DNA of 64,000 bases. It comes from Chryseobacterium sp. ISL-6 (GTDB taxonomy: Bacteria; Bacteroidota; Bacteroidia; Flavobacteriales; Weeksellaceae). Position 1 is the first letter of the stretch; each line of letters starts with the position of its first letter. Below, piece after piece: positions 1-64,000 of the stretch. The position numbers and the translations under genes were made by a program. Where the stretch lies: the NCBI RefSeq assembly GCF_018613715.1, contig NZ_JAGGPT010000001.1:1-64000 (forward strand), written 5' to 3'. The notes under the pieces are model-generated. The model was given only the letters and a program-made list of their open reading frames with translations, made no database searches and was not told the origin of the DNA.

Positions 1-10
1 CCCGCTACTA
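1..10 (+). tRNA. 3' end of a tRNA gene cut by the left edge
   Basis: The first bases CCCGCTACTAA are identical to the 3' end and first flanking bases of the complete tRNA-fMet gene that follows. This suggests that a second copy of the same tRNA, or one with the same acceptor arm, lies just to the left in tandem. Only the end of the acceptor stem is visible, so its identity is an inference. Confidence 0.5.
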
Positions 11-48
11 AGAATAAAGTGTTTTCGGTAAACACTCTAAAGATACAC

Positions 49-121
<73 letters not shown>

Positions 122-129
122 CTAAAGCA

Positions 130-160
130 AAAAGAGAATCACATTGTGGTTCTCTTTTTT
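130..160 (+). terminator. terminator of the tRNA-fMet transcript
   Basis: A 10-bp stem AGAGAATCAC / GTGGTTCTCT with loop ATT is followed by a T run. It lies 9 nt after the tRNA. Confidence 0.85.
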
Positions 161-293
161 GTTTGAAGTTATTTTCATCTTTATATAAAAAAAACATACA
201 GTTTTGAAAATTATTTGCACTGAACCGGCAGGAGATTACTTTAATTTTTTCAATAGGATTTAGAACAAGTTTAGGCTTAAAATAGCCTCTTTA

Positions 294-603
294 TTATTTT
301 TTTGTGGCACTAATTATGGTCTTAATTCTATCATAAGGATAATTCAATAGTTTTATTTCTGAGCTATCTTTTATTATTTTAAGATTTTTAATTTTATGCA
401 ATAAGATTCCTGAAAGTATCATAATCAGATTCTTTTTGATCAATGAGTACAATTGTTTGTTGCTTTTGTTTTTTTAGTCCTGCTGATAGTGAAAGCATAC
501 GCTCATTGTCACTGTAGTTTGTACTGTAGTCAACTATTGGTTGGCTTATTTTTTTATGGCAACTTGCAAAAATTATCAAAACAACTATTGTAAAATATCT
601 CAT
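294..603 (-). pseudogene. small lipoprotein gene, probably frameshifted
   Basis: From an ATG at 603 a 69-residue frame runs to a stop at 394. It starts with a hydrophobic signal and a lipobox-like FASC around residues 12-15, so the product would be a lipid-anchored envelope protein. At the stop, a shifted frame on the same strand stays open to a stop at 294-296. It encodes about 35 further residues in ordinary Lys/Ile/Asp/Ser-rich composition (for example DSSEIKLLNYPYDRIKTI). I infer an ancestral protein of about 100 residues broken by a small indel near 395-410. I recognise no family. A genuine 69-residue lipoprotein, or a sequencing error in this AT-rich stretch, is also possible. Confidence 0.5.
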
Positions 604-1115
604 ATCAGTGTATATAGTAAATATAGCAAAATTTTATACCATTCCAGTTCCAGCGCCTGTGCAGTTGGCTACATTATTATGTATAATGAAAGAATATAAA
701 AGATGTTTTTTGTATTATAATTTTCTGTATTTCGTTCTGTTTACTTTCTAAATAACTCAAATAGATTTAATAACATACAGATTATTGGATGAAAAATAGA
801 GCTTTGAAACTGTGAAAAGATCAGTTTGTCTATAAATATGTGAAAATTGAATACATATTCTTACTAAAAGTTAAAGTTTCTGATTGGGTCTAGTAAAGTA
901 AAGTGCTAATTTTATTCATGAAGAAATTGGTATCGGCTATGACTTACTTTAAATTTCCAGATGACCTATTTCTATTACTCAAGTTATGAATATTCATTTC
1001 AATATTTGTATACTCTTTGGGAACTATATAATAACATAATGTTTGGTGAGAATAAAAAAATAAAAAATAAATATCTGGGGTGAGGTTGAAACAGGTATAG
1101 TATTACTTTTTGGTG
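604..1115. other. about 510-bp gene-poor stretch
   Basis: No convincing gene is visible on either strand and the base composition is very AT-rich. The one notable piece is at 634-717 on the minus strand: an open frame without a start codon that ends in NCTGAGTGMV and then a stop. This is a Cys/Gly-rich tail of the kind seen in small secreted or bacteriocin-like peptides, and it may be a gene relic. Confidence 0.4.
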
Positions 1116-1145
1116 AAAAAAAATCCCGCTTTAGAAGCGGGATTA
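1116..1145 (-). terminator. terminator of the gene at 1150-1731
   Basis: The stem AATCCCGC / GCGGGATT with loop TTTAGAA, read on the minus strand, is followed by an uninterrupted T run. It sits directly behind the stop of the secreted-protein gene. Confidence 0.85.
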
Positions 1146-1149
1146 TATA

Positions 1150-1731
1150 TTATTGAGCGAGTTGATTATAAGGTGTTAAGTTGATGTCTTCAGCCATATT
1201 CTGCCCCAGAAACTCGGTCTTTTGACCCCCTTTCATTCTATTGGCTGCATTATTTCCGTTAAAGTACGCTTCATTTAGCTTAGTTGTAATTTCTCCTGGA
1301 TTGAAATCGATCTTAGTATCTCCTTCAACACCCAGATATCCATTCTTCTTCGTTAGATACGTAATGTAGTTTTTGTAATTGATTAAAGTATTTCTCAAAT
1401 ACTGAGTATGATACTCCATACATTTTTTTGCTTTTTTAGAAGAATTGTTCAGAATGCAATTGTTCATATTTCCTCTGTATAAACGCCATTCAGATTCTAA
1501 AATACCATATTCCTTTCCTAATGCGATCTTTCCGTTGGTAAGAATATTATTGTCCCCTTCTTTGGTTGCTATCGCCTGTAGGTGTCCGATAACAGCTGGA
1601 ACCGTTTTTTCAATTTTAGTTTTTGCTTCTTTTAAAGCGCTGAAATCTGCAGCAGGAGAACCCTTCTTTTGAGCAGTTGTCACGTTAAAAATAAGTAGTA
1701 ATAGTACAATCAGTAAATTATATCTTTTCAT
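1150..1731 (-). CDS. secreted hypothetical protein
   Basis: This gene encodes 193 residues with a clear N-terminal signal peptide (hydrophobic stretch at about 5-18, then TTAQ/KK). The mature part is mostly charged and helical with two cysteines in the middle, in NCIL and KKCMEY, which could form a disulfide. I recognise no family. It is a single gene with its own terminator. The divergent neighbour is the BlaI repressor about 330 bp away. The periplasmic or outer location is inferred from the signal peptide only. Confidence 0.8.
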   Translation of the reverse strand: MKRYNLLIVLLLLIFNVTTAQKKGSPAADFSALKEAKTKIEKTVPAVIGHLQAIATKEGDNNILTNGKIALGKEYGILESEWRLYRGNMNNCILNNSSKKAKKCMEYHTQYLRNTLINYKNYITYLTKKNGYLGVEGDTKIDFNPGEITTKLNEAYFNGNNAANRMKGGQKTEFLGQNMAEDINLTPYNQLAQ

Positions 1732-1966
1732 GAGAAATTTTTAAAGCACTAAAATAAATATATTTTCTCAGTTTAAACATATTCATTTTAATTTTATTTA
1801 ATAAAATTTAACAAGTTTTAAGAATTTAGATTATAATTCAATGATTTAGTATTGATAATTCAGCTGATAATGAATACGCATTAAAAATTTAACATATTTT
1901 AATTAAAAATATTTAATTGATTATCAGTTAGTTATGATTTATTAAGGTTTATCACTAAAAAAATAG

Positions 1967-1996
1967 TTGTTTGATTGATATTTATTTCTACATTTG
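1967..1996 (+). promoter_or_regulatory. Bacteroidota-type promoter of the BlaI/BlaR operon
   Basis: TTG at 1967-1969 is followed after 19 nt by TACATTTG at 1989-1996, a match to the -33/-7 consensus TTG and TAnnTTTG. It lies about 65 nt before the ATG at 2061. Confidence 0.6.
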
Positions 1997-2011
1997 TATA
2001 ACTAATTTCAT

Positions 2012-2040
2012 AGTGATATAGAAATTCATACAATATCATT
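2012..2040 (+). promoter_or_regulatory. palindrome between promoter and BlaI-like gene, possible operator
   Basis: AGTGATAT and AATATCATT form inverted half-sites (core TGATAT at 2014-2019 and ATATCA at 2033-2038) just downstream of the predicted promoter. BlaI/MecI repressors bind dyads in their own promoters, so an autoregulatory operator fits, but no binding evidence exists here. Confidence 0.4.
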
Positions 2041-2060
2041 AATGAATAAATGAACAGGAT

Positions 2061-2426
2061 ATGATAATTCAGACTTTAACAAAAGCAGAAGAACAAGTGA
2101 TGCAATACCTTTGGAAAATTGAAAAAGGATTTCTAAAAGATATTCTTGATTTATTTCCAGAACCTAAGCCACATACCAATACGGTTTCTACTATTTTAAA
2201 AGTATTAAAGGATAAAGAGTTTGTGGATTATAATGTATACGGAAGGCAGCACGAATATTTTCCGTTGATCACTAAAGAACAATATTCTGGGAAAACCATG
2301 AAAAGCCTTGTGAAAAACTACTTTAAAGGTTCGTACAAAAGTGCAGTTTCCTTTCTTGTAGAAAAAAACGAAATGACTGTTGAAGATCTTGAAATGTTAT
2401 TAAGCGAACTCAAAAAGAAAAACTGA
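2061..2426 (+). CDS. BlaI/MecI-family transcriptional repressor
   Basis: This 121-residue protein has the family's usual length. Its N-terminal winged helix begins LTKAEEQVMQYLWKIEKGF and continues with the recognition-helix region PKPHTNTVSTILKVLKDKEF. The C-terminal third provides dimerisation helices. In the family, such proteins repress their own operon until a membrane BlaR1/M56 protease triggers their cleavage. The stop TGA shares its last base with the ATG of the downstream M56 gene (TGATG), so translation is coupled. In Bacteroidota these pairs are not necessarily linked to beta-lactams, and no beta-lactamase gene is seen nearby. Confidence 0.9.
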   Translation: MIIQTLTKAEEQVMQYLWKIEKGFLKDILDLFPEPKPHTNTVSTILKVLKDKEFVDYNVYGRQHEYFPLITKEQYSGKTMKSLVKNYFKGSYKSAVSFLVEKNEMTVEDLEMLLSELKKKN

Positions 2427-4291
2427 TGGAAACATTATTTCTATACTTTGGAAAAGTTATTTTATGCTCAGGTGTAACGTTTTTGTATTATCAGTTGTCT
2501 TTAAAGGACAAGACATTTCATCATTATAACAGATTTTATTTGTTATCGGCCATATTACTGTCATTATTATTACCCCTTATAAAGGTAGATGACTTTACAA
2601 TAGAAGTGAATAATGAGGTGTACCTGTTAATAAATAAAGTACAGAATTTTAATTCAGATAAAAACATAAGCAATGACCACATTTATTTTAGAATTATTTT
2701 TTCAGCTTTGGGATTGGTTTCTCTCTATTTTATAGGAAGATTCATCTACGGGATCATCAAGATCCAGCAGCTTAAAAATCAATTTCATAAAGAGAGTTTT
2801 GATGGGATCAATTTTTACCATACCAATCTCACTGAAGCACCTTTTTCTTACTTTAAGAACCTATTCTGGAAAAATTCAATTGTATTGAACTCTGATATAG
2901 GTAAACAGATCTTAAAGCATGAAATGGTACATATTGAGCAGAAACATTCATTTGATAAAATTTTTATCGAAGTGGTTACTTCCGTTTTCTGGTTCAATCC
3001 GTTCTTTTATCTCATCAAGAAAGAACTTACATTAATCCACGAATATCTGGCTGATAAAAAGGCCGTCAAACAATCGGACACAAAAGCATTTGCGCAGATG
3101 CTTTTAGCAAGTCACTTTTCCGGAACACAGTTACCTGCAACCAGTCCGTTTTTAAGTTCAAATCTAAAAAAACGATTAAAAATGTTACAAAAACCCAAAA
3201 CCAAATTCGGATATGCGCGAAGAATTTTTGCATTACCGGTTTTATTTACTGTTGCTTTTGCCTATATGGTAAATGCTAAGAATAAGGAAATTAAAGAATC
3301 GAATATAGCTATTCATGAGGCTGTAGCTCAAATTAAGGAAGAACCTCGGGTGAAAAATATGACCGAAATTAAAAAGGACACTATTACACCGGGTAGACTA
3401 AGCAAAATTGATGAGCCTCAGCAAAAAATATTAAGAAAAAGGGAAACTGAGAAACTAAAAGACCTTGGAAAGAAAATTCAGGAAAAAAGCCTGGCCTTAA
3501 AAGAGCTTAAACCTGAAAGTAAGGAGTTTCAAAAGAATGTCGATGAACTAAGTACACTTTCTGCAGAAATGGGAAAAATTACAAGTTCTGATGATTTTAG
3601 AATGGCTTATACGATCAATGCAAATGAAGTGAAAAAGATCAATGATTTTTTCAAATCTGATGAATGGAAAAATAAAGTAAAAGATCTTAAGAATAATATG
3701 GATATCGAAATTCCAGAAATTCCAGAAATTAACTTTGATTTCTCTGAGGTTCCGTCACCCCCATCACCTCCTAATGCTCCTCGAGTGAAAGTAATGAAAT
3801 TCAAGGATATTAAAGACATGAAATGGGATGCTGCAGAACTTACTAAAGCTTCTGAAAATGCAAAAGGGGCTATGGAGTACGCAGCAAAAAGAGCTAAAAT
3901 AGACAGGAAAAGAGCAAAACTTAATGAAAAAAGGGCTAAACTGGATGTTGAAAGAGCTAAGCTTGAAGCGGAAAGAAGAGCTTTAGATGGTAATAACAGA
4001 AGAGCGTATATATTTAATTCCAGTACCAGTTTCAGTGATTTAAAAGAGCCGGCTATGTTGATGCATGCAGACTTTGTAAAAAAAGACGGAAATGGAAATA
4101 TTACGATGAATGGAGTGAAGAATTTTAAATTTAATGGAAATGATGATGCCAAAATTTTTATAGATGGCAAGCAGGTTACTAAAAAAGAGATGGAGGCATT
4201 AAATCCAGCTAACATAAAGAGTATGAATATTAATAAACGTTCAAAGGACGGAGATTCTTCCAGCGAAATAAGAATTGAAACCAAAAAATAA
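2426..4291 (+). CDS. BlaR1/MecR1-like M56 membrane metallopeptidase
   Basis: The protein is 621 residues long. N-terminal membrane segments are visible at about 5-22, 36-52 and 88-112. The zinc protease motif is HEMVH at 165-169, with a third ligand likely at Glu206 in the HEYLAD segment. A further hydrophobic segment lies near 265-282. The rest is not a penicillin-binding sensor domain. It is a long charged region with a strongly repetitive coiled coil (KRAKL/ERAKLEAERRAL at about 490-520), followed by a compact tail. It therefore probably senses something other than a beta-lactam. It is translationally coupled to the BlaI-type repressor and is inferred to inactivate it on a signal. Confidence 0.85.
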   Translation: METLFLYFGKVILCSGVTFLYYQLSLKDKTFHHYNRFYLLSAILLSLLLPLIKVDDFTIEVNNEVYLLINKVQNFNSDKNISNDHIYFRIIFSALGLVSLYFIGRFIYGIIKIQQLKNQFHKESFDGINFYHTNLTEAPFSYFKNLFWKNSIVLNSDIGKQILKHEMVHIEQKHSFDKIFIEVVTSVFWFNPFFYLIKKELTLIHEYLADKKAVKQSDTKAFAQMLLASHFSGTQLPATSPFLSSNLKKRLKMLQKPKTKFGYARRIFALPVLFTVAFAYMVNAKNKEIKESNIAIHEAVAQIKEEPRVKNMTEIKKDTITPGRLSKIDEPQQKILRKRETEKLKDLGKKIQEKSLALKELKPESKEFQKNVDELSTLSAEMGKITSSDDFRMAYTINANEVKKINDFFKSDEWKNKVKDLKNNMDIEIPEIPEINFDFSEVPSPPSPPNAPRVKVMKFKDIKDMKWDAAELTKASENAKGAMEYAAKRAKIDRKRAKLNEKRAKLDVERAKLEAERRALDGNNRRAYIFNSSTSFSDLKEPAMLMHADFVKKDGNGNITMNGVKNFKFNGNDDAKIFIDGKQVTKKEMEALNPANIKSMNINKRSKDGDSSSEIRIETKK

Positions 4292-4301
4292 AGTTCCAAC
4301 T

Positions 4302-4346
4302 GGCTTTGTTAATATTAAGGAAATTTATATTGACAAAGCCTTTTTT
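4302..4346 (+). terminator. terminator after the M56 peptidase gene
   Basis: The inverted repeat GGCTTTGTTAATAT / ATATTGACAAAGCC, with one mismatch, is followed by TTTTTTA. It lies between the M56 gene and the GLPGLI gene, so the latter may need its own promoter or read-through. Confidence 0.75.
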
Positions 4347-4357
4347 ATTAATAAACT

Positions 4358-5245
4358 ATGAAAAATAATATTCTACTCTTTTTGCTTTTAAGCCTATTTG
4401 CTAATGGACAGGTAAATCGATTTTATTATGATTACAAATATATTTCAGATTCCACCAATAAAGCAGATGTGAAAAGTGATGTAATGCTTTTGGATATCGA
4501 TAAAAATGGTTCAAAATATTACAGTCGGGAAAAATTTGTATCTGATTCTACAGCAAAGGCTGATATTGCAAAACAGATGAAAGGCGGATTTGGGGGAAGT
4601 ATCAATATCAAGAAAAATATAAAGCCGGGAATGATCTTTACAAGCGTTACAAAGACCTATCCCGACTATAAGGTGTCACTTTCAGAAAGAATAGGAACAA
4701 CAACCTATAAAATATCGGAAGATCAAAAACCTGAATGGAAAATTCTTTCTGAAAAACAAAAAATAGGGGAATATAATACTCAGAAGGCAACAGCAACGTA
4801 TGGTGGCAGGGAATGGATCGCATGGTTTAGTACGGATATTCCTTTTCAGGACGGACCATATAAGTTTTATGGACTACCAGGTTTAATTGTAAAATTGGAG
4901 GATAAAACGGGGTCGCATATAATGACTTTAGTTGCGAATAAAAAAACAACTATAAGTTCAGAAGAAGACGTGCAATTGCCGGGTGTTACAATGATTGGTT
5001 TAGGTGGTAAAGATATTGAGGTAACTAAAAAGCAATTTAAAAAAGCCTGGAAAGATTACCAGACGGATCCTACAAAAGACATGAAGCAAACCATGAGTAC
5101 GCTTCCTCCCGGTGCTGTAGTAAGGATGAAAAATCAGGATGGGAAAGATATTGACACAAATGAGATGTACAAGAGCATTGAAAAGAAAGCAAAAGAAGAT
5201 ATGCAAAAAAACAATAACAGAATAGAACCTGATTTATACAAATAA
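4358..5245 (+). CDS. GLPGLI family protein
   Basis: This 295-residue protein has a short signal peptide (KNNILLFLLLSLFANGQ) and contains the family signature at about residues 170-175, within YKFYGLPGLIVKLED. GLPGLI proteins are secreted or periplasmic proteins restricted to Bacteroidota whose function is not known. The gene follows the BlaI/M56 pair 66 bp downstream, beyond a terminator, on the same strand. A functional link is only suggested by position. The C-terminal third is Lys/Asp/Met-rich. Confidence 0.9.
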   Translation: MKNNILLFLLLSLFANGQVNRFYYDYKYISDSTNKADVKSDVMLLDIDKNGSKYYSREKFVSDSTAKADIAKQMKGGFGGSINIKKNIKPGMIFTSVTKTYPDYKVSLSERIGTTTYKISEDQKPEWKILSEKQKIGEYNTQKATATYGGREWIAWFSTDIPFQDGPYKFYGLPGLIVKLEDKTGSHIMTLVANKKTTISSEEDVQLPGVTMIGLGGKDIEVTKKQFKKAWKDYQTDPTKDMKQTMSTLPPGAVVRMKNQDGKDIDTNEMYKSIEKKAKEDMQKNNNRIEPDLYK

Positions 5246-5246
5246 T

Positions 5247-5280
5247 AAAAAATCCCGAAACTGAATTTCGGGATTTTTTT
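5247..5280. terminator. bidirectional terminator between convergent genes
   Basis: The stem AATCCCGAAA / TTTCGGGATT is flanked by an A run on one side and a T run on the other. It serves the GLPGLI gene and the transaldolase gene. Confidence 0.9.
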
Positions 5281-5300
5281 TACCATATTGTTGTTAGCTA

Positions 5301-5954
5301 TTAAGCTAATTTCTGAGAATCTGCGATGAACTGAGCCAATCCGCTATCCGTTAAAGGATGTTTCAATAAGCTCAAGATTGGAGGCAGTGGAGAAGTAATA
5401 ACATCTGCACCGATCTTAGCACAGTCGATGATGTGCATTGAATGACGGATAGAAGCTGCTAAAATTTCTGTTTCATACATATAGTTATCAAAGATCAAAC
5501 GAATCTCCTGAATAAGATTTAATCCGTCAGTTGAAATATCATCTAATCTTCCTAAGAAAGGAGAAACATAAGAAGCCCCTGCTTTCGCTGCCAAAAGAGC
5601 TTGTCCTGCAGAGAAAATTAAAGTACAGTTTGTTCTGATTCCTTTATCTGAAAAATATTTTAACGCCTTGATACCATCTTTGATCATTGGGATTTTTACC
5701 ACAATGTTTGGGTGGATTGCTGCCAATTCATCACCTTCTTTTATCATTTCTTCATAAGTAGTAGAAAGTACTTCTGCAGAAATATCACCATCTACGATCT
5801 CGCAAATTGCTTTATAATGGTTTCTGATAGCTTCAGCTCCCTGAATTCCTTCTTTTGCCATTAACGAAGGATTTGTGGTTACACCATCTAAAATCCCAAG
5901 GTCTTTTGCTTCTTTAATTTGCTCTAAATTAGCAGTGTCAATAAAAAATTTCAT
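5301..5954 (-). CDS. fsa: small-type transaldolase / fructose-6-phosphate aldolase
   Basis: The gene encodes 217 residues, the usual length of the TalC/Fsa subfamily. The protein opens [16 protein letters not shown] and has the family segment [14 protein letters not shown]. The Schiff-base lysine is Lys87 in NIVVKIPM. Members transfer a dihydroxyacetone unit in the non-oxidative pentose phosphate pathway (transaldolase) or cleave fructose-6-phosphate. Sequence alone does not separate the two activities here. It is a single gene in the cytoplasm, with a TATCTTTG promoter element about 25 nt upstream of the start. Confidence 0.92.
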
Positions 5955-5977
5955 TTTGTTAAATAGATTTATTTATG

Positions 5978-5985
5978 CAAAGATA
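5978..5985 (-). promoter_or_regulatory. -7 promoter element of the transaldolase gene
   Basis: TATCTTTG on the minus strand matches TAnnTTTG and sits about 24 nt before the start codon. No clear -33 TTG is seen at the usual distance. Confidence 0.4.
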
Positions 5986-6093
5986 ATGAATACTTTGTGA
6001 GTGGAAAATTAATGGGGAGATACTTGCTGTTTTGTTAGAAGTTGAAAATTAAAGTTATCATTTATGAAGAATATAAATAAGAAACAATTTTTT

Positions 6094-6101
6094 TAAATTT
6101 G
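6094..6101 (+). promoter_or_regulatory. -7 promoter element of the YdeI-like gene
   Basis: TAAATTTG matches TAnnTTTG and ends only 7 nt before the ATG at 6108. If used, the transcript would be almost leaderless, and the in-frame TTG at 6099 could not be the start. Confidence 0.35.
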
Positions 6102-6107
6102 TTATCC

Positions 6108-6596
6108 ATGAAAAATAATCTGTTTACAGCCCAGCTTGAAATTATCGGGATCAATCCTTTTATTTTTGTTCCAGAAGAGGTTTTAAAAATAATCTTTGAA
6201 GCTTCGGAAAGAAATAAAAGTCCAATACCGGTTAAAGGAACTGTGAATGGTGTAGAGTACAAACAGAATTTGATGAAGTATTTAGGGGAATGGAGGTTGT
6301 ACATTAATCTTATTATGCTGAAAAATTCACCAAAGAGAATTGGAGAAATGTTGGAAGTTTCAATAGAATATGATAGTTCAGACAGAAGTATAAGCATTCA
6401 TCCGAAACTGGATCAGGCAATTAAAGAAGATCCTGTTACGCTCCGTAACTTTGAAAATTTAATTCCTTCAAGAAGGTTAGAATTGATCAAGTACATCAAC
6501 AATCTGAAAACTGAAGAAAGTATTCAGCGTAATATTGAAAAAATCATCAGGCATTTAAAAGGGGAAACTGATTTTTTCGGAAAGACAATTAATTAG
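6108..6596 (+). CDS. YdeI/OmpD-associated family protein with DUF1905 domain
   Basis: The gene encodes 162 residues from the ATG at 6108. An in-frame TTG 9 nt upstream is less likely because it overlaps a promoter-like TAAATTTG. The N-terminal half (FTAQLEIIGINPFIFVPEEV to YINLIML) matches the DUF1905 beta-barrel pattern, including GTVNGVEYKQNLMKYLGEW. The C-terminal half (FENLIPSRRLELIKYI to IEKIIRHLKG) matches the YdeI/OmpD-associated helical domain. Such proteins are linked to bacteriocin protection or stress tolerance, but the biochemical role is unknown. It is a single cytoplasmic gene with a terminator shared with the convergent TPR gene. Confidence 0.8.
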   Translation: MKNNLFTAQLEIIGINPFIFVPEEVLKIIFEASERNKSPIPVKGTVNGVEYKQNLMKYLGEWRLYINLIMLKNSPKRIGEMLEVSIEYDSSDRSISIHPKLDQAIKEDPVTLRNFENLIPSRRLELIKYINNLKTEESIQRNIEKIIRHLKGETDFFGKTIN

Positions 6597-6620
6597 AAAT
6601 AAACCATTACAGTAAAGATT

Positions 6621-6654
6621 AAAAAAATCCGGGAAATTTTTCCCGGATTTTTTT
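6621..6654. terminator. bidirectional terminator
   Basis: The stem AATCCGGGAAA / TTTCCCGGATT is flanked by A and T runs between the convergent YdeI-like and TPR genes. Confidence 0.9.
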
Positions 6655-6657
6655 AAA

Positions 6658-7227
6658 CTATGAATTTAAAGTTTTGCTAAGTTTTACAGCATCCTGATTG
6701 CTAGGATCATACTGTATCGATTTAGCGATATGTTCTTTTGCTTTTGCAGGATCACTTTTCTGTTCTGTAAAGGCCAGATAAAAATAGGCGTAAGCTAAGT
6801 TCTTCTTATTTTGTTCCACTTCCTCTGGTTTTACAGTAGCGATATACTTTTCATAAGCAATTTTTGCATTGGCATCATCTTTAGCGGCTTGATATGCATA
6901 AGCCTGACTATAATAAGATGGAGCCCAGTCTGGTAATAATACAGATATTTTTTTCCAGGTAGCAACTGCGTTGGTCCAGTCTGACGCTTCTTGATATGCT
7001 GTAGCCAATTTTCCTAGTGATTCTGTATCCTTTGGATTGGCCTCGATTTGTTTTTTAAGGGCATCTATAGTAGTCGGACTTGACTGAGTTGCAGCAGTAG
7101 TAGCTGCTGTATCAGCTGTATTATTTGTACTGTCCGTTTTAGTAGTTTGTGCATTTAAAAAACTGGCACTTCCTACAAATAATAAACCTAAAAATAGATT
7201 TTTGATATTAATTTTAATCATTTTCAT
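6658..7227 (-). CDS. secreted TPR-repeat protein
   Basis: The gene encodes 189 residues. A signal peptide (LFLGLLFVGSASFLNAQ) is followed by a Thr/Ala-rich linker at about 27-52. Three TPR-like helix pairs follow from about 55 to 185 (ESLGKLATAYQEASDW, APSYYSQAYAYQAAKD, KNLAYAYFYLAFTEQK). TPR proteins act as protein-binding scaffolds; the partner is unknown. The protein is predicted to be periplasmic. It is a single gene, with a TTAAAATATAAG-type AT-rich upstream region and no clear promoter match. Confidence 0.8.
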   Translation of the reverse strand: MKMIKINIKNLFLGLLFVGSASFLNAQTTKTDSTNNTADTAATTAATQSSPTTIDALKKQIEANPKDTESLGKLATAYQEASDWTNAVATWKKISVLLPDWAPSYYSQAYAYQAAKDDANAKIAYEKYIATVKPEEVEQNKKNLAYAYFYLAFTEQKSDPAKAKEHIAKSIQYDPSNQDAVKLSKTLNS

Positions 7228-7351
7228 AATCTTATATTTTAAAATTCTATAGTCTAAAGTTCAATAATAATTCCACAAAGGCTCAAATTTTAGAAGCTTT
7301 AAGTTTTTTTAGAAAATATTAACGGATAAGTGTTTTTTTTTAGCTTAATTT

Positions 7352-7381
7352 TTGATTCGTTGATGTTTGAGTTTATCTTTG
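7352..7381 (+). promoter_or_regulatory. promoter of the peptidase E gene
   Basis: TTG (7352-7354) is followed after 19 nt by TATCTTTG (7374-7381), an exact fit to the Bacteroidota promoter pattern about 41 nt before the ATG at 7423. Confidence 0.65.
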
Positions 7382-7422
7382 TAGTTCAACTATTTTTTTT
7401 ACAAACCATATAATTTCCTTCT

Positions 7423-8118
7423 ATGAATATCATATTAGCCTCAACATCCACAATTTTCGGCGGAGAATATTTAGAATACTTAAGAGAAGAATTAATACAG
7501 TTATATAAAGGAATTGACGAGATCATTTTTGTTCCTTTTGCCAGACCAGGTGGGATTTCCCATAACGATTATACATCAAAAGCCCGTTCTTTCTTTGAGA
7601 CAATCAATATAAAGGTGAGGGGTCTTCATGAATTTGAAGATAAAGTTGAAGCTTTAAATAACGCCAAAGGATATTTTACAGGCGGCGGAAATACATTTTT
7701 ATTGGTTAAAACTTTACATGAAGAAAATGTGATGAAAGTTTTAAAAAATAATGTAGAAAGTGGAAAACCTTATTTAGGATGCAGTGCCGGAAGTAACATA
7801 GGAGGACAAAATATGAAAACTACGAATGATATGCCGATCGTATATCCACCAAGTTTCGATTGTATGGGACTGGTTCCTTTTAATTTAAATCCACATTATT
7901 TAGATCCAAACCCTGAATTAAAACATAATGGAGAAACAAGAGAGACAAGAATTCTTGAATTTTTAACCCAGAATGACTTAAAAGTAGTTGGACTTCGTGA
8001 AGGAAACTGGATCAGAAGAATAGGCGAGAAAATTACTGTTGAAGGAAGTGAGTTGACCCGAATTTTCGAAAAAGGAAAAGAACCTTATGAAATTGAGACC
8101 GGAAGTTCATTAATTTAA
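7423..8118 (+). CDS. pepE: dipeptidase E (aspartyl dipeptidase, peptidase family S51)
   Basis: This 231-residue protein is the usual length for PepE. The nucleophile Ser121 sits in the elbow GCSAGSN, and Asp136 (TTNDMPIV) and His158 (LNPHYLD) fall at the places expected from the E. coli Ser120/Asp135/His157 triad. The enzyme hydrolyses dipeptides with N-terminal Asp in the cytoplasm. It is a single gene with its own promoter and no signal peptide. The next gene, dacB, starts 112 bp downstream on the same strand. Confidence 0.92.
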   Translation: MNIILASTSTIFGGEYLEYLREELIQLYKGIDEIIFVPFARPGGISHNDYTSKARSFFETINIKVRGLHEFEDKVEALNNAKGYFTGGGNTFLLVKTLHEENVMKVLKNNVESGKPYLGCSAGSNIGGQNMKTTNDMPIVYPPSFDCMGLVPFNLNPHYLDPNPELKHNGETRETRILEFLTQNDLKVVGLREGNWIRRIGEKITVEGSELTRIFEKGKEPYEIETGSSLI

Positions 8119-8230
8119 TTCAAACAATCTTTTTTATATTTGAATAAAGAATTGAATACTTAACATTTGTTTATCGTATAATAGATTTATGCAAATGAAG
8201 GATAGATCAATTTTATTAAACTAAAATTCA

Positions 8231-9604
8231 ATGAAAAAAACACTTGCTGTTCTTATATTTTCTACACAAATAGTTTTTGCTCAAGATATTACTCAAAAAT
8301 TAGATGATGCTACGAAAGATTTGATGAACTCTTCGGGAGGGATTGCATCCAGTTTATCTTTTTATGTAGCAGATGAAAAGGGAAATTTAATTTATGAATA
8401 TCAAGGTAATAAAGGACTTTCTACAGCATCTACACAGAAAATATTTACAGCAGGAGCGGCATTGGAAACGTTAGGGAAAGATTATACTTTCAAAACGACA
8501 TCAAGCTACTCAGGTGCTATCTCAGGAAGTACCTTAAATGGAAATCTTTTTATTGCTTCCAATGGAGATCCGACCTTGGGAAGCTGGAGGTATGAAGCTT
8601 ATAAGCCCGAAAGTTTTAAGAAAAAACTCATTGAAGCTATTAAAACATTGGGGGTAGCAAAGATTTCTGGAGATTTAATTATTGATGATTCTTATTTTGA
8701 TCATCAGACTATTCCCGGCGGCTGGCCCTGGGATGATCTTGGAAACTATTATGGAGCTGGAGTATGGGGAGTGAATTGGCGAGAAAATCAATTTGACATC
8801 AATATAAACGGAACTGAATTTAAAAGCTTTTCTTATCCTTTAGAAGGGGTACAATGGCTAAATGATCTGAATGCTGGTGGAAGTTCCGACCAGAGTCTTA
8901 TTTTTACTGCACCACGCTCTAATGTGGCCCTGATTAATGGAACCTTACCAAGCGGTAAAACAGTAACGGTATCAGGAGCTACTCCTAATCCACCATTACA
9001 GTTAGGGGTGGAGGTGAAACAGTGGCTTAAAGAATCAGGAATTGATTTTTCGGGAAAAGTAATTACCAATTCGCAACTTGAAATGGAAGGAAAACAACCT
9101 CTTGAAACTCCAAAGAAAAATATAATCCTTACATATCAATCACCAACATTGGATAAAATTATTTATTGGTTTTTAAGAAAAAGTATTAACCTTTATGGTG
9201 AAACGTTAATTAAAACTTTAGGAAAAGAGAAAAAAGGAAATTCAAGTTTTAAAAGTGGAGTAGCTTACCTTAAAGAATTTTGGAAATCGAATGGTATCAA
9301 TCCGAATATGATCAATTTTGCGGACGGAAGTGGCCTTTCTCCACAGAATTATGTTTCAGCAAAAGCAGAAGTACAGGCTTTATTATATGCTAAAAAACAA
9401 TCTTGGTTTGAATCTTATTATGATGGTTTTCCTACTCAGGAGAATGGGATGAAAATGAAAAGTGGTACCATGAGGGATACAAAATCTTTTGCAGGGTATC
9501 AAACGGCTAAAGATGGAAAAAAATACGTATTTTCTATAATTATTAATAACTATCAGGGAAGTGGAAATGCAGAATTGCAAAAAATTCTGAATATTCTAAA
9601 ATAA
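8231..9604 (+). CDS. dacB: D-alanyl-D-alanine carboxypeptidase/endopeptidase, PBP4 type (S13)
   Basis: The gene encodes 457 residues with a signal peptide ending near FAQ (residue 18). The three penicillin-binding motifs are visible: Ser67-Thr-Gln-Lys70 (SxxK), Ser318-Ile-Asn320 (SxN) and Lys410-Ser-Gly-Thr (KTG-like). The large insertion between the first two motifs is typical of PBP4/DacB. It trims or cuts peptidoglycan cross-links in the periplasm. The histidine kinase gene starts 7 nt downstream, so the two genes are probably co-transcribed. Confidence 0.9.
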   Translation: MKKTLAVLIFSTQIVFAQDITQKLDDATKDLMNSSGGIASSLSFYVADEKGNLIYEYQGNKGLSTASTQKIFTAGAALETLGKDYTFKTTSSYSGAISGSTLNGNLFIASNGDPTLGSWRYEAYKPESFKKKLIEAIKTLGVAKISGDLIIDDSYFDHQTIPGGWPWDDLGNYYGAGVWGVNWRENQFDININGTEFKSFSYPLEGVQWLNDLNAGGSSDQSLIFTAPRSNVALINGTLPSGKTVTVSGATPNPPLQLGVEVKQWLKESGIDFSGKVITNSQLEMEGKQPLETPKKNIILTYQSPTLDKIIYWFLRKSINLYGETLIKTLGKEKKGNSSFKSGVAYLKEFWKSNGINPNMINFADGSGLSPQNYVSAKAEVQALLYAKKQSWFESYYDGFPTQENGMKMKSGTMRDTKSFAGYQTAKDGKKYVFSIIINNYQGSGNAELQKILNILK

Positions 9605-9611
9605 AGGAGTA

Positions 9612-10781
9612 ATGAAAAATCGTCCGTTTTTATCGAGGATCAATAACTGGTTTGTATTTACATTACTTACGGTAATCGTTATTGCCTTGATCGTCTCTTC
9701 GAATATTCTCATTAAAAACTTAAGAGAGAAAGAGGCAGAAAGGATAAAAGTTTTCGCTACTGCCATAAAAATTTTACAGGATAACAAGCAGAAAAGCTCA
9801 GAAACACAAGAACTATTATTTGCGATCTTAACTGAGAATGATCAGATCCCATCGATTTTAACGGATGAAAATAAAGAACCTTTTATTTTTGAAGGAAGTT
9901 CACGGAATATTGCGAAAGAAATTCTTGCAAACCCACAGGAACTAAGAAAACTGATCGCAAAAATGGAAAATAATTATGCACCATTTGAAATTGAAGTGGC
10001 CAATGGTGATAAGCAGTTTGTTTTCTATGATAACTCATCACTGCTTAATAACCTAAGGTACTATCCTTATTTTCTGGGTTTATTCATACTCTCTTATCTG
10101 TTATTTTCATTCTGGTTCCTAAGAACGATTAAAAAGACCGACGAAGGATATGTCTGGGCCGGATTAGCAAAGGAAACAGCCCACCAGATAGGAACACCTC
10201 TTTCATCCATGATTGGATGGATGGAAATCATGAAATTGGAAAGTCCGGAATCTGAAGGGATTTATGAGATCGAAAAAGATATAGAAAGATTGAGAACCAT
10301 CTCCGAGAGATTTTCGAAAATTGGATCTGTACCGGAGCTGAATGATATGAATTTTAATCAGATGATTCAGGAAAATTATGAATATTTAAAATCACGGATC
10401 TCTAAGAAGATCAGTTTTACCTTACAGTTGCCAACATATGTTATTTTGGTTCCCCACAATAAGATTCTGATGAGCTGGGTGATTGAAAATTTAGTTAAAA
10501 ATGCGGTAGATGCAATGAAAGGGGAAGGTTCATTACAGATGTCTGTTTTTGAAAGAAATAAAAATATTCTGGTGGAAGTAAAAGATAGTGGAAGCGGAAT
10601 GACAAAAAATCAGGCGAGAAATGCTTTTAAACCCGGTTATTCTACAAAGAAACGGGGGTGGGGATTGGGATTGTCGCTGGCAAAAAGAGTGGTACAGGAA
10701 TACCATAATGGAGATATCAAAATCTCACAAACAGAAGTTGGAAAAGGAACTACTTTTAGGATAACCATTAAGAAAGCTTAA
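9612..10781 (+). CDS. membrane sensor histidine kinase without an adjacent response regulator
   Basis: This 389-residue protein has a membrane segment at about 15-34 and a second at about 153-171, which frame an extracytoplasmic sensor of about 115 residues. The HisKA H-box has phospho-acceptor His191 in KETAHQIGTPL. The ATPase domain shows the N box NAVDAM, the G1 box DSGSGM and the G2 box RGWGLGL. It should autophosphorylate and signal envelope conditions. It lies 7 nt after dacB, which hints at cell-wall sensing. No receiver-domain gene occurs next to it, so its partner must be encoded elsewhere. Confidence 0.9.
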   Translation: MKNRPFLSRINNWFVFTLLTVIVIALIVSSNILIKNLREKEAERIKVFATAIKILQDNKQKSSETQELLFAILTENDQIPSILTDENKEPFIFEGSSRNIAKEILANPQELRKLIAKMENNYAPFEIEVANGDKQFVFYDNSSLLNNLRYYPYFLGLFILSYLLFSFWFLRTIKKTDEGYVWAGLAKETAHQIGTPLSSMIGWMEIMKLESPESEGIYEIEKDIERLRTISERFSKIGSVPELNDMNFNQMIQENYEYLKSRISKKISFTLQLPTYVILVPHNKILMSWVIENLVKNAVDAMKGEGSLQMSVFERNKNILVEVKDSGSGMTKNQARNAFKPGYSTKKRGWGLGLSLAKRVVQEYHNGDIKISQTEVGKGTTFRITIKKA

Positions 10782-10818
10782 TTAATTTATATTTAGTCTT
10801 ACTATACTTGAATAAAAC

Positions 10819-10848
10819 AAAAAAGCGGGGATTAGTCCCCGCTTTTTT
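10819..10848. terminator. bidirectional terminator
   Basis: The stem AAGCGGGGA / TCCCCGCTT with A and T runs on its two sides separates the histidine kinase gene from the convergent M61 peptidase gene. Confidence 0.9.
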
Positions 10849-10863
10849 GTTATTGTCATTTTG

Positions 10864-12720
10864 TTATTTCTTGCCAGTTAACCACTGATCCTGCAGTTTT
10901 TGTTCCGCTGGTGTTGGGCTAGCTTTAAACTGAAGTGATTCTTTTGTCAGTTTATCTAAAATTGCTTTTCCCTTAAGATCTATTTTATCAGTCTTGTCAC
11001 CATTTTTTCTTAAGACAGTTACAGTAACATTTTGTCCGTCCTTAATTGTTTTGGTATAACTGATGAAAGCAGGTATGTTTTTAACATCAATCGTTTTTCC
11101 GTCTATTGCAAATACTTCATCCGTGATTTTAAAACCTATACTTTTTGCAAAAGGAGATAATGGAGAATTCTCATCAAAAATAAAAGTATTATTTTTTTCA
11201 TTAAATCCTGTTTGATTTGGATCTTTGATCATCCAGAAAATAGGAGGTGTTTCCTGTTTAGTGACTTCAACACCAACCTGACTTAAATATTCTGCATAAG
11301 GAGTTGGTTGGCTGCCGGCAATATATTTGTTGTAGAAATCTTTGATCTGTGGATATCCGGTAACAGTGACTAACTCATCGATCAGTTTGTCATCTTTAAA
11401 TGGCTTGTTTTCTCCAAATCTCTGAGATAGCTTTCTGATCATATCACGATATCCCATTTCACCATTCGACAACTTCCTCAATTCAATATCCATACACATT
11501 GCAAGCAATGCTCCTTTTTCATACACATTTCGGTATTGATCTTTATATGGTTCTACAAGTACATTTTTACTCATTACTGTAAAAGGCATCGTATCATTGA
11601 AGCTTTTTGAATTGCTTATTTTCTCGCCCATTCTCTTCAGGAATTCATCTTTATTGATCAATCCTTCCTGAATCTGGAATAAATTAGCAAAATATTCTGT
11701 TCCACCTTCATACATCCAAAGATGCTGAGACATTTTAGGATCTGCATAATTAAAATAATGAATTTCTTCAGAATGTGTTTTCAGTGGATTTACTGTGTGA
11801 AAAAACTCGTGAGAAACAACATCTGTAATCGTTTGGTCAATCGCTTCTTTCGGCATTAATTCAGGTAATACAACACTTGTAGACTCATGGTGCTCCAGTG
11901 CTCCGAAACCTTTGATGTGTGGTCCGTCTGAACCAGAAAGGTAAAGCATAATTGCATACTTTTTATTGGTATTCATATCACCCAAAAACTTCTTCTGAGC
12001 AACAACCATCTTTTCAAGATTTTCTTTAAAATCTGCAGCTTTATATTTTCCTGTTGGTGAATATACCCCTAAAACCAAATCCATACCTCCTGCATTGAAA
12101 GTAATATAATCAGGTTTTGTATACATTAATGGAGAATCTGTTACTTTAGCATAATTAGCCAGGGTAAAAGTATCTGTAGCTTCTGATTTATCCTGATCTA
12201 CCAATGCTGTGGTTCCATAAAAATCATTTGGTTTCTGAATCACCAGCTGATAAGGTACATCCTGCATATCATCGATATACCCAATGAATCCATGAGTATT
12301 GATCAGGTATATTTTTCCTTCCTCGATATCTGTTCCTGAAGGAGAAAATACTGCTTTATGTTTTTCAGTATTACCTTCATCATCGAAACTATCGTTTACC
12401 AGATACGTTATCTTCGTTAAAAACTGTGCATTTTTAAGAGCATACGAATTGTCATCCACTTTAGTAAAAGCCAATTCTTTTCCTTTGTTGTCTAAGAATT
12501 TAATGCCTTCTATAAATCTGCCATAATCATCCACAGAATACGTTCCGGGAACTGTTTTTGGAAAATGGAATTTTACATTACCGGATTTCATTTTAGGGAA
12601 CTCCATGGTAACGGCCACTTTATCGTCTTTCACATTGACTAAGTCAATATTGGTTTTAATAGACTGGGCATTGGCCAGAACTGCGGCTAGAATACCTAAG
12701 CTAAGTGCTATTTTTTTCAT
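10864..12720 (-). CDS. M61-family metallopeptidase with PDZ domain
   Basis: The gene encodes 618 residues with a signal peptide (to about residue 19, ANAQS). The N-terminal beta domain is followed by a thermolysin-like catalytic region with HEFFH at 304-308. A Glu ligand is likely in YEGGTEYFA about 40 residues later. A PDZ-like domain occupies about 500-590, including FKITDEVFAIDGKTI. M61 glycyl aminopeptidases trim N-terminal residues from peptides; this one is exported to the periplasm or surface. A second zinc aminopeptidase gene (M1) lies directly upstream on the same strand, so the two may cooperate in extracellular peptide use. Confidence 0.88.
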   Translation of the reverse strand: MKKIALSLGILAAVLANAQSIKTNIDLVNVKDDKVAVTMEFPKMKSGNVKFHFPKTVPGTYSVDDYGRFIEGIKFLDNKGKELAFTKVDDNSYALKNAQFLTKITYLVNDSFDDEGNTEKHKAVFSPSGTDIEEGKIYLINTHGFIGYIDDMQDVPYQLVIQKPNDFYGTTALVDQDKSEATDTFTLANYAKVTDSPLMYTKPDYITFNAGGMDLVLGVYSPTGKYKAADFKENLEKMVVAQKKFLGDMNTNKKYAIMLYLSGSDGPHIKGFGALEHHESTSVVLPELMPKEAIDQTITDVVSHEFFHTVNPLKTHSEEIHYFNYADPKMSQHLWMYEGGTEYFANLFQIQEGLINKDEFLKRMGEKISNSKSFNDTMPFTVMSKNVLVEPYKDQYRNVYEKGALLAMCMDIELRKLSNGEMGYRDMIRKLSQRFGENKPFKDDKLIDELVTVTGYPQIKDFYNKYIAGSQPTPYAEYLSQVGVEVTKQETPPIFWMIKDPNQTGFNEKNNTFIFDENSPLSPFAKSIGFKITDEVFAIDGKTIDVKNIPAFISYTKTIKDGQNVTVTVLRKNGDKTDKIDLKGKAILDKLTKESLQFKASPTPAEQKLQDQWLTGKK

Positions 12721-12876
12721 TGATTAGAATTTATAGTTAAGTAGTTGCTCTAAAAATGATTTTGTTACAGATTGAAGTCAAATAACGTATTAAACTTTTC
12801 TTAAATTTTATTCACATAAAGTGACTAAAAAATAAAAATACTGAATTTATGATTTAATAATCTTGAATTTTTACTT

Positions 12877-14508
12877 CTATTGCACCTTCTTATAGTTGAT
12901 ATAATAATTCTTATTAAACTCTATTGGGGTACCTTTTTTCAACTTTACCGTCTGCCATTCTTGGGTTGGAGTTATCGTTTGATCTCCATCTATTCTGATA
13001 GGAAGTTTAATATTCTTAACGACGTTCGTATATCTGAATTTTAACGTTTCTCCTTGCTGAGAATATTCAAGTGTAGGAATTTTAATTGTTCTTAAGTATT
13101 GATTAAAGATACTTGAAAAATCAATACCCGATTTAGAATTGATATAATTTTCAATTTGTTGAGTAGTTACAGTCTGATGATAGAATTCTTTATTTAAACC
13201 TCTTAAGATCTGTCTGAATTTGTCATCGTTATTGATTATCTGTCTGATGGTGTGGATCATATTCGCTCCTTTAGGATACATATCTCCACTGCCTTCATTG
13301 CGAACTCCATATTTACCAATAATCGGAACATCGTTACTTACAATATTTCGAATTCCGATTGCATAAATATCCGCAGATTTTTTATCCAGGTATTTTTCGG
13401 TGAAAAGAACCTCAGAATAGTTGGTGAAGCTTTCATGGATCCACATATCAGCCTGGTCTTTTGCTGTAATATTATTGGCAAACCATTCATGTCCGCTTTC
13501 ATGAATAATAATAAAATCCCATTTCAGTCCAACCCCAGTTCCGGATAAGTCTTTTCCCAGATACCCATTCATATATTTATTTCCGTAAGCAACACTACTT
13601 TGATGTTCCATTCCCAGGTAAGGGGAGTCAACCAGTTTATAAGAATCTTCATAGAAAGGATATGGGCCAAACCAATACTCAAAGGCTGAAAGCATTGGCT
13701 TTACCTGTTGGAATTGTTTTTTTGCTTTATCTAAATTGTAATCCAATACCCAATAATCCAGATCCAGTTTTCCTTTTTCACCATTAAAAGTATCTTTAAA
13801 GTTTACATATTTTCCAATGTTTGGAATGATAGAGTAGGCATTAATAGGATTTTTAACCTCCCAGGTGTATGTGGTTTTATCGCCTTCTGTTTTTTTATCA
13901 ATTAATTTTCCATTCCCCACACCTACAAGATCTTTAGGTGTAATAATCTTCATGATCATTCCATTGTCAGGTTCATCACTCCAGATATCTTTGGTAGGAA
14001 GCCATATTGAAGCTCCGATTCCTTCATCAGCAACACTCATCCATGGATTTCCATTTTCATCTTTGGTAAAAACCCAGCCTCCATCCCAAGGTGCCTTTTT
14101 AGCAATGACAGGATTTCCGGAATAGGTAACATCGATGGTATATTTTTCTCCTTTTTTAAAATTCTTATTGGTCGTAATAAAAATAAAATCACCATCCTGT
14201 TTGAATTCACTAATAGGAAGACTTCCTTCTATTTTATCAGCTTTCATAGGTTTTTGGAGATCAATTTGAAAGATGGGGTTAGTTACGTCCTTGATGATCT
14301 CAAAACTGATTTTATTTGTTCCCTTGATGCTTTTCTGGTCGAAATCGGGTTCTACCGAAAGCTCATACTTCTTAACATCCCAAAAGTTTCTGAATTTAGT
14401 GTTAGACCCTTTTAAAGTATCTTGTTTTGTAAAGGTTTCAGGTTTCTCGAAGAACTGACCAAAAGCCAGGCCTGATGCAAATAAAAGTGTATATGATAGT
14501 TTTTTCAT
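12877..14508 (-). CDS. secreted M1-family zinc aminopeptidase
   Basis: This 543-residue protein has a signal peptide ending near FGQ (residue 18). The M1 hallmarks are present: exopeptidase motif GMEHQ at 299-303 and HESGH at 336-340, followed after 18 residues by Glu359. It lacks the long C-terminal ERAP-like domain, so it is a short M1 form common in Bacteroidota. It removes N-terminal amino acids from peptides outside the cytoplasm. It has its own promoter and is followed by the M61 gene 156 bp downstream. Confidence 0.9.
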   Translation of the reverse strand: MKKLSYTLLFASGLAFGQFFEKPETFTKQDTLKGSNTKFRNFWDVKKYELSVEPDFDQKSIKGTNKISFEIIKDVTNPIFQIDLQKPMKADKIEGSLPISEFKQDGDFIFITTNKNFKKGEKYTIDVTYSGNPVIAKKAPWDGGWVFTKDENGNPWMSVADEGIGASIWLPTKDIWSDEPDNGMIMKIITPKDLVGVGNGKLIDKKTEGDKTTYTWEVKNPINAYSIIPNIGKYVNFKDTFNGEKGKLDLDYWVLDYNLDKAKKQFQQVKPMLSAFEYWFGPYPFYEDSYKLVDSPYLGMEHQSSVAYGNKYMNGYLGKDLSGTGVGLKWDFIIIHESGHEWFANNITAKDQADMWIHESFTNYSEVLFTEKYLDKKSADIYAIGIRNIVSNDVPIIGKYGVRNEGSGDMYPKGANMIHTIRQIINNDDKFRQILRGLNKEFYHQTVTTQQIENYINSKSGIDFSSIFNQYLRTIKIPTLEYSQQGETLKFRYTNVVKNIKLPIRIDGDQTITPTQEWQTVKLKKGTPIEFNKNYYINYKKVQ

Positions 14509-14533
14509 TTTTAAACTTTATTAATAATCTTTT

Positions 14534-14561
14534 CAAAAATAGAAAATTAAATTAACAGCAA
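14534..14561 (-). promoter_or_regulatory. promoter of the M1 aminopeptidase gene
   Basis: On the minus strand TTG (14559-14561) is followed after 17 nt by TATTTTTG (14534-14541), about 25 nt before the start codon. Confidence 0.5.
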
Positions 14562-14617
14562 AATTGTGAAAAAGCAAAAATATAAATAATGGAAAGAAAT
14601 TGTCCGTATTAAAAGCA

Positions 14618-14646
14618 TAAAAAAGCCCGGCTGCATTGCCGGGCTT
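14618..14646 (-). terminator. terminator of the T9SS protease gene
   Basis: The stem AAGCCCGG / CCGGGCTT with an 8-nt loop is followed on the minus strand by a T run, directly behind the stop codon at 14667. Confidence 0.88.
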
Positions 14647-14666
14647 AACCTAAAGAATTTTATTTT

Positions 14667-17621
14667 TTACTTTTTAATAAATTTCAAATTGGAAGTTGTG
14701 TTTTTGTCTTCTATTGAAATGACATAAGCTCCTGCAGTCAGTTTTGATACCGAGATTTTATTATCTGTGATCTGGCCAGTCATTACAATCTGGCCAGTCA
14801 TATTAATGATGGTATATTTGGCTTTTGCGGAAACTTTAGTTACGTTTAATAGGTCGCTTGTTGGATTAGGATAAAGCTGAATGGAATCATTGTCCTTTGT
14901 TATGTTGTTGGTATTAAGTGTATTATCCTGTATTCTGATTGGGTAGTCCTCAATCTCTCCGTATGATGGACTGATACATGCATCTAGTGGCTGCTCGTCA
15001 CTCATCATCACTCTCATTATAGTATCTTTTCCTGTATAGGCATTTGCAGGTACTGAGAAGGTTCCGGAAACAGGGGTTGTTTCATCAGGAGCACTGGTGA
15101 AAATTATTTCATAATCGGAAAAGATTCCATCTCTATTGAAATCTATCCAAGCGGTTACTCCATCGCTAAATTGACCTTCCGGCCATTGTTTTGTTATGCT
15201 AATTTCATTACCTGAAGATCCTTTTGTAAGGGTAATTAGTTTTGTAGGATCTGTAGTATAGTCTGTATAAGGTGATGGACCACTGTCATTTGAAATAGCA
15301 GACATTCCATTAGGGGTTACTGTAACATTGGATATGAATTCAAATCTAGGAAATGAAGAAACTGTACAAGGAGAAATTGTAAGAGTTGTGAAGTTAATAG
15401 ATGTAGAATAGTTCCCGATAGTGGATCCACATATATTGGCTATCTGAACTTCATATTGGGTATCTTCATCTAATCCGGAAGCATAATAAGAGTTTGTTGC
15501 TACAGGAGTTGTTGTCCATGTGGCAGTTCCTGTTTTTCTATACATTAGTGAATAGGTAGCTCCTTGCAGGGCAGGCCAGTTTATGCTGGCAGAAGATTTT
15601 GTAATCCCGGAAATAGAAACTCCTGTTGGAGCTGTTGAAGAACAGGCTTCTGAGGCTGAGACAGTAGCATTGCCTATGGCATAAAATATATTATCGACAG
15701 CACTTACCCTTATTTTTAAACTTGAACCTGTGGCAAGCGAAGCGAATGAATAGGGCTCTGCTCCATCATTAGGGGTCGATGGGGTAATAACTGTCCAAGT
15801 ATTTCCATTATCTGTAGTATAGTCTATTTTAACGTTTGATACATTATAGATGCTGTTATTAGTATCTACAACATCCCAGGTAATAGCTCCGGGTATATCA
15901 TTGTACACTGTAGATGAGGTTACTTTAAATGGCCCATCATTCCCAACAACTATTTTGGCTAGAGCACTTTGTGTCTGCTGTTGAGTAACAGCTGGATTAT
16001 TGTCTCTTACAGTTACCTTAAAGTTCATTTCTCTGGTTACATCGGATACGGTTTCCCAATCCTGAGTGTTGGTAAGGGTTCCATTAAGAACACTTGAAAA
16101 CTTTGGAAAATATCGTGTTGGGGAATCTGTAGGAAGTAATGATCTGAAATTGGCTCCATCAGTTCGGGTAGGACTTACCTGATCAAGCGTAGTTGATGCA
16201 AGATCATATTGCTCCCATGTATAGGTCATCGGGTCATTTTCTGTATCTATTGCAGAGGCTGTCAATACGAAGGCGGTTCCTTTGGGAATTGTTTTATTAG
16301 TAAATGCTTGTATTGTCGGTGGAGTGTTTGTAATAGGGGTTACAATACCGCAATTTTGAGAGTTTGTATATGCCTGTACCTGTTCAATGTTTCTGATGTG
16401 AAAATAAGGATCTGAATTCATCTGTACATTAGCGGTGGTAATTCCTGCATATCCCATAATCGTTGACCCTGATCCGGGCTCCATTTGAGAGCCATGTAGC
16501 TTAGTAGACATTGTGTGTTCAGCACCAAACTGATGGCCTAATTCATGGGCAACGAAGTCTATATCAAAGGTATCGCCGTATGGTTGATCAACTGTGCTAG
16601 GTGAGGTGATCCCTGCTCCTTTTGAAGTTTTATCATCATTATTGAAAGGGTTTCTACATACATTTCCGATATCACCAGCAAGTCCTCCGGCACCTCTGTG
16701 TCCAAAGAAGTGTCCAATATCGTAAGCGTTGTTACCTATGGTAGAGGTAAGGGTTTGTTGGATCTCTAAAATCCATTCCTCAGGATAGTTCCACCTGCTC
16801 TTTTGTACATCCCATATAACATCTGAATAAGGATCTGTAGCAGGATCCGTAAATATCAGCTGTGGGAGATCCTGAACAATCATATGGACACCAAAGTCCT
16901 TTTCAAAAACACCATTTACCCGGTTCATGGTTGTATTGATGCGGGCTGCAGCACCAGGAACACCTCCTGCGAGTTGGGTATATTCACCATTTACAGAGAT
17001 CGCTAATCTGTACGTTCTGTATTTCTGGTCATTACTTTTAGCCAAATTTCCTATATTATTGCCATTTCTTTTTGATCGCAATAACTTTTTCATCTGCTTT
17101 TTTGATTGCTCAGATTCGGATGTTTTACATTCAAAAGGACTCCCGTCCGATGTTTTATTAGATTTAAAGAATACTCCGTATACATCTTTTTCTTTATTGA
17201 TGGGTTCTATAAATTCATATTGCCCTGTTTTGGTATCAAAAAGCATCGACTGGAAATCATTGGGAGCAGTACTGAATCTAATCTGCTTACTGGGATTATC
17301 CAATCCAACACCTGAATAGGCTCCAAGCTCATATCTGTCAGCCATTGATTTTTCAACTGAAGGGGAACTGTAAACAGAGAATCTTTCAATCCTGCCGTTT
17401 GTTGTAGGTAAAGAAATAACTACAGGAGTAGCTCCTTTTCCAGCTTCTGGTGCATTTTTCAAAAGCTCTCTCAGGGAATTGAGATCAACTTTATAAGAAT
17501 AGATTACCTTTACTTCTTTCCTTATTGGAGTGATCTTTTGGGAAATAGGCTCCCAACGCTGTGCATGTAAACTCGTTAGGCTGGTAGCTAACGCAAATGC
17601 GAAAATAAATTTCTTGTTCAT
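14667..17621 (-). CDS. secreted reprolysin-like (M12B) metalloprotease with T9SS type A sorting domain
   Basis: The gene encodes 984 residues. In order, there is a signal peptide (to about 20, LHA/QRW) and a propeptide-like region to about 195. The metzincin domain has the full zinc motif HELGHQFGAEH at 359-369 and Met-turn candidate TIMGYAG further on. Next are an Ig-like part, a fibronectin type III-like domain and a GEVED-type domain (WIDFNRDGIFSDYE). The last 70 residues carry the type A secretion signal (LYPNPTSDLLNV to LKFIKK). The protein is exported across the outer membrane by the type IX system and degrades external protein. It is a single gene with its own terminator. Confidence 0.92.
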   Translation of the reverse strand: MNKKFIFAFALATSLTSLHAQRWEPISQKITPIRKEVKVIYSYKVDLNSLRELLKNAPEAGKGATPVVISLPTTNGRIERFSVYSSPSVEKSMADRYELGAYSGVGLDNPSKQIRFSTAPNDFQSMLFDTKTGQYEFIEPINKEKDVYGVFFKSNKTSDGSPFECKTSESEQSKKQMKKLLRSKRNGNNIGNLAKSNDQKYRTYRLAISVNGEYTQLAGGVPGAAARINTTMNRVNGVFEKDFGVHMIVQDLPQLIFTDPATDPYSDVIWDVQKSRWNYPEEWILEIQQTLTSTIGNNAYDIGHFFGHRGAGGLAGDIGNVCRNPFNNDDKTSKGAGITSPSTVDQPYGDTFDIDFVAHELGHQFGAEHTMSTKLHGSQMEPGSGSTIMGYAGITTANVQMNSDPYFHIRNIEQVQAYTNSQNCGIVTPITNTPPTIQAFTNKTIPKGTAFVLTASAIDTENDPMTYTWEQYDLASTTLDQVSPTRTDGANFRSLLPTDSPTRYFPKFSSVLNGTLTNTQDWETVSDVTREMNFKVTVRDNNPAVTQQQTQSALAKIVVGNDGPFKVTSSTVYNDIPGAITWDVVDTNNSIYNVSNVKIDYTTDNGNTWTVITPSTPNDGAEPYSFASLATGSSLKIRVSAVDNIFYAIGNATVSASEACSSTAPTGVSISGITKSSASINWPALQGATYSLMYRKTGTATWTTTPVATNSYYASGLDEDTQYEVQIANICGSTIGNYSTSINFTTLTISPCTVSSFPRFEFISNVTVTPNGMSAISNDSGPSPYTDYTTDPTKLITLTKGSSGNEISITKQWPEGQFSDGVTAWIDFNRDGIFSDYEIIFTSAPDETTPVSGTFSVPANAYTGKDTIMRVMMSDEQPLDACISPSYGEIEDYPIRIQDNTLNTNNITKDNDSIQLYPNPTSDLLNVTKVSAKAKYTIINMTGQIVMTGQITDNKISVSKLTAGAYVISIEDKNTTSNLKFIKK

Positions 17622-17826
17622 CGTGTTTATAATTAAATTGATTTAATTTATGTTTTTGTTGCAAAAATAAACATTTAATTATAAGAATATTTGTTTTTAT
17701 GCTTATTTTATGATTTTTGTTTGTTTATATGAGTGTTTTTTTTATAATAATGATAATTTGTTTATTATTTGTTTTAATGCTGTTGTTTTAAAGAAAAAAA
17801 TAATTTGAGTATTTAATGTTTACAGG

Positions 17827-17866
17827 AAAAAGAGCCGATTCTCAATGATGAAAACCGGCTCTTTTT
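17827..17866 (-). terminator. terminator of tatC
   Basis: The arms AAAAAGAGCCG / CGGCTCTTTTT enclose an 18-nt loop about 17 nt behind the tatC stop. The T run on the minus side supports termination of tatC. Confidence 0.8.
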
Positions 17867-17882
17867 ATTATAAATTAATTAT

Positions 17883-18710
17883 TTATTTCTGAACGACAGG
17901 AAGATTTCCGTCACGCTTCTGAACTTTTTTGTAGGTGTAAGAACACATTACAATACTGAATTCATACAATAAAAGCAACGGTAATGCTGCCATGATCATG
18001 CTTAAAACATCTGCAGGAGTTATAATAGCAGCGACTACCATAATAAGAACAATGGCATGTCTGCGGTAAGTCCGCATGAATTTTGGATTTAAAATTCCTA
18101 TGCTTGTAAGGAAGTAAATCAGAATTGGAAAAAGGAAAACAACCCCCATTCCCAGAACTACCTGTAAAAACAAAGTGGTATAATCACTTAAATCGTAAAG
18201 GGGGATAATGATATCTGAAATCTTAAAGATCACCCCAAAGTTAACCGCAAAAGGAAGGATTAAAAAATATCCGGATAAAACTCCTGACATAAATAAAATC
18301 CAAACTGCATTGATAATGAAAATTGAGTTTTTCCTTTCATTAGGATGTAAAGCAGGACCTATAAAACGCCATAATTCCCATACAATATATGGAAATGCCA
18401 AAACAATCCCGCCAAAAATAGAAACAGCCATCATTACATTGAACTGTTGGTAAAGTCTTTGTACACGAACAGGAAATTCTTTAGGTAGATGAATACTATC
18501 ACTTCCTAATATTATTCTTGAAAAATGATTGACAATTCTAAAAGTAGGGAAGTCATTTCTTGTAGGTCCAAAAAAGATATGGTCCATGATCCAATTGATA
18601 TTAAAACCAATAATAAAAGCGGCGATTATAATAGCAATAATTGAGCGGACAAGATGACCTCTTAATTCTCCAATATGTCCCAGAAAGGACATTTCTTTAC
18701 CTTCACTCAC
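17883..18710 (-). CDS. tatC: Sec-independent protein translocase subunit TatC
   Basis: The 275-residue protein starts with the cytoplasmic segment FLGHIGELRGHLVRS, where the conserved Glu/Arg region recognises twin-arginine signals. About six membrane segments follow (near 17-36, 93-112, 130-152, 180-205, 222-240 and 242-258). With TatA it exports folded, cofactor-containing proteins across the inner membrane. TatA is not in this window. The upstream kdsD gene is on the same strand with a 105-bp gap. Confidence 0.93.
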   Translation of the reverse strand: MSEGKEMSFLGHIGELRGHLVRSIIAIIIAAFIIGFNINWIMDHIFFGPTRNDFPTFRIVNHFSRIILGSDSIHLPKEFPVRVQRLYQQFNVMMAVSIFGGIVLAFPYIVWELWRFIGPALHPNERKNSIFIINAVWILFMSGVLSGYFLILPFAVNFGVIFKISDIIIPLYDLSDYTTLFLQVVLGMGVVFLFPILIYFLTSIGILNPKFMRTYRRHAIVLIMVVAAIITPADVLSMIMAALPLLLLYEFSIVMCSYTYKKVQKRDGNLPVVQK

Positions 18711-18815
18711 AGAATATGTATTTAAGCTTCAAATTTATGAAATATTTATAGAATCTGGTTTTTAATTTATCAGGGCTTAAGTCTGGCCTTTAAATAAAAC
18801 TCCAAATATCTGAGT

Positions 18816-19775
18816 TTAGTTAATTCCTTCGTCCAGCAGTTTATGCAGATCTATAATTCCGAAATACTTACCATTCTCAGTAACGATAAGTTGTCCGATG
18901 TTATTTTCTTTCAGAACTTTCATAGCTTCTTTAGCTAAAACATTTTTTTCGATTGTTTTTGGATGAGCAGACATGATATCTTTAGCCAAAACCTTGGAAA
19001 CGTCTTCACCTTTCAGAAGCATTCTTCTTAAATCCCCATCTGTGATCACGCCGATAATTTCTTCGTCGTTGGTGACTACAGTGATTCCGTGGCTTGATGC
19101 ACTGATTGAAATAATAACATCTCTTACAGGAGCATCTTCTGTAACCTGAGGTTTTTGTGAAGAAAGAAACTGTTCAACTCTTGAGGTTAAATTTTTCCCT
19201 AAGCTTCCACCAGGATGGAATTTTGCAAAATCATTTTCTTTGAAATCATTAAGTTCCATCAAGCAGATTGCCAAAGCATCTCCAAGAGCCATTTGAATGG
19301 TAGTGGAACTTGTGGGAGCGAGTTTATTGGGACAAGCTTCCAAATCAACATGGGTATCAAGAATAATATCAGAAAATTCTGCCAGTTTACTTTTTTTATT
19401 ACCGGTCATTCCAATTAATGCAGAAGAATAATCTTTTAGAAACGGAACGAGATTGGTAATTTCCGGAGAGTTTCCAGAATTTGAGATACATAAAACAACA
19501 TCTTGTTTTTGAATTACTCCCAGGTCTCCATGAATGGCTTCTGAGGCGTGTAAAAACTGAGAAGGAGTTCCTGTAGAATTTAATGTGGCCACAATTTTAT
19601 TTCCAACGTGAGCTGATTTTCCAATTCCTACAACGATTAATTTTCCTTTCGCAGAATGAATAACCTCTACTGCTTTTACAAATTGATCATCTATTCTGTT
19701 CTTTAATTTTTCAAGTTCTGAAATTTCTATTTCTAATGTACTTTTTGCTATTGAAATGATATTATCTCTTTCCAT
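18816..19775 (-). CDS. kdsD: arabinose-5-phosphate isomerase, KpsF/GutQ/KdsD type
   Basis: This 319-residue protein has an SIS domain at about 35-170 (VGIGKSAHVGNKIVATLNST, CISNSGNSPE) followed by two CBS domains at about 205-260 and 270-319. It interconverts ribulose-5-phosphate and arabinose-5-phosphate, the first step towards Kdo for lipopolysaccharide. Length and domain order are standard. It is transcribed divergently from recQ. Co-transcription with tatC downstream is possible. Confidence 0.93.
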   Translation of the reverse strand: MERDNIISIAKSTLEIEISELEKLKNRIDDQFVKAVEVIHSAKGKLIVVGIGKSAHVGNKIVATLNSTGTPSQFLHASEAIHGDLGVIQKQDVVLCISNSGNSPEITNLVPFLKDYSSALIGMTGNKKSKLAEFSDIILDTHVDLEACPNKLAPTSSTTIQMALGDALAICLMELNDFKENDFAKFHPGGSLGKNLTSRVEQFLSSQKPQVTEDAPVRDVIISISASSHGITVVTNDEEIIGVITDGDLRRMLLKGEDVSKVLAKDIMSAHPKTIEKNVLAKEAMKVLKENNIGQLIVTENGKYFGIIDLHKLLDEGIN

Positions 19776-19896
19776 TTTTACCTTTACAGTTTGTATACAA
19801 AATTCTTCCGATATAAATTTATACTTTAAAAAGAATATTTAATATAAATTTTATTTTTTATAAATTCGTTCGCTTTTATTATAAGCAAAAATTTTA

Positions 19897-19904
19897 TAAC
19901 TTTG
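19897..19904 (+). promoter_or_regulatory. -7 promoter element of recQ
   Basis: TAACTTTG matches TAnnTTTG 33 nt before the recQ start codon. No TTG was found at the expected -33 distance. Confidence 0.4.
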
Positions 19905-19936
19905 GATTAGATGCAAATTTAGCAATAGAAAATTAG

Positions 19937-22141
19937 ATGAGCGCAAAAAAAGCCAATTTATCAGGCGAATTGAAAAAGTATTTCGGGTTTTCTACTTTTA
20001 AAGGTCAACAAGAACAAATCATAGAAAACCTGTTAGAGGGGAAGGATATATTTGTTTTAATGCCGACAGGAGGAGGTAAGTCATTATGTTACCAACTTCC
20101 GGCACTTATTTCCGAAGGGACGGCAATAGTAGTTTCTCCCTTAATAGCTTTAATGAAAAATCAGGTAGATGCCGTAAATGGTCTTTCATCTGATGATGGA
20201 GTAGCCCATGTTTTAAATTCATCATTAAATAAAACACAGACTAAACAGGTCTTTGATGATATTAAAAGTGGTAAAACAAAATTACTCTATGTTGCTCCGG
20301 AATCATTAATTAAAGAAGATTATCTCGATTTCCTTAAGGAAGTTAAAATTTCTTTCTTTGCTATTGATGAGGCACACTGTATTTCAGAATGGGGGCATGA
20401 TTTCAGGCCTGAATACAGAAATTTAAAAACAATTATTGATAAAATCGCAGATGTTCCTGTGATCGCACTTACCGCAACGGCAACCCCAAAAGTTCAGGAT
20501 GACATCCAGAAAACCTTGGGAATGATTAATGCATTGGTATTTAAAGAAAGTTTTAACAGGGCCAATTTGTTCTATGAGGTTCGCCCGAAGGTTAATGTAG
20601 ATCGGGAAATCGTTAAATTTATTAATCAGCATAAAGGTAAATCAGGAATTATATACTGTTTGAGCCGCAGAAAGGTAGAAGAGTTTGCCCAGTTATTACA
20701 GGTGAATGGGATCAATGCACTACCTTATCATGCCGGTTTGGATCAAAAGGTAAGAGTGGCTAATCAGGATAAATTCCTTATGGAAGATGCTGATGTTATC
20801 GTTGCTACCATCGCATTTGGGATGGGGATTGATAAACCGGATGTCCGTTTTGTAATCCACTATGATTTTCCAAAATCCTTGGAAAGTTATTATCAGGAAA
20901 CAGGACGTGCCGGAAGAGATGGCGGAGAAGGATATTGTTTAGCTTTTTATGATCCTAAGGATATTGAAAAGCTTGAGAAATTCCTGGCTCAGAAGCCTGT
21001 TTCTGAAAGAGAGATCGGGTTGCAGCTTTTAAATGAAGTAGTAGGTTATGCTGAAACTTCTATGAGCAGAAGACAGTATATTCTATATTATTTTGGGGAA
21101 ATTTTCGATCCTGTTACCGGTGAGGGAGCTAAAATGTGTGATAATGCATCGAATCCACCAAAATTAAAAGATGCCACGAAAGATTTGAAAAAGGTTCTGG
21201 AGCTGATCAAAGAAACCGGAGAAAAATTTAAATCTAAAGATCTGATCTCTGTTATCGTAGGAAAAGAAAATGCGGTGACAAAGTCCTATAAATTAGAACA
21301 AACTTCTTATTTCGGTTTCGGAAAGGAGGAAAAAGATAATTACTGGAAAACAATTCTAAGACAGGCGACTGTTCAAAACTTTTTACAAAAGGATATTGAA
21401 ACTTATGGTGTTTTAAAGATTTCTGAAAAAGGGCTACAGGTTTTGGATAATAAATTAGAACATGCCTTTTTAATCGCCGAAGACCGTGAATTTGATCTGT
21501 CACAAACAAAAGCAGAGAGCGATCAGGTTCAAATGGAAGCGGGAGGTACTATGGATAAGAATTTATTTGGACTTCTAAAAGAACTAAGAAAAAAGGTAGC
21601 TAAAAAATACGGAATTCCTCCTTACACGGTATTCATGGATCCTAGTTTGGAAGACATGACGATTCAATATCCGATCACGTTGGAAGAAATAGCTAAAATT
21701 TATGGAGTAGGTGAAGGAAAGGCAAAAAAATATGGTAAGGAATTCGCAGATTTTATAAAAACTTACGTCGAAGATAATAATATTGAGCGTACTCAGGATA
21801 TGGTTTTGAAGCAGGTTGCCAATAAATCCAGCCATAAAGTATTTATCATTCAGAGTACAGATAAAAAAATTGATCTTGAGGATATTGCAAGAGCCAAGAA
21901 TTTAACGATGAATGAATTGTTAAAAGAAATGGAAAGTATCGTTTATCAAGGGACAAAGCTGAATATCGATTATTATGTTGAAGATAATTTTGATGAAGAT
22001 ATTGTAGATGGTTTCATGGAATTCATGAATGACTCTGAGAGTGACAGTATGAAAGTACTTTTGGATGAATTCGGAGATGAGCTTTCTGATGAAGAGGTAA
22101 GAATGCTAAGGATAAAATTCATTAGTGACGTCGCTAATTAA
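19937..22141 (+). CDS. recQ: ATP-dependent DNA helicase RecQ
   Basis: The 734-residue protein has Walker A PTGGGKS at 43-49, the DEAH box at 144-147, the aromatic-rich loop region HCISEWGHDFRPEYR, and motif VI ETGRAGRDG at 321-329. An RQC region follows, then an HRDC domain at about 545-625 (LRKKVAKKYGIPPYTVF) and an acidic C-terminal tail. It unwinds DNA 3' to 5' in recombination and fork repair. The four zinc-binding Cys of E. coli RecQ are largely missing: the first is Ser377 in SMSRRQ and only Cys401 remains in the loop. It is a single gene with its own terminator. Confidence 0.95.
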   Translation: MSAKKANLSGELKKYFGFSTFKGQQEQIIENLLEGKDIFVLMPTGGGKSLCYQLPALISEGTAIVVSPLIALMKNQVDAVNGLSSDDGVAHVLNSSLNKTQTKQVFDDIKSGKTKLLYVAPESLIKEDYLDFLKEVKISFFAIDEAHCISEWGHDFRPEYRNLKTIIDKIADVPVIALTATATPKVQDDIQKTLGMINALVFKESFNRANLFYEVRPKVNVDREIVKFINQHKGKSGIIYCLSRRKVEEFAQLLQVNGINALPYHAGLDQKVRVANQDKFLMEDADVIVATIAFGMGIDKPDVRFVIHYDFPKSLESYYQETGRAGRDGGEGYCLAFYDPKDIEKLEKFLAQKPVSEREIGLQLLNEVVGYAETSMSRRQYILYYFGEIFDPVTGEGAKMCDNASNPPKLKDATKDLKKVLELIKETGEKFKSKDLISVIVGKENAVTKSYKLEQTSYFGFGKEEKDNYWKTILRQATVQNFLQKDIETYGVLKISEKGLQVLDNKLEHAFLIAEDREFDLSQTKAESDQVQMEAGGTMDKNLFGLLKELRKKVAKKYGIPPYTVFMDPSLEDMTIQYPITLEEIAKIYGVGEGKAKKYGKEFADFIKTYVEDNNIERTQDMVLKQVANKSSHKVFIIQSTDKKIDLEDIARAKNLTMNELLKEMESIVYQGTKLNIDYYVEDNFDEDIVDGFMEFMNDSESDSMKVLLDEFGDELSDEEVRMLRIKFISDVAN

Positions 22142-22154
22142 ATTTAAAAATATG

Positions 22155-22187
22155 AACCTTATCCGATATTATGGGTAAGGTTTTTTT
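22155..22187 (+). terminator. terminator of recQ
   Basis: AACCTTATCC / GGGTAAGGTT forms a stem with one wobble pair and is followed by TTTTT. It ends just before the glycosyltransferase gene. Confidence 0.75.
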
Positions 22188-22193
22188 ACTATA

Positions 22194-23276
22194 ATGAAAA
22201 AGATTTCTGTTATTTTTATTCTGCCTGACTTGGAAACCGGAGGTGCAGAAAGGATTATTACCACTATTGCAAATCATCTTTCAAGGGATCGTTTTGAACC
22301 TAAGATTTTGCTTTTGCGTAAACAGGGTGGATACCTTGAATTCCTCAAAAAAGATGTTGAAATCATTGATATCAATACGAAAAGAATCAGACATTCATTA
22401 AAACCTATTCTTTCGGAAATCTATCGAAGAAAACCGGATATTGTATTTTCTGGATTTGGAGAAGTTAATGCCTATTTATCTTTATTTATAAAGCTTTTTC
22501 CAAGGACTAAATTTATCGCCAGGGAAACCAATGTGGTGAGTGAGCATGTTACCCGTAAAGAAATCAGGTTTTTCTATAAATTTTATAATAACTATCAGCA
22601 GATCATTGCACAAAGTGATGATATGATGAAGGATCTTACGAAGAATTTCAATATACAGACTCATAAGATCGTAAAAATAAATAACCCTGTAGATTTTGAT
22701 TTTATTGATCAGAAGCTATCCATTTCCAAAAAACCGGAATGTTTTAAATATAATTACAAAAATGTTGTAGCCATAGGAAATTTATCTTCCAGAAAAGGAT
22801 TTGATAATTTATTAAAGGTTTTTTCAAGATTAAAGAATGAAAATATTTTACTTCATATTTTAGGTGATGGTAAGGACAGAGAAATCCTACATCAGATGAA
22901 AGATTTTCTGGGACTAAAACATGTTTTCTTTCATGGAAGGCAGGAAAATCCATATCAATATTTAAAATATGCAGATCTCTTCATACTTTCTTCCAGATAT
23001 GAAGGCTTTCCTAATGTACTGTTGGAAGCCGGAGCCTGTGGAACTTACGCTTTAGCTAATAATTGTCCCGGAGGAATTAATGAGATCATCCAGCATCAGG
23101 TTAATGGCGAAGTTTCTGATATTGATAATCATGAAGATTTTTCTCAAAAGATCATGAGTATTTTACATAAAACGTACGATAAAGACGCTATTAAAAATTC
23201 TATTAAATCAAGATTTTCAAAGAATATTATCCTGGATAAATATGAGAAAGTGCTGTTAGACCTTATGAACAGGTAA
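22194..23276 (+). CDS. glycosyltransferase family 4 (GT-B fold)
   Basis: This 360-residue protein opens with a Rossmann strand and the donor loop LPDLETGGAERII. The C-terminal half shows VVAIGNLSSRKGFDNLLKVF and the E-x7-E motif within SSRYEGFPNVLLEAGACGTY, typical of retaining GT4 enzymes. It likely adds a sugar to lipopolysaccharide or another surface glycan, using a nucleotide sugar at the inner membrane face. The substrate cannot be read from the sequence. The AraC-type gene begins 10 bp downstream, so the two may share a transcript. Confidence 0.88.
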   Translation: MKKISVIFILPDLETGGAERIITTIANHLSRDRFEPKILLLRKQGGYLEFLKKDVEIIDINTKRIRHSLKPILSEIYRRKPDIVFSGFGEVNAYLSLFIKLFPRTKFIARETNVVSEHVTRKEIRFFYKFYNNYQQIIAQSDDMMKDLTKNFNIQTHKIVKINNPVDFDFIDQKLSISKKPECFKYNYKNVVAIGNLSSRKGFDNLLKVFSRLKNENILLHILGDGKDREILHQMKDFLGLKHVFFHGRQENPYQYLKYADLFILSSRYEGFPNVLLEAGACGTYALANNCPGGINEIIQHQVNGEVSDIDNHEDFSQKIMSILHKTYDKDAIKNSIKSRFSKNIILDKYEKVLLDLMNR

Positions 23277-23286
23277 TTTAATAGAT

Positions 23287-24396
23287 ATGATCATTGAAGG
23301 GGTTTCTTTTTCAGGAATAGCAGTAGCGCTTTTATGTATACTTCTTCTTCTTTCAAAAAAACGGAAAAGGCATGATGATCATTATTTGATCTTATGGTTA
23401 CTAGTCTGCATAACCAATCTGAGTTATTATGCATTTTCCAATTTCCTTCCTGCAAGTTTACAGAGTTTTGGGTTTACACTGCCCGTACTCAGTGTAGCTA
23501 TGCTCTATCTGTATGTGATTTCGATGACTTTTAATATCCAATTTAGGTTCACATACATTCTGAAACATGCCCTGTTTTTCATAGTTTATAATTTTGTTTT
23601 CATAATGGTTTCCATCTTTTATGAAAAAATTGTATTCATTGATGGCATCCCTTATTTTAGTGCCCGGGGAAACAACCTGCTTATTAATGCACTGACTTTG
23701 CCGATGGCAGTTGCTCCGATACTATATATAATCTTCAGTTTTTTAGCATTGAAAAAATACCAAAAGCTCCTTCCTGAATATTATTCAACTTTAGAGAAGA
23801 TTAATTTAAACTGGATGCAATACATCATTCTTTCTCTTATTATTCTTTTTTTCATCGTTATCGGGATTATATCATTTGGGACAAAATTAAATGCAATTCC
23901 TATCAATCATATTTTTAAAATAGTGGGTGCAGTACAGGCAATCTATATATCCTGTATTGTGTTTTTCAGTTTAAGACAAAGCATTGTTATCAATCAGAAT
24001 ATTTCTTTCACTAATGAGAATAAGGAAAAGACAGCTTTGCCCGATGATAAACTCGTTGGACTATCCCAAAATGTACTCGCCTACATGGCTGATGAAAAAC
24101 CATATCTTAATGAAGAACTCAGCCTTTCCGTTTTATCCGCTTCATTGGGGTTATCAACAAACCAGCTTTCACAAATCATCAATCAGACATTGGATACTAA
24201 TTTTTATAAGTTTGTCAATGCGTATCGGGTAGAAGAAGTAAAATGTAGGCTGAAGAATCGTGAATATAACCGATATTCTATTCTGGGTATTGCTTATGAA
24301 TGTGGTTTTAATTCAAAATCAACTTTCAATAAAATATTTAAAGAAGAAACAGGTATGACACCTTCTGAATATAAGAGATTTTCCCAAACGAATTAG
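23287..24396 (+). CDS. membrane-anchored AraC-family transcriptional regulator
   Basis: This is a 369-residue protein. The N-terminal half has about seven hydrophobic helices (from about 5-22 to about 205-225). The last 100 residues form the AraC DNA-binding domain, with two helix-turn-helix units around SVLSASLGLSTNQLSQIIN and ILGIAYECGFNSKSTFNKIF and the family end EETGMTPSEYKR. This architecture, with an integral membrane sensor fused to AraC HTH, is common in Flavobacteriia. The signal and targets are unknown. It sits 10 bp behind a glycosyltransferase gene. Confidence 0.88.
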   Translation: MIIEGVSFSGIAVALLCILLLLSKKRKRHDDHYLILWLLVCITNLSYYAFSNFLPASLQSFGFTLPVLSVAMLYLYVISMTFNIQFRFTYILKHALFFIVYNFVFIMVSIFYEKIVFIDGIPYFSARGNNLLINALTLPMAVAPILYIIFSFLALKKYQKLLPEYYSTLEKINLNWMQYIILSLIILFFIVIGIISFGTKLNAIPINHIFKIVGAVQAIYISCIVFFSLRQSIVINQNISFTNENKEKTALPDDKLVGLSQNVLAYMADEKPYLNEELSLSVLSASLGLSTNQLSQIINQTLDTNFYKFVNAYRVEEVKCRLKNREYNRYSILGIAYECGFNSKSTFNKIFKEETGMTPSEYKRFSQTN

Positions 24397-24460
24397 GTCC
24401 TGATCTATAGAATAAGACGAATAAGATAGGTGTTTTAATGATTTTTGCATTCAAAAATAT

Positions 24461-25108
24461 ATGGACGCAAATTTTCATTTAACCAATATTATCATTCATG
24501 TTATAAGCGGGACTATTGCGCTTTCTATCGGTTTTCTTATTCTGCTTAAAAAGAAAGGAACACTATTTCATAAAAAAGCAGGTGTTTTGTTTGTATTCTT
24601 TATGGTTTTGATCATTATTACAGGTATTTTAGGAGTTGTAGTTTTCAAGCGTAATTTATTTTTACTCGTGATCACAGTTTTGGCGGGTTACAATACGTAT
24701 TCGGGAGTAAGAATTGTGAAAATAAAGACCAATACTTTATACCTACAGGATGTGTTAGTAATGATACTGGCAATGATCATCACATTATTTTTTTTATATT
24801 ATTTAAAATCTATTGGTTTTTATTGGAGTCCTGTTGTTATTTATTCAACAGTAGGATATTTATTTCTGGTTATTTTCTATGATGTAGTAAGATACTCGAT
24901 TCCTAAATTCAAATATGGTAACCTTTGGATGTATGAACATTCCTGTAAGATGATCAGTGCATTAAGTGGATTATTATCAGCTTTTATAGGTACAGTTTTA
25001 TCAGATTACAAACCTTATAGTCAGATACTCCCTTCCGTATTGATGACTTTTGTGATGGTACTTTTTATCATACAGATTTACCGGAAAAATAAGAGACAGC
25101 ATTTGTAA
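24461..25108 (+). CDS. integral membrane protein, DUF2306-like
   Basis: This 215-residue, very hydrophobic protein has about six membrane helices, near 8-27, 38-60, 64-82, 94-114, 120-140 and 185-207. The N-terminal pattern HVISGTIALSIGFLILLKKK followed by FHKKAGVLFVF resembles the DUF2306 group of membrane proteins with conserved His residues. No function is known. It follows the AraC-type regulator by 64 bp on the same strand and could be one of its targets, an inference from position only. Confidence 0.65.
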   Translation: MDANFHLTNIIIHVISGTIALSIGFLILLKKKGTLFHKKAGVLFVFFMVLIIITGILGVVVFKRNLFLLVITVLAGYNTYSGVRIVKIKTNTLYLQDVLVMILAMIITLFFLYYLKSIGFYWSPVVIYSTVGYLFLVIFYDVVRYSIPKFKYGNLWMYEHSCKMISALSGLLSAFIGTVLSDYKPYSQILPSVLMTFVMVLFIIQIYRKNKRQHL

Positions 25109-25167
25109 AAATCTCCTGTCGATTTTAAATAAATTACTATATTGCTTCCCAGTCTAAGATTAAATCT

Positions 25168-25518
25168 ATGAATCCGATCTCAAAAATCAACTGTACATGC
25201 GAAAGTCCACCCATTAGCTATAAAGATTATGATAGTTATGAATTGGGAACGGACCATACCAATGGAAGATATGGTGAAGTAACGATTGAAATATGCAGAA
25301 GATGTAAAAGAAAATGGGTTAAATATTTTGTTGAATATGAATCTTTTTCCAGATCAGGAAGATGGTACCGAGGAATTATTAATGATAAAAATATTGAAAA
25401 AATTACTCCTGAAAATGCCATAGATTATATTGAAAACATGGAATGGTATCTTTATGGTGGGTCTTATTTTTCGCATACAGGAGCAATAGGAAAAGGGAAA
25501 GTATATGTTGATTTATAA
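25168..25518 (+). CDS. hypothetical protein with CxC...CxxC cysteine pattern
   Basis: This 116-residue protein has no signal peptide. Four cysteines are arranged as Cys9-x-Cys11 and Cys43-x2-Cys46 (CTCES; EICRRCKRKW), a possible zinc-binding ribbon. The second half is rich in Tyr, Trp and Gly. I recognise no family. It lies 60 bp downstream of the membrane protein gene. The size and single-domain shape resemble immunity or antitoxin-type small proteins, but nothing nearby looks like a toxin, so no role is assigned. Confidence 0.65.
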   Translation: MNPISKINCTCESPPISYKDYDSYELGTDHTNGRYGEVTIEICRRCKRKWVKYFVEYESFSRSGRWYRGIINDKNIEKITPENAIDYIENMEWYLYGGSYFSHTGAIGKGKVYVDL

Positions 25519-25568
25519 CTTTCAGAAAATGGATAACGGGTGGTATTTTAAAATTGATAAATCTCACT

Positions 25569-25598
25569 TTGGTGCTTGGTAATTTATCATTAAATTTG
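25569..25598 (+). promoter_or_regulatory. promoter of lpdA
   Basis: TTG (25569-25571, part of TTTG) is followed after 19 nt by TAAATTTG (25591-25598). The ATG of the dehydrogenase gene is 43 nt downstream. Confidence 0.65.
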
Positions 25599-25640
25599 TG
25601 AGACTTAAGATAGATAATAATAACAAATTCATAAAATAAC

Positions 25641-27044
25641 ATGAGTCAATTCGATGTTACCGTAATAGGTTCTGGTCCTGGTGGTTATGTTGCTGCTATT
25701 CGTGCTGCACAATTAGGCTTCAAAACAGCAATTATTGAAAAATATTCAACTTTAGGCGGAACTTGTCTTAACGTTGGATGTATTCCTTCAAAAGCACTTT
25801 TAGATAGTTCTGAACATTTCGAAAATGCAAAGCATAATTTTGCAAGCCACGGAATCATTATCAATGAGCCGCAGGCAGATATTGCAAGAATGATAGAGCG
25901 TAAAAACGAAGTTGTAGATCAGACAACTAAGGGAATCCAGTTTTTGATGGACAAAAATAAAATCACTGTTTTTGAAGGATTGGGAAGTTTTGAATCTGCT
26001 ACTCAGATCAAAGTAACTAAAAACGATGGTTCTTCTGAAACGATTGAATCAAAATATACAATCATTGCAACAGGTTCTAAGCCGTCTTCACTTCCTTTCA
26101 TTACGCTTGATAAAGAAAGAGTGATCACTTCTACAGAAGCGTTGGCCCTTAAAGAAATCCCTAAGCATTTAGTAGTAATCGGAGGGGGTGTAATCGGTCT
26201 TGAATTAGGTTCCGTATATTTAAGATTAGGAGCTCAGGTAACAGTAGTTGAGTTTATGGACAAGATCATTCCTGGAATGGACGGTGCATTAAGTAAAGAA
26301 TTGACTAAAGTTCTTAAGAAACAAGGAATGAAGTTTATGCTTTCTACGGCTGTTTCTGCAGTGGAGAGAAATGGAGATACTGTAAAAGTTACCGCTAAAG
26401 ATAAAAAAGGAGAAGAAGTAGTTGTAGAAGGAGATTATTGTTTAGTTTCTGTAGGAAGAAAGCCTTATACAGAAGGTCTTGGGCTTGAAAAAGCAGGTGT
26501 TGAGCTTGATGAAAGAGGAAGAGTAAAAACAAACGATCACTTACAAACTAACGTTTCTAATATCTACGCGATCGGAGATGTGATCAAAGGAGCGATGCTT
26601 GCTCATAAAGCGAGTGAGGAAGGTACTTTGGTTGCTGAAATATTAGCAGGTCAAAAGCCACATATCAACTATAACTTAATTCCTGGTGTTGTTTATACAT
26701 GGCCTGAAGTTGCTGGTGTTGGTAAAACTGAAGAGCAACTGAAAGAAGAAGGTGTTGCTATTAAAGTTGGTTCATTCCCAATGAGAGCTTTAGGAAGAAG
26801 CCGTGCAAGTGGTGATGTTGATGGATTGGTTAAAATCATCGCTGATGAAAAAACGGACGAGATTTTAGGAATGCATATCATCGGAGCCAGAGCAGCTGAC
26901 TTAATTGCAGAAGGCGTAATTGCAATGGAATTCCGTGCAAGTGCTGAAGACGTAGCAAGAAGTTCTCATGCTCACCCAACGTATGCAGAAGCGATCAAAG
27001 AAGCTGCATTGGATGCTACAGGTAAGAGACCTATTCATATCTAA
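25641..27044 (+). CDS. lpdA: dihydrolipoyl dehydrogenase (E3)
   Basis: The 467-residue flavoprotein has the FAD motif VIGSGPGGYVAAIRAAQLG, the redox disulfide GGTCLNVGCIPSK (Cys42, Cys47), an NAD-binding GGGVIGLELGSVY segment, and the C-terminal dimer-interface HAHPTYAE active-site pair. It reoxidises the lipoyl groups of 2-oxoacid dehydrogenase complexes and the glycine cleavage system. It is a single gene with its own promoter and a strong terminator. The codon use looks more biased than that of the neighbours, as expected for a highly expressed enzyme. Confidence 0.97.
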   Translation: MSQFDVTVIGSGPGGYVAAIRAAQLGFKTAIIEKYSTLGGTCLNVGCIPSKALLDSSEHFENAKHNFASHGIIINEPQADIARMIERKNEVVDQTTKGIQFLMDKNKITVFEGLGSFESATQIKVTKNDGSSETIESKYTIIATGSKPSSLPFITLDKERVITSTEALALKEIPKHLVVIGGGVIGLELGSVYLRLGAQVTVVEFMDKIIPGMDGALSKELTKVLKKQGMKFMLSTAVSAVERNGDTVKVTAKDKKGEEVVVEGDYCLVSVGRKPYTEGLGLEKAGVELDERGRVKTNDHLQTNVSNIYAIGDVIKGAMLAHKASEEGTLVAEILAGQKPHINYNLIPGVVYTWPEVAGVGKTEEQLKEEGVAIKVGSFPMRALGRSRASGDVDGLVKIIADEKTDEILGMHIIGARAADLIAEGVIAMEFRASAEDVARSSHAHPTYAEAIKEAALDATGKRPIHI

Positions 27045-27082
27045 TATTTTATTGAAAGATTAAAAATTTCAAAATTTAAATA

Positions 27083-27119
27083 AAAAAAGAGAAACCTATT
27101 TTAGGTTTCTCTTTTTTTT
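27083..27119 (+). terminator. terminator of lpdA
   Basis: The stem AAAGAGAAACCTA / TAGGTTTCTCTTT with a short loop is followed by eight T. Confidence 0.92.
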
Positions 27120-27156
27120 GGCATAGAAATAGAGATGCACATATAAAGTAAAATAA

Positions 27157-28017
27157 ATGAAAAAAATATTTATTGGTTTAGTATTGTTCGCCGGAATTTA
27201 TTCTTTTGCTCAGGAAGCTGGAAAAGCAGGTGAACTCTTAAAAAATGAAGCTTCAAAGACAGAAATGCAATCTGCAAGAACACAAGGTTTCGATAATAAA
27301 AACAGCAACAAAAATAATTCAGGTTTTAGGAATCAGAATAATCAAAATAATGGTTTCAGGACTCCAAATTATCAATGGAATCAAAACTATGGTTATGCCG
27401 AAGTTTTTCTAAGAATTCCAGAATTGGGTTACTTTACCGTTGAACTAGGAGATCAGGCAATTTCTAATGGTTCGGGTAAATATCGTTTTTTTGATTTGCA
27501 GTCTGGTAGAATGCCAATATCCATTTATGATAATGGTTTTCTAATTTATAAAACCACTTTAATGCTTCGGAATAATAACAGATTGGTATTGGATTTTTTT
27601 ACGAATGAAGGCTTGTATCTATTGGATTCATATCCTGTCAAGAGCCAGTCTTATGGTTTTAATGATTGGAATGATGTATGGAATGATCCTTATGGGAATC
27701 AATCAGGAAATTGGAATCAGTCAGGAAATGCGATGGATGATCGTACTTTTAGTCAGTTTTTTGAAATGTTGCAAGACAATGAGAAATTTGATGATGGAAA
27801 AATTCGTATGATCAATCAGCAAATGCGTAATTCAATGTTTTCTTCTCGGCAAATAAGAGACCTGGTAAAGTCTTTAAGTTTTGACAAAAATAAATTGGCG
27901 CTGGCTAAATCTATGTATCGTAATTGTGCAGATAAAAACAAGTATTTTTTGGTTTATGATGCCTTTGATTTCGATAGCAGCAAACGGGAATTGATGGAAT
28001 TTATAACAAAATCATGA
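27157..28017 (+). CDS. secreted DUF4476 protein
   Basis: This 286-residue protein has a signal peptide (to about residue 18, SFAQ). An Asn/Gln-rich low-complexity linker occupies about 48-75. A beta-rich domain follows at about 80-160 (GYFTVELGDQAISNGSGKYR, then DNGFLIYKTTLMLRN). Then comes a second Asn/Trp/Gly-rich linker at about 170-195. The C-terminal 90 residues are a helical DUF4476 domain (QFFEMLQDNEKFDDGKIRMI). DUF4476 proteins are exported Bacteroidota proteins of unknown role. It is a single gene with a short hairpin behind it. Confidence 0.82.
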   Translation: MKKIFIGLVLFAGIYSFAQEAGKAGELLKNEASKTEMQSARTQGFDNKNSNKNNSGFRNQNNQNNGFRTPNYQWNQNYGYAEVFLRIPELGYFTVELGDQAISNGSGKYRFFDLQSGRMPISIYDNGFLIYKTTLMLRNNNRLVLDFFTNEGLYLLDSYPVKSQSYGFNDWNDVWNDPYGNQSGNWNQSGNAMDDRTFSQFFEMLQDNEKFDDGKIRMINQQMRNSMFSSRQIRDLVKSLSFDKNKLALAKSMYRNCADKNKYFLVYDAFDFDSSKRELMEFITKS

Positions 28018-28026
28018 TAAAAGGAA

Positions 28027-28050
28027 GGGAAGCTTAGTGCTTCTTTTTTT
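28027..28050 (+). terminator. weak terminator of the DUF4476 gene
   Basis: GAAGC-TTAGT-GCTTC is followed by seven T, 10 nt behind the stop. Confidence 0.6.
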
Positions 28051-28278
28051 ATTGTATCACTTTCATTTTCTCATAAAATTTAGATGATTTTACCGGAGCC
28101 ATATTAAACTGTACTCCAAAGTAATTCCTTTAAAATTTTTTTTCTTTATCAATTTTTAAATCATAACCTGTATTGAGATGCTTGAAATTAAAGAGTGATA
28201 GGCTTATTCTTGGTTCTATAGAATATGGATTTATCTATCTTCAATGATTATTTATTAATGATTAATTTTATATTTCCG

Positions 28279-28286
28279 TACCTTTG
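28279..28286 (+). promoter_or_regulatory. -7 promoter element that fixes the start of the CvfB-like gene
   Basis: TACCTTTG, followed by CA, matches the strong Bacteroidota TAnnTTTGC pattern. It lies downstream of the most upstream in-frame ATG (28225) but 20 nt before the ATG at 28306, so transcription would begin after 28225. Confidence 0.6.
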
Positions 28287-28305
28287 CAGACTAATTCAAT
28301 CATTA

Positions 28306-29130
28306 ATGCAACTCGGAAGAACTCAGACTTTAAAAATTTCAGAAAAAAATAATTCAGGATGGATCTTAAGTGATGAATCTGGTGAAAAAGCTTTTTTGCC
28401 TAAGGTGTTCACTCAGGAAGATAAAGAAATTGATGATGAGGTTGAGGTTTTTGTTTATCAGGATGATGGTAAATTAAAAGCAACAACCGAAATTCCATTG
28501 GCTGAAGTGGGAGAGTTTGCTGTAATGAGCTGTGTAGAAAGTCTTCCTAGTGGAGCTTTTATGGATTGGGGAATTATTAAAGATTTATTTATTCCTTACA
28601 AACAGCAAAAATCCAAGATCATTGAAGCAAAGAGATATCTTGTATATCTTTATGTAGATGAAGATATGGACCTGATTACAGGGACCACAAAATTCAAAAG
28701 AAATCCTCAATATGAAAATCTGCCATTCCAAAAAGGCGATAAAGTAGATTTGATCATGATGAATGAAAGCGAAATAGGCTGGAATGTGATCATCAATAAA
28801 AAATATATCGGATTGATTTATGCTTCTGATGTTTTCAAAAAACTGTATCCATTATCTGAAGAAACAGGGTATATCAAAACAATCCGTGAAGATGGTAAGA
28901 TAGATGTTTCTTTACAGCCTGAAGGATTTGAAAACGTTGATGAGTTTAAACAAAAGATACTTAACAAGCTTGAAGAAAATTATGGACTTCTTCATTTATC
29001 AGACAAGTCCTCTCCTGAAGAGATCAAAGATGAGATCCAGATGAGTAAAAAGAACTTCAAGAAAGCGATTGGAGGACTCTATAAAGATAAAATTATCGAT
29101 ATTTTAGAAGATAAAATTAGATTATTGTAA
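28306..29130 (+). CDS. S1-domain RNA-binding protein, CvfB-like
   Basis: The gene encodes 274 residues from the ATG at 28306, where the protein begins MQLGRTQTLKISEKNNSGW as CvfB-family proteins do. The upstream in-frame ATG at 28225 would add 27 poorly conserved residues and lies ahead of a promoter element. Several small beta-barrel S1-like units are visible (about 1-60, 65-130, 150-215). A C-terminal winged-helix part (YGLLHLSDKSSPEEIKDEI to KAIGGLYKDKII) follows. The CvfB family binds RNA and modulates virulence or gene expression in other bacteria. The cytoplasmic role here is inferred from that. The terminator is shared with the convergent T9SS gene. Confidence 0.85.
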   Translation: MQLGRTQTLKISEKNNSGWILSDESGEKAFLPKVFTQEDKEIDDEVEVFVYQDDGKLKATTEIPLAEVGEFAVMSCVESLPSGAFMDWGIIKDLFIPYKQQKSKIIEAKRYLVYLYVDEDMDLITGTTKFKRNPQYENLPFQKGDKVDLIMMNESEIGWNVIINKKYIGLIYASDVFKKLYPLSEETGYIKTIREDGKIDVSLQPEGFENVDEFKQKILNKLEENYGLLHLSDKSSPEEIKDEIQMSKKNFKKAIGGLYKDKIIDILEDKIRLL

Positions 29131-29135
29131 AAACA

Positions 29136-29166
29136 AAACGAGCAGAAATTTCTGCTCGTTTTTTAT
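29136..29166. terminator. bidirectional terminator
   Basis: The stem AAACGAGCAGAAA / TTTCTGCTCGTTT with T and A flanks lies between the convergent CvfB-like and T9SS type B genes. Confidence 0.92.
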
Positions 29167-29167
29167 T

Positions 29168-32100
29168 TTAGTCTCTGTTTTTAATGAGTAACCATCCATT
29201 ATATATCCTTCCGTCTGATACTTTTATTAGGTACCAATAATTTCCTGTTGATAATGGAGTTGAATTGTATTTTCCATCCCACTCAAAGGGTTTTTTATTA
29301 ATGATGTCTTTAAATACCGGGATGCCTTTTCTGTCATAGACTCCTATTTCAGTTCCAGTATAATTTTCCAGACCTTTTATTCTCCATTTGTCGTTGAAGC
29401 CATCACCATTAGGCGTGATCATGTTCGGAATATTAAAAATAGAAAAGTTTTTTTGCCCAATGATACATCCTGATTTCGTTCTTACATAAACAATGTATTC
29501 TCCCATACTCAGATTGGTAAATACATTAGAATCCTGCCAGTTGATATTATCTAACGAATATTCATAGTTTCCGGTTGCTGAAAGAAGTATTGTTGCGGAA
29601 TTATTGGTAATGGTTACAGAAACAATCTCTGCCAGAATAGAGTAGCTGACTTGTGTACTGGCAATGTTTTCACAACCGAAACTATTAGTCACTTTCACGG
29701 AATAATTTCCTGGAGTTGAAACCACAATCGTTTGTGTAGTCGCTCCCGTATTCCAAAGGTACGATGTGAATCCGGCTCCTGCATCTAAAGTTATAGTCTT
29801 ACCCTGACAAAAATCAAGCTGATCCGGAAAGTTGATCTTCGGTTTTGGATTTAATGTTAAACTCAATCTTACCACGGTGAAACATCCATCAGCGGTAGAT
29901 ACTTTTACATGAATAACGGTGGAACCGATGCTCATTATATAACTGGATGGGTTTGGAATAATATTTCCAGTACTGTCCGTATAAACAAAAGTATAATTGT
30001 TTGGATTAGCAATGATATTGGCTTCATATGAATGAAGATTAATACTCATTGTAGCTCCTGTTGTGTCATTGCATATCGCAGCTGTGAGATCCTGAGCAGG
30101 AACATTATTCACCGATAAAGTAACTGCAATAGCTTGTTTCTCAGATTCACATCCATTTATAGTTTGTGTTACAAAATAAGTTTGTCCGTGAATTAATGTT
30201 GTACTAAGTGGTAGAATGTTTCCTGCTCCATCATAAAATACCAGGGAAGTTCCTGTAACGACCAGATTAGCTAATGTTGGATTTATTGAGGCACAAAAAT
30301 CCTGAGCTGTATTGGCTATTGGTTTAGGAGTCGTATTTACGGTTACCTGAATGGCTGTTTTATTACTTTCACATCCATTAATGGTTTGAGAAGCGTAATA
30401 GGTTTGTCCGTTTACAAGTGCTGTTACAGGTGTTAAAATATTTCCATTAGCATCATACCATTTGATATTTTGACCTGTAATTTGAAGGTCTGAAACTTTG
30501 GGCTGATTCGTTAAACAAAATATTTGTGTTGGATTTGTTGTTACAGGAAGAGCCGGGGAACTGATAATTACATTTTGATTTTGTGTTGCCGTATTCCCAT
30601 GACCATCATTATAGGTCCAATGAACGACATATGTTCCAGGAATTGAATAAGAAAGCGGGTCCGTAGTTGTTGCATTGATAACTCCAGCGCAATTATCTGT
30701 TGCGGCAGGAAAATTAGAAATTGTTGTATGACAATCTCCTGTGATATCTGGTAAGTTTGCAATATTGGGAATTGGTGCTATATTATCTCCAACTACTACA
30801 TTTACAGTAAAAGTTCCATCGCAACCTAGTGAACCAGAAATATGGCAGGTGTACGTTCCCGAATTGGCTACTGTAGCATTTGGAATTGTAGGATTTTGTT
30901 GATTAGAAGTGAATCCATTTGGTCCTGTCCAGTTGTACGTTGTTCCGCCGGTTGCATTTAATTGGATGATTGAACCATTGCAAACAGGAGAATTTGAAGA
31001 AAGTGGATTAGGATTTTGAGAATTTGAATTATATTTGTACAAAAGCACATCAACATGTCCGTTTCCACTGTTATTATTTATAGTGCTTCCATTCATTACT
31101 ATTGGTTTACTAGTAAAATTTGCAGAAAGATAAATATCGTCATTATTGACAAAAATTTCGTTAGCTGCATTTAATGTATCATATTGATAGGTTGGAATAG
31201 TTGTATTTGATTTGACTAAATATTCTGGATTAAAATTACTTAAGTTAATCTTGAATAAAACAAGATCTTCATAGGCATTATTTGTGCCTGGATTAGAACC
31301 TGTAATTGTTGTGTTTCCAAGTGTTAAGCTATTAGCAAAGCTTCCAAATACATATAAATAATTATTAGTTTCTGCAAAATACGCTTTGTTTAATGTTCTC
31401 GTATTACTATTACTTTCTTTTGGTATTTCTAAATAGGAGTTGTTGTAAAACTTTAAATATCTTAATAAACTTAAATTATTAGTATCAAATTCTGTAATTA
31501 TACTTTGTATTACTCCATTGCTTGTACTGTTTGTAGTAAAGGGTATACTATCTATTTTTGTTGAAATTGCAAAACTACCATAAACATACATTTTATTGTT
31601 TATTTTATTATAGTGTAAGTTAGTTGGGCAATATGCCCAATAAGAACTGGTGTTGTTTGAAATTTCCTTGGAGAGTATTAATTGTAAATTAATGTCAAAC
31701 TTTTCGATCTTACTATATTCAAAGTTGGCGTGAGATTTTGATATATAAATATTTCCATCATTATCCATTTCTGAATCTTTAAAGAATTCCATATTTTGAC
31801 CTAATTGTATTGCATTATAAAAATTTCCATTAGTGTCAAATTTTGCTATAAATGCACGGGGATAGGGCTGAGTATTACCACTATTATTAATTAGCTGTAC
31901 TTGATTTGAAAAATTTAAAGTATAGCTAAAAACTCCAGTAACTATTACTGTGTTTTGATGGATAAAAATATTCTTTGCGAGCCTATTGACCTCTCCTGTA
32001 AATTCTTTTTCCCAAATTAATAATCCATTACTATCATATTTAGTAAGTTTATTTACATAATTCATATAATACCCTGATGTACCTAAAGTGTAAATATTAC

Positions 32101-32353
32101 CTTGATCATCTATAGTAAATGATTGTATATTTTCTGTCTTTGTCCATATTTGATTGCAGTTAAAATCAAATTTGATCATCTTGGAGTAGGTACTATTATC
32201 ATAGTGATAAACATATAAAAAACCATTATTTGTTTTTTTTATTCCAACCATTTCATCATGAACCCAATCTCCAAAGTTTTTAGAACAATTATTACATTGT
32301 GAATAAATAATATTTGATAATAATGAAATAAACAAAAATAAAGTTTTCCGCAT
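29168..32353 (-). CDS. large secreted protein with gliding-type (T9SS type B) C-terminal domain
   Basis: The gene encodes 1061 residues. A signal peptide (LFLFISLLSNIIYSQ) is followed by about 400 residues of beta-propeller-like repeats (KFDTNGNF, KYDSNGLL type). Next comes an Ig/PKD-like domain (PSSNSPVCNGSIIQLNATGG region), a HYR-like domain, and two near-identical repeats beginning INGCES and including QTYYASQTINGCES / QTYFVTQTINGCES. The C-terminal 85 residues (MITPNGDGFNDKWRIKGLEN to SDGRIYNGWLLIKN) are the CHU_C/type B sorting domain. It should be exported by the type IX system and act as a cell-surface or adhesin-like protein. It is a single gene. Confidence 0.9.
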   Translation of the reverse strand: MRKTLFLFISLLSNIIYSQCNNCSKNFGDWVHDEMVGIKKTNNGFLYVYHYDNSTYSKMIKFDFNCNQIWTKTENIQSFTIDDQGNIYTLGTSGYYMNYVNKLTKYDSNGLLIWEKEFTGEVNRLAKNIFIHQNTVIVTGVFSYTLNFSNQVQLINNSGNTQPYPRAFIAKFDTNGNFYNAIQLGQNMEFFKDSEMDNDGNIYISKSHANFEYSKIEKFDINLQLILSKEISNNTSSYWAYCPTNLHYNKINNKMYVYGSFAISTKIDSIPFTTNSTSNGVIQSIITEFDTNNLSLLRYLKFYNNSYLEIPKESNSNTRTLNKAYFAETNNYLYVFGSFANSLTLGNTTITGSNPGTNNAYEDLVLFKINLSNFNPEYLVKSNTTIPTYQYDTLNAANEIFVNNDDIYLSANFTSKPIVMNGSTINNNSGNGHVDVLLYKYNSNSQNPNPLSSNSPVCNGSIIQLNATGGTTYNWTGPNGFTSNQQNPTIPNATVANSGTYTCHISGSLGCDGTFTVNVVVGDNIAPIPNIANLPDITGDCHTTISNFPAATDNCAGVINATTTDPLSYSIPGTYVVHWTYNDGHGNTATQNQNVIISSPALPVTTNPTQIFCLTNQPKVSDLQITGQNIKWYDANGNILTPVTALVNGQTYYASQTINGCESNKTAIQVTVNTTPKPIANTAQDFCASINPTLANLVVTGTSLVFYDGAGNILPLSTTLIHGQTYFVTQTINGCESEKQAIAVTLSVNNVPAQDLTAAICNDTTGATMSINLHSYEANIIANPNNYTFVYTDSTGNIIPNPSSYIMSIGSTVIHVKVSTADGCFTVVRLSLTLNPKPKINFPDQLDFCQGKTITLDAGAGFTSYLWNTGATTQTIVVSTPGNYSVKVTNSFGCENIASTQVSYSILAEIVSVTITNNSATILLSATGNYEYSLDNINWQDSNVFTNLSMGEYIVYVRTKSGCIIGQKNFSIFNIPNMITPNGDGFNDKWRIKGLENYTGTEIGVYDRKGIPVFKDIINKKPFEWDGKYNSTPLSTGNYWYLIKVSDGRIYNGWLLIKNRD

Positions 32354-32370
32354 CGATTTTTAATTTGCGG

Positions 32371-32378
32371 CAAATATA
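32371..32378 (-). promoter_or_regulatory. -7 promoter element of the T9SS type B gene
   Basis: TATATTTG on the minus strand lies about 18 nt before the start codon at 32353. No clear -33 partner is seen. Confidence 0.4.
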
Positions 32379-32470
32379 TAAAAATGCCTCACTTTATTGG
32401 GATTAAGAATCATTAATCTCTAACTGTTTGTTTTAAAACATGATGTAAATCATAATAATTGTTTAATTAT

Positions 32471-32492
32471 TTTGTTTAACAATTTTGTCAAA
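32471..32492 (+). promoter_or_regulatory. upstream copy of a 22-bp direct repeat, candidate TetR operator
   Basis: TTTGTTTAACA-N4-TGTCAAA occurs here and again at 32521-32542, differing only in the middle four bases. This copy covers the predicted -33 element at 32485-32487. Confidence 0.6.
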
Positions 32493-32514
32493 AAAAATTT
32501 TTGATTTACATTTG
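32485..32514 (+). promoter_or_regulatory. promoter of the tetR-RND efflux operon
   Basis: TTG (32485-32487) is followed after 19 nt by TACATTTG (32507-32514), 21 nt before the ATG. Both flanks are overlapped by the 22-bp repeats. Confidence 0.65.
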
Positions 32515-32520
32515 CACAAA

Positions 32521-32542
32521 TTTGTTTAACAAAAATGTCAAA
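32521..32542 (+). promoter_or_regulatory. downstream copy of the 22-bp repeat, overlapping the tetR start codon
   Basis: This is the second copy of TTTGTTTAACA-N4-TGTCAAA, placed at the expected transcription start and running into the first codons (ATG at 32535). Paired sites flanking a promoter are typical of autorepression, an inference here. Confidence 0.6.
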
Positions 32543-33128
32543 CCAAGCAAAAAAAGACCAAACACAAGAATTGATCAAAGAAACCGCGAAGAATTTATTC
32601 TTTGTGAAAGGGAAATTTGATGCTACTACGCAAGAGATTGCAGATGAAGCCGGGGTAAACAGAACGCTTATTAATTACTATTTCCGTTCCAGAGATAATC
32701 TGATGCAGATCGTTTTTAATGAAGCGCAGAAGGTAGAACAGGAGAAATCTAAGATTATTCAAAACTCTTCTTTACCATTTAAAGAAAAGATGAGCCAGTT
32801 TATAGAAGGCAGTTTGGCTACAAGCTTACAATATCCTTATCTGGAAACGTATATTGTTTCGCAGATCAATAAAGGAAACTGCCACCAGAAAGATATTGAA
32901 GAGGAGGATTTGAAAAAGATGTATGAAGATATTGAAAAGGAAATGGAATTGGGAAATATTGAAAGAATGAAACCCATTCAGTTTATATTAAATATGGTTT
33001 CCCTTTTAGTTTTTCCAAGTGCCATACGACCTCTTTTAATGGAGAATCTAATGATAAGTGATAAAGAATTTGATAAGATTATATCAGAGCGAAAAGAGAT
33101 CATACTTAACATGTTATTTAAAAATTAG
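32535..33128 (+). CDS. TetR/AcrR-family repressor of the RND efflux operon
   Basis: This 197-residue protein has the N-terminal HTH of the TetR family (LFFVKGKFDATTQEIADEAG, VNRTLINYYFRSRDNLMQIV at about 20-60). A helical ligand/dimer domain follows. It is the first gene of the cluster, 96 bp ahead of the TolC-type gene. Repression of this operon and of itself is likely given the twin operator-like repeats around its promoter. The inducer is unknown, possibly a pump substrate. Confidence 0.92.
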   Translation: MSNQAKKDQTQELIKETAKNLFFVKGKFDATTQEIADEAGVNRTLINYYFRSRDNLMQIVFNEAQKVEQEKSKIIQNSSLPFKEKMSQFIEGSLATSLQYPYLETYIVSQINKGNCHQKDIEEEDLKKMYEDIEKEMELGNIERMKPIQFILNMVSLLVFPSAIRPLLMENLMISDKEFDKIISERKEIILNMLFKN

Positions 33129-33224
33129 TTAAAAACTTAAAGTATTTTTAAATATGATACGTCCTTTAGGAATAAAGTATTTTGAGAACAACATTCTATT
33201 AAAAAATAAACGAAGTAATAAATT

Positions 33225-34577
33225 ATGAAAAGAAAACGTATAACTGCAATCAAGCTAAAAATTGGGATAGCTGCAGCATTTATGATTTTCGGCTATTCAT
33301 CAGTGTCTGCTCAACAGCAGGTTTCCCTACAGGAAGCTATCAAGCAGGCGCTCCAAAATAAAGCAGAAGCCAAAAAAGCTGCTTTACAGATCAAAAAAGC
33401 TGAATACAAAATTGATGAAGCCAGAGCAGGGGCATTACCTCAAGTTACTGGTACTGCTGCCTTAACCTATAATCCTATTATTCAGCAGTCGTTGCTGGAA
33501 TTTGGTGGACAAAGGATAACAGCTCAGTTGGGACAGCCTTGGAGCACCAATGCAGGAATAAATGTTCAACAGGCCCTATTTGATCAAAGAGTTTTTACTG
33601 GTCTTAAAGCTGCAAAATCAACAAGAGAGTTTTACATCCTGAATGCTCAATTGACCAATGAACAGATCATTGAAAATGTAGCGACGGCTTATTATCAGGT
33701 TTTTGTACAGGAAGAAAACCTTAAAACGGTAGAAGTAAGTTATTCAAACACCGAAAGGGTAAGAAATGTGATCAAAAGCTTATTGGATAATGGATTGGCC
33801 AAATCTATTGATCTCGACCGTACAAATGTACAGCTGACTAATATTGGATCAAACAGACAGCAGCTGATCAATTCCGTAGAACTTTCAAAAAATGCTTTAA
33901 AGTTTTATATGGGAGTTCCTATTGATACCAAAATCGAACTTGAAGAAAAAACGATTGAACCAAGACCTGAGCTTATTATGAGCAATGTGAATCTGGACGA
34001 TCGTTTAGAGCTGAAAGTAAAGAACAAAAACAGAGAGCTTCTCGTGTTTAATAAGAAAGCGACGGAAGCTTATCTTTATCCTACTGTAAGTCTTCAGGCA
34101 AACTATGCGTGGGCTGCAACAGGAAAGAAATTTCCTCTTACCAATGGTCTGAGTAATGGTGTACTTTGGAGTGATTATTCTGCAATAGGATTGAATATAA
34201 ATGTTCCGATCTTCACAGGTGGTGCTACAAAAGCTAAGATCCAACAGGCGGAAATTGATATTCAGGATTTAGATCAGGATATTCAGAATACCCAGTTAAG
34301 TTTAAGTTTGGATTATAAAAATGCAATTTCCAATATGGAGAATTCAATCATTAATATCCAGAGCATGAAAGATAATGTAGGCCTTGCAGAAAGAGTACAG
34401 AAAAATACTCAATCCAATTACCAGAACGGTTTGGCTACGCTTACAGAAGTTTTGGATTCTGAAAATGCTTTAACAGAAGCGAAACAGAATTATTCAAATG
34501 CATTGTTAGACTATAAGCAGGCTGAGATCAAATTAATTAAAGCTAAAGGAGAATTAAACACACTACAAAACCCATAA
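33225..34577 (+). CDS. TolC-family outer membrane efflux channel
   Basis: The 450-residue protein has an N-terminal signal sequence ending near SAQ (residue 29). Two long repeated helical hairpin regions are typical of outer membrane factors (VSLQEAIKQALQNKAEAKKA near the start; NYQNGLATLTEVLDSENALT near the end). It forms the outer membrane exit duct of a tripartite pump. The adaptor gene follows after only 5 bp, so the three transport genes are an operon. Confidence 0.93.
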   Translation: MKRKRITAIKLKIGIAAAFMIFGYSSVSAQQQVSLQEAIKQALQNKAEAKKAALQIKKAEYKIDEARAGALPQVTGTAALTYNPIIQQSLLEFGGQRITAQLGQPWSTNAGINVQQALFDQRVFTGLKAAKSTREFYILNAQLTNEQIIENVATAYYQVFVQEENLKTVEVSYSNTERVRNVIKSLLDNGLAKSIDLDRTNVQLTNIGSNRQQLINSVELSKNALKFYMGVPIDTKIELEEKTIEPRPELIMSNVNLDDRLELKVKNKNRELLVFNKKATEAYLYPTVSLQANYAWAATGKKFPLTNGLSNGVLWSDYSAIGLNINVPIFTGGATKAKIQQAEIDIQDLDQDIQNTQLSLSLDYKNAISNMENSIINIQSMKDNVGLAERVQKNTQSNYQNGLATLTEVLDSENALTEAKQNYSNALLDYKQAEIKLIKAKGELNTLQNP

Positions 34578-34582
34578 CTAAA

Positions 34583-35644
34583 ATGAAAAAAACTTTAATA
34601 TATATCATCGTAGCAGCCGTACTTATAGGTTTAGCGGCATATAAGATTGCAGGAAACAAGGAAAAACAGACGCAGGAAGTTAAAGAAGTTGCAAAACAGG
34701 TTGACAAGATCAATGTGAATGTTGTTACTGTAAAAAGAGAAAATATAGATACAGATTATTCTGCTAACGGTACTTTTTTACCAAAGCAGGAAATGAATCA
34801 GGCTTCTGAAATTGCCGGACGTATCGTGAGTGTTTTGGTAAAAGAAGGTTCAAGAGTTTCTGCTGGTCAGACTTTAGCAACTATTAAAAGAGATGCTATC
34901 GAAGTTGATGTAACACAGGCTCAGAACAACTTACAAAATGCCATTATAGATAACCAACGTTATGAAAATGCATACAAGACTGGTGGTGTTACTAAACAAC
35001 AATTGGATAACTCAAGATTACAGTTAAAAAATATGCAGGCTGCCGTAAAAGCTCAGGGAGTAAGAGTAAATGATACAAGCATCCGTGCAGGTATCAGTGG
35101 TACCGTTAACAAAAAAATGGTTGAACCGGGAAGTGTTGTTGCAATAGGAAATTCAATGTTTGAAATTGTTAATATCAACAGCTTAAAACTTTCTGTATTA
35201 GTGGACGAAAGCCAGATTGGAAGAATTCAATTGGGTCAGGAGGTTCCAATTAACGTAAACGTTTTACCAGAAGGTTCTTTCAGTGGAAGAATTACATTTA
35301 TTGCTCCTAAGAGTGATGCTTCTTTAAATTTCCCGGTTGAAATTGAGATTCAAAATAACGGACAACTGAAAGCAGGTATGTATGCTACAGCCATATTTAA
35401 AACCAATCACGGAGCTGAAACTCAAAATATGTTAACTGTTCCTTCAGAAGCATTCGTAAATGGAGTAAGTTCAGGTCAGTTATTTGTTGTTCAAAACGGA
35501 ACTGCCAAACTGATCAAAGTAACGATTGGAAAAGTATACGGAGATAAAGTACAGGTTTTATCTGGTCTTACTGATGGACAACAGGTAATTACCAGTGGAC
35601 AGATCAACTTGGATAACGGGTCAAAAATCAATATTGTAAAGTAG
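34583..35644 (+). CDS. RND efflux periplasmic adaptor (membrane fusion protein)
   Basis: This 353-residue protein has an N-terminal membrane anchor at about 4-22. A lipoyl-like half motif (IAGRIVSVLVKEGSRVSAGQ) precedes a short coiled coil (about 110-150), and the second lipoyl half (GISGTVNKKMVEPGSVVAIG) follows it. Beta-barrel and membrane-proximal domains complete it. It joins the RND pump to the TolC channel. The short hairpin resembles heavy-metal or small-molecule adaptors, but the substrate cannot be assigned. Spacing to the pump gene is 6 bp. Confidence 0.93.
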   Translation: MKKTLIYIIVAAVLIGLAAYKIAGNKEKQTQEVKEVAKQVDKINVNVVTVKRENIDTDYSANGTFLPKQEMNQASEIAGRIVSVLVKEGSRVSAGQTLATIKRDAIEVDVTQAQNNLQNAIIDNQRYENAYKTGGVTKQQLDNSRLQLKNMQAAVKAQGVRVNDTSIRAGISGTVNKKMVEPGSVVAIGNSMFEIVNINSLKLSVLVDESQIGRIQLGQEVPINVNVLPEGSFSGRITFIAPKSDASLNFPVEIEIQNNGQLKAGMYATAIFKTNHGAETQNMLTVPSEAFVNGVSSGQLFVVQNGTAKLIKVTIGKVYGDKVQVLSGLTDGQQVITSGQINLDNGSKINIVK

Positions 35645-35650
35645 TAGACC

Positions 35651-38600
35651 ATGAAGTTAGCAGAAATATCGATTAAAAGACCATCGTTAGTTATTGTATT
35701 ATTTACAATTCTGACATTGGGAGGTATCCTGAGTTATACACTCATGGGATACGAATTGATTCCGAAGTTCGAAACCAATATGGTAACGATTTCTACGACC
35801 TATCCTGGAGCTTCTCCTGCAGAGGTGGAAACTTCCGTTACCCGGAAGATTGAGGACGCCGTTGGATCTTTGGAAAACGTAAAAAAAGTAGAATCTTCTT
35901 CATACGAAAGTTTATCTGTAATCATGGTTCAGCTGAACGATGGAGCGGATGTAGATTATGCTTTGAATGATGCTCAGCGTAAGGTAAATGCAGTTCTTAA
36001 AGATCTTCCGGATGATGTAGATCCACCTTCACTGAACAAATTCTCTTTGGATGATTTACCAATTATCACGATGAGTATTTCATCTGATAAATTGAACAAT
36101 AAAGAGCTTTATGATCTTTTAGATAAAAAAATAGAACCTATTTTCTCTCGGGTAAATGGTGTGGCACAAGTTGATCTTGTGGGTGGACAGGAAAGAGAAA
36201 TTCAGGTAAACCTTGATGAGAAGAAATTGCAGGGTTATGGACTTTCCATTGCTGATGTACAACAGGCTATTCTTTCATCAAACTTAGATTTCCCTACAGG
36301 TAGTTTGAAAACGAGAACTTCAAAATCTACGATCAGATTATCAGGAAAATATAAGTCAACTCAGGAAATGAACAACCTTGTGGTTTCTAATAAAGATGGA
36401 GCTCAGGTTCGTTTATCTGATATTGCAACGGTTTTTGACTCTCAGAAAGATGTTGAAAAAGTAGCAAGGTTCAATCAGTTTCCTACGATCTTAATGCAGG
36501 TTAAAAAACAATCGGATGCCAATGCGGTTGCCGTATCTGAAAGTGTTCAGAAAACGATTGCAACAGTAGAAGCAGCCTATAAAGTTCAGGGAATAAAAGT
36601 AAAAGTAGTAAATGATACTACAGACTTTACCCTTGAATCTGCCAACCACGTAATTTTCGACTTATTCTTAGCGATTATTCTTGTGGCAGTGGTGATGTTA
36701 TTATTCCTTCACAGTATTAGAAATGCCTTCATTGTAATGGTTTCCATTCCGGCTTCATTAATTGCTGCTTTCATTGGAATGAACCTGATGGGGTATACTT
36801 TGAACTTGATGAGTTTACTTGGACTTTCCCTTGTGGTGGGTATCCTTGTGGATGATGCGATCGTGGTACTGGAAAACATTTACCGTCACATGGAGATGGG
36901 TAAAAGTAAGATCAGGGCTGCATATGACGGAGCTTCGGAAATTGGATTTACCGTTGCGGCGATTACATTGGTAATTGTGGTGGTATTCCTTCCGATTGCG
37001 ATGAGTTCAGGTCTGGTAGCAAATATCCTGGGGCAGTTTTGCGTCACGGTAGTTATTGCCACCTTATTATCATTGTTGGCTTCATTTACAATCATTCCTT
37101 GGTTATCATCAAGATTTGGTAAACTGGAACATTTAACAGGTAAAAACTGGTTCGAGAAATTCATTCTTTGGTTTGAAGGGTTGATTGACAAATTCACACA
37201 CTGGATCACTGGAATTCTTGAATGGTGTCTGAAATCAACATTAAGAAGAATATCAACAGTGGTGATCACTTTTATTATTCTGATCTCTTCATTCATGTTG
37301 GTAGCATTTGGTTTTATCGGTGGTGAATTCTTCCCTCCAATTGACCGTGGTCAGTTCTTGGTTCAAATGGAATTGTCAAAAGATGCAACGGTTGAAAAGA
37401 CCAACCAGTTAACATTAGATGTTGAGAAATATTTAAGAAACGATAAAGATGTTGTTGATTTGATTACAACAGTAGGTCAGCAGTCAACAGGTTTTGGTGG
37501 AGCGCAGGCTACAACCTACCAATCTGAAGTTCAGGTAAACCTTACCGATAAATCTGAGCGTGCTGAAAGTACCAACATCAAAGCGGCTAAAGTAAAAAGA
37601 GCTTTAGAAGAGAAATTTACAGGAGTTGAGTTTAAAACTGCGCCAATTGGTATCCTGGGAGCTGAAAATGCACCGATCGAAATGGTAGTAACAGCTCCGG
37701 ATAATGCTACAGCAGTAAAAGAGGCTACAAGAATTCTAGAACTCTTGAAAAAAGTTCCTGGAGCGGTGGATGCTGAATTATCAACAGATACCGGTAACCC
37801 TGAAGTTCAGGTGAACATCGACAGAGATAAAATGGCTTCTTTAGGCTTGAATCTTCAAAGTGTAGGACAAACAATGCAGACTGCATTTAACGGAAATACA
37901 GATGGGAAATTCAGAGCCGGAGAATATGAATATGATATTAATATCCGTTTCGGAGATGCCAACAGACAGTCTATCGATGACGTTAAAAACCTAATGTTTA
38001 CAAATCCTAAAGGAGAACAGGTTCGTTTGAGCCAGTTTGCAGAAGTAAAAATGGGTTCTGGACCAAGCTTACTTGAACGTAGAGATAAATCTCCTTCCGT
38101 AAAAGTAAGAGCAAAAGCAGTAGGTAGACCAGTGGGTGACGTTGCCAATGAATGGGCAGACCAATTCATGAAGAGCGATAAAAAACCTATTGGGGTAGAT
38201 TACATCTGGAGTGGTGATATGGAAAACCAGCAGGAAGGTTTCGGTACGTTAGGTATTGCTTTATTAGCGGCTATCGTATTGGTTTACCTGGTAATGGTTT
38301 CATTGTATGACAGTTTCGTTTATCCGTTTGTGGTATTGTTCTCAATTCCATTGGCGATGATCGGGGTAATGGTAATCCTTGCCTTAACTGCGAATTCACT
38401 GAACATCTTTACGATGCTAGGGATGATCATGTTGATTGGTCTGGTAGCAAAGAATGCGATCTTGATTGTCGACTTTACGAATGCCAGAAAAGCAGCAGGA
38501 TCAAATACACACGATGCATTGGTTCAGGCTAACCATGCCCGTCTTCGTCCGATCCTTATGACAACAATCGCGATGATCTTCGGGATGTTGCCAATTGCAT

Positions 38601-38836
38601 TGGCTAGTGGAGCAGGAGCTGAATTTAATAAAGGTCTGGCGTGGGTAGTTATCGGTGGTTTGACATCGTCTCTATTCCTTACCTTGATTATCGTACCGGT
38701 AGTATACTCTTTATTTGATTCAATTCTTCGTAGAATGGGTCAACATAAGAAAACTGACTACGATGCTGAAATGAAAGCTGATTATGTACATAAAGAACTA
38801 AGTGAAGACGGATACACTCCGAAACATTTAGATTAA
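35651..38836 (+). CDS. RND-family efflux pump permease (AcrB/HAE1-like)
   Basis: The gene encodes 1061 residues with two related halves. Each half has one N-terminal membrane helix, a large periplasmic porter domain and five further helices. The start LAEISIKRPSLVIVLFTILT is typical. Helix 4 contains the proton-relay acidic pair in VVGILVDDAIVVLENIYRH, and the second half has AKNAILIVDFTNA. It pumps substrates out using the proton gradient, with the two preceding gene products. The substrate range is unknown. A terminator follows the stop. Confidence 0.95.
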   Translation: MKLAEISIKRPSLVIVLFTILTLGGILSYTLMGYELIPKFETNMVTISTTYPGASPAEVETSVTRKIEDAVGSLENVKKVESSSYESLSVIMVQLNDGADVDYALNDAQRKVNAVLKDLPDDVDPPSLNKFSLDDLPIITMSISSDKLNNKELYDLLDKKIEPIFSRVNGVAQVDLVGGQEREIQVNLDEKKLQGYGLSIADVQQAILSSNLDFPTGSLKTRTSKSTIRLSGKYKSTQEMNNLVVSNKDGAQVRLSDIATVFDSQKDVEKVARFNQFPTILMQVKKQSDANAVAVSESVQKTIATVEAAYKVQGIKVKVVNDTTDFTLESANHVIFDLFLAIILVAVVMLLFLHSIRNAFIVMVSIPASLIAAFIGMNLMGYTLNLMSLLGLSLVVGILVDDAIVVLENIYRHMEMGKSKIRAAYDGASEIGFTVAAITLVIVVVFLPIAMSSGLVANILGQFCVTVVIATLLSLLASFTIIPWLSSRFGKLEHLTGKNWFEKFILWFEGLIDKFTHWITGILEWCLKSTLRRISTVVITFIILISSFMLVAFGFIGGEFFPPIDRGQFLVQMELSKDATVEKTNQLTLDVEKYLRNDKDVVDLITTVGQQSTGFGGAQATTYQSEVQVNLTDKSERAESTNIKAAKVKRALEEKFTGVEFKTAPIGILGAENAPIEMVVTAPDNATAVKEATRILELLKKVPGAVDAELSTDTGNPEVQVNIDRDKMASLGLNLQSVGQTMQTAFNGNTDGKFRAGEYEYDINIRFGDANRQSIDDVKNLMFTNPKGEQVRLSQFAEVKMGSGPSLLERRDKSPSVKVRAKAVGRPVGDVANEWADQFMKSDKKPIGVDYIWSGDMENQQEGFGTLGIALLAAIVLVYLVMVSLYDSFVYPFVVLFSIPLAMIGVMVILALTANSLNIFTMLGMIMLIGLVAKNAILIVDFTNARKAAGSNTHDALVQANHARLRPILMTTIAMIFGMLPIALASGAGAEFNKGLAWVVIGGLTSSLFLTLIIVPVVYSLFDSILRRMGQHKKTDYDAEMKADYVHKELSEDGYTPKHLD

Positions 38837-38859
38837 TATAACAACCTTAATTAACCTAG

Positions 38860-38889
38860 AAACCGTATCAATTTTTGATACGGTTTTTT
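38860..38889 (+). terminator. terminator of the RND efflux operon
   Basis: AACCGTATCA / TGATACGGTT with loop ATTTT is followed by TTTTTG. Confidence 0.9.
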
Positions 38890-39097
38890 GTTTGGATTCT
38901 TTATTGAATAGTTTTATGACTTGAGGTATAAGTTTAGATTCCTACGGAATGACAAAGTGGGTCGAAATCTAGATGAAAATCTGCGTCATCTGCTCAATCT
39001 GCTAAAGAAAAAGTCAATCAATAGGAGCAGGTTTTAACCCGCTTATCAATAAGCATAAACAATTTAGCCAAAACTTAAAGATCTCATTTTTTCCATA
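38890..39097. other. intergenic stretch with dispersed-repeat-like sequence
   Basis: Between two terminators there is no gene. The segment ATTCCTACGGAATGACAAAG contains the small palindrome TTCC-TAC-GGAA, and it is followed by AATCTGCGTCATCTGCTCAA. Both look like short intergenic repeats that recur in flavobacterial genomes. This is from memory of the group and was not verified. No second copy was found in this window. Confidence 0.35.
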
Positions 39098-39098
39098 A

Positions 39099-39131
39099 CA
39101 AAAAAGGCTTCCAGAACAAACTGAAAGCCTT
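39099..39131 (-). terminator. terminator of the J-domain/KTSC gene
   Basis: AAGGCTTCCAG / CTGAAAGCCTT pairs with one mismatch and on the minus strand is followed by a T run. It is 22 nt behind the stop. Confidence 0.8.
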
Positions 39132-39152
39132 CATTATCTTTTACAGAAAAGA

Positions 39153-39599
39153 TTAATCTGCCATTACTTCACCAGACTTTCTATAGATAAAACTTCCATA
39201 GATGTGTCTTCTTGCAAAGCGGCTTGGTGAATCAGCATTAACCATTTTAATATAGGTATTTCTTGGAACCCCAATATATTCATACATTTTGCCATTCAAA
39301 TGTTGAACTTTTAAAATCTGCTTTTCAAAATAGAAATCCTGAATAATAGATTTTGTAATCGTTTCCGTATATTCTTCTTTGTATTTTTCCTGTGTTTCCG
39401 GGTTGATACTCACCAAAAAATGGTAAGCTTCGATCACAGATTTGCTTTTTTCTTCTGCTTCCAGTTTCCCGGCTTCGTCATTGATGAATTTATCAGGATG
39501 TGAATCTTTCATCGTATTTCTATAAATCGTCTTTAACTCTTTTAAAGTAACTGTTTTATCAACCCCAAGAAGCTTTCTGTGTTCACCAACTCTTTTCAT
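39153..39599 (-). CDS. J-domain protein fused to a KTSC domain
   Basis: This 148-residue protein carries an N-terminal J-domain-like helical region with the HPD motif at 34-36 (MKDSHPDKF). Proteins with this motif stimulate DnaK ATPase. The C-terminal 50 residues (VQHLNGKMYEYIGVPRNTYI to RRHIYGSFIYRK) match the KTSC domain, a small domain found with nucleic-acid enzymes and in phage or accessory proteins. The combination is seen in Bacteroidota, and its client is unknown. A strong-looking promoter lies 110 nt upstream, leaving a long leader. It marks the left border of the accessory segment. Confidence 0.8.
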   Translation of the reverse strand: MKRVGEHRKLLGVDKTVTLKELKTIYRNTMKDSHPDKFINDEAGKLEAEEKSKSVIEAYHFLVSINPETQEKYKEEYTETITKSIIQDFYFEKQILKVQHLNGKMYEYIGVPRNTYIKMVNADSPSRFARRHIYGSFIYRKSGEVMAD

Positions 39600-39711
39600 A
39601 ACTAAATATTTACTGATTTTTAAGGTTCTATCTAATTGCTATCTTCGTCAGCATTTATTTGTGTAATACTGTTAGTGAAGAAGTCATCATATGAATCCTT
39701 ATTTCGGGGTG

Positions 39712-39719
39712 CAAAATTA
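39712..39719 (-). promoter_or_regulatory. promoter element of the J-domain/KTSC gene
   Basis: On the minus strand TAATTTTG is followed by CACCCCG, the extended form often seen at strong Bacteroidota promoters. It gives a leader of about 105 nt. Confidence 0.45.
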
Positions 39720-39865
39720 GGCAATTAAAATTTAAAAAGCATAACTTGTTCAATATTAATTTATTTGATCTCCTTTTGTACTATAAAATGATAAAATACA
39801 ATTGGGAATAAATTGTTTTTAAATATGACTTAGAGGCATTTAAGGAAACAAAGTCTTATTTTTTT

Positions 39866-39873
39866 TATATTTG
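39866..39873 (+). promoter_or_regulatory. -7 promoter element of the XRE regulator gene
   Basis: TATATTTG matches TAnnTTTG and ends 14 nt before the ATG at 39888. There is no clear -33 element. Confidence 0.4.
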
Positions 39874-39887
39874 TAAAAAAGCAGATT

Positions 39888-40262
39888 ATGCAAAAAGAAA
39901 AATTACGTGTTCTAAGGAAGAAAAAAGGATATACTCAACAGCAAATTGCTGATGTAATTGCTACCGATGTATCCAATTACTGTAGAAAGGAAGGCGGAGA
40001 TGTGAAAATAATACATGAGGAATGGGATAAGATTGCTAATTTTCTTGAAGTGCCGGTTGAGGAGATCTATGAAGAGGATGAAGGTAAAGTCATTATCGAA
40101 AATCCGGTATTTAATGATAGCCCGGGTTCTTCAGTTAATGGAAATGTTTTTGGTAATCATACAGTAAATATTACTAATGATTTAGCTATAGAAATTATTA
40201 AAAATTTGCAGGAATATATTGGCTTGTTAAAAGAAGAAGTTAAAAGATTAAAAGGCGAATAG
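39888..40262 (+). CDS. XRE-family helix-turn-helix regulator
   Basis: The 124-residue protein has an N-terminal Cro/C1-type HTH at about 5-62 (LRVLRKKKGYTQQQIADVIA, then VSNYCRKEGG and WDKIANFLEVPVEEIYEEDE). A Gly/Asn/Val-rich linker (NSPGSSVNGNVFGNHTVNIT) follows, and a C-terminal coiled-coil helix completes it. The gene converges on the DUF3800 gene, whose end is 92 bp away. It could regulate the neighbouring NTPase/DUF3800 unit, but that is inference from position. Similar stand-alone XRE proteins are common in the group. Confidence 0.85.
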   Translation: MQKEKLRVLRKKKGYTQQQIADVIATDVSNYCRKEGGDVKIIHEEWDKIANFLEVPVEEIYEEDEGKVIIENPVFNDSPGSSVNGNVFGNHTVNITNDLAIEIIKNLQEYIGLLKEEVKRLKGE

Positions 40263-40329
40263 TTTTAGCGGTAGTTTATTTAAACATACAAACAAAAAAA
40301 CATCTATCTGAATGCTTTTTTATTATGTA

Positions 40330-40354
40330 ATAGATATATTATTAACATATCTAT
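40330..40354. repeat. hairpin at the 3' end of the DUF3800 gene
   Basis: ATAGATAT and ATATCTAT form 8-bp arms around a 9-nt loop between the convergent XRE and DUF3800 genes. It lacks a strong T run, so it is at best a weak terminator. Confidence 0.4.
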
Positions 40355-41457
40355 TAAAATGGGATGATTGAGTCTTCTAAGAATTTAATTTTTATAAGTT
40401 CATCATTACTCACGGTTTGATATATAAAAGCTTTGTTTTTATTTTCTGAAAAGGAAAGTAGATCATAGAAAGATTGCAATGTAGAAATTTGAATTTCACT
40501 AAATTCCTTTATGTCTAATTTTATTTTGTTGATAGAAGTGTCATTGATATAGTTATATAACTTTCCAATAAAACCTATTAATATATCTGATAGTTGAATT
40601 AATTGATTGTTTGTTGAGTCAATAAATTTATAATTTTCAATTTTTTTGTTATCGTAAGTCAGATTTAATTGATTTAATAATTCTTCAATAGTCACTTCAT
40701 TATCAAAAAGATGTTCAGAGTTAATAAACAGATAAATTGTTCGTAGATAAAATGTTTGAAAATCAGTGATTAATTCATGATTTTTTTCATCCATTATAAA
40801 ATATAAATTCTTTGTTTCTTTACTATTCTTTAATAGCATTAAAATAATTCCATTTTCTAAACTTGGTGGTTCTAGTTCATAAATTTTAATTAACTCATCA
40901 AGAAAAAATATAACTTTATTTTCTTTTAAATTAGGATAGTCGTAATTAAAAAAAACAGATATAAATTTAGTTATGTTTTTTTTAACACATATATAGAGAT
41001 TATTTTTTAATAGCCTATTGTAGGGTATTAAATCATCTGCCTTTGATGCTATCAATAGTGAGTCAATGATATCAACTATTGAAAAATACAAAAAATTCAA
41101 AGATGAATAATGAATAGCTATATTGTTTTGTTTTAAAAATTCAAAAACCGAAGAAAGATGATTTGATTTTAGACAATTTAAAAAATCTCCTTTGGCAATA
41201 TGTTTTAATTTGACTTCCTTGACATTGTGTTGAAGTTTAAAATTGGAAAATAAAGACTGTGTGTCTATATTTTCATCATTTTCTAAAACAATACCACCTA
41301 AAATGAAATTTGTTTTAATAGATTCATTAAATGAATCTTCTTTTAAATAATATCTTCTAATATTGTTGGTTTCATCGTAGTAAAATTTATACTTTTTATC
41401 TAATTTTTTTAAATTAAACATTTCGATATTGGAAGATCTTAATTCTTTGGTTTCCAT
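40354..41457 (-). CDS. DUF3800 domain protein, putative metal-dependent nuclease-like partner
   Basis: This 367-residue protein is AT-rich and Lys/Asn/Ile-rich. The DUF3800 signature is visible at both ends: Asp28-Glu29 in KFYYDETNN near the start, then FILGGIVL. Near the end are Asp280 in KFIDSTNN and the IQLSDILIGFIGK segment with Asp291. In DUF3800 these acidic residues are thought to form an RNase H-like metal site. That is a family-level expectation not shown here. It lies 42 bp behind the NTPase gene on the same strand, so both are probably one operon. There is no signal peptide or membrane segment. Confidence 0.78.
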   Translation of the reverse strand: METKELRSSNIEMFNLKKLDKKYKFYYDETNNIRRYYLKEDSFNESIKTNFILGGIVLENDENIDTQSLFSNFKLQHNVKEVKLKHIAKGDFLNCLKSNHLSSVFEFLKQNNIAIHYSSLNFLYFSIVDIIDSLLIASKADDLIPYNRLLKNNLYICVKKNITKFISVFFNYDYPNLKENKVIFFLDELIKIYELEPPSLENGIILMLLKNSKETKNLYFIMDEKNHELITDFQTFYLRTIYLFINSEHLFDNEVTIEELLNQLNLTYDNKKIENYKFIDSTNNQLIQLSDILIGFIGKLYNYINDTSINKIKLDIKEFSEIQISTLQSFYDLLSFSENKNKAFIYQTVSNDELIKIKFLEDSIIPF

Positions 41458-41499
41458 AGTTTATCGTTTTTAAGTTTTTTACTAATATTTGTTCTTTTT

Positions 41500-43374
41500 T
41501 TATTCTAGTTTTAAGATTATCTTGTTAATTTCAGTGATTAAATTCTCAATCATCTGTAATTTCAATTTTTTATCTAAAAAATTTTTCTTTTTTATAATTA
41601 AATTGTCTTTAAGTCCTTTTAAAAAATTGATTTCTTCTTTTTGAAAATCTTCAACTATTCTTGTAGAATAGTTTTCAGGATAATATCTATAAACAAAATA
41701 TTCTTTTAACTCAAAAATATCTTTATTTTTTAAGTTTATTATTATTTCTGAAAATTTTTCAGAATCTATATTTTTGAATATTGGTGTATTTTCATAAATT
41801 TTTCTGCTGAAATTATCATACTGTTTAAAAACAGTGTATAAGTCATCAATCGTTTTTTCATTAATATTATAAATAATATCACTTACGTAGTTTTCAGATA
41901 TCTGTTTTTGTTGGCTTAATATACAATTTTTAAAATGTAAAATGAGTTCTTTAAATTCTTCGGTATTTTCAGATGCATAAGATTTTTTTAATGTTCCATG
42001 AAGAATTGAATTGAGATGGATGATTTCATGAAGGTTTTTTATATTAGAGATTAAATTTTTTGCTCGAGTGAGCACTTCTGCTTTACTTTTATTATAAAGA
42101 TTATTGTCGACTAGACTAAATAATATTCCAGAGATATGAAGGATTTCTGGAAAATTTAAATCTTCACTTTCAAAAAAATCTTTTTCAACTTTAGGTAAGA
42201 TTTCTATAAATTCTTCATCCTCTAGATATTTCCAATACCATAATTTTTCCCAGTTTTTTTCTTCAGATGGATTATATATAATAGAATGATTAATTTCATT
42301 AACAATTTTTTCATAAACTCCATTCGCTATATAATTAACTAATTCAGAAGACGAAAATAATTTAGTTGAATGAAGTAAATTATCAGACTTAATTGCTTCT
42401 TCATAGTTTTGGAGATTTCCTTTTCCTTCAGAAATAAATATTTGTTGAAAATTATTAATATCTAAATTTCCAGTGTTATATTCTAGATAAAAAATTAAAA
42501 AATAAGCTAAAAAATTCTTAAATAAATATTCGAAATTTTCTAGATGCTTTTTTAAAGTTGGATCAGTCAAGTTTATTAGTCTTTCGAAGTCAAATATGGC
42601 TCTCTGAAGAACTCTTAAATTTTGTTTCTCGGAGGTAACAAATATTTTTAAGATTAAGTCTTTATACTTAATTAATAGATTTTTTATATCAGGAGATCCA
42701 ATTTGATCAATAAAATATTGTATTGCTGCATCTGTATTTGGAGAAACTTCAAAAGTCTTTCCTATTACTTTTTCTTTAAAGGTTAAATAGGAATATTTTG
42801 GTTTTTCCAATTTATCTTTTTCTATGATTTTTTCTTCATCTGATATTAAAATTATCTTACATTTTGAATGTTCCACAAAATCGTTGATAAAACCATAAAT
42901 CTCATCTACTGGGATTTTGCATCTTTCAATATCATCAAATATTATTACTCTATTACCTTTGATATTATCGTTATCTTGCTTAAAAATTGAAATAACATCA
43001 AAATTTAGAGTTAAAGCGCTATCAACTTTTTCATCTTTATTATAGTCAAAATCTATTTTTAATGTTGACTTTATAAATCCTTTAAGGATTGCAGTTGCAA
43101 CTTTAACCCCCTTAGAATGTAGAAATGGGGAAATCTTTTCTTTTAATTTATCGATAATTTCTTTTCTTGAATTCAATCCGTTTAAAGAAATATATATGGG
43201 ACTTAATACGATGAAATCATCATCAGCAATATTGGGAGTTGACCATTTCTCAATTAACTTCTTTATAAAGAAAGTTTTTCCGGATCCCCAACTTCCTTTT
43301 ATTAAAATTGCAAAGTTTATATTCTCTGCTTTCACATAATAATCTAAATAATCAATAATATGTTTGTTATCCAT
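41500..43374 (-). CDS. KAP-like P-loop NTPase
   Basis: This 624-residue protein has a Walker A motif GSWGSGKT at 27-34, almost at the N-terminus and preceded by FAILIK. The Walker B strand is VIIFDDIERC at 143-152, followed by the sensor-like KCKIILISDEEKI. This layout and the DIERC signature match KAP/STAND-related ATPases found in phage-defence and plasmid systems. The remaining 440 residues are helical and unassigned and may sense or bind a partner. No membrane insert is obvious. Codon use is extremely AT-rich compared with flanking core genes, consistent with transfer. It is the first gene of a two-gene unit with the DUF3800 protein. Confidence 0.78.
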   Translation of the reverse strand: MDNKHIIDYLDYYVKAENINFAILIKGSWGSGKTFFIKKLIEKWSTPNIADDDFIVLSPIYISLNGLNSRKEIIDKLKEKISPFLHSKGVKVATAILKGFIKSTLKIDFDYNKDEKVDSALTLNFDVISIFKQDNDNIKGNRVIIFDDIERCKIPVDEIYGFINDFVEHSKCKIILISDEEKIIEKDKLEKPKYSYLTFKEKVIGKTFEVSPNTDAAIQYFIDQIGSPDIKNLLIKYKDLILKIFVTSEKQNLRVLQRAIFDFERLINLTDPTLKKHLENFEYLFKNFLAYFLIFYLEYNTGNLDINNFQQIFISEGKGNLQNYEEAIKSDNLLHSTKLFSSSELVNYIANGVYEKIVNEINHSIIYNPSEEKNWEKLWYWKYLEDEEFIEILPKVEKDFFESEDLNFPEILHISGILFSLVDNNLYNKSKAEVLTRAKNLISNIKNLHEIIHLNSILHGTLKKSYASENTEEFKELILHFKNCILSQQKQISENYVSDIIYNINEKTIDDLYTVFKQYDNFSRKIYENTPIFKNIDSEKFSEIIINLKNKDIFELKEYFVYRYYPENYSTRIVEDFQKEEINFLKGLKDNLIIKKKNFLDKKLKLQMIENLITEINKIILKLE

Positions 43375-43388
43375 AGTTTTAGTTTGAT

Positions 43389-43396
43389 CAAATTTA
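43389..43396 (-). promoter_or_regulatory. -7 promoter element of the NTPase-DUF3800 unit
   Basis: TAAATTTG on the minus strand ends about 15 nt before the NTPase start codon. There is no TTG at the usual -33 distance. Confidence 0.4.
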
Positions 43397-43430
43397 ATAT
43401 TATAAATGTAAAAAACCTTTCTTTAAGTAA

Positions 43431-43456
43431 AAAAAAGACAGGAGCTTTCACTCCTG
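43431..43456 (-). terminator. terminator copy 1 (duplicate of the metE terminator)
   Basis: CAGGAG-CTTTCA-CTCCTG is followed on the minus strand by a T run. It belongs to the 57-bp repeat that also ends metE. Confidence 0.75.
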
Positions 43457-43495
43457 CCTCAATAAAAAATAATAATCAGCTCTATTAAACTTTCT
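43439..43495. repeat. 57-bp direct repeat, copy 1
   Basis: It is identical over all 57 bases to 44446-44502. It contains the metE terminator and the last bases of the metE coding sequence. The two copies are 1007 bp apart and flank the metE remnant plus the SnoaL-like gene. Confidence 0.95.
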
Positions 43496-43550
43496 TTAGC
43501 ATAAGCTGCTGTCACTTCTTTGAAGTTTCATTCTATAGCGATAACATTAA
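43484..43550 (-). pseudogene. remnant of a metE 3' end
   Basis: Translated on the minus strand the sequence gives VIAI...KEVTAAYA, matching LIAM...KEVAAAYA at the end of the intact metE, with an in-frame stop and a 2-nt loss before the terminal codons. Its downstream terminator is identical to that of metE. It is therefore a decayed leftover of a second metE copy, about 20 codons long. Confidence 0.8.
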
Positions 43551-43584
43551 TAATGTAATTAATAAGTGTATTAGTTTTTAATAC

Positions 43585-43612
43585 CAAAGCCATTCTCAAG
43601 AGAATGGCTTTG
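43585..43612 (-). terminator. hairpin behind the SnoaL-like gene
   Basis: The perfect 13-bp stem CAAAGCCATTCTC / GAGAATGGCTTTG with loop AA lies 22 nt downstream of the stop. The T run is poor, so it may act as a stabilising or weak terminator hairpin. Confidence 0.6.
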
Positions 43613-43633
43613 AACTACAAAAAAAGGAATCAT

Positions 43634-44386
43634 TTAAAACTTTCCATTGTTATTTTTCCAATTTTCTTTTGATGGAATTTCTTCTATAGTATCCCAATGT
43701 TCGATAATTTTTCCGTTTTCGATACGGAATAAATCGTAGAAAGAAGTGTGTTTTCCGGCAAAATGACCTTCGCTTGTTGTGAGCACAAAATTACCTTCAC
43801 CCAATACTAAGTGAATGGTGTCGTATTGCATGGTGATGCCTTGAGAAGCCATATGATCCATGGCCTTTCCCAATCCCGATAGGCCATCGCCTATTTGCGG
43901 GTTGTGCTGGGTATAGTTTTCACCATCAATGTAACTGTTTAATCTTTCCATTTTCCCCTGTACTAAAATATCTTCTACAAAGTCTCTTGCTAATGTTTTG
44001 TTAGCTTCTGTTTTCTCTAAATCCTTAATCGTCGTTGTACCATCTGTCATAGTGTGTCCACTTGGGTTTGGAGCAGATGTTTCCTGAAGATTATCCCAGT
44101 GTTCTACAGCCTTTCCATCTTCGAAACGGAAGATATCGAAGCCTGTTTTTGGACCAAAAAAGTTGTAATCTACATGGCAGAAAGCATAATCACCGTCTTG
44201 AAAAGCTCTTATGATATTTACCTTTGTTGTATCTATCGGAAGCTGAGAAAATAAGGTGGCTAAGCCTGCGGGCCCTTCAGCAATATTCAGATTGTGTTGC
44301 ACATACTTCGCCTCATTGATGTGATCAAGATGTACCCGAGTTTCAATAGCATTTAAAAGTGCTATTGCTTTTTGTTTGTTTTCCAT
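43634..44386 (-). CDS. tandem SnoaL-like (NTF2-fold) protein
   Basis: This 250-residue protein is made of two homologous halves. Each ends with the same pattern: FDIFRFEDGKAVEHWD in the first, YDLFRIENGKIIEHWD in the second. Each half also has a KYVQHN / NYTQHNP segment. This is a duplicated SnoaL-like/NTF2 domain as in nuclear transport factor 2 family proteins, which include hydrolases and isomerases acting on small molecules. It has no signal peptide. The gene is enclosed by the metE-derived 57-bp repeats, suggesting that it arrived by recombination at metE. Confidence 0.85.
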   Translation of the reverse strand: MENKQKAIALLNAIETRVHLDHINEAKYVQHNLNIAEGPAGLATLFSQLPIDTTKVNIIRAFQDGDYAFCHVDYNFFGPKTGFDIFRFEDGKAVEHWDNLQETSAPNPSGHTMTDGTTTIKDLEKTEANKTLARDFVEDILVQGKMERLNSYIDGENYTQHNPQIGDGLSGLGKAMDHMASQGITMQYDTIHLVLGEGNFVLTTSEGHFAGKHTSFYDLFRIENGKIIEHWDTIEEIPSKENWKNNNGKF

Positions 44387-44440
44387 TTTTTTTGTGTTTT
44401 TTAATTAAGGAGCTTAAGATATGAAAGATGGAGCTAATAA

Positions 44441-44464
44441 AAAAGCAGGAGCTTTCACTCCTGC
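44441..44464 (-). terminator. terminator of metE
   Basis: GCAGGAG-CTTTCA-CTCCTGC is followed on the minus strand by TTTT, 27 nt downstream of the metE stop. Confidence 0.8.
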
Positions 44465-44502
44465 CTCAATAAAAAATAATAATCAGCTCTATTAAACTTT
44501 CT
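44446..44502. repeat. 57-bp direct repeat, copy 2 (native metE end)
   Basis: This is a perfect duplicate of 43439-43495. It is the native context, because it runs into the last codons of the intact metE gene. Confidence 0.95.
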
Positions 44503-46801
44503 CAGTCGCATAAGCTGCAGCGACCTCTTTCGAAGCTGCTACCATAGCGATCAATGCTTTTTCAGTTTCATCCCAATGACGGGTTTTTAATCCACAGTCT
44601 GGATTTACCCAAAGTTGTTCTGCCGGGATTACGGCTTGTGCTTTTTTTAGTAATGCTACCATTTCCTCTTTCGATGGAACTCTTGGAGAGTGAATGTCAT
44701 AAACTCCCGGACCGATCTCGTTAGGGTATTTAAAGTCTGCAAAAGCATTCAGTAATTCCATTTGGCTTCTTGAGCATTCTATTGTGATTACATCAGCATC
44801 CATATCAGCGATATTGTGGATGATGTCATTAAATTCAGAATAACACATGTGTGTATGGATTTGCGTAGCATCTTCAACACCGCTTGCAGAAATTCTGAAA
44901 GCTTCAACGGCCCATTGCAAATAATTCTGCCATTCGGCTTTTCGTAAAGGAAGACCTTCTCTGATGGCAGGTTCATCGATCTGGATAATTCTGATTCCTG
45001 CTTTTTCAAGATCGTTTACTTCGTCACGGATTGCCAAAGCAATCTGCTTACAGGTTGTAGAACGAGGCTGATCATCGCGTACAAAAGACCACTGAAGGAT
45101 CGTTACAGGACCTGTCAACATTCCTTTAACCCATTTTTGCGTTAAAGATTGAGCGTATTGTGACCAATAAACGGTCATCGGTTGTGGTCTGTGAACATCT
45201 CCATAAATGACGGGTGGTTTTACACAACGGCTTCCATAACTCTGAACCCATCCATTTTGAGTAAAGGCAAATCCTGCCAGTTGTTCACCAAAATATTCCA
45301 CCATATCGTTACGCTCAAATTCTCCATGAACCAACACATCAATTCCTATTTCTTCCTGCCAGTTGATGGTTCTTTGGGTTTCTTCTTTAAGCAATTGATC
45401 ATACTTCTGAGCCGTCAGATCTCCTTTTTTGAATTGGGCTCTCCAGCTTCTTACTTCTTTTGTTTGTGGGAAAGATCCGATCGTTGTCGTTGGGAATAAA
45501 GGAAGCTCCAATGCATTCTGCTGTGCTTCTTTTCTTACATTAAAAGGACTATTTCTCTTTGCATCACTTTCTGTAGTTATCGCAACGCGGTTTTTCACAT
45601 CCTGATTATGAATTAAGGTTGAAACTTTACGGTTTTCAATGGCTTGTTTATTTTCAGCCAATTGTTGCAGTGTGCTGTAATCTGGATTTTCTGAGGCTAG
45701 TTTTTTCAAAGTAACAATTTCAGAAACCTTCTGTTTGGCAAAAGCCATCCATTGCTTGATTTCAGGAGATAATATCTTTTCATTTTTCTCCAGATCAAGA
45801 TCGAAAGGAGAATGGAGTAGTGAGCATGAAGGAGCAATGAAAACTCTTTCAGAACCTAATGCGGTTATGGCTTTCTTGATAAAAGCCAGTGAATGGTTGA
45901 AATCATTTTTCCAGATGTTTCTTCCATCAACAACTCCCAATGATAGAATCAACGTTTCAGGAATGGCAGTAAGAACTTCATCCAACTGTTCCGGAGCGCG
46001 TACCAGGTCGATGTGTAAAGCATCAATAGGTAGCGTAGTTGCTAGTGAAAGATTATCTTTTAGTCCATCAAAATAGGTGGTAATGATGAATTTAAGATTC
46101 GGGAATTGTTCTGTGATCTGGACATAAACAGATTGGTAAACTTCTTTTGCTTTTTGATCAAGATCTAAAGCTAAAAAGGGCTCGTCAAACTGGATCCATT
46201 CAGCACCATTATTTTCTAACTCTTTTAAAATTTCAGTATAAACAGGAAGCAAGTTCTGAGCTAAATCCAATTTGTCAAAGCCATCTTCTTTTTCCTTTCC
46301 TAATAGTAAATACGTAACCAATCCAATGATAACAGGTTTTGCACTGATCCCTGCTTCTTTAGCTTCAATAAACTCATTGACGATCTTATTGGAGAATAAT
46401 CTGAATTGCTGATCTTTCTGAAATTCGGGAACGATATAATGGTAATTGGTGTCAAACCATTTTGTCATTTCCATCGCCGTAATATCTAAACCTTCTTTCT
46501 GATGGCCTCTTGCCATAGCAAAATACAGATCAATCTCATTTGAAGTAATGTCCTGATAACGCGCAGGAATAGCACCAACTGACAGGGTCATATCCAATAC
46601 TTGGTCGTAAAATGAAAAATCATTTGATGGAATAAGATCGATTCCGGCATCCTGTTGTAATTTCCAGTTTTGTTTTCTGATGGTTTTTCCAACCTCTAAA
46701 AGTTCCTGTAATGTTGTTTTGCCCGACCAATATTGCTCGCAGGCTTTTTTGAGTTCTCTGTTGCTACCAATTCGCGGGTAACCTAGGATGTGTGTTTGCA
46801 T
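44492..46801 (-). CDS. metE: cobalamin-independent methionine synthase
   Basis: The 769-residue protein has the normal length and two-barrel layout of MetE. It starts MQTHILGYPRIGSNRELKKA. The catalytic C-terminal half begins near LFPTTTIGSFPQTKEVRSWR and holds the zinc ligands in IHTHMCYSE and NPDCG (Cys736). It transfers the methyl group from 5-methyltetrahydrofolate polyglutamate to homocysteine. A cobalamin riboswitch lies about 425 nt upstream on the same strand, the expected way to switch MetE off when vitamin B12 allows MetH to work. Its 3' end is duplicated downstream as a relic. Confidence 0.97.
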   Translation of the reverse strand: MQTHILGYPRIGSNRELKKACEQYWSGKTTLQELLEVGKTIRKQNWKLQQDAGIDLIPSNDFSFYDQVLDMTLSVGAIPARYQDITSNEIDLYFAMARGHQKEGLDITAMEMTKWFDTNYHYIVPEFQKDQQFRLFSNKIVNEFIEAKEAGISAKPVIIGLVTYLLLGKEKEDGFDKLDLAQNLLPVYTEILKELENNGAEWIQFDEPFLALDLDQKAKEVYQSVYVQITEQFPNLKFIITTYFDGLKDNLSLATTLPIDALHIDLVRAPEQLDEVLTAIPETLILSLGVVDGRNIWKNDFNHSLAFIKKAITALGSERVFIAPSCSLLHSPFDLDLEKNEKILSPEIKQWMAFAKQKVSEIVTLKKLASENPDYSTLQQLAENKQAIENRKVSTLIHNQDVKNRVAITTESDAKRNSPFNVRKEAQQNALELPLFPTTTIGSFPQTKEVRSWRAQFKKGDLTAQKYDQLLKEETQRTINWQEEIGIDVLVHGEFERNDMVEYFGEQLAGFAFTQNGWVQSYGSRCVKPPVIYGDVHRPQPMTVYWSQYAQSLTQKWVKGMLTGPVTILQWSFVRDDQPRSTTCKQIALAIRDEVNDLEKAGIRIIQIDEPAIREGLPLRKAEWQNYLQWAVEAFRISASGVEDATQIHTHMCYSEFNDIIHNIADMDADVITIECSRSQMELLNAFADFKYPNEIGPGVYDIHSPRVPSKEEMVALLKKAQAVIPAEQLWVNPDCGLKTRHWDETEKALIAMVAASKEVAAAYATEKV

Positions 46802-47225
46802 TTTCTTTTAAACTTTTAATTAAATTTTAGTTTTTAAAAGTTCTTTTAGAATGCTTCGTAATACGATCGGGAAAGAGTTTTCAGCAATAGAGAAGATACA
46901 ATATGGACGTAATTTTCCTGTTTAAGGAAGAGATTAGAGAGTAACTTTGAAATAATTTTTTTTAACGCAAAGTTTATTTCTAATTCTTCTTATTTAAGAA
47001 GGCAAAGGAGAAATCAATTTCATTGATTTTGAAGAAGCATGCGTTTTATCCATAAGCTTCATCAGCGACAGCGTCGCATCTCTTTGCTCCTTAAAACTAA
47101 GGAATCTTTAGAATAAATCTTTGCGTTTAAACTCATATCCATTCCAAGTCTAAACAACCCAATACGTTCAAAAAGTATCATCTGTATGACCAAAAGCTTC
47201 AAACCGCGAAAGCATTGTCAATTCG
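46802..47225 (-). other. long leader between the riboswitch and metE
   Basis: About 424 nt without a gene separate the aptamer from the metE start. It contains the short palindrome GCGAC-AGC-GTCGC at about 47071-47083 and CTTCTT-AAAT-AAGAAG near 46988-47003. Neither has a clear T run on the minus strand, so I cannot point to the expression platform. The stretch around 46985-47100 has the look of an intergenic repeat, unproven. Confidence 0.4.
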
Positions 47226-47362
47226 GAAAAGGCAGGTCTCCTGACTTGTAACAGTTTTGTCATCCTTCCCGCTTCTGGCAGTGGATCTGCAAGGACAAAA
47301 ACCTTTGGTGTGTTACTTACAGTTGCGCGACAGTTCGTGATTTTCACACGATTCCCTATTAA
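47226..47362 (-). ncRNA. cobalamin riboswitch upstream of metE
   Basis: On the minus strand the conserved pieces occur in order: an AACTGTCGCGCAACTG-type helix region, CCACTG (around 47279-47284), GCGGGAAGG (around 47264-47272), and the B12 box GTCAGGAGACCTGCC (47231-47245). These are the hallmarks of the adenosylcobalamin-family aptamer. It faces metE, whose product is dispensable when B12 is present, so repression on B12 binding is expected. Exact ends are approximate. Confidence 0.92.
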
Positions 47363-47552
47363 TTTACTTTAAGTAAAACCTTTTCCGTTTGATGAAGTAT
47401 GTTAAAGAACAAAATAGGGTGTAAAGGTATTGAATAAAGTAATTTTATTGGTATTGTTTTAAATATTAGGAATAAAATTTTGTTTTAATTTAATTTTAAA
47501 GTTATTTATTCTGTAAATTTGAAAAAATCAATCGAAAAAAGAATATTATCCT

Positions 47553-48014
47553 GTGGAAAGACTCGACGATAAGGATCTTCAACTGTTAAGAATCCTGCAA
47601 AAGAATGCTAAACTGACGGTTAAAGAATTGGCCAAAGAAATAAACCTTTCTCCATCACCAGTTTTTGAACGGGTAAAAAGACTGGAGCAGGAAGGCTATA
47701 TCAAACATTACGCTGCGGTTTTGGAAGCTGAAAAACTAAATCGTGGTTTTACCGTTTTTTGTCAGGTGAAATTAAAGATTCACGATCGGTCGGTAGGAAA
47801 TGAATTTGTGAAAGAAATTGTACAAATTGAAGAAGTAGCAGAATGCTACAATATTTCAGGAGATTTCGATTTCCTGCTTAAAGTTCAGGTAAGGGATATG
47901 AAACATTACCAGGATTTTGTATTCAACAAATTAGGGTCTGTAGATTCCATAGGAAGTACCCACAGTACTTTTGTGATGGCTGAGGTGAAGAACAATCATG
48001 GAGTTACGATATAA
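47553..48014 (+). CDS. Lrp/AsnC-family transcriptional regulator
   Basis: This 153-residue protein, read from a GTG at 47553, begins with the family HTH (LDDKDLQLLRILQKNAKLTV, KELAKEINLSPSPVFERVKR). A C-terminal RAM domain (EVAECYNISGDFDFLLKVQV) binds amino acids and sets the oligomer state. It is divergent from the metE riboswitch transcript, with the starts about 190 bp from the aptamer. Control of metE or amino-acid genes is plausible but not shown. Confidence 0.92.
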   Translation: MERLDDKDLQLLRILQKNAKLTVKELAKEINLSPSPVFERVKRLEQEGYIKHYAAVLEAEKLNRGFTVFCQVKLKIHDRSVGNEFVKEIVQIEEVAECYNISGDFDFLLKVQVRDMKHYQDFVFNKLGSVDSIGSTHSTFVMAEVKNNHGVTI

Positions 48015-48032
48015 ACAATCAGAGCTTCAATA

Positions 48033-48563
48033 TTACTTTTTTGCTCTTATCCTACTCAACGAAACAGAGGTTATCCCCAGATAGGATGCAATATAATATT
48101 GCGGAACGCGGCGGAAAATTTCCGGTGATTGTTTAAGCAATTCGGCATATCTTTCTTCGGCACTGTCCTTTATCCGAGAAATAAAAAGTTTCTGATATTT
48201 AAGCAGACGCTCTTGCAAATAACTGTAATAGAATTCCTTAATATGCGGATTAAGCTCCATCTTTTGCCTGAACTCTTCAATAGAAGTACTGTAAACAACA
48301 GAAGGCTCTATCATTTCGATATTATAAATACTTGGTGAATTGTAAAATAAACTTTCCCATGATGAGATAAGGTTACCTTCAAATAAAAACTGGAAAGTAA
48401 TTTCCTTACCATCATTATTAAGCCAGCCTCTTGCTACTCCTTTTTCAAGATAGTAGAATTTACGGGCCATTTTACCTTCTTCCGTTAATAAGGTTTTAGG
48501 AGCAAGTTCCTCCTTATCAAAACCATTTAGTATTTCGTCTAAAACATTTTTATCCAGGGACAT
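48033..48563 (-). CDS. Crp/Fnr-family regulator
   Basis: This 176-residue protein has a cNMP-binding-like beta barrel at about 10-120 (REFYYLEKG-type turn ARKFYYLEKGVARGWLNNDG). A short C-terminal HTH ends YIASYLGITSVSLSRIRAKK. It belongs to the small flavobacterial Crp/Fnr group with a degenerate effector pocket. It precedes the VOC gene's 3' end on the same strand: the VOC gene stops 14 bp upstream of this start, so the two are likely co-transcribed. The effector is unknown. Confidence 0.88.
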   Translation of the reverse strand: MSLDKNVLDEILNGFDKEELAPKTLLTEEGKMARKFYYLEKGVARGWLNNDGKEITFQFLFEGNLISSWESLFYNSPSIYNIEMIEPSVVYSTSIEEFRQKMELNPHIKEFYYSYLQERLLKYQKLFISRIKDSAEERYAELLKQSPEIFRRVPQYYIASYLGITSVSLSRIRAKK

Positions 48564-48577
48564 ACTTATGACGGGAT

Positions 48578-48958
48578 TTAAATATAATTACTTACTTCAA
48601 TAAGGTTCATATCAGGATCTCTGAAATATATTGATCTTATTTTGCCCATCGCACCTGTTCTCTCGACGATACCTTCAATGATCTCAATGTTTTTATGTTG
48701 TAATTCCTTTAAAACCTCATTGATATCTGTTGCTGCAATAAAACATAGATCTGCAGAACCGGGAGTTGGATGTTCTGCTTTGGGCTCAAACTCTTTTCCT
48801 TTTTGGTGAAGATTGATCTTTTGGTTTCCAAAAGTCAACGCTTTTCTGTTATCTCCGAAGGTTACGACTTCGAAGCCGAGAATATGGGTATAGAACCCGA
48901 TTGTTTTATCGATATTGGCTACGGTTAAAACGATGTGATCGATGTTTTTGATTTCCAT
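48578..48958 (-). CDS. VOC superfamily (glyoxalase-like) protein
   Basis: The 126-residue protein has two beta-alpha-beta-beta-beta modules. The start [20 protein letters not shown] carries a metal-type His, and the end [17 protein letters not shown] carries the Glu ligand, as in glyoxalase/dioxygenase/fosfomycin-resistance folds. The substrate is unknown. It is the first gene of a pair with the Crp/Fnr regulator. Confidence 0.88.
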
Positions 48959-49097
48959 TGTTTTTGTTTTTTTTAAACACTAATGACACTAGTATGTATT
49001 TGTGAATATTAGTGTTACATATTAGTGATATTTGTGTTTAATATTTTAGATCTTTATAAGATTATTTTAACCTGTAACTCTAAATCTTCAAACTTAA

Positions 49098-49406
49098 TTA
49101 ATATGATTTTGAATCTTTGGATTTTTGAATTTTACGCTTTAGTAATAAATAAATTAAAGCAGATACTAAGAAAATAACTGATTGGATAATAATGACAGTT
49201 ATTTCTGACTCAGGTTCAGCAAATCTAATCATAAAGCTAAAAACTGAAATGGGAAATGTTATGATTAGACCATAAATTGAATATTGAGTAAAAAATATAT
49301 ATGAAGGATAGCAGCCCAAAACTGAAACAAATGCAATTATTTGATAAATTAAAAATAGTAAGAAAAATACATTAAGTTGTTTAATGCTTGATATTTTTAA
49401 ATTCAT
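49098..49406 (-). CDS. small integral membrane protein
   Basis: This 102-residue protein has three hydrophobic helices at about 13-33, 42-62 and 74-92 and a Lys-rich tail (KRKIQKSKDSK). I recognise no family. It starts 25 bp behind the stop of the secreted protein gene upstream, so it is likely in one operon with it. Confidence 0.6.
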   Translation of the reverse strand: MNLKISSIKQLNVFFLLFLIYQIIAFVSVLGCYPSYIFFTQYSIYGLIITFPISVFSFMIRFAEPESEITVIIIQSVIFLVSALIYLLLKRKIQKSKDSKSY

Positions 49407-49431
49407 TTAGGATTGAAATTTTTTTTAATAT

Positions 49432-50013
49432 TTAATCCATCCTCTGCTGCTGCAAATACGTCAAAGTAGAATTTTTAATAAATTCTTCCATCGTGGTTTC
49501 TTTACTCGCATTTTTATTGGTCAACTCAAACAGATACTGAATTAAGTTACCCAGTTTATTGTCCTTACAGGTAATTCTAAACCTCTTGGCTTTAGGATTT
49601 GAACCTAGAAAAGTGAGTTCAGTTGTATTGCTTAATTTAACATTGTTGACATCAAAACCGGCACGTGGATTTTTTTGAAGACGTAGAAATCTTTTTTGGG
49701 TTTTATCCGTGCTTTCTTCTATGAATTTTTCCATTTGATAATCCGTTAGAAGCTGTGGATAAATTAATCCCTGTTGTAATATTAAACTGGTTACCTTATC
49801 AGATTTATCATATAAGATCGTTTTGTCATCAAACTGAATCTGAGTGTCCTTTACAACAATCTTTCCTTCAAATCTTGGATAGGTTTTCTTCTTGTATTCA
49901 TTTTTGAATTGCTCAGTAATAGCCTTTTCTTTGCTGCTTGAGGTTTCTTTTTTCTGACCAAAAGTAGCTATTGATAATGATAACAAGAGGATAAATGAAA
50001 ATTGCCGTCTCAT
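49432..50013 (-). CDS. secreted hypothetical protein
   Basis: This 193-residue protein has a signal peptide (FSFILLLSLSIATFGQ). The mature protein starts with a Lys/Ser/Glu-rich segment and continues as a mixed fold without recognisable motifs (KTYPRFEGKIVVKDTQIQFD). There is one cysteine, in RITCKDN. No family was recognised. The predicted location is the periplasm. A small membrane protein gene follows 25 bp downstream. Confidence 0.7.
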   Translation of the reverse strand: MRRQFSFILLLSLSIATFGQKKETSSSKEKAITEQFKNEYKKKTYPRFEGKIVVKDTQIQFDDKTILYDKSDKVTSLILQQGLIYPQLLTDYQMEKFIEESTDKTQKRFLRLQKNPRAGFDVNNVKLSNTTELTFLGSNPKAKRFRITCKDNKLGNLIQYLFELTNKNASKETTMEEFIKNSTLTYLQQQRMD

Positions 50014-50151
50014 ATTTTTTTGATTTTTAAAATGTATTTCCCCTTCCTTTTTTAAGAAATTCTTAAGATGAAAATACGGAAATGAAAATACATATTTTTA
50101 TTTTAAAATTAGTTTTTATGGATTTTAGTTTTTTTAGCAGCAAATATGATG

Positions 50152-50733
50152 CTATAGAATATTTTTAACGCGTAAATGCTGAAGAAGCATGATTGTTTTT
50201 GCATCTTTAATCTCACCAGTATCGATCATTTTTAAGGTTTCATTAAAAGAAAGTTCTAAAACTTGAATATCTTCACCCTCTTCCTCAAGCCCACCACCAG
50301 CTGAAGTTTTCATTTCTGTAGAATATTCTGCAATAAAAAAATAAAGGATCTCAGTGACGGAGCCTGGTGACATATAAGATTCAAAAATCTTTTCTACTTT
50401 GGAGATCTGATATCCGGTTTCTTCTTCCGTCTCCCTTTTAATACAGTCTTCAGGATTGTCATTATCCAATAATCCGGCACAGGCTTCGATAAGCATACCT
50501 GTAGTATTCCCATTAATAAAAGTAGGCAATCGAAATTGCCTTGTTAAAATAACGGTTTTTGAATTTTTATTGTAAAGTAAAATAGTAGCACCATTTCCTC
50601 TGTCATAAGCTTCTCTGCTTTGAGTTTCTATGGTTCCGTTACTTTTTAATTTTTCATAAGTAACTTTATTTAAAGTGTACCAATTATCGGATAAAATTTC
50701 TGTCTTTGTAATTTTTACTTTATTATTCTGCAT
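50152..50733 (-). CDS. nudK: NUDIX hydrolase, GDP-mannose pyrophosphatase NudK type
   Basis: The gene encodes 193 residues from the ATG at 50733. An in-frame TTG at 50748 is less likely. The Nudix helix is in CAGLLDNDNPEDCIKRETEE followed by ETGY. The NudK-specific ESYMSPGSVTEILYFFIAEY and GGGLEEEGEDIQVLEL segments are present. NudK hydrolyses GDP-mannose and related nucleotide sugars. Its start overlaps the end of the DUF4406 gene by 11 bp, so the two are translationally linked. Confidence 0.9.
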   Translation of the reverse strand: MQNNKVKITKTEILSDNWYTLNKVTYEKLKSNGTIETQSREAYDRGNGATILLYNKNSKTVILTRQFRLPTFINGNTTGMLIEACAGLLDNDNPEDCIKRETEEETGYQISKVEKIFESYMSPGSVTEILYFFIAEYSTEMKTSAGGGLEEEGEDIQVLELSFNETLKMIDTGEIKDAKTIMLLQHLRVKNIL

Positions 50734-51079
50734 GTGGAATATCTTCAATATTATAGTAAACTTTCAAACCTCTTTCTTTAGCAATTCTTACATCTTCATC
50801 TGCACCTTTTGAAGCACCCTCCAAACGTAATATGGCATCACATTTTTCCAGAATACGATGGGCAACAGGGTATTGTATCTCCTGCCATGCTTCATCACCT
50901 AACTGTTTGGAACCCGCGAGATGGATTAATGGCAGAGCCACCCATTCTCCAATCATGGGAATATGACCTTTTCTGAAAATAGGTAATGCAGCTGATTCAA
51001 GGTTATTTAAATTCTGTTGTATGAGTTGAGGGTCGTCATTGGTGCCACTGCGATAGGGTCCGGCAATAAGTATGAGCAT
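50723..51079 (-). CDS. DUF4406 protein, nucleoside deoxyribosyltransferase-like
   Basis: The gene encodes 118 residues from the ATG at 51079. An in-frame TTG at 51100 would add seven residues. The start MLILIAGPYRSGTNDDPQ and the later DAILRLEGASKGADEDVRIA are the pattern of DUF4406 and nucleoside 2-deoxyribosyltransferase-like folds. It overlaps nudK by 11 bp, suggesting a shared nucleotide or nucleotide-sugar salvage role. The reaction is not established. Confidence 0.82.
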   Translation of the reverse strand: MLILIAGPYRSGTNDDPQLIQQNLNNLESAALPIFRKGHIPMIGEWVALPLIHLAGSKQLGDEAWQEIQYPVAHRILEKCDAILRLEGASKGADEDVRIAKERGLKVYYNIEDIPHAE

Positions 51080-51147
51080 AATATTTTCTATTTTGAACAA
51101 AATAACAGAACTTAAAATGTAAAAAAAATAAGATAGTTTAAGAGTCG

Positions 51148-51729
51148 TTATTTTTTGTGTTTATTTGTTTTTATTGTACTTAAGAATTCGGGTGTGATCC
51201 CCAGATAGGATGCAATTTGCTTTTGTGTAATCCTTTCTGCTGCCAATGGATATTTTTGAAGAAAAGCATAATACCGCTCTTCGGCTGTCAGTGAAAGATT
51301 TTCAATAATTCTAAGCTGCTCTCTTGTGTATGCATTTTGCATCATGATCCTGAAAAATCTTTCAAACTTTGGAATTTTCTGGTACAGATTATCTAAATCA
51401 TCTTTTTTTAACTGTAGAACAACACTGTCTTCTAATGCTTCAATATTCAGCATTGCAGGGTGGTGATTAATAAAGCAGTACATATCTGTAATCCACCAAT
51501 CCGGCATAGCAAACATAATAGTAGATTCTTTCCCTGAAACATCCATGTAAAAAGCTCTTAAAAGTCCTGATTGAACAAAGTAGATCTCTTTGCAGAGTTG
51601 CTGTTGCTTTAGAACTAATTCTTTTTTTTGAACTGTTCTTTCTTTCAATAAAGAGTTGAAGTAGGTAACTTCCTCATTATTAAGCGAAATGTGTTTGGTT
51701 ATATTCTTTAAAATTAAACTGTCATTCAT
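51148..51729 (-). CDS. Crp/Fnr-family regulator
   Basis: This 193-residue protein has a cNMP-binding-like barrel at about 15-125 (KEIYFVQSGLLRAFYMDVSG). The C-terminal HTH region is KQIASYLGITPEFLSTIKTN. It resembles the other Crp/Fnr gene in this window (ASYLGIT in both) but is clearly a different paralogue. It lies 69 bp ahead of the DUF4406-nudK pair on the same strand and may regulate it, an inference. Confidence 0.88.
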   Translation of the reverse strand: MNDSLILKNITKHISLNNEEVTYFNSLLKERTVQKKELVLKQQQLCKEIYFVQSGLLRAFYMDVSGKESTIMFAMPDWWITDMYCFINHHPAMLNIEALEDSVVLQLKKDDLDNLYQKIPKFERFFRIMMQNAYTREQLRIIENLSLTAEERYYAFLQKYPLAAERITQKQIASYLGITPEFLSTIKTNKHKK

Positions 51730-51875
51730 GGGTACCCGATGGTCACTATTTCTTTACATACAAACGCTAAATTAATGTTTCTTTTTCAAGAACCTTTCAT
51801 TATTCCTTTGAATTCAGGGAAATTAAAGGGATATCTGTAGAACATCAAGGGTTTAAAGCAGTTATGATTAGTGAT

Positions 51876-54131
51876 TTATTTACCGTTCAAATGTTTTTTC
51901 AAATATTTCGAAGTTTCAGAATGATGATCTTTCAGTAAATTTTCTACGGTTCCTTCAAATACAACTTTACCGCCCAATTTTCCTGCTCCAGGACCAATAT
52001 CGATGATCCAGTCGGCTTGTGCAATAATATCCAGATTGTGCTCAATAATAATCAGCGTGTTACCGGTTTTTATTAATTCCTCGAAGAATGAAAGTAGCTT
52101 TTCATTATCAATGGGGTGAAGTCCGGTGCTGGGTTCATCGAGAACGATAACCTTCGCTGTATGATTCAATTCTTTAGTAAGTTTTAAACGTTGCCTTTCA
52201 CCTCCCGAAAAGCTGTCGAGCCGTTGTCCCAGAGTTAAATAATCTAATCCCAGTTTGATCAGTAAGCTGAGTTCATGTTCGAATTCTGGTTTTGGAAAAA
52301 AGTGCAATGCATCCAACACGGTCATTTCCATGATTTCAGCGATATTTTTTTTGTGATAATGATATTGTAAAACTTCTGGTTTATAGCCTGAACCCTGACA
52401 TACCTCGCAAGGCTGTTCAATATCATCCATAAAGGCAAGATCTATTTTTTCAACACCTAAACCTTTGCAGTTTGGACAGGCGCCTTCTCCATTACGACTA
52501 AAAAGTTTATCAGATACCTTATTGGCCTGTGAAAAAAGTTTCCTCACCGTATTTGATAAATTTAAATAGGTCAATAAATTGGAGCGGCTGCTGGCTGTAA
52601 AAACGGACTGATCTATGATGGTTACTTCAGGATAGAAGAGGGGTAGAATTTTATTAATTAAAGTACTTTTCCCTGAACCTGCAACACCCGTTACCACGGT
52701 CATAATTCCTGTTGGAATCTTTATGCTGATATCTTTTACATTAAAAAGGCTGCCATTTTTTATTTCAATAGATCCTTTTGCTGAACGTGGATTTTTATTA
52801 AAATTTCGTTTTTTGCTAAAGTAACTTCCTGTTTTACCTTTAGCATTTTTTAAATTTTTAAAAGTCCCCTGGTACATAATTTCACCCCCATTTTTCCCTG
52901 ATTCAGGTCCCATATCAATAATGAGATCAGCTATTTTAATAAGATCGGGATCATGTTCAACGATCAAAACTGTATTTCCTTTATCTCTGATTTTTTTGAT
53001 GATGTCTACAATATGGTCGATATCTTTAGGATGTAGTCCTATACTCGGTTCATCAAAAATATATAATAAATCAACCAAACTGTTTCCTAATTGCTTTACC
53101 ATCTTTATCCGTTGAGATTCACCTCCGGAAAGGGTATCCGTTTGTCTGTCCAGAGTGAGATACTGTAAACCGATGTCAATTAGATTTTGCAGTTTTTTTT
53201 CGAGTTCCTGAAAAATCGAAGAATAAGTTTTGGATGGGATGTCTTGCAGAAAAGCGAAAAGATCATCAACAGATAATGCTGTGCAGTCTGCAATGTTTAG
53301 CCCTTCAATTTTACAGGACAAGATTTTAGCGTTTAATCTTTGGCCTTTACATAGCGGACAATTCTTTGTAATAATAACTTTTTTTAAAGTCTCTTTTCTG
53401 GTAACATTTTCTTGAGAGTCTTTTTTTAAGAATGAATTTTCAATTCGTGGAATGACTCCTTTATATTTCACTGTTTTACCCCATTCTTTGGAAGGCTTTT
53501 TAGGCGTGTGTTCTTCTGCATGCAACAATAGTTCCCATTCTTCTTTTGTAAAATCCTTTAGCTTTTTATCATTATCAAAATAACCGGAATGAATATAACG
53601 GGTTAATCGCCATCCACCAGGCTGAAAAGTAGGGAATTGGATGGCACCTTCGTTCAAAGATTTATTTTTATCGAATAGCGTTTCGGTGTTTACGGTCTGA
53701 ACATATCCCAACCCTTCACATTCCGGACACATCCCTTGAGGATTATTAAAGGAAAATACATTAGAATACCCTACAAAAGGTTGACCTATTCTCGAGAAAA
53801 GTAATCGGAGGGAGGCGTAAATATCTGTTGCTGTTCCTACCGTTGAACGGGCATTTCCACCCAGTCTCTTTTGGTTGATGATAAAAGGAACATTGAGGTT
53901 TTCAATTTTATCAACATTGGGAACTCCAAAATGTTGCAAGCGGTTTCTGATAAAACTATTTTGTGTTTCATTGATCTGCCGCTGGGCTTCAGCTCCAATA
54001 GTTTCAAAAACCAGAGAAGACTTTCCAGATCCTGAAACACCCGTAAAAACGGTGATTTTGTTTTTTGGAATTTGTAATGAAATGTTTTTAAGATTATTCT
54101 GTCGTGCTTTGGTTACAATGATGTCTTTCAT
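51876..54131 (-). CDS. short UvrA paralogue (excinuclease ABC subunit A-like ATPase)
   Basis: The gene encodes 751 residues against about 940 for canonical UvrA. It has two ABC ATPase units: Walker A GVSGSGKS at 31-38 and GVAGSGKS in the second half. Signatures are LSGGESQRIKMVKQL and FSGGERQRLKLTKEL. Zinc-type CxxC pairs occur in CPECEGLG, CPLCKGQ, CPNCKGLG and CEVCQGSG. The region between the first Walker A and the first zinc module is too short to hold the usual UvrB-binding domain. It is therefore not the housekeeping UvrA but a UvrA2/DrrC-like relative, linked elsewhere to DNA-binding drug tolerance. Confidence 0.88.
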   Translation of the reverse strand: MKDIIVTKARQNNLKNISLQIPKNKITVFTGVSGSGKSSLVFETIGAEAQRQINETQNSFIRNRLQHFGVPNVDKIENLNVPFIINQKRLGGNARSTVGTATDIYASLRLLFSRIGQPFVGYSNVFSFNNPQGMCPECEGLGYVQTVNTETLFDKNKSLNEGAIQFPTFQPGGWRLTRYIHSGYFDNDKKLKDFTKEEWELLLHAEEHTPKKPSKEWGKTVKYKGVIPRIENSFLKKDSQENVTRKETLKKVIITKNCPLCKGQRLNAKILSCKIEGLNIADCTALSVDDLFAFLQDIPSKTYSSIFQELEKKLQNLIDIGLQYLTLDRQTDTLSGGESQRIKMVKQLGNSLVDLLYIFDEPSIGLHPKDIDHIVDIIKKIRDKGNTVLIVEHDPDLIKIADLIIDMGPESGKNGGEIMYQGTFKNLKNAKGKTGSYFSKKRNFNKNPRSAKGSIEIKNGSLFNVKDISIKIPTGIMTVVTGVAGSGKSTLINKILPLFYPEVTIIDQSVFTASSRSNLLTYLNLSNTVRKLFSQANKVSDKLFSRNGEGACPNCKGLGVEKIDLAFMDDIEQPCEVCQGSGYKPEVLQYHYHKKNIAEIMEMTVLDALHFFPKPEFEHELSLLIKLGLDYLTLGQRLDSFSGGERQRLKLTKELNHTAKVIVLDEPSTGLHPIDNEKLLSFFEELIKTGNTLIIIEHNLDIIAQADWIIDIGPGAGKLGGKVVFEGTVENLLKDHHSETSKYLKKHLNGK

Positions 54132-54212
54132 AATTTAATATTTACAGATGAAATCAAGTACTTCAATATTGAACAGATACTTTCTTAAGAGGTATCTTTC
54201 TGAGAATGGATA

Positions 54213-55118
54213 TTACTTTTTCAGTAAATCTTCCAGTGCTTTTTTTAAATCTGGAAACTGGAATTGAAATCCTGCGTCCTGAATTTTTTGAGAATTAACC
54301 CGTGAGCCTTCTAAAAACGCTACAGACAATTCTCCAAATATAAGTTTTAATATAAAAGCAGGAACATTGGGCATAAACAAGGGCTTATGCAGGACTTCCG
54401 CTATTTTTTTTGTAAAATTTTCGTTTGTTGTATGTTGCGAAGAAGCTGAATTATATGCTCCCCTCATCTGTGGGTTTTTTAATGCAAATTCATAAATCCC
54501 ACTCATGTCTTTTAAATGAATCCATGGCATATACTGTTGACCGCTTCCTAATGGTGAACCGATCCAGAACTTAATAGGAACAGCCATCTTTTTTAAAGCT
54601 CCTTCCTTTTCAGAAAGGACAATAGAAGTTCTTATTTTTACGACTCTTTCTGCAGCATTTTCTTTAAGGAATTCATCAGCTGCCTCCTCCCACAGAATAA
54701 CCACCTTTCCAAGAAAATCATTGGCTTTTTCATCTTCTTCGGAATAGATCTTTTGTGAGGTCTTGGCTCCGTAAATTCCAATAGCAGAAGCCGAAATGAA
54801 AGACTTTAGTTTGATGTTTTTCTTTTTTAAAGTTTCCAGGATCAGCTTTGCAGAATCAACACGACTGGAAATTATTTCTTTCTTCCTTTCTTCTGTCCAT
54901 TGTTTTTCAGAAATATTAGCTCCTGCAAGATGAATAATATGGCTCACATTTTCAAATGCAGATTCATCGATTGTTCCTTTATTAATATTCCATTCGTATT
55001 CGTTGCTTTTTTCTTTTTTTCGCGTTAAAAATCGAACCGTATATTCCTTATCAATATTTTTCGATAGTTCACGGGCGACCATTCCATTAGCTCCGGTAAT
55101 TAAAACAACTTCTTTCAT
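54213..55118 (-). CDS. TIGR01777-family NAD(P)-dependent epimerase-like protein
   Basis: This 301-residue protein starts with a Rossmann motif variant VLITGANGMVARELSKNI. It has the family segments HIIHLAGANISEKQWTEERK, FISASAIGIYGAKTSQ, PWIHLKDMSGIYEFAL and the C-terminal DUF1731-like end (PAFILKLIFGELSVAFLEGS). The protein belongs to the YfcH/SDR39U1 group, whose substrate is unknown. The next gene in the run, a zinc-ribbon protein, lies 23 bp away on the same strand. Confidence 0.88.
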   Translation of the reverse strand: MKEVVLITGANGMVARELSKNIDKEYTVRFLTRKKEKSNEYEWNINKGTIDESAFENVSHIIHLAGANISEKQWTEERKKEIISSRVDSAKLILETLKKKNIKLKSFISASAIGIYGAKTSQKIYSEEDEKANDFLGKVVILWEEAADEFLKENAAERVVKIRTSIVLSEKEGALKKMAVPIKFWIGSPLGSGQQYMPWIHLKDMSGIYEFALKNPQMRGAYNSASSQHTTNENFTKKIAEVLHKPLFMPNVPAFILKLIFGELSVAFLEGSRVNSQKIQDAGFQFQFPDLKKALEDLLKK

Positions 55119-55141
55119 AGTATTAATTTAGGTTGGTGTAC

Positions 55142-55486
55142 TTATGCTTGATTTTTTACGATCAAAACAAAATCGTCTTCTAAAAGTTTGTAACCGTAGT
55201 CATAAATAAATTTATATTCAGAACCATTTTTATAAACCTTTAGGTTGGTGAAGTAATCAAAATCAAAACCTAAGCCATCCAGTTTCGATCTGGCGATTTT
55301 AGTTTTACCATCAATATTGATTTCCGTTAGAATGCGGTAATTTTTACGGAGTTTATTATTGATATTCCGCATCAGATTATTAGAATCTTTGTTCTGTTTA
55401 TTGTTGTAGGCATTTCGACAGGCATCATTACAGAACTTTTTATCAGACCTGCCAAGTATTTTTTCGCCACATTCAAGACAATCCAT
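55142..55486 (-). CDS. small protein with N-terminal four-Cys zinc ribbon
   Basis: This 114-residue protein has Cys3, Cys6, Cys19 and Cys23 (MDCLECGEK, KKFCNDACRNAYNNK), a DUF2116-like zinc-ribbon start. A basic helical part and a C-terminal mixed domain (DYGYKLLEDDFVLIVKNQ) follow. It may bind nucleic acid, but its function is unknown. It is packed 4 bp behind the HPP gene on the same strand and is part of the run that includes the arginase-fold, HPP and epimerase genes. Confidence 0.75.
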   Translation of the reverse strand: MDCLECGEKILGRSDKKFCNDACRNAYNNKQNKDSNNLMRNINNKLRKNYRILTEINIDGKTKIARSKLDGLGFDFDYFTNLKVYKNGSEYKFIYDYGYKLLEDDFVLIVKNQA

Positions 55487-55490
55487 ACTT

Positions 55491-56087
55491 TTATTTTTTC
55501 ATTTTATGTTCGTGTTTTTTTCTTAATAACTTTTTTAACCTGTTATGATTAGGATAGCTTCTGTTGGGAGTAATATTGTTAAAGAATAAAGCCACAAGCA
55601 ATAGGATGATACATCCTGATAGAACAGGAGATAGCGCATACCAGTATCCCAATTCAGGAATTTTACCAGAGGACGTAACGGCAATCAATGCTGTAGCACC
55701 ACCCGGAGGATGTAATGTCTTGGTGTATTGCATCAAAACAATTGAAAATGCAACAGCTAAAGGTGCAGAAAGCCAAACAATATCAGGAACGATCTTATAT
55801 ATCGTAACACCTACCAATGCTGAAAGAACATGTCCGCCGATTAAATTTCTGGGTTGTGCAAGTGGACTTTGAATGGCTCCATAGATCAAAACACTGGATG
55901 CTCCAAATGAACCAATAAGAAAAATGTTTTCCTGTTCCAAAAGATAATGGGATTGTATAAATGCAATAATCCCAATTCCGAAAAATGCACCTAAAAAAGA
56001 CCAGAAATGCTCTTTGTAATCAACAAGTGTTTCTTTATAAATTACGTATTTTGAAACCCTGAATGTTCTTTTTATTTTCTGCTTCAT
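55491..56087 (-). CDS. HPP-family integral membrane protein
   Basis: This 198-residue protein has four or five membrane helices between about 28 and 175. It carries the family signature LHPPGGATALIAV in the second half and the companion SFGASSVLIYG and LAQPRNLIGGH segments. HPP proteins have been linked to nitrite or anion transport in plastids and cyanobacteria; the substrate here is unknown. It starts 10 bp behind the arginase-fold gene. Confidence 0.88.
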   Translation of the reverse strand: MKQKIKRTFRVSKYVIYKETLVDYKEHFWSFLGAFFGIGIIAFIQSHYLLEQENIFLIGSFGASSVLIYGAIQSPLAQPRNLIGGHVLSALVGVTIYKIVPDIVWLSAPLAVAFSIVLMQYTKTLHPPGGATALIAVTSSGKIPELGYWYALSPVLSGCIILLLVALFFNNITPNRSYPNHNRLKKLLRKKHEHKMKK

Positions 56088-56097
56088 ATTTTCTGCT

Positions 56098-56994
56098 TTA
56101 ATTTTTTATCATTTGCGTTAAATTCTCAATAAAAGCCCTTGTATAAAGGCCTTCCTTGTCATAGTCAGGGTCTAATATAGTGATTTCAATTCCAAAACAC
56201 TTATTATTTTTCATCAATGGAATTAAAATTTCTTTGAGATTATCATAGTCAATTCCATCTTCCATTCTACTGTCTACAGCTGGCATAATTTCATCTTTTA
56301 AAACATCCACATCAAAATGGATAAAGAAGCCATCTAAATTCTTTTCCTGAATCATTTTTAAGAAATCTTCAGTTGTTTTTGTGAAACCGTTTTTTCTTAA
56401 GTTTTCAAGATCATAATAATGTACATCAGAATTGATAATCTGATCAACATATTCTTCGTCATCCATTTCTGCATTTCCGACACAGAAAATGTTCTCTTCT
56501 AAAAAATAAGGTTTTAGATCTTCAATATTCGTTAATTTTTCATGTCCCATTCCTGAAACAATAGCCAGATCCATTCCTGCAACACCCCCGCTCGGAGAGA
56601 GTTGTGGTGGAATAAAATCGGTATGACCATCGAGGTAGAACAATCCAAAATTTCCAAGCTTTTTTAGTGCAACGGCAGCTCCGATCAGAATACTGCAGTC
56701 ACCTCCAATCATGATATTGAATATATCTTTATTAAAATTATTGAGAATAAGTTCGGATTGCCTTTTTGCATATTCAATGATCTGATCAGGATTTTTAACC
56801 TGTGTTTCTTCATCAAAATACATGGTATATTCCGGAGCTTCTAACCTGAACGTATTTCTGGGACTAAGTTTATCGTGAAAGCCAAATTTTCGAAGCCAGT
56901 CAGGAAGTTTTCTAACACCTGGCTCTATCTCGTGTTCTTTTTTGGTGAGACCCAAATTGAATGGAAACTCAAAAATATTGATCTCTCTTTTCAT
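56098..56994 (-). CDS. arginase/agmatinase/formimidoylglutamase-fold protein with altered metal ligand
   Basis: The 298-residue protein has the ureohydrolase fold. The metal motifs are Asp122-x-His124-x-Asp126 (YLDGHTDF) and Asp228-x-Asp230 (FDVDVL). The first motif, normally GGDHS with a Mn-binding His, is GGDCS here, so Cys100 replaces the His. The protein may therefore use one metal, a different metal, or a different substrate. It is first in a run with the HPP, zinc-ribbon and epimerase genes. A palindromic site and a promoter lie just upstream. Confidence 0.85.
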   Translation of the reverse strand: MKREINIFEFPFNLGLTKKEHEIEPGVRKLPDWLRKFGFHDKLSPRNTFRLEAPEYTMYFDEETQVKNPDQIIEYAKRQSELILNNFNKDIFNIMIGGDCSILIGAAVALKKLGNFGLFYLDGHTDFIPPQLSPSGGVAGMDLAIVSGMGHEKLTNIEDLKPYFLEENIFCVGNAEMDDEEYVDQIINSDVHYYDLENLRKNGFTKTTEDFLKMIQEKNLDGFFIHFDVDVLKDEIMPAVDSRMEDGIDYDNLKEILIPLMKNNKCFGIEITILDPDYDKEGLYTRAFIENLTQMIKN

Positions 56995-57010
56995 AGACTG
57001 AATGTTTATT

Positions 57011-57018
57011 CAAAGATA
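57011..57018 (-). promoter_or_regulatory. -7 promoter element of the arginase-fold gene
   Basis: TATCTTTG on the minus strand is 16 nt before the start codon, and the palindrome at 57028-57049 sits immediately upstream of it. Confidence 0.45.
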
Positions 57019-57027
57019 AGGATTATC

Positions 57028-57049
57028 CGTTTGTAAACGACTACAAACG
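57028..57049. promoter_or_regulatory. palindrome and related half-site in the divergent promoter region
   Basis: CGTTTGTA-N6-TACAAACG is a perfect 8-bp inverted repeat. A related sequence TTTGTA-N6-TGCAA lies at 57061-57077 in the same orientation. Both are between the divergent arginase-fold and ssb genes and look like tandem operator sites. The protein that binds them is unknown. Confidence 0.5.
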
Positions 57050-57164
57050 AGTTTAAATAGTTTGTAACCGACTGCAATGTTTCGGGATGACAATCTTTGC
57101 AACAGAGATTTGAGAAAGCAGTGAACGTCTCGGATCTAATTATTAATCTTTAAAATATATAGTT

Positions 57165-57503
57165 ATGTCACTAAGAAACAAAGTAACATTAATTGGTTAC
57201 ACAGGAAAAGAAGTCGAAATGGTAAACTTCGATAGCGGAAATGTAAAGGCAAGTGTGTCTTTAGCAACGACTGATCATTACACCAATGCAAAAGGGGAGA
57301 AGGTAGAAGAAACCCAATGGCATAATTTAATTGCCTTTGGAAAAGTGGCTGAAATCCTTCAGAAGTATGTTCCTAAGGGAAAGGAAATTGCAATCGAAGG
57401 AAAACTGACATACAGATCCTATGATGATAAAGATGGTGTAAAACGATACATTACAGAGATCAGAATTGATGAAATTCTCTTGTTAGGAGGAGGTAATAAA
57501 TAA
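57165..57503 (+). CDS. ssb: short single-stranded DNA-binding protein
   Basis: This 112-residue protein is an OB fold of the SSB family. It starts SLRNKVTLIGYTGKEVEMVN, has the typical TQWHNLIAFGKVAEILQKYV and LTYRSYDDKDGVKRYITEIR segments, and stops right after the OB fold. It lacks the disordered linker and acidic DDIPF-like tip that recruits partner proteins. This suggests a secondary or stress SSB rather than the main replicative one. The HRDC-domain gene follows 16 bp downstream. Confidence 0.9.
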   Translation: MSLRNKVTLIGYTGKEVEMVNFDSGNVKASVSLATTDHYTNAKGEKVEETQWHNLIAFGKVAEILQKYVPKGKEIAIEGKLTYRSYDDKDGVKRYITEIRIDEILLLGGGNK

Positions 57504-57519
57504 TATAATAAAAACACAA

Positions 57520-57975
57520 ATGATGAAGGTAAAAGTTTTTAAAATAAGATTGCCTGAAGAATATCTGTACAAAGATCAACAGATATTAGATGATTTTCTT
57601 GGAAATCATGACGTTATCAAGTCGGAAACAGCTTTTGTACATGATGAAAATTATTGGTCGGTTGTTTTGTATTTTGAAGAATCGAAAGTTGTTTTATCCG
57701 CTGTTAAAGAACCGAAAATTGTAAAATATGCAGCCGAAAGTGATGTGTTGAATCCAGATGAAGAAAAGATATTAGATGCATTAAAACTGTGGAGATCTGA
57801 GAAAGCCAGAGAACAAAATCTCCCGATCTATTTTATAGCCAGTAATAAGGAGTTGGTATCAGTAGCTAAATATAAACCTGCCAAAAAAGCTGAGCTATTG
57901 GATATTAAGGGTTTTGGAAAACACAAGATAGAAAACTATGGTGAAGAAATTTTAGAAATCCTGGAAAGTATTTGA
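57520..57975 (+). CDS. HRDC-domain protein
   Basis: The 151-residue protein has an N-terminal half of mixed structure (VKVFKIRLPEEYLYKDQQIL, YWSVVLYFEES). The C-terminal HRDC domain, about 75-150, includes LKLWRSEKAREQNLPIYFIA and ELLDIKGFGKHKIENYGEEI. HRDC modules bind DNA in RecQ helicases and RNase D; here the domain stands alone. The gene is in a pair with the short ssb, so an accessory role in DNA repair is likely but unproven. Confidence 0.85.
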   Translation: MMKVKVFKIRLPEEYLYKDQQILDDFLGNHDVIKSETAFVHDENYWSVVLYFEESKVVLSAVKEPKIVKYAAESDVLNPDEEKILDALKLWRSEKAREQNLPIYFIASNKELVSVAKYKPAKKAELLDIKGFGKHKIENYGEEILEILESI

Positions 57976-58019
57976 TTTTTCGATTGATTGTTGAACACAA
58001 ATGATGAAGTAATATGGAA

Positions 58020-58050
58020 GAAGCTGAAGAAAATTATTTTCTTCAGCTTC
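58020..58050 (+). terminator. hairpin behind the ssb-HRDC pair
   Basis: The perfect 14-bp stem GAAGCTGAAGAAAA / TTTTCTTCAGCTTC with loop TTA is 45 nt behind the stop. It is not followed by a clear T run. Confidence 0.55.
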
Positions 58051-58090
58051 TGTGATGTATTGTCTTATAGTAAAAGTCTTTTCATTTTCT

Positions 58091-58098
58091 TATTTTTG
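58091..58098 (+). promoter_or_regulatory. -7 promoter element of hisS
   Basis: TATTTTTG matches TAnnTTTG 42 nt before the ATG of hisS. No -33 element is seen at normal spacing. Confidence 0.4.
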
Positions 58099-58139
58099 TA
58101 TGACTTATCAATTATTACACATCATTTATCAATTATAAA

Positions 58140-59507
58140 ATGAAGCCAAGCTTAGCAAAAGGAACGAGAGATTTTACCGCACAGGAAGTTTCAAGAAGAA
58201 AATATATTATCAATATTTTACAGAATAATTTTGAATTATTTGGATTCCAACCATTGGAAACGCCAAGTTTTGAAAATCTTTCGACATTGACGGGAAAATA
58301 TGGAGAAGAAGGAGACCGTTTGATCTTTAAAATCTTAAATTCCAGCATCAATGAAGCTAAAGAGGAGAAGAAGGCCCAAATGCTCAATGATTTTCAAAGA
58401 GCATTAGATAAACCATTCAGTTCAGATAGTCTTACTGATAAAGCGCTTCGTTACGACCTTACGGTGCCTTTCGCAAGATTTGTAGCAATGAACCATGGAC
58501 AGTTAACTTTCCCTTACAAACGTTATCAGATTCAACCGGTTTGGAGAGCAGACCGTCCGCAGAAAGGAAGATTCAGAGAATTTTATCAGTGTGATGCTGA
58601 TGTAGTAGGAAGTGAAAGCCTTTTACAGGAAGTAGATTTAATTCAGTTATACTTAAAATCATTTGCAGACCTAAAAGTTTCTGTTACCATTCACGTTAAC
58701 AATAGAAAAATCCTTTCTGGATTAGCTGAATACGCAGGAATTACGGATAAATTAATTGATTTTACAGTAGCTCTTGATAAATTAGATAAAATAGGAAAAG
58801 AAGGCGTTGTAAAAGAGTTATTAGAAAGAGAAATTTCCCAGGACTCTATTGATAAATTAGATTTCTTATTTTCTCAATCTGACGATGCTTTGGAGAATCT
58901 GCTTCAGCTTAAAGAAAAATTCGTTGGAAATGAAATAGGATTAAAAGGAGTAGAAGAATTAGAGTTTGTTCTTACGCAGTCTATAAGCCTTGGAGTAGAT
59001 ATTCAGAATCTTGTTTTTGATATTACCTTAGCAAGAGGACTGGATTATTATACAGGTGCTATTTTTGAAGTTAAGGCTGATGAAGCACAGATGGGTTCTA
59101 TCGGTGGTGGTGGAAGATATGATAATCTTACCGCAGTTTTTGGAGTAAAAAATATTCCGGGTATTGGTATTTCCTTTGGATTAGATAGAATTTATCTGGT
59201 CATGGAAGAATTAGGTCTTTTCCCTGCAGAAGCTACATCAAAAGTAGAGTATTTATTTGCCAATTTTGGTGGTGAAGAAACCTTGGAAGCTTTAAAACTG
59301 ATTATACAGTTAAGAGAAAAAGGTATTTCTGCAGAACTATATCCTGAAAGTGCAAAAATAAATAAACAGTTCACTTATGCAGAAAAGAAAGGCATTAAGA
59401 ACCTTGTATTTTTAGGTGAAGAAGAAATTAAAAACAGAACAGTAACCTTTAAAAACCTTGAAGCTGGAGAACAGAAAACAGTTTCTCTGGAGGAGTTTTT
59501 AGGATAA
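58140..59507 (+). CDS. hisS: histidyl-tRNA synthetase
   Basis: The 455-residue protein is a class II synthetase. It starts [20 protein letters not shown], with motif 2 around [20 protein letters not shown] and the histidine-specific loops [14 protein letters not shown] and [11 protein letters not shown]. The C-terminal anticodon-binding domain starts near [14 protein letters not shown]. It charges tRNA-His. It is a single gene with a bidirectional terminator behind it. Confidence 0.97.
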
Positions 59508-59514
59508 TTACATA

Positions 59515-59559
59515 GAAAAAAAGAGTCTTCTTAATAGCATAAGAAGACTCTTTTTTTTA
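59515..59559. terminator. bidirectional terminator
   Basis: AAGAGTCTTCTTA / TAAGAAGACTCTT with a 6-nt loop is flanked by A and T runs between convergent hisS and the ketopantoate reductase-like gene. Confidence 0.92.
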
Positions 59560-60498
59560 TTTTCCTTTCACTTTTATTTCATCATATATTTTCTGAGTAA
59601 ATGGAACTTTTATTCCCAACTCATTTCCATATCTGATAATAGCACCGGCAAATAATTCCAGCTCACTATTTTCTTTCCCGGAATTAATATCCAATTGTAG
59701 AGAAGTTGGAGTTTCAGGGGGAAATGTAGAGGCTTTTTCGAAAGTCTTGTCAATGATATTTTCTTCGAGAGAAATCCCCTTTTGATGAGCAATTAGTTCT
59801 ATTTCTTTCATTATTTCCGTCGCCTCATTTTTTTGTACAGGATCTGTGCAAACCATGCCTATAGATGAATTGTGCTTGGCCGTCACCAATCCAAAACTTG
59901 CTATAAAAATAAATTTTGTCCAGATATCGACTAATGGATTGTCTTTAAAATCAAAATCAATTCGACTTTCTTTCATTACATCGATCACCCAATTAATATC
60001 TCTAGAAGGGTTTTCTGGATCTTTGCCGAAGATCATTTTTCCTGTTTTTCCTTTATGTTCTACAACGCCTTTTTCTTTGATATGAGAAGCTACATAAATA
60101 CATGAAGGTAGAATAACATGATCAGGAATGATTTTTCTTATTCTGTCATAGATATCTGCACCATTCATCATAGGTAACAGGATTGTGTCTTCATTGATGA
60201 CTTCTTTTAATTCGGTGCAAACCCTTTCTAGATCATACTCTTTAACACAAATCAAAACAAGATCAGGCTGAACTACATCACTAATGTTTTCATAAACCGC
60301 ATTAGGATGTGTTTTATCATTACGATGTTCAGCAGAAATAAGTGTTAATCCCTGTTCTTTTACTTTTTGGTAGGTTTCACCTCTTGCAATAAATGATATG
60401 ATATATTGATGAAAAGTTTCATTGTTTTGACTGATCTTAAAACCAAAATAACCACCTACACCACCAAGACCTATTACTACGATATGCTTCTTATTCAT
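59557..60498 (-). CDS. ketopantoate reductase-family oxidoreductase (PanE/ApbA-like)
   Basis: The 313-residue protein has the NADPH site VIGLGGVGGYFG at 6-17. The family segment VCVKEYDLE appears as LICVKEYDLERV, the substrate-region KFIFIASFGLVTA includes the catalytic-type Lys, and the C-terminal helical domain has PTSLQLDINSGKENSELELF. Family members reduce 2-dehydropantoate to pantoate for coenzyme A, but many paralogues have other substrates. No panB or panC gene is nearby, so the assignment is at family level. Confidence 0.87.
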   Translation of the reverse strand: MNKKHIVVIGLGGVGGYFGFKISQNNETFHQYIISFIARGETYQKVKEQGLTLISAEHRNDKTHPNAVYENISDVVQPDLVLICVKEYDLERVCTELKEVINEDTILLPMMNGADIYDRIRKIIPDHVILPSCIYVASHIKEKGVVEHKGKTGKMIFGKDPENPSRDINWVIDVMKESRIDFDFKDNPLVDIWTKFIFIASFGLVTAKHNSSIGMVCTDPVQKNEATEIMKEIELIAHQKGISLEENIIDKTFEKASTFPPETPTSLQLDINSGKENSELELFAGAIIRYGNELGIKVPFTQKIYDEIKVKGK

Positions 60499-60655
60499 GA
60501 AATTATTTTTATTTATTTTAAAACTTGTTTTTTTAGTATTACACTATGTTAAAGATGGTGATTTATTTTTATATTCGAAATGTATTTAAAGCATAATTAT
60601 TGAGAAAAACGATCACTCAAAACAATATTTATATCAGAATTTTATTCACCTTATT

Positions 60656-61318
60656 ATGAAAAACAATGCTTCTATTGACATTATAGAAAAATGGCTGCAA
60701 GGGTGGTCATTATCCAGACAACTTCCTCAGCCTGTCAAGTACAAATCTGGATTTACAGTAGATGTTAACACTCCTATGCAGAAAAAGCGATATGTATTTT
60801 CTGAGCCCAATGATGACTTTCTCCAATTGGCAGAATTAGTTGATGAGCCTTGGGTTTTCCTGAAAGTATCTTCAGCTTTCGAAACATTTAAAGATAAAAT
60901 ACCTTCCAAATGGCAAATGCAGGGCGATCAATATATGATGTCATGTTTTCATCCAATGACTGTTTTACATTATGATCTTCCCGCAGACTATCGACTTGAA
61001 TATGATCAGTATAATTCCACCTACGTGATTAAGATTATTACTAAAGATGGGGGAGAACAAGCAGCAATAGGCAGGGTAGCTATTGTTGATGATTTGGGTG
61101 TTTATGATCAGATCATTACTGATCAAAACCATAGAAGAAAGGGTCTTGCTTCTTTTTTAATGAAAGAATTAGAGAAAATTGCACTATCAAAAGGAGCATA
61201 TAATAACTTTTTGGTGGCAACAGTGGAAGGTAAATCTTTGTACGAATCTTTAGGCTGGGAACTATATAGCCTATATACTTCAATTGTTATTCCTTCCCAA
61301 GAGTATCAGGATGAATAA
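60656..61318 (+). CDS. GNAT-family N-acetyltransferase
   Basis: This 220-residue protein has a C-terminal GNAT core. The acetyl-CoA loop is in DQNHRRKGLASFLMKELEKI and the end pattern is KSLYESLGWELYSLY. The N-terminal 100 residues form a separate unassigned part containing a HYDLPADYRLEYDQYN segment. It transfers acetyl groups to an unknown amine substrate. It is a single gene divergent from the ketopantoate reductase-like gene. Confidence 0.85.
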   Translation: MKNNASIDIIEKWLQGWSLSRQLPQPVKYKSGFTVDVNTPMQKKRYVFSEPNDDFLQLAELVDEPWVFLKVSSAFETFKDKIPSKWQMQGDQYMMSCFHPMTVLHYDLPADYRLEYDQYNSTYVIKIITKDGGEQAAIGRVAIVDDLGVYDQIITDQNHRRKGLASFLMKELEKIALSKGAYNNFLVATVEGKSLYESLGWELYSLYTSIVIPSQEYQDE

Positions 61319-61377
61319 TTACTGAATTATGAGTAATATTGTATTAAGCAAAAATTAATACCACTCACTAATTAATC

Positions 61378-62175
61378 ATGGAAAATTACTTAGAAATAAA
61401 CAAAAACTCATGGAATGCTAAAGTAGAACCTCATCTGAAATCAGATTTTTATTTTGTTGATGAATTTTTAAAAGGAAGAAGTTCTCTTAATTCTATTGAA
61501 TTAGATCTTTTAGAAGATGTTAAAGGAAAAAGTATTCTACATCTACAGTGTCATTTTGGACAGGATTCCATATCTTTTTCCAGATTAGGCGCAAAGGTTA
61601 TTGGAATAGATCTATCTGATAAGGCTATTAATACAGCCAAAGATCTGGCTAAGCAATCTGGAACAGATACCGAATTTATATGCTCAGATGTTTATGATCT
61701 TCCTAATGTTTTAGATGAAAAATTTGATATTGTATTTACCAGCTATGGAACGATAGGGTGGCTTCCAGATTTAGATAAGTGGGCTCACGTAGTCAGTCAC
61801 TTTTTGAAGCCGAATGGGAAATTTGTAATGGTAGAATTTCATCCTGTAGTCTGGATGTTTGATGATGATTTCAAAGAAGTAACCTATAATTACTTTAATG
61901 AAAAACCCATTATTGAAACTTATGAAGGGACTTATGCTGATCCTTCAGCATCTATCGTTCAGGAGTATGTAATGTGGAATCATTCATTGGCTGAAGTTAT
62001 GCAGAATTTAATTAAAAATAAATTGGAGATAAACGATTTCAGAGAATTTGATTGGTCACCTTATCCGTGTTTTAAACATGTTGAAGAATTTGAAAAAGGA
62101 AAGTGGCGGATATCAAAGTTTGGAAATAAAATTCCAATCGTATTTGCTTTAATGGCACAAAAAAAGTCATCGTAA
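61378..62175 (+). CDS. class I SAM-dependent methyltransferase
   Basis: The 265-residue protein has motif I as KSILHLQCHFGQDSISFSRL, the SAM-binding acidic residue in VIGIDLSDKAINTAK, the motif FDIVFTSYGTIGWLPDLDKW, and the late strand KFVMVEFHPVVWMFDDD. It methylates an unknown small molecule or protein. A large C-terminal part covers the substrate side. It starts 59 bp after the GNAT gene on the same strand, and co-transcription is possible. Confidence 0.88.
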   Translation: MENYLEINKNSWNAKVEPHLKSDFYFVDEFLKGRSSLNSIELDLLEDVKGKSILHLQCHFGQDSISFSRLGAKVIGIDLSDKAINTAKDLAKQSGTDTEFICSDVYDLPNVLDEKFDIVFTSYGTIGWLPDLDKWAHVVSHFLKPNGKFVMVEFHPVVWMFDDDFKEVTYNYFNEKPIIETYEGTYADPSASIVQEYVMWNHSLAEVMQNLIKNKLEINDFREFDWSPYPCFKHVEEFEKGKWRISKFGNKIPIVFALMAQKKSS

Positions 62176-62196
62176 TATACTACTACGATGACTTTT
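62160..62196. terminator. bidirectional terminator overlapping the methyltransferase stop
   Basis: AAAAGTCATCGTA / TACGATGACTTTT encloses a 9-nt loop and includes the TAA stop of the methyltransferase gene. It also serves the convergent YtxH-like gene. Confidence 0.82.
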
Positions 62197-62224
62197 CTAT
62201 ATATGAATGTTAAAAAAACTTGTC

Positions 62225-62461
62225 TTAACTTAAAGAATCCTCAGCTTTTGTTTTCGCTTCGTCCACTTTATTCTGAACTTGAGAAGCTACATCACTTGCT
62301 TTAGTTTTAATATCATTTCCCCACTTGTTAAGGTTGTCCTTAGCAGTGTTGATTTTATCTTTTACAGCTTGTTGTTCTTCTGGAGTTGATTTTTTATATT
62401 TCCAGTAAGCTAAAGCACCTAAACCTAATAAAGCTAATAATCCGTTTGTCTTATTTCCCAT
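62225..62461 (-). CDS. YtxH-like small membrane-associated protein
   Basis: The 78-residue protein has one short hydrophobic segment at about 7-20 (GLLALLGLGALAYWKYKK). A long charged amphipathic helix rich in Lys, Ala, Asp and Gln follows (AVKDKINTAKDNLNKWGNDI, SQVQNKVDEAKTKAED). This is the general shape of YtxH or general-stress proteins of the late-embryogenesis-like kind. The role is not known. It is a single gene. Confidence 0.65.
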   Translation of the reverse strand: MGNKTNGLLALLGLGALAYWKYKKSTPEEQQAVKDKINTAKDNLNKWGNDIKTKASDVASQVQNKVDEAKTKAEDSLS

Positions 62462-62557
62462 GATTTCTATTTTTTTTAATTAATATTAAAATTTGTTGCT
62501 TAGTATCATGTAAATTGCGTGCCAAAAAACTGAAAGTAATGATAAAATAATGTTAAA

Positions 62558-63400
62558 TTAATTGAAGATTTCAAAATTTTGACCATCATAACTTGCGAAG
62601 ACCATGGTAGGATAAGAATCTTGGTGATAGATATTTCCATTTTTATCAATAGCAATCGCACCTGCAAATCCGTCAATCGTTTTTAATTCTTCAAAAGTTT
62701 TCTGAAAGGCATTTTCTAAAGTCATTCCATCTGTAACCCTTGTTACAATTTTTGTTGCCGTAGCATTGCTTACGATATCTTCTCCAACACCTGTACAACT
62801 TACAGCGCATACTGAATTGGCATAATTGCCGGCAACAGTTGCTGAATCGGAAATTCTTCCTGGAATTTCAAAACCTTTTCCTCCTGTTGAGGTGGCAACA
62901 GCCAGTTTACCATTCTGATCGATCGCAACACAGCCAACAGTTCCTTTTCCTCCATTATTAAGTTTAGCTTCGTATTCTTTTCTCCTTTGGGGAATTTCTG
63001 TTGAAAAATTTTCAAAACCGTGCTCTGAAGCATATTTTTTAGCACCTCTTCCTCCTAATACACGATCATCTTCTTTCATTAAATCTTTAGCCACAAAAAT
63101 AGGATTCTTTACATCCTGAATATTGATGACACCACTTAATTTCTGAGTTTCACCATCCATGATAGCAGCGCTCATACGGATTATCCCATCACTTTGAATC
63201 TGAGAGCCTATTCCGGCATTAAAAAGTTCATCGTCTTCTAAAAGAGAAACGGCATAAGCCACAGTATCAAAGGCAGAATGAGTCTGTAAAAACTCAAAAG
63301 CCTTTTGGGCTATATTTTTTAATGAATTTTGTTTGGCAACTTTTACTTCATGGCTTTGATCGCTTTCAGAGAAAAATCCACCGTGGATAATTATTTTCAT
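62558..63400 (-). CDS. isoaspartyl peptidase / plant-type L-asparaginase (Ntn hydrolase)
   Basis: This 280-residue protein starts MKIIIHGGFFSESDQS. The autocatalytic threonine is Thr154 in NNGGKGTVGCVAID, so the precursor should be cut into two subunits before Thr154, which becomes the nucleophile. The DSATVAGNYA and GVGEDIV segments are typical. Enzymes of this type split beta-Asp dipeptides. The gene follows the cyanophycinase gene by about 105 bp on the same strand, fitting hydrolysis of the beta-Asp-Arg released from cyanophycin. A TAAATTTG element at 63459-63466 could give it its own promoter. Confidence 0.92.
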   Translation of the reverse strand: MKIIIHGGFFSESDQSHEVKVAKQNSLKNIAQKAFEFLQTHSAFDTVAYAVSLLEDDELFNAGIGSQIQSDGIIRMSAAIMDGETQKLSGVINIQDVKNPIFVAKDLMKEDDRVLGGRGAKKYASEHGFENFSTEIPQRRKEYEAKLNNGGKGTVGCVAIDQNGKLAVATSTGGKGFEIPGRISDSATVAGNYANSVCAVSCTGVGEDIVSNATATKIVTRVTDGMTLENAFQKTFEELKTIDGFAGAIAIDKNGNIYHQDSYPTMVFASYDGQNFEIFN

Positions 63401-63504
63401 ATATATTTTGTTGATAAGGAATATTTATACTGGATTAAGTCAACAACAAAGATGCTTACAAATTTAATTAAACTTGTAAATCTCTGTTTTCTACTTTTTA
63501 CTAA

Positions 63505-64000
63505 TTATTTGTCTTGTGGAATTGGATTAAACTGTGAATTCTCTATAGTCAGGGTCTTTGTAGTAAGATCATAATGATCATTCATCGACATTACATGCAC
63601 CGTTAAGTTATCGATAGAGATCGGTTCTCCCAAATTGATATTGGTAAGGTTGGTATCTTTGATAAATCTACCATCTACGATAATAACAAGCCCAGAACCT
63701 ACCGCCGTCATTACATCATTATGTATGAAAAGGCCTGTATCTTCTCCCAAACCAATTCCCAATGTTCTTGGATTATTGACAACAGCCTGAAAAAGTCTTC
63801 CGATTCTTCCTCTTTGTACAAAGTGGGTATCAATAATTACATTATCAATAAGTCCTAAACCTTGTGTCGTTTTTATTTCTCCTTTTAATAAAGCTTCAGA
63901 ACTACTTCCTTGGTAAATCATGTTTTCAGAAGCTGCAGCAGCTCCCGCAGAAGTTCCGGAATAAATGAAATCCTGTTCCTGATATTTTAATAAAATAGTA
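63505..64000 (-). CDS. cphB: cyanophycinase, partial (N-terminus beyond the right edge)
   Basis: The C-terminal 164 residues are visible. Reading in from the edge, the frame gives FIYSGTSAGAAAASENMIYQ, with the serine nucleophile in the GTSAGA elbow of family S51 cyanophycinases. LGIGLGEDTGLF follows and the end carries the beta-strand tail VHVMSMNDHYDLTTKTLTIE. The ATG at 63921 is internal, since the frame is open and homologous to the edge. The enzyme cleaves the cyanophycin polymer to beta-Asp-Arg dipeptides. It is probably co-transcribed with the isoaspartyl peptidase gene downstream. Confidence 0.9.
   Translation of the reverse strand, partial: TILLKYQEQDFIYSGTSAGAAAASENMIYQGSSSEALLKGEIKTTQGLGLIDNVIIDTHFVQRGRIGRLFQAVVNNPRTLGIGLGEDTGLFIHNDVMTAVGSGLVIIVDGRFIKDTNLTNINLGEPISIDNLTVHVMSMNDHYDLTTKTLTIENSQFNPIPQDK

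Follow-up and report, generated by a model that had tools for sequence, protein, structure and literature searches.

Anti-phage loci in which an ATPase gene lies next to a gene for an enzyme-like protein include RADAR, whose ATPase RdrA has chains of ~850 aa and whose second protein, RdrB, is an adenosine deaminase. QatA of the QatABCD system is a predicted KAP NTPase according to the accessible part of one report (PMC13279940), and DUF3800 proteins are described, in the portions of text available, as accessories of CRISPR V-A2 and VI-F loci (PMC10910872, PMC12669027). The available text of the first of these also puts an RNase H fold for DUF3800 in print (PMC10910872). In PADLOC, one KAP family and one DUF3800 family are listed as the separate candidates PDC-S49 and PDC-S51, where PDC stands for 'phage defence candidate', a status that, as far as the accessible text of the source goes, marks untested genes and no proven system (PMC11514479). 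That both families are listed defence candidates is already known, and an RNase H fold has already been reported for DUF3800.

The window considered here (the whole 64,000-nucleotide stretch of Chryseobacterium sp. ISL-6 DNA that was analysed) carries a member of each PADLOC family in tandem, and both proteins match almost end to end. The locus recalls RADAR in placing an ATPase gene next to an enzyme-like gene, and RdrA tops the Foldseek list of the KAP model; however, the window KAP has 624 aa, the TM-score of that match is 0.29, and the neighbour is a DUF3800 protein in place of an adenosine deaminase, with no RdrB found among the 8 neighbouring genes scanned. With Qat it has in common a KAP NTPase that extends into an additional C-terminal region, and a predicted nuclease encoded at the same locus. 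The Qat operon also contains QatB, QatC (QueC-like) and QatD (TatD); no QueC-like or TatD family occurs among the same 8 neighbours, nor does any Cas family. The likeness to the CRISPR V-A2 and VI-F accessories lies in the DUF3800 family and its reported RNase H fold, whereas the Cas12a2-linked protein is, in the text accessible, a TPR-DUF3800 protein. Neither GajA nor GajB matches the KAP protein, the DUF3800 protein or the HTH neighbour, and Gabija stands beside DUF3800 only in other genomes.

The earlier note on this DNA had proposed that the pair forms a specific ATPase and DUF3800 system, in which the ATPase would sense and the DUF3800 protein would cut. We lean instead, with some reserve, towards two independent, likely anti-phage genes stacked in tandem rather than one dedicated two-protein system, because of the families to which they belong, because a genome of the same species has neither gene, because elsewhere they mostly occur apart, and because defence genes are found beside many DUF3800 copies.

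The locus and its variable slot

The coordinates, strand, lengths and 42-bp gap given for the two genes in the earlier note all agree with the sequence (Table 1), and the motifs it listed are present: Walker A (GSWGSGKT) and Walker B (IIFDDIERC) in the KAP protein, and YYDET, FIDS and IQLSDILIG in the DUF3800 protein. KAP is the upstream gene, and the short spacer suggests that the two are co-transcribed, probably from one promoter. A Bacteroidota promoter pattern had no exact full match upstream of KAP, and its total in the window was at chance level. The 42-bp distance, the common strand and the shared odd composition would also suit one unit, and so run counter to stacking.

Table 1. Features of the locus, in window coordinates
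Feature	Position	Strand	Description
DUF3800 protein gene	40354-41457	-	367 aa; PADLOC PDC-S51
KAP-family P-loop NTPase gene	41500-43374	-	624 aa; PADLOC PDC-S49
Spacer, KAP stop to DUF3800 start	41458-41499	-	42 bp, from sequence
Accessory cassette	40327-43417		strand undefined; swapped for 1171 bp of other DNA in G259
metE 3'-end copy with hairpin and T-run, terminator-like	43428-43495	-	96% identical to 44435-44502 (the two copies of the 68-nt direct repeat)
Possible -7 box TAAATTTG	43389-43396	-	upstream of KAP start; read from sequence

The AT-richness of the pair relative to its neighbours, also noted earlier, is borne out by G+C contents of 0.236 (KAP) and 0.220 (DUF3800), with GC3 of 0.17-0.18 for the two, against 0.32-0.39 for four measured neighbours and 0.334 for the whole window. 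Of the 8 genes scanned, those for an AcrB-type pump, a DnaJ/KTSC protein and an HTH protein lie closest on one flank, and SnoaL and metE on the opposite one. The pair sits in a discrete AT-rich accessory cassette (G+C 0.228) that occupies a variable slot. A genome of the same species (G259) aligns with window positions 38000-40326 at 96.0% and 43418-48600 at 97.1%, and retains the HTH gene (79%) and SnoaL (98%); between these flanks it has different DNA, and therefore KAP and DUF3800 are jointly missing there. The interval between DnaJ and metE is occupied by other genes in G191, G229 and G263, and in G213 the matched flanks lie just ~220 bp apart, as judged from alignment coordinates. The pair is thus accessory and not fixed at the locus. 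Of 296 genomes of the family, 8 carry PDC-S49 (E ≤ 1e-30) and 3 carry PDC-S51; at E ≤ 1e-25, PDC-S49 also turns up in 8 of 395 genomes of the order and in 6 of 395 of the class. Each PDC-S49 count includes the own genome.

The recombination scar reported beside the pair was a different matter. A 68-nt direct repeat is indeed present, overlapping the 3' end of metE and taking in the hairpin beyond, and its copy nearer the pair flanks the cassette on the right. It is not the scar of the pair's insertion, because G259 carries both copies without the pair.

Predicted folds and conserved residues

The KAP protein matches Pfam PF07693 (KAP_NTPase) with 67.9 bits (gathering cut-off 20) and PDC-S49 with an E-value of 2.2e-236 over residues 1-623, near its full length. 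Residues G27, G32, K33, D147, D148, E150 and R151 are the same in all of the 46 sequences aligned. Many KAP NTPases, though not all, have membrane helices within the P-loop domain. The AlphaFold2 model (pLDDT 84.0, pTM 0.56) is of low confidence at residues 85-125, and its top Foldseek match, to RdrA, has an E-value of 3.2e-4 with a low TM-score. These comparisons suggest an AAA+-like ATPase with a predicted fold related to that of RdrA.

The DUF3800 protein matches Pfam PF12686 with 35.8 bits (gathering cut-off 21) and PDC-S51 with an E-value of 9e-115 over residues 2-360, again near full length, so that a search of defence profiles, as the earlier note had suggested, places both proteins in candidate defence families; the S in both PADLOC names we take to stand for single-gene. 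Six acids are almost invariant in 112 aligned sequences: Asp28, Glu29, Asp129, Asp252, Glu254 and Asp291. The loci behind this alignment were retrieved partly by patterns containing F[YF]YDETNN or HYSSLN, and the invariance of D28, E29, N31 and H116 is partly built in because they fall within these patterns, whereas D129, D252, E254 and D291 fall outside them. Among the acids that the earlier note had named for an active site, Asp28 and Asp291 are conserved, but Asp280 is not a good candidate, being D in 89 of the 112 sequences.

The same note had asked about an RNase H-like site, and the model of the DUF3800 protein appears to resemble RNase HII/H2, a predicted likeness in fold alone, with a best Foldseek E-value of just 0.5. 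The motifs differ (DE(A/V)GRG in the 24 RNase HII sequences used, YYDETNN in the DUF3800 protein), DUF3800 has a large helical insertion, and their sequence similarity is undetectable: hhalign found no profile similarity between the 112 DUF3800 and the 24 RNase HII (PF01351) sequences (probability ≤ 0.5%), and its alignment fell outside the acidic residues. The weak Foldseek value and the missing profile match count against the likeness. As far as we searched, the predicted resemblance of DUF3800 to RNase HII/H2, with the conserved acids, would be new.

Guidance of a putative DUF3800 nuclease by RNA has also been considered, since Rfam holds motifs named after DUF3800 (PMC11701678, accessible part) and PMC10910872 connects a DUF3800 relative with Cas12a2 loci as well as with putative ncRNAs. 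No DUF3800 motif was found in window positions 38800-47000 at E ≤ 5, however, nor at gathering score in the window or any of five related loci, and a nuclease controlled or guided by such a structured RNA is very improbable here.

Co-occurrence of the two families

For the KAP side, the family, order and class collections yielded 19 genomes with 20 different PDC-S49 loci between them, and DUF3800 was sought in these genomes with the Pfam model. It scored above cut-off in four of the 19, with five genes in total, and one broken match below cut-off was seen in G231; the other 15 genomes had no DUF3800 at E ≤ 0.01. A DUF3800 gene lies within 10 kb of KAP at 3 of the 20 loci, directly downstream at two (the own locus included), while at 17 none was shown over that distance. 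The further cases are G231, with DUF3800 330 bp downstream on the same strand, and G523, with DUF3800 7.3 kb away on the opposite strand. The KAP-adjacent gene of G231 belongs to a different subfamily (BLASTP to the window protein, E 0.18), and neither it nor the KAP-near one of G523 has a PADLOC match at E ≤ 1e-8. G231 also has a PDC-S51 DUF3800 ~20 kb away, and the DUF3800 of G096 is on a different contig from its KAP.

From the DUF3800 side, 85 loci were available, 80 of them in genomes and the others in viral contigs, a set that contains near-duplicates. A tblastn search with six PDC-S49 relatives found no PDC-S49 KAP in the fetched DNA of any of the 85, some of which were short. Any type of KAP was sought in the genomes of 50 of the 80 genome loci; 19 have one, and none of the 50, judged by coordinates, has a KAP that fits the DUF3800 locus. 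Where the coordinates of a match could lie in the fetched locus, the match was not open reading there. Three plasmid KAP loci showed no annotated DUF3800 within 6 kb, in gene tables that are incomplete.

On these counts, adjacency of KAP and DUF3800 is rare and not bound to one DUF3800 subfamily, yet it is commoner than random placement. Leaving the own genome aside, the PDC-S49 genomes contain four DUF3800 genes, and two of these are less than 10 kb from KAP, against an expectation of ~0.6% (~0.44 Mb of 77 Mb, from genome sizes, with island clustering uncorrected); shared defence islands could explain this excess. Some adjacency exists, but the specific two-protein system of the earlier note is not supported by the counts from either side. 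On the same counts (2/20 directly downstream, 0/85 and 0/50) we reject a conserved operon. Adjacent defence candidates need such a co-occurrence test before being named a system.

In a cooperative two-gene defence system, phage nucleic acid would be recognised or remodelled by a KAP ring and then passed to an RNase H2-like DUF3800 nuclease, an arrangement comparable to RADAR with its ATPase ring and deaminase. The spacing, single strand, common composition and joint absence from G259 are consistent with it, as are the RdrA match and the G231 neighbourhood with another DUF3800 subfamily; QatA, also a KAP protein, binds DNA and looks heptameric or octameric in the accessible part of its description (PMC13279940). 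Against this stand the 17 KAP loci at which no DUF3800 was shown nearby and the 15 genomes in which none was detected, the 0/85 from the other side, the 330 bp that separate the G231 genes, and the report, in the same accessible text, that loss of QatA did not give full susceptibility (PMC13279940). We regard such cooperation as rather unlikely. An extended form is unlikely too, in which a RADAR-like machine of KAP AAA+ ring and RNase H2-like DUF3800 would destroy the RNA-DNA hybrids of replicating phage, KAP would have partners from two or more DUF3800 subfamilies, and DUF3800 itself would be a mobile nuclease module for many ATPase systems, Gabija among them.

Under the stacking that we prefer, two self-sufficient genes that mostly travel singly elsewhere would have come into tandem in the variable slot and would be read from one promoter. 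The DUF3800 protein is predicted to bind metal through D28, E29, D129, D252, E254 and D291 and to cleave nucleic acid, with the RNA of RNA-DNA hybrids as a possible target. KAP is predicted to be an oligomeric ATPase that assembles or acts on nucleic acid. Each gene alone may block phage growth, or may supplement an adjoining system; anti-phage action of either protein is suggested by family and neighbourhood. In the PMC literature searched, there was no phage test of the KAP or the DUF3800 protein, no tested function for the widespread DUF3800 family, and no paper naming DUF3800 and KAP together or naming PDC-S49 or PDC-S51. The second KAP-DUF3800 neighbourhood (G231) and the third (G523), which supply the two genes in four near KAP, run counter to stacking.

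Conjugative elements and defence neighbourhoods

Single copies of both families occur on conjugative elements. DUF3800 lies near TraG in L137 and L136, and in L137 it directly adjoins a DUF4134 gene, presumably traE; L024 matches the same tra genes as L137 by BLAST. Eleven loci share one spacing pattern, in which DUF3800 sits between two opposite-strand genes, the upstream one at a distance of 124-182 bp and the downstream one at 81-102 bp. Two of these, L137 and L024, are tied to tra genes, and the nine others probably share the conjugative setting because the L137 pattern recurs in them. L025 deviates in having a same-strand gene downstream of DUF3800, and L136 in having one upstream. In L179, two small ORFs separate a PDC-S49 KAP from DUF4134; DUF4133 and TraG of a related element are close by, and opposite-strand genes flank the KAP on both sides. 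The two families therefore use the same kind of cargo slot, the KAP side of this being a single case.

Both genes might instead serve their carrier elements, through exclusion of competitors or maintenance, with anti-phage activity secondary or absent. The positions beside tra genes on Bacteroidota conjugative elements fit this, as do the 147 plasmid records with DUF3800 relatives, of which 65 are predicted to be conjugative. However, many of the genes next to DUF3800 have matches in families of phage defence, and the pair in the window is surrounded by chromosomal genes, the 8 neighbours scanned including no tra gene, which makes service to the element quite improbable.

The defence neighbours were sampled as 25 same-strand genes of more than 100 aa lying upstream within 100 bp of DUF3800. 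Eleven match PADLOC (E ≤ 1e-4): type I and type IIG restriction enzymes, PD-T7-1 (two, one partial), Dsr1, GajB, PDC-M68B, PDC-M50A, a PD-DExK nuclease, and capP and DpdF, both weak. The other 14 have no match, which counts against the reading that we prefer; one of them, in L088, encodes an OLD-like TOPRIM domain by Pfam. In a wider comparison, 118 near proteins, within two genes of DUF3800 (41,790 residues in the 118, which were sampled from 181), match 166 PADLOC families, and 120 far proteins (30,842 residues in the 120, sampled from 140) match 47 (E ≤ 1e-20), a contrast to be read as a trend and not a test because the near proteins are longer, the families overlap and the first 25 matches are listed.

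The conjugative-element slot common to both families and the placement of DUF3800 near Gabija genes may be additions of this analysis. Together with the predicted fold, the conserved acids and the placement among defence genes, they give concrete DUF3800 residues and partners for testing. At no fewer than six loci (L062, L064, L065, L080, L089 and L091), in records from Bacteroidota, Bacillota and proteobacteria, PADLOC identifies GajA and/or GajB of Gabija at up to ~3.1 kb from DUF3800; six is a lower bound because PADLOC covered part of the neighbours. Relatives of PD-T7-1 lie near DUF3800 in L034, L036, L080 and L098.

Association of DUF3800 genes with known defence genes

Genes of the Gabija system lie near DUF3800 genes of PDC-S51, the PADLOC candidate defence family of the window protein, in six or more loci that span three phyla, with GajA and/or GajB at most about 3.1 kb from DUF3800 in L062, L064, L065, L080, L089 and L091. 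PDC-S51 DUF3800 proteins may be accessories of Gabija. In two of these loci (L089 and L091), DUF3800 is found about 60 bp upstream of GajA. A PD-T7-1 gene immediately follows DUF3800 in two further loci, and the two genes possibly form a recurrent pair.

Other DUF3800 neighbourhoods

In a Bacteroidota conjugative element (L137), a DUF6527/DUF6791-ThiF/multi-ubiquitin gene set is convergent with DUF3800, which is also adjoined by a traE-like DUF4134 gene. In G231, a comparison genome, the genes for KAP, for a DUF3800 protein of divergent sequence and for a large AAA_11/AAA_12 helicase all point the same way.

Surroundings of the cassette

The 68-nt direct repeat is made up of the metE 3' end and its terminator-like hairpin, duplicated across the SnoaL gene on the side away from metE, and it is also present in the same-species genome G259. 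A cobalamin riboswitch lies upstream of metE, the cobalamin-independent methionine synthase. DNA related to the HTH gene is dispersed across genomes of the genus.

Coordinates and content of the features discussed
Feature	Location	Strand	Details
PD-T7-1 gene	L034:11122-12474		1-bp overlap with DUF3800
PD-T7-1 gene	L036:1177-2514		29-bp gap to DUF3800
DUF3800 neighbourhood with DUF6527/DUF6791-ThiF/multi-ubiquitin set	L137:8491-12459		
KAP, DUF3800, helicase	L012:8879-16527 (G231)		
Small HTH protein	window 39888-40262	+	RmrA-like N-terminus
68-nt direct repeat	window 43428-43495 and 44435-44502		metE 3' end and terminator-like hairpin
Cobalamin riboswitch	window 47214-47398	-	99.5 bits
Slot between HTH and SnoaL	G259 (L142)		1171 bp alternative content; two short ORFs (106 and 151 aa)
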